Source of the DNA: an uncultured Chitinophagaceae bacterium
GTDB lineage: Bacteria > Bacteroidota > Bacteroidia > Chitinophagales > Chitinophagaceae
Length of the DNA: 7,237 nucleotides
Assembly (NCBI GenBank): GCA_946885335.1
Contig: CAMPGG010000176.1
Coordinates: 1 to 7,237, forward strand
Direction: 5' to 3'
The translations under genes were made by a program, and so were the position numbers. Position 1 is the first letter of the stretch, and every line of letters starts with the position of its first letter. This document shows, piece by piece, positions 1-7,237 of this stretch. The notes beneath the pieces were generated by a model. That model searched no databases, had not been told where the DNA came from, and was given only the letters and a program-made list of their open reading frames with translations.

Positions 1-341
1 AAATCAATTTCCTGGCTTCGTTGAACGGCCCAGGCCTGCACATCTTCACTAACTTCTGAAATGCTTTTTTGCGGGAGCACAAATTTATAATACATCTCCT
101 CCCGTTTACTGGCCTTGGTTTGGTAAATGAACTTGTAAATGAGTTTTATTTTCCGGTAAATAAAACGTTGAAGAGTAAACGTAATTAATAAAAAGCTTCC
201 CAAAAAAATGAGGATGAATGAAATGCCGGAGATCATCCAGTCTCTTTCCAGCGCATAAATGCCTAATGCTATCGGAATAGAAATCAATAATGAGGTAAAA
301 GCGGAAAGTTGCCGGGGTGTAAAATTTTTAGCCTGGAACAT
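1..341 (-). CDS. Sensor histidine kinase, N-terminal part (runs off the left edge)
   Basis: This is the 5' part of a gene read leftwards from ATG at 341-339; 113 codons are open to the window edge without a stop. The protein begins MFQAKNFTPRQLSAF. It has two hydrophobic segments, at about residues 12-31 and 40-58, separated by a loop of only about 8 residues (ERDWMISG). A basic juxtamembrane stretch (FIYRKIKLIYKFIY) follows, then a helical linker with VSEDVQAWAVQRSQEID. From memory, this layout is that of Bacteroidota PhoR-like kinases, in which the linker leads directly into the His-box (DHp) and ATPase domains; those would lie outside the window. The gene lies 56 bases downstream of a response regulator on the same strand, so it is very likely the cognate kinase. 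The short loop argues against a large periplasmic ligand-binding domain. No clear Shine-Dalgarno sequence precedes the ATG. The kinase call rests on context and linker resemblance, because no catalytic motif is visible. Confidence 0.8.
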   Translation of the reverse strand, partial: MFQAKNFTPRQLSAFTSLLISIPIALGIYALERDWMISGISFILIFLGSFLLITFTLQRFIYRKIKLIYKFIYQTKASKREEMYYKFVLPQKSISEVSEDVQAWAVQRSQEID

Positions 342-397
342 GCAATTTTAAAAATGAATATTAAAGGTAAGGTCACCAGGTGCTAATCCAATTAAGA

Positions 398-1075
398 TCA
401 TAACTCAAACTTATAACCAACACCTTTTACCGTGGTTATACAATCGATCCCCAGTTTTTGTCTCACTTTTCGAACGTGAACATCAATGGTGCGGTCACCA
501 ACAATCACATCGGCGCCCCAGATCTGGTTTAATATTTCGTTTCTCAAAAAAACCCTTCCCGGTTTGGATGCCAGCAGGTATAATAATTCGAATTCTTTTT
601 TGGCCAGGATGATCTCCTTGCCGTTATTAATTACCAGGAATTTTTGAGGATCGATTACCAGGCCATCAATTTCCAATATTTTATCGCCTGTTTCCGGTAA
701 ACGCCTGAATAATGCGTTTACGCGGCTGATAAAAACTTTGGGACTTACAGGTTTGCTGATATAATCGTCCGCACCTGTTTCCAAAACATTTACCTGGGTA
801 GTATCATCATTTAAGGCAGTTAAAAATAAAATCAGGGTCTGTTTAAACTGGGGCAGCTGTCTTAAACGCTCACAGACTTCCACACCTGTTTTTTTAGGCA
901 TCATGATGTCCAAAACAATAAGTTGGGGCTGGTGGAGCCTGGCTTTTTCAAGTGCATCATCTCCATCCTTTGCTGTAATGACCGAATACCCCGCTGAAAT
1001 AAGATTATATTTCAGGATCTCCAATATGTCCGGTTCATCATCAGCAATCAACACGGTGCGTGCCTTGGTTTCCAT
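398..1075 (-). CDS. OmpR/PhoB-family DNA-binding response regulator
   Basis: This 225-residue cytoplasmic transcription factor would be phosphorylated by the kinase encoded just downstream. The receiver domain spans about residues 5-122. It has the acidic pair D12/D13 (LIADDEPDI), the phospho-acceptor D56 (LIVLDIMMP), the switch T86 (LFLTALND) and K108 (YISKPVSP). A winged-helix DNA-binding domain follows (about 128-225), with the recognition-helix signature DRTIDVHVRKVRQKLG and the closing wing TVKGVGYKF. The length is normal for the family. A longer frame opens at a TTG at 1096, but that TTG sits inside a TAGGTTTG promoter element. The ATG at 1075, which gives METKARTVLIADDEPDI, is therefore preferred. 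The gene is divergent from the large secreted-protein gene. It resembles the PhoB branch, but regulon identity cannot be read from sequence, so no symbol is given. Confidence 0.96.
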   Translation of the reverse strand: METKARTVLIADDEPDILEILKYNLISAGYSVITAKDGDDALEKARLHQPQLIVLDIMMPKKTGVEVCERLRQLPQFKQTLILFLTALNDDTTQVNVLETGADDYISKPVSPKVFISRVNALFRRLPETGDKILEIDGLVIDPQKFLVINNGKEIILAKKEFELLYLLASKPGRVFLRNEILNQIWGADVIVGDRTIDVHVRKVRQKLGIDCITTVKGVGYKFEL

Positions 1076-1093
1076 GCAGCGTTCAAATTTTTG

Positions 1094-1101
1094 CAAACCT
1101 A
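1094..1101 (-). promoter_or_regulatory. Bacteroidota -7 promoter element for the response regulator
   Basis: Read on the minus strand, this is TAGGTTTG, a full match to the TAnnTTTG element used by the Bacteroidota primary sigma factor. It ends 18 bases before the ATG at 1075, which would give a leader of roughly a dozen bases. No TTG was found at the usual 17-23 base spacing upstream, so the -33 half is weak or absent. Confidence 0.5.
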
Positions 1102-1151
1102 CAATAATTGAAGAGACAGGAGGAAGGATTGTAACTCTATAACGAATACTT

Positions 1152-1193
1152 AATAATTAAATAATATACCTGACGCTTTATCGTTTAATTATT
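1152..1193. repeat. AT-rich inverted repeat in the divergent intergenic region
   Basis: AATAATTAAA (1152-1161) and TTTAATTATT (1184-1193) are perfect 10-base inverted copies separated by 22 bases, centred in the 228-bp gap between the response regulator and the secreted-protein gene. It could be an operator or a curved-DNA element. All bases in the arms are A or T, so chance occurrence is plausible. Confidence 0.3.
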
Positions 1194-1255
1194 TTTAACA
1201 TTTGAAAGCCAGCTTATTTGTTCAAAATTTGTTCTTTAAGAGAGAATTTAATTCA

Positions 1256-1289
1256 TTGTACCCCATTTAAACAGTGGGCATTAATTTTG
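1256..1289 (+). promoter_or_regulatory. Bacteroidota promoter for the secreted 729-residue protein
   Basis: A TTG at 1256-1258 and TAATTTTG at 1282-1289 are 23 bases apart, the upper end of the 17-23 base spacing known for Bacteroidota promoters (TTG...TAnnTTTG). The element ends 14 bases before ATG 1304, implying a very short leader. This rules against a GTG at 1274 as the start, since it would lie upstream of the predicted transcript start. Confidence 0.6.
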
Positions 1290-1303
1290 TTTCACTATTC
1301 ATT

Positions 1304-3493
1304 ATGAGATCATCAACTTTTTTCATATTTATTGTTTCCGCTTGTTTTCATTTAAATCTCAACGCCCAGGGAGATAGTAACCAGTACAAAAATTTAAAGC
1401 CGGAGTTCAGGCGCCAATTAAACCACGATTATATAGACCGGGAGCAAAAAGCTTTTGAAGCCTATAAACCTGCTGCTAATACAACGATTACAAAAGAAAC
1501 TGAATTTTATATTCATCAATCGGTTCAAAATAAGGCGGATGAAATTCAATTTAATATTGAAAAAGATACCATTCTTGATCATCGCCTGAAAGTGCAATAT
1601 TTACATGGCTTGTCCAACGTGCTGAGATTTATCAACAATAACCGGCGCAGTACCTCCTTCAAACCATCCTATATTCCTGCTACTATTTCTGCTTATGAAA
1701 AACTAATTGCATTAGACAGGGAAAATGAAAATATTTTACCTGCCATTACTGATATGCCATATGAAGTGGGTAATGCGGTGATGCGTTCAAACATTTTTGA
1801 CCAGAATAAAGGATATAATGAAAGCAGGTATGTATTGATAAAAAAATATGTAACGCTATACCCAGAAAAAACCCTGCAAACCTTATTGGAAAATCCCAAC
1901 CTACCTTTCCTGGACAGCCTGGTAAAAGTGGCGGCTTATCAAAATCCAAGACAGCTTTATGATTATGCCGCGGCCAATAATCGTTTAGGTTTTGCCATTC
2001 GCAAAATTGATGATCCACTGGTTAAAACCGTGAGTAAGATGGCCACCAGTGGAGGAAGCGGGCAATTGTATTTTCCTTTCCTGGATAATATCATGTCGGG
2101 TAAAATCAGTTTCAATGATGTGGACGAAGTAAAGAACGATGATGTAAAATATTACCAGTTACTGGTTAAAACGCATATTGATTATGTAAACCGGCAATTA
2201 AATGGTGAAGCGATCCAGGAATCGGCATCTATAATGGAAATGATGCAAAAAAAAGCAATCAGTTCTTTTGTAAATGTGATTAATGGATTACACAACTCAC
2301 CCGATGCAGTTCGTTTCCGGGTATTGCAACCACTGAGTGCCCAGGAACTGTATTATGTTGCGGTTTTAAGTGATGGCGTAATTTATACTTCCAGTTATAC
2401 CAATGGTGTATATCCATATATAATGAGCCGGATCGGGCAAAGAGGTGATTCTTTACTGATGTCTGTAAAATTTGATAAATACAGGAAGTTTATCAAAATA
2501 GCCGCGGGTTATAATACCCTGAGCCATTTTTTAGCTTCATTCAAACAACAGGATGATGCGGCTAAATTGATGCAGGCATTTGTTGGTGGCCTTGAAAAGT
2601 CGGATGGATTGGAAGATGGTGTAGATGTAGCCGATAGTTATGCAAGCATAGCAGAAAGCATCAAGCCTTTGGCGGATGAGATGATCAAAAACATCCAGAT
2701 CAATTACCAGCGTAATGTGGCCCAGAATAATAAAAGAGGAATTGTTATTTACAACCTGCTGGATAAATTATTTCAATCCGCAGATTCAACCAATAATATA
2801 AACCTTTCTACTGAGTTGGGTATTTCACCGGTTTACAATGTGAATTTTAATACATTGACCAATGAGGAAGATAAAGTGATTATGCAGGTATTCTTTTATG
2901 GTGATGAAGATGGTCAAAATATTTTCCAGGGTTTTTTAAGACAATTCAATAATAGTAACTGGAAAACAACACAAACGGATCAATGGGTTTATATACAGTC
3001 AGTAAAAGGTAAACCTGTAATGATCTATGCTAACAAACCTTTGCCGGAAGAAACGGGGGAAGATGAAAAAGCCCAAAGGGCATTGGAAGCTTACCTGGCA
3101 AAAAATAATCTGGCACCAACCGTTGTGATCCATCGCGGACATAGTTATTATGCTAATTACACCATCAACCAAATATTACCTTCTGCCAAAATTGTATTTA
3201 TGGGTTCTTGTGGTGGTTATCATTTAATTCATGATATTTTACAAAATGCTCCGGAAGCGCATATCATCGCTTCCAAGCAAATTGGTAAAACAAGGATCAA
3301 TCAACCATTCTTTAATTTGCTGATGGAAAAACTTCGCAACGGTCAAAATATTGATTGGATACCATTCTGGAAAGAATTAGATAATACTGTTACAGTGGAA
3401 GGTTTGGAAGATTATATTCCGCCATATAAAAATTTGGGTGCAATATTTATCAAGGCATATAAAACCGCCATGGATACAGAGCAAATTCTGTAA
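1304..3493 (+). CDS. Secreted protein of unknown function with a C-terminal clan-CD-like (separase/caspase/CHAT-like) His-Cys domain
   Basis: I do not recognise a named family. The ATG at 1304 gives 729 residues starting with a signal peptide (MRSSTFFIFIVSACFHLNLNA), with probable cleavage after A21 so that Q22 becomes the first mature residue; this fits the Bacteroidota habit of signal peptidase I cleaving before Gln. There is no lipobox or further membrane segment, so a periplasmic or exported protein is expected. Residues about 30-500 are mostly helical without an obvious repeat unit. From about V525 an alpha/beta pattern begins: a strand in VIMQVFFYGDEDG, a strand in KPVMIYANK, then VVIHRGHSYY with H610 and H613. 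After 23 residues comes a strand leading into a Cys, KIVFMGSCGGYH, with C636. Next are AHIIASKQIGKTRINQPFF and a helix. The Gly-His and hydrophobic-strand-Ser-Cys-Gly pattern matches the catalytic dyad layout of clan CD peptidases. Peptidase activity is an inference, and a non-peptidase role is possible. The gene stands alone with its own promoter. Confidence 0.8.
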   Translation: MRSSTFFIFIVSACFHLNLNAQGDSNQYKNLKPEFRRQLNHDYIDREQKAFEAYKPAANTTITKETEFYIHQSVQNKADEIQFNIEKDTILDHRLKVQYLHGLSNVLRFINNNRRSTSFKPSYIPATISAYEKLIALDRENENILPAITDMPYEVGNAVMRSNIFDQNKGYNESRYVLIKKYVTLYPEKTLQTLLENPNLPFLDSLVKVAAYQNPRQLYDYAAANNRLGFAIRKIDDPLVKTVSKMATSGGSGQLYFPFLDNIMSGKISFNDVDEVKNDDVKYYQLLVKTHIDYVNRQLNGEAIQESASIMEMMQKKAISSFVNVINGLHNSPDAVRFRVLQPLSAQELYYVAVLSDGVIYTSSYTNGVYPYIMSRIGQRGDSLLMSVKFDKYRKFIKIAAGYNTLSHFLASFKQQDDAAKLMQAFVGGLEKSDGLEDGVDVADSYASIAESIKPLADEMIKNIQINYQRNVAQNNKRGIVIYNLLDKLFQSADSTNNINLSTELGISPVYNVNFNTLTNEEDKVIMQVFFYGDEDGQNIFQGFLRQFNNSNWKTTQTDQWVYIQSVKGKPVMIYANKPLPEETGEDEKAQRALEAYLAKNNLAPTVVIHRGHSYYANYTINQILPSAKIVFMGSCGGYHLIHDILQNAPEAHIIASKQIGKTRINQPFFNLLMEKLRNGQNIDWIPFWKELDNTVTVEGLEDYIPPYKNLGAIFIKAYKTAMDTEQIL

Positions 3494-3518
3494 TACTATA
3501 ATAAAAATCAGTTCTGTT

Positions 3519-3526
3519 TACATTTG
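3519..3526 (+). promoter_or_regulatory. Bacteroidota -7 promoter element for the ABC exporter
   Basis: TACATTTG matches TAnnTTTG and ends 26 bases before the GTG start at 3553. It lies in the 59-base gap after the secreted-protein gene, so the exporter probably has its own promoter. No TTG lies 17-23 bases upstream, so the call rests on the -7 element alone. Confidence 0.45.
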
Positions 3527-3543
3527 TAGTTAACCTAAATGTA
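3519..3543. repeat. Inverted repeat overlapping the exporter promoter
   Basis: TACATTT (3519-3525) and AAATGTA (3537-3543) are perfect 7-base inverted copies around an 11-base centre that contains GTTAAC. The left arm is also most of the -7 element, so a protein bound here would block RNA polymerase. This could be an operator or chance; no factor can be named. Confidence 0.3.
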
Positions 3544-3552
3544 TTTTGAAGC

Positions 3553-5307
3553 GTGGCGGATCCTGCTATAAAAAAATCTTTTGACATAAACCTGCTGCGC
3601 AGGGTTTTTAAATTTGCCAACCCTTATAAAAAACAATTTTTTATTTCTGTAGGGCTCGCCATTATTTTGGCCGCATTCACACCCGTTCGACCTTACCTTA
3701 TTCAACAAACGGTAGATAAATATATTACCTACAAATTTTTGGATATGGTGATCTGGATTACCGTGATCCAGGTTGTTTTTCTTTTAATTGAAACTGCTTT
3801 GCGTTTTTATTTTTCTTTCATCACATCCTGGTTAGGACAGCATGTGGTTAAGGATATGCGGGTAACGGTTTACAATAAAATATTATCACTCAACCTCCGC
3901 CAATTTGATAAAACGGCTATCGGTACTTTAACCACCCGCACCATTGATGATAATGAAAGGATCAATGATGTTTTTTCGGATGGATTAATTTCCATCATTG
4001 CCGATTTTCTTTCCATTATTTGTGTATTGGGTGTAATGTTTTGGATGGATTGGCGGTTGACGCTTATATGCCTGGTTCCTTTTCCGATTATGCTGATAGC
4101 CACTTATTATTTTAAAGAAAGTGTGAACAGGTCCTTTCATCGGGTACGCAATGCCGTTAGTCATTTGAATGCTTTTGTACAGGAACACCTGACAGGAATG
4201 GCCATTATCCAGTCTTTTGCGGTGGAGGATAAAGAGTTTAATAAATTCAAAGAAATCAATAAGGAACATCGCAATGCCAATGTGAAAGCCATTTTTGCAT
4301 ATTCCGTTTTTTTCCCGGTGGTAGAAATTGTTCTGGCAACTTCCATTGGGTTGATCGTTTGGTGGGGCGCTGGTCAAAGAGTGAATGCAGGGGTGCTGGT
4401 GGCTTTTATTCAATTCCTTAACCTGATCTTCAGGCCGCTCCGGGTGATTGCGGATAAATTTAATGTTATCCAAATGGGAATGATCGCTGCCGAAAGGGTT
4501 TTTAAAGTGCTGGATAATGAAGATGTAACTAAAATCGATGGAACTTATGCTCCTGGAAAGGTGGAAGGCAAGGTTCAATTTAAAAATGTAACATTTGGTT
4601 ATTTACCAGAGCAGGAAGTTTTAAAGAATATCAATTTCACACTGAAAGCCGGCGATACCGTTGCCATTGTAGGCCATACCGGTTCCGGGAAAACTACCAT
4701 CATCAGTTTGTTGAACAGGTTATACCAGGTGAATAAAGGGGAGATACTAATTGACGATGTAAATATTAATGAATACCAGTTAGAAAAATTAAGAGGAAGC
4801 GTTGGCGTGGTACTGCAGGATGTGTTCTTGTTTTCCGGGTCAATAATGGATAATATTACCTTGCGCCACCCGGGAATTTCAAAAGAACAGGTTATCCAGG
4901 CGGCAAAATTAATTGGCATGCATGAATTCATCATGCAGTTACCGGGCGGTTATGATTATAATGTACGCGAAAGAGGGGCTACCTTATCGCTTGGGCAGCG
5001 GCAGCTTTTATCTTTCATCCGGGCACTTTTATATAATCCGGCTATTTTAATTTTGGATGAAGCCACATCATCCATAGATACGGAAAGTGAACAACTGATT
5101 CAACAAGCCATTGAAAAGCTGATTGCCAACAGGACTTCTATAATTATCGCTCATCGTTTATCTACTATTCGTAAAGCCAACCAGATTATCGTTTTAGACA
5201 AAGGCGAACTAAAAGAAGCGGGTACGCATGAAGAACTGTTGGTTCAAGGAGGATTTTACAGTAAATTGCATGAGATGCAGTTTATGAAAAAAACTGTTTC
5301 TGTTTAA
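3553..5307 (+). CDS. ABC exporter half-transporter, fused membrane and ATPase domains (MsbA/multidrug type)
   Basis: This 584-residue inner-membrane protein is expected to work as a homodimer exporting lipids, drugs or another hydrophobic substrate; the substrate cannot be read from sequence. The N-terminal half is a type-I exporter membrane domain with six hydrophobic segments at about 29-50, 64-88, 145-165, 168-187, 248-272 and 279-296. The ATPase domain has the A-loop Y350 (FGY), Walker A GHTGSGKTT (374-382), Q-loop Q422 (VVLQDVF), signature LSLGQRQ (478-484), Walker B ILILDEATSSID with catalytic E503, and switch H534 (IIIAHRLSTI). All catalytic positions are intact, and only the third signature residue departs from LSGGQ. 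The start is GTG: an in-frame TGA lies at 3547-3549, and the next in-frame ATG (codon 65) would remove the first membrane helix. No strong ribosome site is seen. The 64-residue gene follows after 7 bases, so the two are probably cotranscribed. Confidence 0.96.
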   Translation: MADPAIKKSFDINLLRRVFKFANPYKKQFFISVGLAIILAAFTPVRPYLIQQTVDKYITYKFLDMVIWITVIQVVFLLIETALRFYFSFITSWLGQHVVKDMRVTVYNKILSLNLRQFDKTAIGTLTTRTIDDNERINDVFSDGLISIIADFLSIICVLGVMFWMDWRLTLICLVPFPIMLIATYYFKESVNRSFHRVRNAVSHLNAFVQEHLTGMAIIQSFAVEDKEFNKFKEINKEHRNANVKAIFAYSVFFPVVEIVLATSIGLIVWWGAGQRVNAGVLVAFIQFLNLIFRPLRVIADKFNVIQMGMIAAERVFKVLDNEDVTKIDGTYAPGKVEGKVQFKNVTFGYLPEQEVLKNINFTLKAGDTVAIVGHTGSGKTTIISLLNRLYQVNKGEILIDDVNINEYQLEKLRGSVGVVLQDVFLFSGSIMDNITLRHPGISKEQVIQAAKLIGMHEFIMQLPGGYDYNVRERGATLSLGQRQLLSFIRALLYNPAILILDEATSSIDTESEQLIQQAIEKLIANRTSIIIAHRLSTIRKANQIIVLDKGELKEAGTHEELLVQGGFYSKLHEMQFMKKTVSV

Positions 5308-5314
5308 TATAAAA

Positions 5315-5509
5315 ATGAACTCGAAAAAGCAAATCGTTGAAGAAGCTGATGCAAATTATGAAAAGGCTGAAACAGATCTTTTAAAAGAAGCTTTAAAACG
5401 AACTCCTGCAGAACGTTATTATATGATGACCAAACTGATGAAGAGAGGAATCATGTTAAAACAGGCACGCATTACCCCATACAATACGATGAAGCCTCAA
5501 TCAAAATAA
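5315..5509 (+). CDS. Small helical hypothetical protein, likely partner of a nucleotidyltransferase
   Basis: This 64-residue charged protein has no signal peptide or membrane segment. It is rich in Lys and Glu and predicted helical over about residues 3-48, with a central TPAERYYMMTKLMKRG motif followed by KQARITPYN. From memory, Bacteroidota genomes hold small proteins with a similar 'TPEERxxMxxxLxR...LKxAKI' pattern immediately upstream of a small nucleotidyltransferase gene, an arrangement reminiscent of toxin-antitoxin pairs. Here the next frame starts one base after the stop and encodes only 21 residues that resemble the start of such an enzyme. This gene may therefore be an orphaned partner. 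It begins 7 bases after the exporter stop and is presumably transcribed with it. The reading frame is well supported by position and composition; the functional assignment is tentative. Confidence 0.75.
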   Translation: MNSKKQIVEEADANYEKAETDLLKEALKRTPAERYYMMTKLMKRGIMLKQARITPYNTMKPQSK

Positions 5510-5510
5510 C

Positions 5511-5576
5511 ATGGATGTATTTGATGAGGAATTACTGAAATTCTGGAAAAAATTAAGCAAGCAAAATCCCGGCTAA
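5511..5576 (+). pseudogene. Truncated N-terminus of a nucleotidyltransferase (21 codons)
   Basis: The frame starts with ATG one base after the stop of the 64-residue gene and ends at TAA 5574-5576. It reads MDVFDEELLKFW followed by KKLSKQNPG. The opening resembles the start of a Bacteroidota nucleotidyltransferase group in which 'FDxExLxFWxxL' leads into a strand and the GG/DxD catalytic motifs; this is recalled, not searched. Here none of the catalytic domain follows, and the DNA passes straight into the atpB promoter. The simplest reading is a deletion that removed the rest of the gene. A genuine 21-residue peptide, or coincidence, remains possible. Confidence 0.5.
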
Positions 5577-5589
5577 TTGTTATATAATG

Positions 5590-5622
5590 TTGTGGTTTTT
5601 TACCTTTCCCTCCTTATCTTTG
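5590..5622 (+). promoter_or_regulatory. Bacteroidota promoter of the atp operon
   Basis: TTG (5590-5592) and TATCTTTG (5615-5622) are 22 bases apart, matching TTG-N17-23-TAnnTTTG well, and the element is followed by CGCC. It ends 20 bases before the ATG of atpB. This is the most convincing promoter in the window and is consistent with strong, housekeeping expression of ATP synthase. Confidence 0.75.
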
Positions 5623-5632
5623 CGCCAAATTT

Positions 5633-5637
5633 GAGGA
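5633..5637 (+). promoter_or_regulatory. Ribosome binding site of atpB
   Basis: GAGGA stands 5 bases before ATG 5643. It is the clearest Shine-Dalgarno-like sequence before any start in the window; most Bacteroidota starts lack one. It supports the ATG at 5643 over the upstream in-frame TTG at 5577. Confidence 0.5.
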
Positions 5638-5642
5638 ACGGT

Positions 5643-6779
5643 ATGACTTCAGCACGAGTAAAATGCTTATTGGTATTGGTTTTCAGCTTATTTACCTGGT
5701 CGGTTTTCAATCCCGTTATTTCGCAAGAAAGTGATCATACGGACACCATTCCCGGAACAACCGCCGATTTTGAAGTTGAGCATGCCGATGCAAAATTTGA
5801 TCCTGCTAAAACGATCATGGATCACATCCAGGATGGACATGAATTTCACTTTTTTACAGCGGGCGATTTTCACGCCACTATTCCATTACCTGTCATTTTA
5901 TATTCTCCCCAAAGAGGTCTTGATGTTTTCATGTCTTCAAAATTTCATCATGGCGAAGATGCTTATAAAGGTTATCGCCAGCAGGGCAACAAGATCATTC
6001 CTGTTTTAGAAGATGGACATACATTAGATAATACAGTGCAGGTATATGATTTTTCATTAACACGTAATGTGGTACAGATGATACTCGCAGTTGTGTTATT
6101 GGTATGGTTATTAACCAGCATTGCCAAAAAATATAAAGAAGGGCAGGGAACTAAAACGGCACCGAAAGGAATTCAAAATGCAGTTGAACCGTTGATCACC
6201 TTTGTTCGGGATGAAGTGGCCAAACCAAACCTGGGAAGAAATTACAAGAAATACCTGCCATATTTATTAACGATATTCTTTTTTATCATCATCAACAGTT
6301 TTATGGGGCTGTTGCCGGGGTCGGCAAACGTAACGGGAAACATTGCGTTTACTTTAGTGCTGGGGGTTATTTCTTTTATTGTTACATTATTAAGTTCGAA
6401 CAAGCATTTTTGGGCACATATTTTCTGGCCCCCGGTCCCACATGCCATTAAAGTTATTTTGATCCCGGTGGAGATCCTGGGCGTATTTACAAAGCCTTTT
6501 GCATTGATTGTGCGTCTGTTTGCAAACATGGTTGCGGGTCACATCATTATTTTAAGTTTTATTTCATTGATCTTCATATTTGGTACAATGAATAGTATAG
6601 CAGGCTGGGGTTTTTCTCCATTCTCTATTTTATTTACGGTATTCATTTACCTGATAGAGATCCTGATTGTATTTATACAGGCATTTATTTTCACCAACCT
6701 GACAGCTATTTTTATCGGACAGGCTTTTGAAGGTGGACATGATGATGTGGATCATCACCAGGAGCCGGTAGTAATTTAG
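5643..6779 (+). CDS. atpB: F-type ATP synthase subunit a
   Basis: Subunit a forms the two proton half-channels next to the c-ring in the inner membrane. The product is 378 residues, far longer than the roughly 271 of E. coli. The extra length is N-terminal: a signal peptide (cleavage expected after S27, leaving Q28 first) and a His- and acid-rich segment up to about residue 160. The core has several membrane helices, including FFFIIINSFMGLLPG and the key helix LIVRLFANMVAGH with the essential Arg at R291. H300 occupies the position of E. coli E219, and E339 (IEILIVFIQAFIF) that of E. coli H245, a natural swap also known from mitochondrial subunit a. The tail is GGHDDVDHHQEPVVI. A frame open from TTG 5577 overlaps the promoter, so ATG 5643 is the start. 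It opens the operon, and atpE follows after 35 bases. Confidence 0.97.
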   Translation: MTSARVKCLLVLVFSLFTWSVFNPVISQESDHTDTIPGTTADFEVEHADAKFDPAKTIMDHIQDGHEFHFFTAGDFHATIPLPVILYSPQRGLDVFMSSKFHHGEDAYKGYRQQGNKIIPVLEDGHTLDNTVQVYDFSLTRNVVQMILAVVLLVWLLTSIAKKYKEGQGTKTAPKGIQNAVEPLITFVRDEVAKPNLGRNYKKYLPYLLTIFFFIIINSFMGLLPGSANVTGNIAFTLVLGVISFIVTLLSSNKHFWAHIFWPPVPHAIKVILIPVEILGVFTKPFALIVRLFANMVAGHIIILSFISLIFIFGTMNSIAGWGFSPFSILFTVFIYLIEILIVFIQAFIFTNLTAIFIGQAFEGGHDDVDHHQEPVVI

Positions 6780-7078
<299 letters not shown>

Positions 7079-7095
7079 TACGCGGCACGTAAAAA

Positions 7096-7136
7096 AATTA
7101 CTGCATTCAACGCACAGGGCCGCGGGTGCAGTAATT
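7096..7136 (+). promoter_or_regulatory. Stem-loop after atpE
   Basis: AATTACTGCA (7096-7105) and TGCAGTAATT (7127-7136) form a perfect 10-bp stem with a 21-base GC-rich loop that includes CCGCGG. It starts 17 bases after the atpE stop. No T-run follows the right arm (ACTTTCTAG), so it is not a classical intrinsic terminator. It could stabilise the upstream mRNA, limit read-through, or help give the high c-subunit dosage. Confidence 0.6.
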
Positions 7137-7148
7137 ACTTTCTAGTTA

Positions 7149-7177
7149 AATAGTTGATTTTGTTGAATAGTTGATTT
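7149..7177 (+). repeat. 12-base direct repeat in the atpE downstream region
   Basis: AATAGTTGATTT occurs at 7149-7160 and again at 7166-7177, a 17-base period, with a degenerate TAGTTAAA just before (7143-7150). Similar GTTGAA/AGTTGATT low-complexity runs are, from memory, frequent in Bacteroidota intergenic DNA. The rest of the region to 7237 is G/A/T-rich (GGGATTGGGAATTTGGAATT type), with no coding signal seen. Confidence 0.55.
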
Positions 7178-7237
7178 AAAGAAATTAGGGATTGGGAATT
7201 TGGAATTAGTGGTGATGATCCAAATTATAAGAATTTT

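What the first reader, a model, noticed from the sequence alone, without database searches (positions are those of the whole stretch)
2876..3400. Undescribed secreted protein with a separase/caspase/CHAT-like His-Cys dyad
Seen: residues ~525-690 alternate strands and helices, with IHRGHSYY (H610, H613) and, 23 residues later, a hydrophobic strand running into GSCGG (C636), followed by another strand and helix. Known: clan CD peptidases (separase, caspases, gingipains, clostripain, CHAT proteins) place the catalytic His after one core strand and the Cys after the next, and separase has a GHG ... MGCSSG pattern. Inferred: a Bacteroidota secreted or periplasmic cysteine peptidase, or inactive relative, fused to a ~500-residue helical region, with substrate and role unknown.
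Basis: partly seen in the sequence, partly recalled or inferred. Interest (0 to 1): 0.7.

Follow-up and report, generated by a model that had tools for sequence, protein, structure and literature searches.

The report
Core secreted caspase-like protein family
The window encodes an exported protein, carried by nearly all sampled relatives in one family of soil and water bacteria, whose end looks like a protein-cutting enzyme distantly similar to caspases and separase and whose gene tends to sit beside one particular signalling system, though neither cutting nor its role has been shown.

The parts
1304..3493 (+). Gene of the exported caspase-like protein (P0001, 729 aa), the family studied here ('FAM')
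   Evidence: ORF; 4384 homologues at E<=0.001 among 7993 scored candidates
1304..1366 (+). Signal-peptide-like segment, residues 1-21, followed by Q22
   Evidence: simple script: hydrophobic 8-mer in 96 of 97 rows, [AGS]Q at the putative cleavage site in 92 of 97, lipobox-like motif in 1 of 97
1379..2818 (+). Helical region, residues about 26-505, with conserved patches Y361-T-S-S364, H330 and LEDGVDVADSYAS
   Evidence: AF2 full-length model, mean pLDDT 86.3, pTM 0.72; conservation
2828..3490 (+). C-terminal alpha/beta domain, residues about 509-729
   Evidence: AF2 of residues 500-729: pLDDT 93.5, pTM 0.90; VIA-align
2900..2914 (+). G533-D534-E-D536-G537 loop after the first core strand
   Evidence: D534 and D536 each 111 of 113
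3131..3148 (+). H610-R-G-H613-S-Y615 with the putative catalytic His613 (3140-3142)
3203..3217 (+). G634-S-C636-G-G638 with the putative nucleophile Cys636 (3209-3211)
   Evidence: C636 113 of 113
3275..3280 (+). K658-Q659 after the last core strand
   Evidence: K658 110 of 113, Q659 111 of 113
398..1075 (-). PhoB/OmpR-type response regulator, divergent neighbour and conserved partner
   Evidence: Pfam Response_reg and Trans_reg_C; upstream neighbour in 63 of 72 loci with room; beside FAM in 11 of 17 distant genomes with an orthologue (with the positions)
3..341 (-). N-terminal part of the partner sensor histidine kinase (runs off the window)
   Evidence: clusters with full-length kinases of related loci; the L001 orthologue scores on histidine-kinase models
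1150..1165 (+). 11-bp direct repeat (TTAAT-N6-ATAAT), possible binding box of the response regulator
   Evidence: one mismatch here; 47 of 65 regions with at most one mismatch against 6% in shuffles
3553..5307 (+). MsbA-like ABC transporter, frequent downstream neighbour
   Evidence: best NCBIfam MsbA_lipidA, 478 bits, below its cut-off of 602; downstream in 61 of 73 loci with room, 62 with L070 where the genes overlap

Best explanation
An exported (periplasmic) His613-Cys636 cysteine peptidase or peptidase-like enzyme with a caspase/separase-like C-terminal domain and a large helical N-terminal region that probably holds or presents the substrate or keeps the enzyme off, as in separase and Csx29. 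Its expression or function is tied to a core PhoB-type two-component system. Proposed steps: the kinase senses an envelope condition; the regulator, which has a probable box in the shared intergenic region, adjusts expression; the protein is exported; Cys636, activated by His613, cuts one or a few envelope proteins. Shown here: predicted architecture, the conserved residues, their predicted position, the gene association. Inferred: export, catalysis, proteolysis rather than another thiol chemistry, regulation by this system, a substrate in the envelope.
Against: Foldseek has no PDB match at E<=0.001 and ranks small GTPases first; VIA-align puts Rag/Arf GTPases level with C11 peptidases for the domain (8.0) and above Csx29 and C11 for the whole model (9.0; 6nag 7.7 there). 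hhalign to CHAT, C11, C14, C25 profiles: probability under 2%, no better than the GTPase control (1.8 and 3.5%). No Pfam or NCBIfam hit for the protein. The residue after His613 is Ser, where the clan review reports a conserved adjacent Gly (PMC4357240, passage). The residue two before Cys is Gly, unlike Asp177 of PmC11 or Gln184 of caspase-7. G-S-C-G-G also fits a Cys nucleophile elbow of other folds. The regulator's box keeps a fixed distance to the regulator's own promoter-like element, not to this gene, and in 12 genomes the strict pattern was found upstream of this gene in only 4. In 6 of 17 distant genomes the regulator lies on another contig. No activity was tested.
Confidence: 0.6

Rival explanations
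1. A cysteine hydrolase or acyl-transferase of another alpha/beta fold, with C636 in a G-x-C-x-G nucleophile elbow as in class I glutamine amidotransferases, DJ-1/PfpI or dienelactone hydrolases (motifs recalled), acting on a small molecule, lipid or cell-wall peptide rather than a protein.
For: GxCxG/A in 100 of 100 C-domains; sequence and profile methods do not reach clan CD; other invariant polar residues surround the site (R611, S614, N666; K658 in 110 of 113).
Against: His precedes Cys on the neighbouring strand, the clan CD order; none of the recalled elbow families appears among the 25 Pfam families shown (of 26) for the 86 C-domains at E<=10, and none is in the 50 VIA-align rows shown, which by the tool's own note excludes nothing; H653, the only conserved His after the Cys, is lost in L103, L104, L105 and L108 (sequences).
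Confidence: 0.22
2. A caspase-like scaffold without enzymatic activity, for example a periplasmic sensor or adaptor for the histidine kinase.
For: Two of the 13 long paralogues have lost His613 (HRGYS in L230, HRGLS in L240) while the gene is kept; strong conservation also in the helical region; association with a two-component system.
Against: Both residues are kept in 100 of 100 Chitinophagaceae-type C-domains and in 14 of 14 short sister-lineage ones, which a pure scaffold does not need.
Confidence: 0.12
3. A small-GTPase-like domain, as the Foldseek ranking suggests.
For: Foldseek top hits and equal or higher VIA-align Z.
Against: No P-loop after the first strand; the Walker-A pattern occurs in 25 of 100 C-domains and [NT]KxD in 4 of 100, in the window as ASKQIGKT after the last core strand, where G661 (78 of 90), K662 (39) and T663 (36) vary; the protein has a signal-peptide-like start.
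Confidence: 0.01

Closest known systems
Clostripain family C11 (iotapain 6nag; 6mzo of Parabacteroides distasonis; PmC11, PMC4850288)
   Same: Bacteroidota origin; 6nag and 6mzo lead the structural list of the domain; iotapain is titled 'secreted'; His then Cys at ends of adjacent strands
   Different: No profile similarity; spacing 23 against 46 (H133/C179 in PmC11); Gly not Asp two before Cys; a long helical region lies before the domain
Separase (C50)
CHAT proteins, Csx29 (TPR-CHAT)
   Different: No Pfam CHAT match; PADLOC 'chat' in 1 of 86 at E 0.015; Csx29 works with a CRISPR effector and has a pseudo plus an active domain in one chain; spacing 43
Gingipain (C25)
   Same: Exported His-Cys peptidases of Bacteroidota
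   Different: No profile similarity (hhalign under 1%); C25 genes occur separately in the phylum (61 of 80 genomes)

Membership tests
Clan CD peptidases | Conserved His-then-Cys pair (catalytic dyad) | tested here: met
   H613 111 of 113, C636 113 of 113; catalysis itself not shown
Clan CD peptidases | His and Cys at the C-terminal ends of consecutive core strands (PMC4357240) | tested here: met
   predicted strands 607-611 and 630-633 in the AF2 model; prediction only
Clan CD peptidases | Core sheet order 2-1-3-4 (caspase-haemoglobinase fold) | tested here: inconclusive
Clan CD peptidases | Gly adjacent to the catalytic His (PMC4357240; His144 and Gly145 in caspase-7) | tested here: inconclusive
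   Gly612 precedes H613 in 113 of 113, but the following residue is Ser in 113 of 113
Clan CD peptidases | Peptidase activity with strict P1 preference | not testable with these tools
   needs protein
Peptidase C11 (PF03415) | Match to the family profile | tested here: not met
   no Pfam hit for the protein at E<=1; not among the 25 families shown (of 26) for 86 C-domains; hhalign under 1%
CHAT (PF12770) | Match to the family profile | tested here: not met
   no Pfam hit, not among the 25 families shown; hhalign 1.4-1.5%, the best short stretch ending on the Cys
Peptidase C25 (PF01364) | Match to the family profile | tested here: not met
   no Pfam hit, not among the 25 shown; hhalign under 1%
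Peptidase C14 (PF00656) | Match to the family profile | tested here: not met
   no Pfam hit, not among the 25 shown; hhalign under 1%
Separase (C50) | Sequence match to a solved separase | tested here: not met
   PDB sequence searches with the protein, its alignment and the C-domain alignment listed no separase at E<=10
Separase (C50) | N-terminal helical region followed by caspase-like domain | tested here: inconclusive
   same layout in the AF2 model; fold of the helical region not identified

The most novel reading that the evidence does not exclude
Chitinophagales use a dedicated envelope signalling module in which a core two-component system works with a periplasmic separase-like protease. 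In sister lineages the module can be an operon regulator-kinase-long-short, where a long paralogue (sometimes with its catalytic His lost) and a short active paralogue form a pair; the Chitinophagaceae kept one protease type. It would be a bacterial proteolytic signalling system built on a caspase-type enzyme outside the cytoplasm, with the helical region setting substrate and activity.
Probability: 0.25. Interest if true: 0.8.

Novelty: new variant of a known kind. Interest (0 to 1): 0.6.

Why it matters
A large protein family (4384 homologues scored; none of the 120 listed has a Pfam domain) that is nearly universal in the sampled genomes of one bacterial family had no function or name in any source seen here. 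If it is a caspase/separase-like peptidase, it adds a divergent branch to clan CD with an altered His motif and places such an enzyme next to a core signalling system. The single conserved Cys and its His make the idea easy to test.

Tried and rejected
Sequence route to a known family: Pfam, NCBIfam, PADLOC and PDB sequence searches on single proteins and alignments gave nothing convincing. Weak hits judged chance: DUF5949 (8 of 86 C-domains, best E 0.0014), EF-hand families (up to 7 of 86, best 0.0027), a Zn-dependent oxidoreductase model (17 of 86, best 0.00021), PADLOC chat (1 of 86, 0.015). hhalign against 20 CHAT, 10 C11, 20 C25 and 20 C14 sequences was not significant. The test has limited power: C14-CHAT 88% and C11-C14 59%, but C11-CHAT 6%, C25-CHAT 4% and C25-C11 under 1% among true clan members. 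One C14 row was a 32-residue fragment and was left in. In one search the best stretch against CHAT, C14 and C11 ended on a Cys presumed catalytic there; with the wider profile that held for CHAT and C14 only.

Fold: no Foldseek match at E<=0.001 for the whole model or the domain. GTPase reading rejected on motifs. Serine hydrolase rejected: GxSxG in 0 of 100 C-domains.

H610 as the catalytic His: less likely, Asn in 17 of 90. H653: lost in four distant members.

Domain-only search: 978 hits; of the 120 listed most lie on contigs of a few kb or less and look like cut-off genes. One (P0145) has the contig length of the L019 contig and the length of a piece of its split copy. Several others on longer contigs (for example P0137, P0192, P0199) were not examined, so a free-standing C-domain is neither claimed nor excluded.

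Regulon search with the box pattern: 7 of 12 genomes had a match; 4 exact matches, 3 of them (G001, G002, G003) just upstream of this gene and 1 (G009) elsewhere; 7 one-mismatch hits, 1 of them (G006) upstream of this gene; the reversed control pattern gave 4 hits. So no wider regulon is claimed.

Literature: the listings showed no paper on this family. Passages only were seen of PMC4357240, PMC4626109, PMC4850288, PMC10028731 and PMC4852461. Nothing wider is claimed about print.

Full report
What was checked. The gene runs from ATG 1304 to 3493. Pfam and NCBIfam give no family for the protein. A search of 5.8 billion proteins returned 4384 homologues at E<=0.001 among 7993 scored candidates; none of the 120 listed carries a Pfam domain and the names shown are 'hypothetical protein'. 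29 of those 120 plus the window protein made the first alignment. The nearest is a Chitinophagaceae MAG (L001, 86% identity), so the window probably comes from that bacterial family. Its own genome is not held.

Conservation. 90 family ORFs were found in the 80 loci. Of 91 rows (with the window), 90 reach the site and H613 and C636 are invariant in all 90; H610 is His in 73 and Asn in 17. Ten further members, several of them distant, keep both. Codons at both sites are mixed. Order-level relatives (16 stretches from 15 genomes, 28 family ORFs, one of them cut before the domain) add 27 C-domains: C636 27 of 27, H613 25 of 27, the two exceptions being long paralogues with HRGYS and HRGLS. Combined set of 113 (86 + 27): C636, R611, G612, S614, N666, W685, W689 113 of 113; N577 112; H613, D534, D536, Q659 111; K658 110. 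These are related sequences, so the counts are not independent events.

Export. 96 of 97 rows with an N-terminus have a hydrophobic stretch, 92 of 97 a small residue then Gln at the putative cleavage point, 1 of 97 a lipobox-like motif. This is a simple script, not a signal-peptide predictor.

Distribution. Genomes with a match: 187 of 195 drawn from the family of G001 (the genome of locus L007, titled Terrimonas ginsenosidimutans; Terrimonas is in the Chitinophagaceae); 79 of 198 from its order; 14 of 395 from its phylum. The 14 of the phylum draw all reappear in the family draw. The phylum search scored at most two candidates per genome, so distant members may have been missed. The eight family genomes without a match are 1.0-3.2 Mb and may be incomplete; completeness is not told.

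Paralogues. In 9 of the 80 loci there is more than one family ORF side by side; in one of these (L019) the second copy is split. In the sister lineages 12 of 16 stretches hold two: a long form (931-1196 aa) and a short form (672-721 aa, one cut by a contig end), from 23 bp overlap to an 8 bp gap by first-start ORFs. In a tree of 56 C-domains (29 of the 86 Chitinophagaceae-type ones, 13 long, 14 short) each group needs one change (support 100/99, 96/89 and, for the short group, a moderate 84/85), so the long-short split is old.

Neighbours. In the 80 loci the response regulator lies upstream, divergent, in 63 of 72 loci with room (62 within 333 bp, one at 814); the kinase follows it; the MsbA-like ABC transporter lies downstream in 61 of 73 loci with room (54 within 234 bp), 62 with L070 whose genes overlap; ATP synthase genes follow in many. 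Shared descent alone could explain that. Stronger evidence: regulator and kinase stay beside the gene in loci without transporter or ATP synthase genes (L018, L035, L037, L050, L065; L206, L207, L208) and without the transporter but with ATP synthase genes nearby (L032, L049, L062, L072); and sister lineages have a different arrangement, regulator-kinase-long-short in one direction (L227, L229; L230 with a DUF547 gene between; L234 with one family gene). Against it: L057 and L073 lack the pair, and of 12 further stretches 8 have it and 4 do not (L203, L204, L209, L213; L204 and L209 are second copies in their genomes). At the thresholds used one kinase orthologue was found in 17 of 18 distant genomes and at least one regulator in 17 of 18 (G687 has a weaker second); G667 has neither. 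The regulator is beside the gene in 11 of these 17, the kinase in 7; in four genomes (G672, G718, G687, G696) only the regulator stayed. In 6 of 17 the regulator is on another contig. The 18 genomes were chosen because they carry the gene; 14 are order-level, 4 are distant family members. 'Beside' means within about 3.5 kb with at most the kinase, or one or two small genes, between.

Regulator box. The intergenic region carries TTAAT-N6-TTAAT: 36 of 59 close pairs are at spacing 11 against 0.1 in shuffles; 47 of 65 regions have it with at most one mismatch against 6% in shuffles. It sits mostly 56-57 bp from the regulator's own -7-like element and at varying distance from this gene, so it mainly argues for self-regulation. 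A stricter pattern was found upstream of the gene in 4 of 12 genomes. The window copy is at 1150-1165.

Reading. A periplasmic His-Cys enzyme, most likely a caspase/separase-like endopeptidase, with a helical regulatory region, linked to a core two-component system. Predicted architecture, conservation and gene association are results; export, catalysis, regulation and substrate are inference. Confidence 0.6.

Noticed in passing
window 1150-1165; 65 regulator-FAM intergenic regions: PhoB-type 11-bp direct repeat, consensus about AGA(C/G)TTAATRAWAAMTTAAT, mostly at fixed distance from the regulator's promoter-like element; few matches elsewhere in 12 genomes, near the control level
   Followed up: yes
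L225-L240: Sister lineages often carry a long and a short paralogue in tandem, some in one direction with regulator and kinase; two long forms have lost the catalytic His
   Followed up: partly
residues 533-537 (2900-2914): GD(E/K)DG loop resembling a calcium-binding loop; weak EF-hand Pfam hits in up to 7 of 86 C-domains, best E 0.0027
   Followed up: no
residues 330, 361-364, 436-448: The helical region holds patches about as conserved as the active site (H330, YTSS, EDGVDVADSYAS), perhaps a contact to the C-domain
   Followed up: no
5315-5509 +: 64-aa ORF between the ABC transporter and ATP synthase subunit a, no Pfam or NCBIfam match
   Followed up: no
5643-6779 +: ATP synthase subunit a with 144 residues before the Pfam domain starts (domain at 145-358 of 378)
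   Followed up: no
L019 6484-8756: A second family copy split into two overlapping ORFs (548 and 229 aa) beside an intact copy
   Followed up: no
residues 656-663 (3269-3292): Chance Walker-A look-alike ASKQIGKT after the last core strand; the pattern occurs in 25 of 100 C-domains
   Followed up: yes
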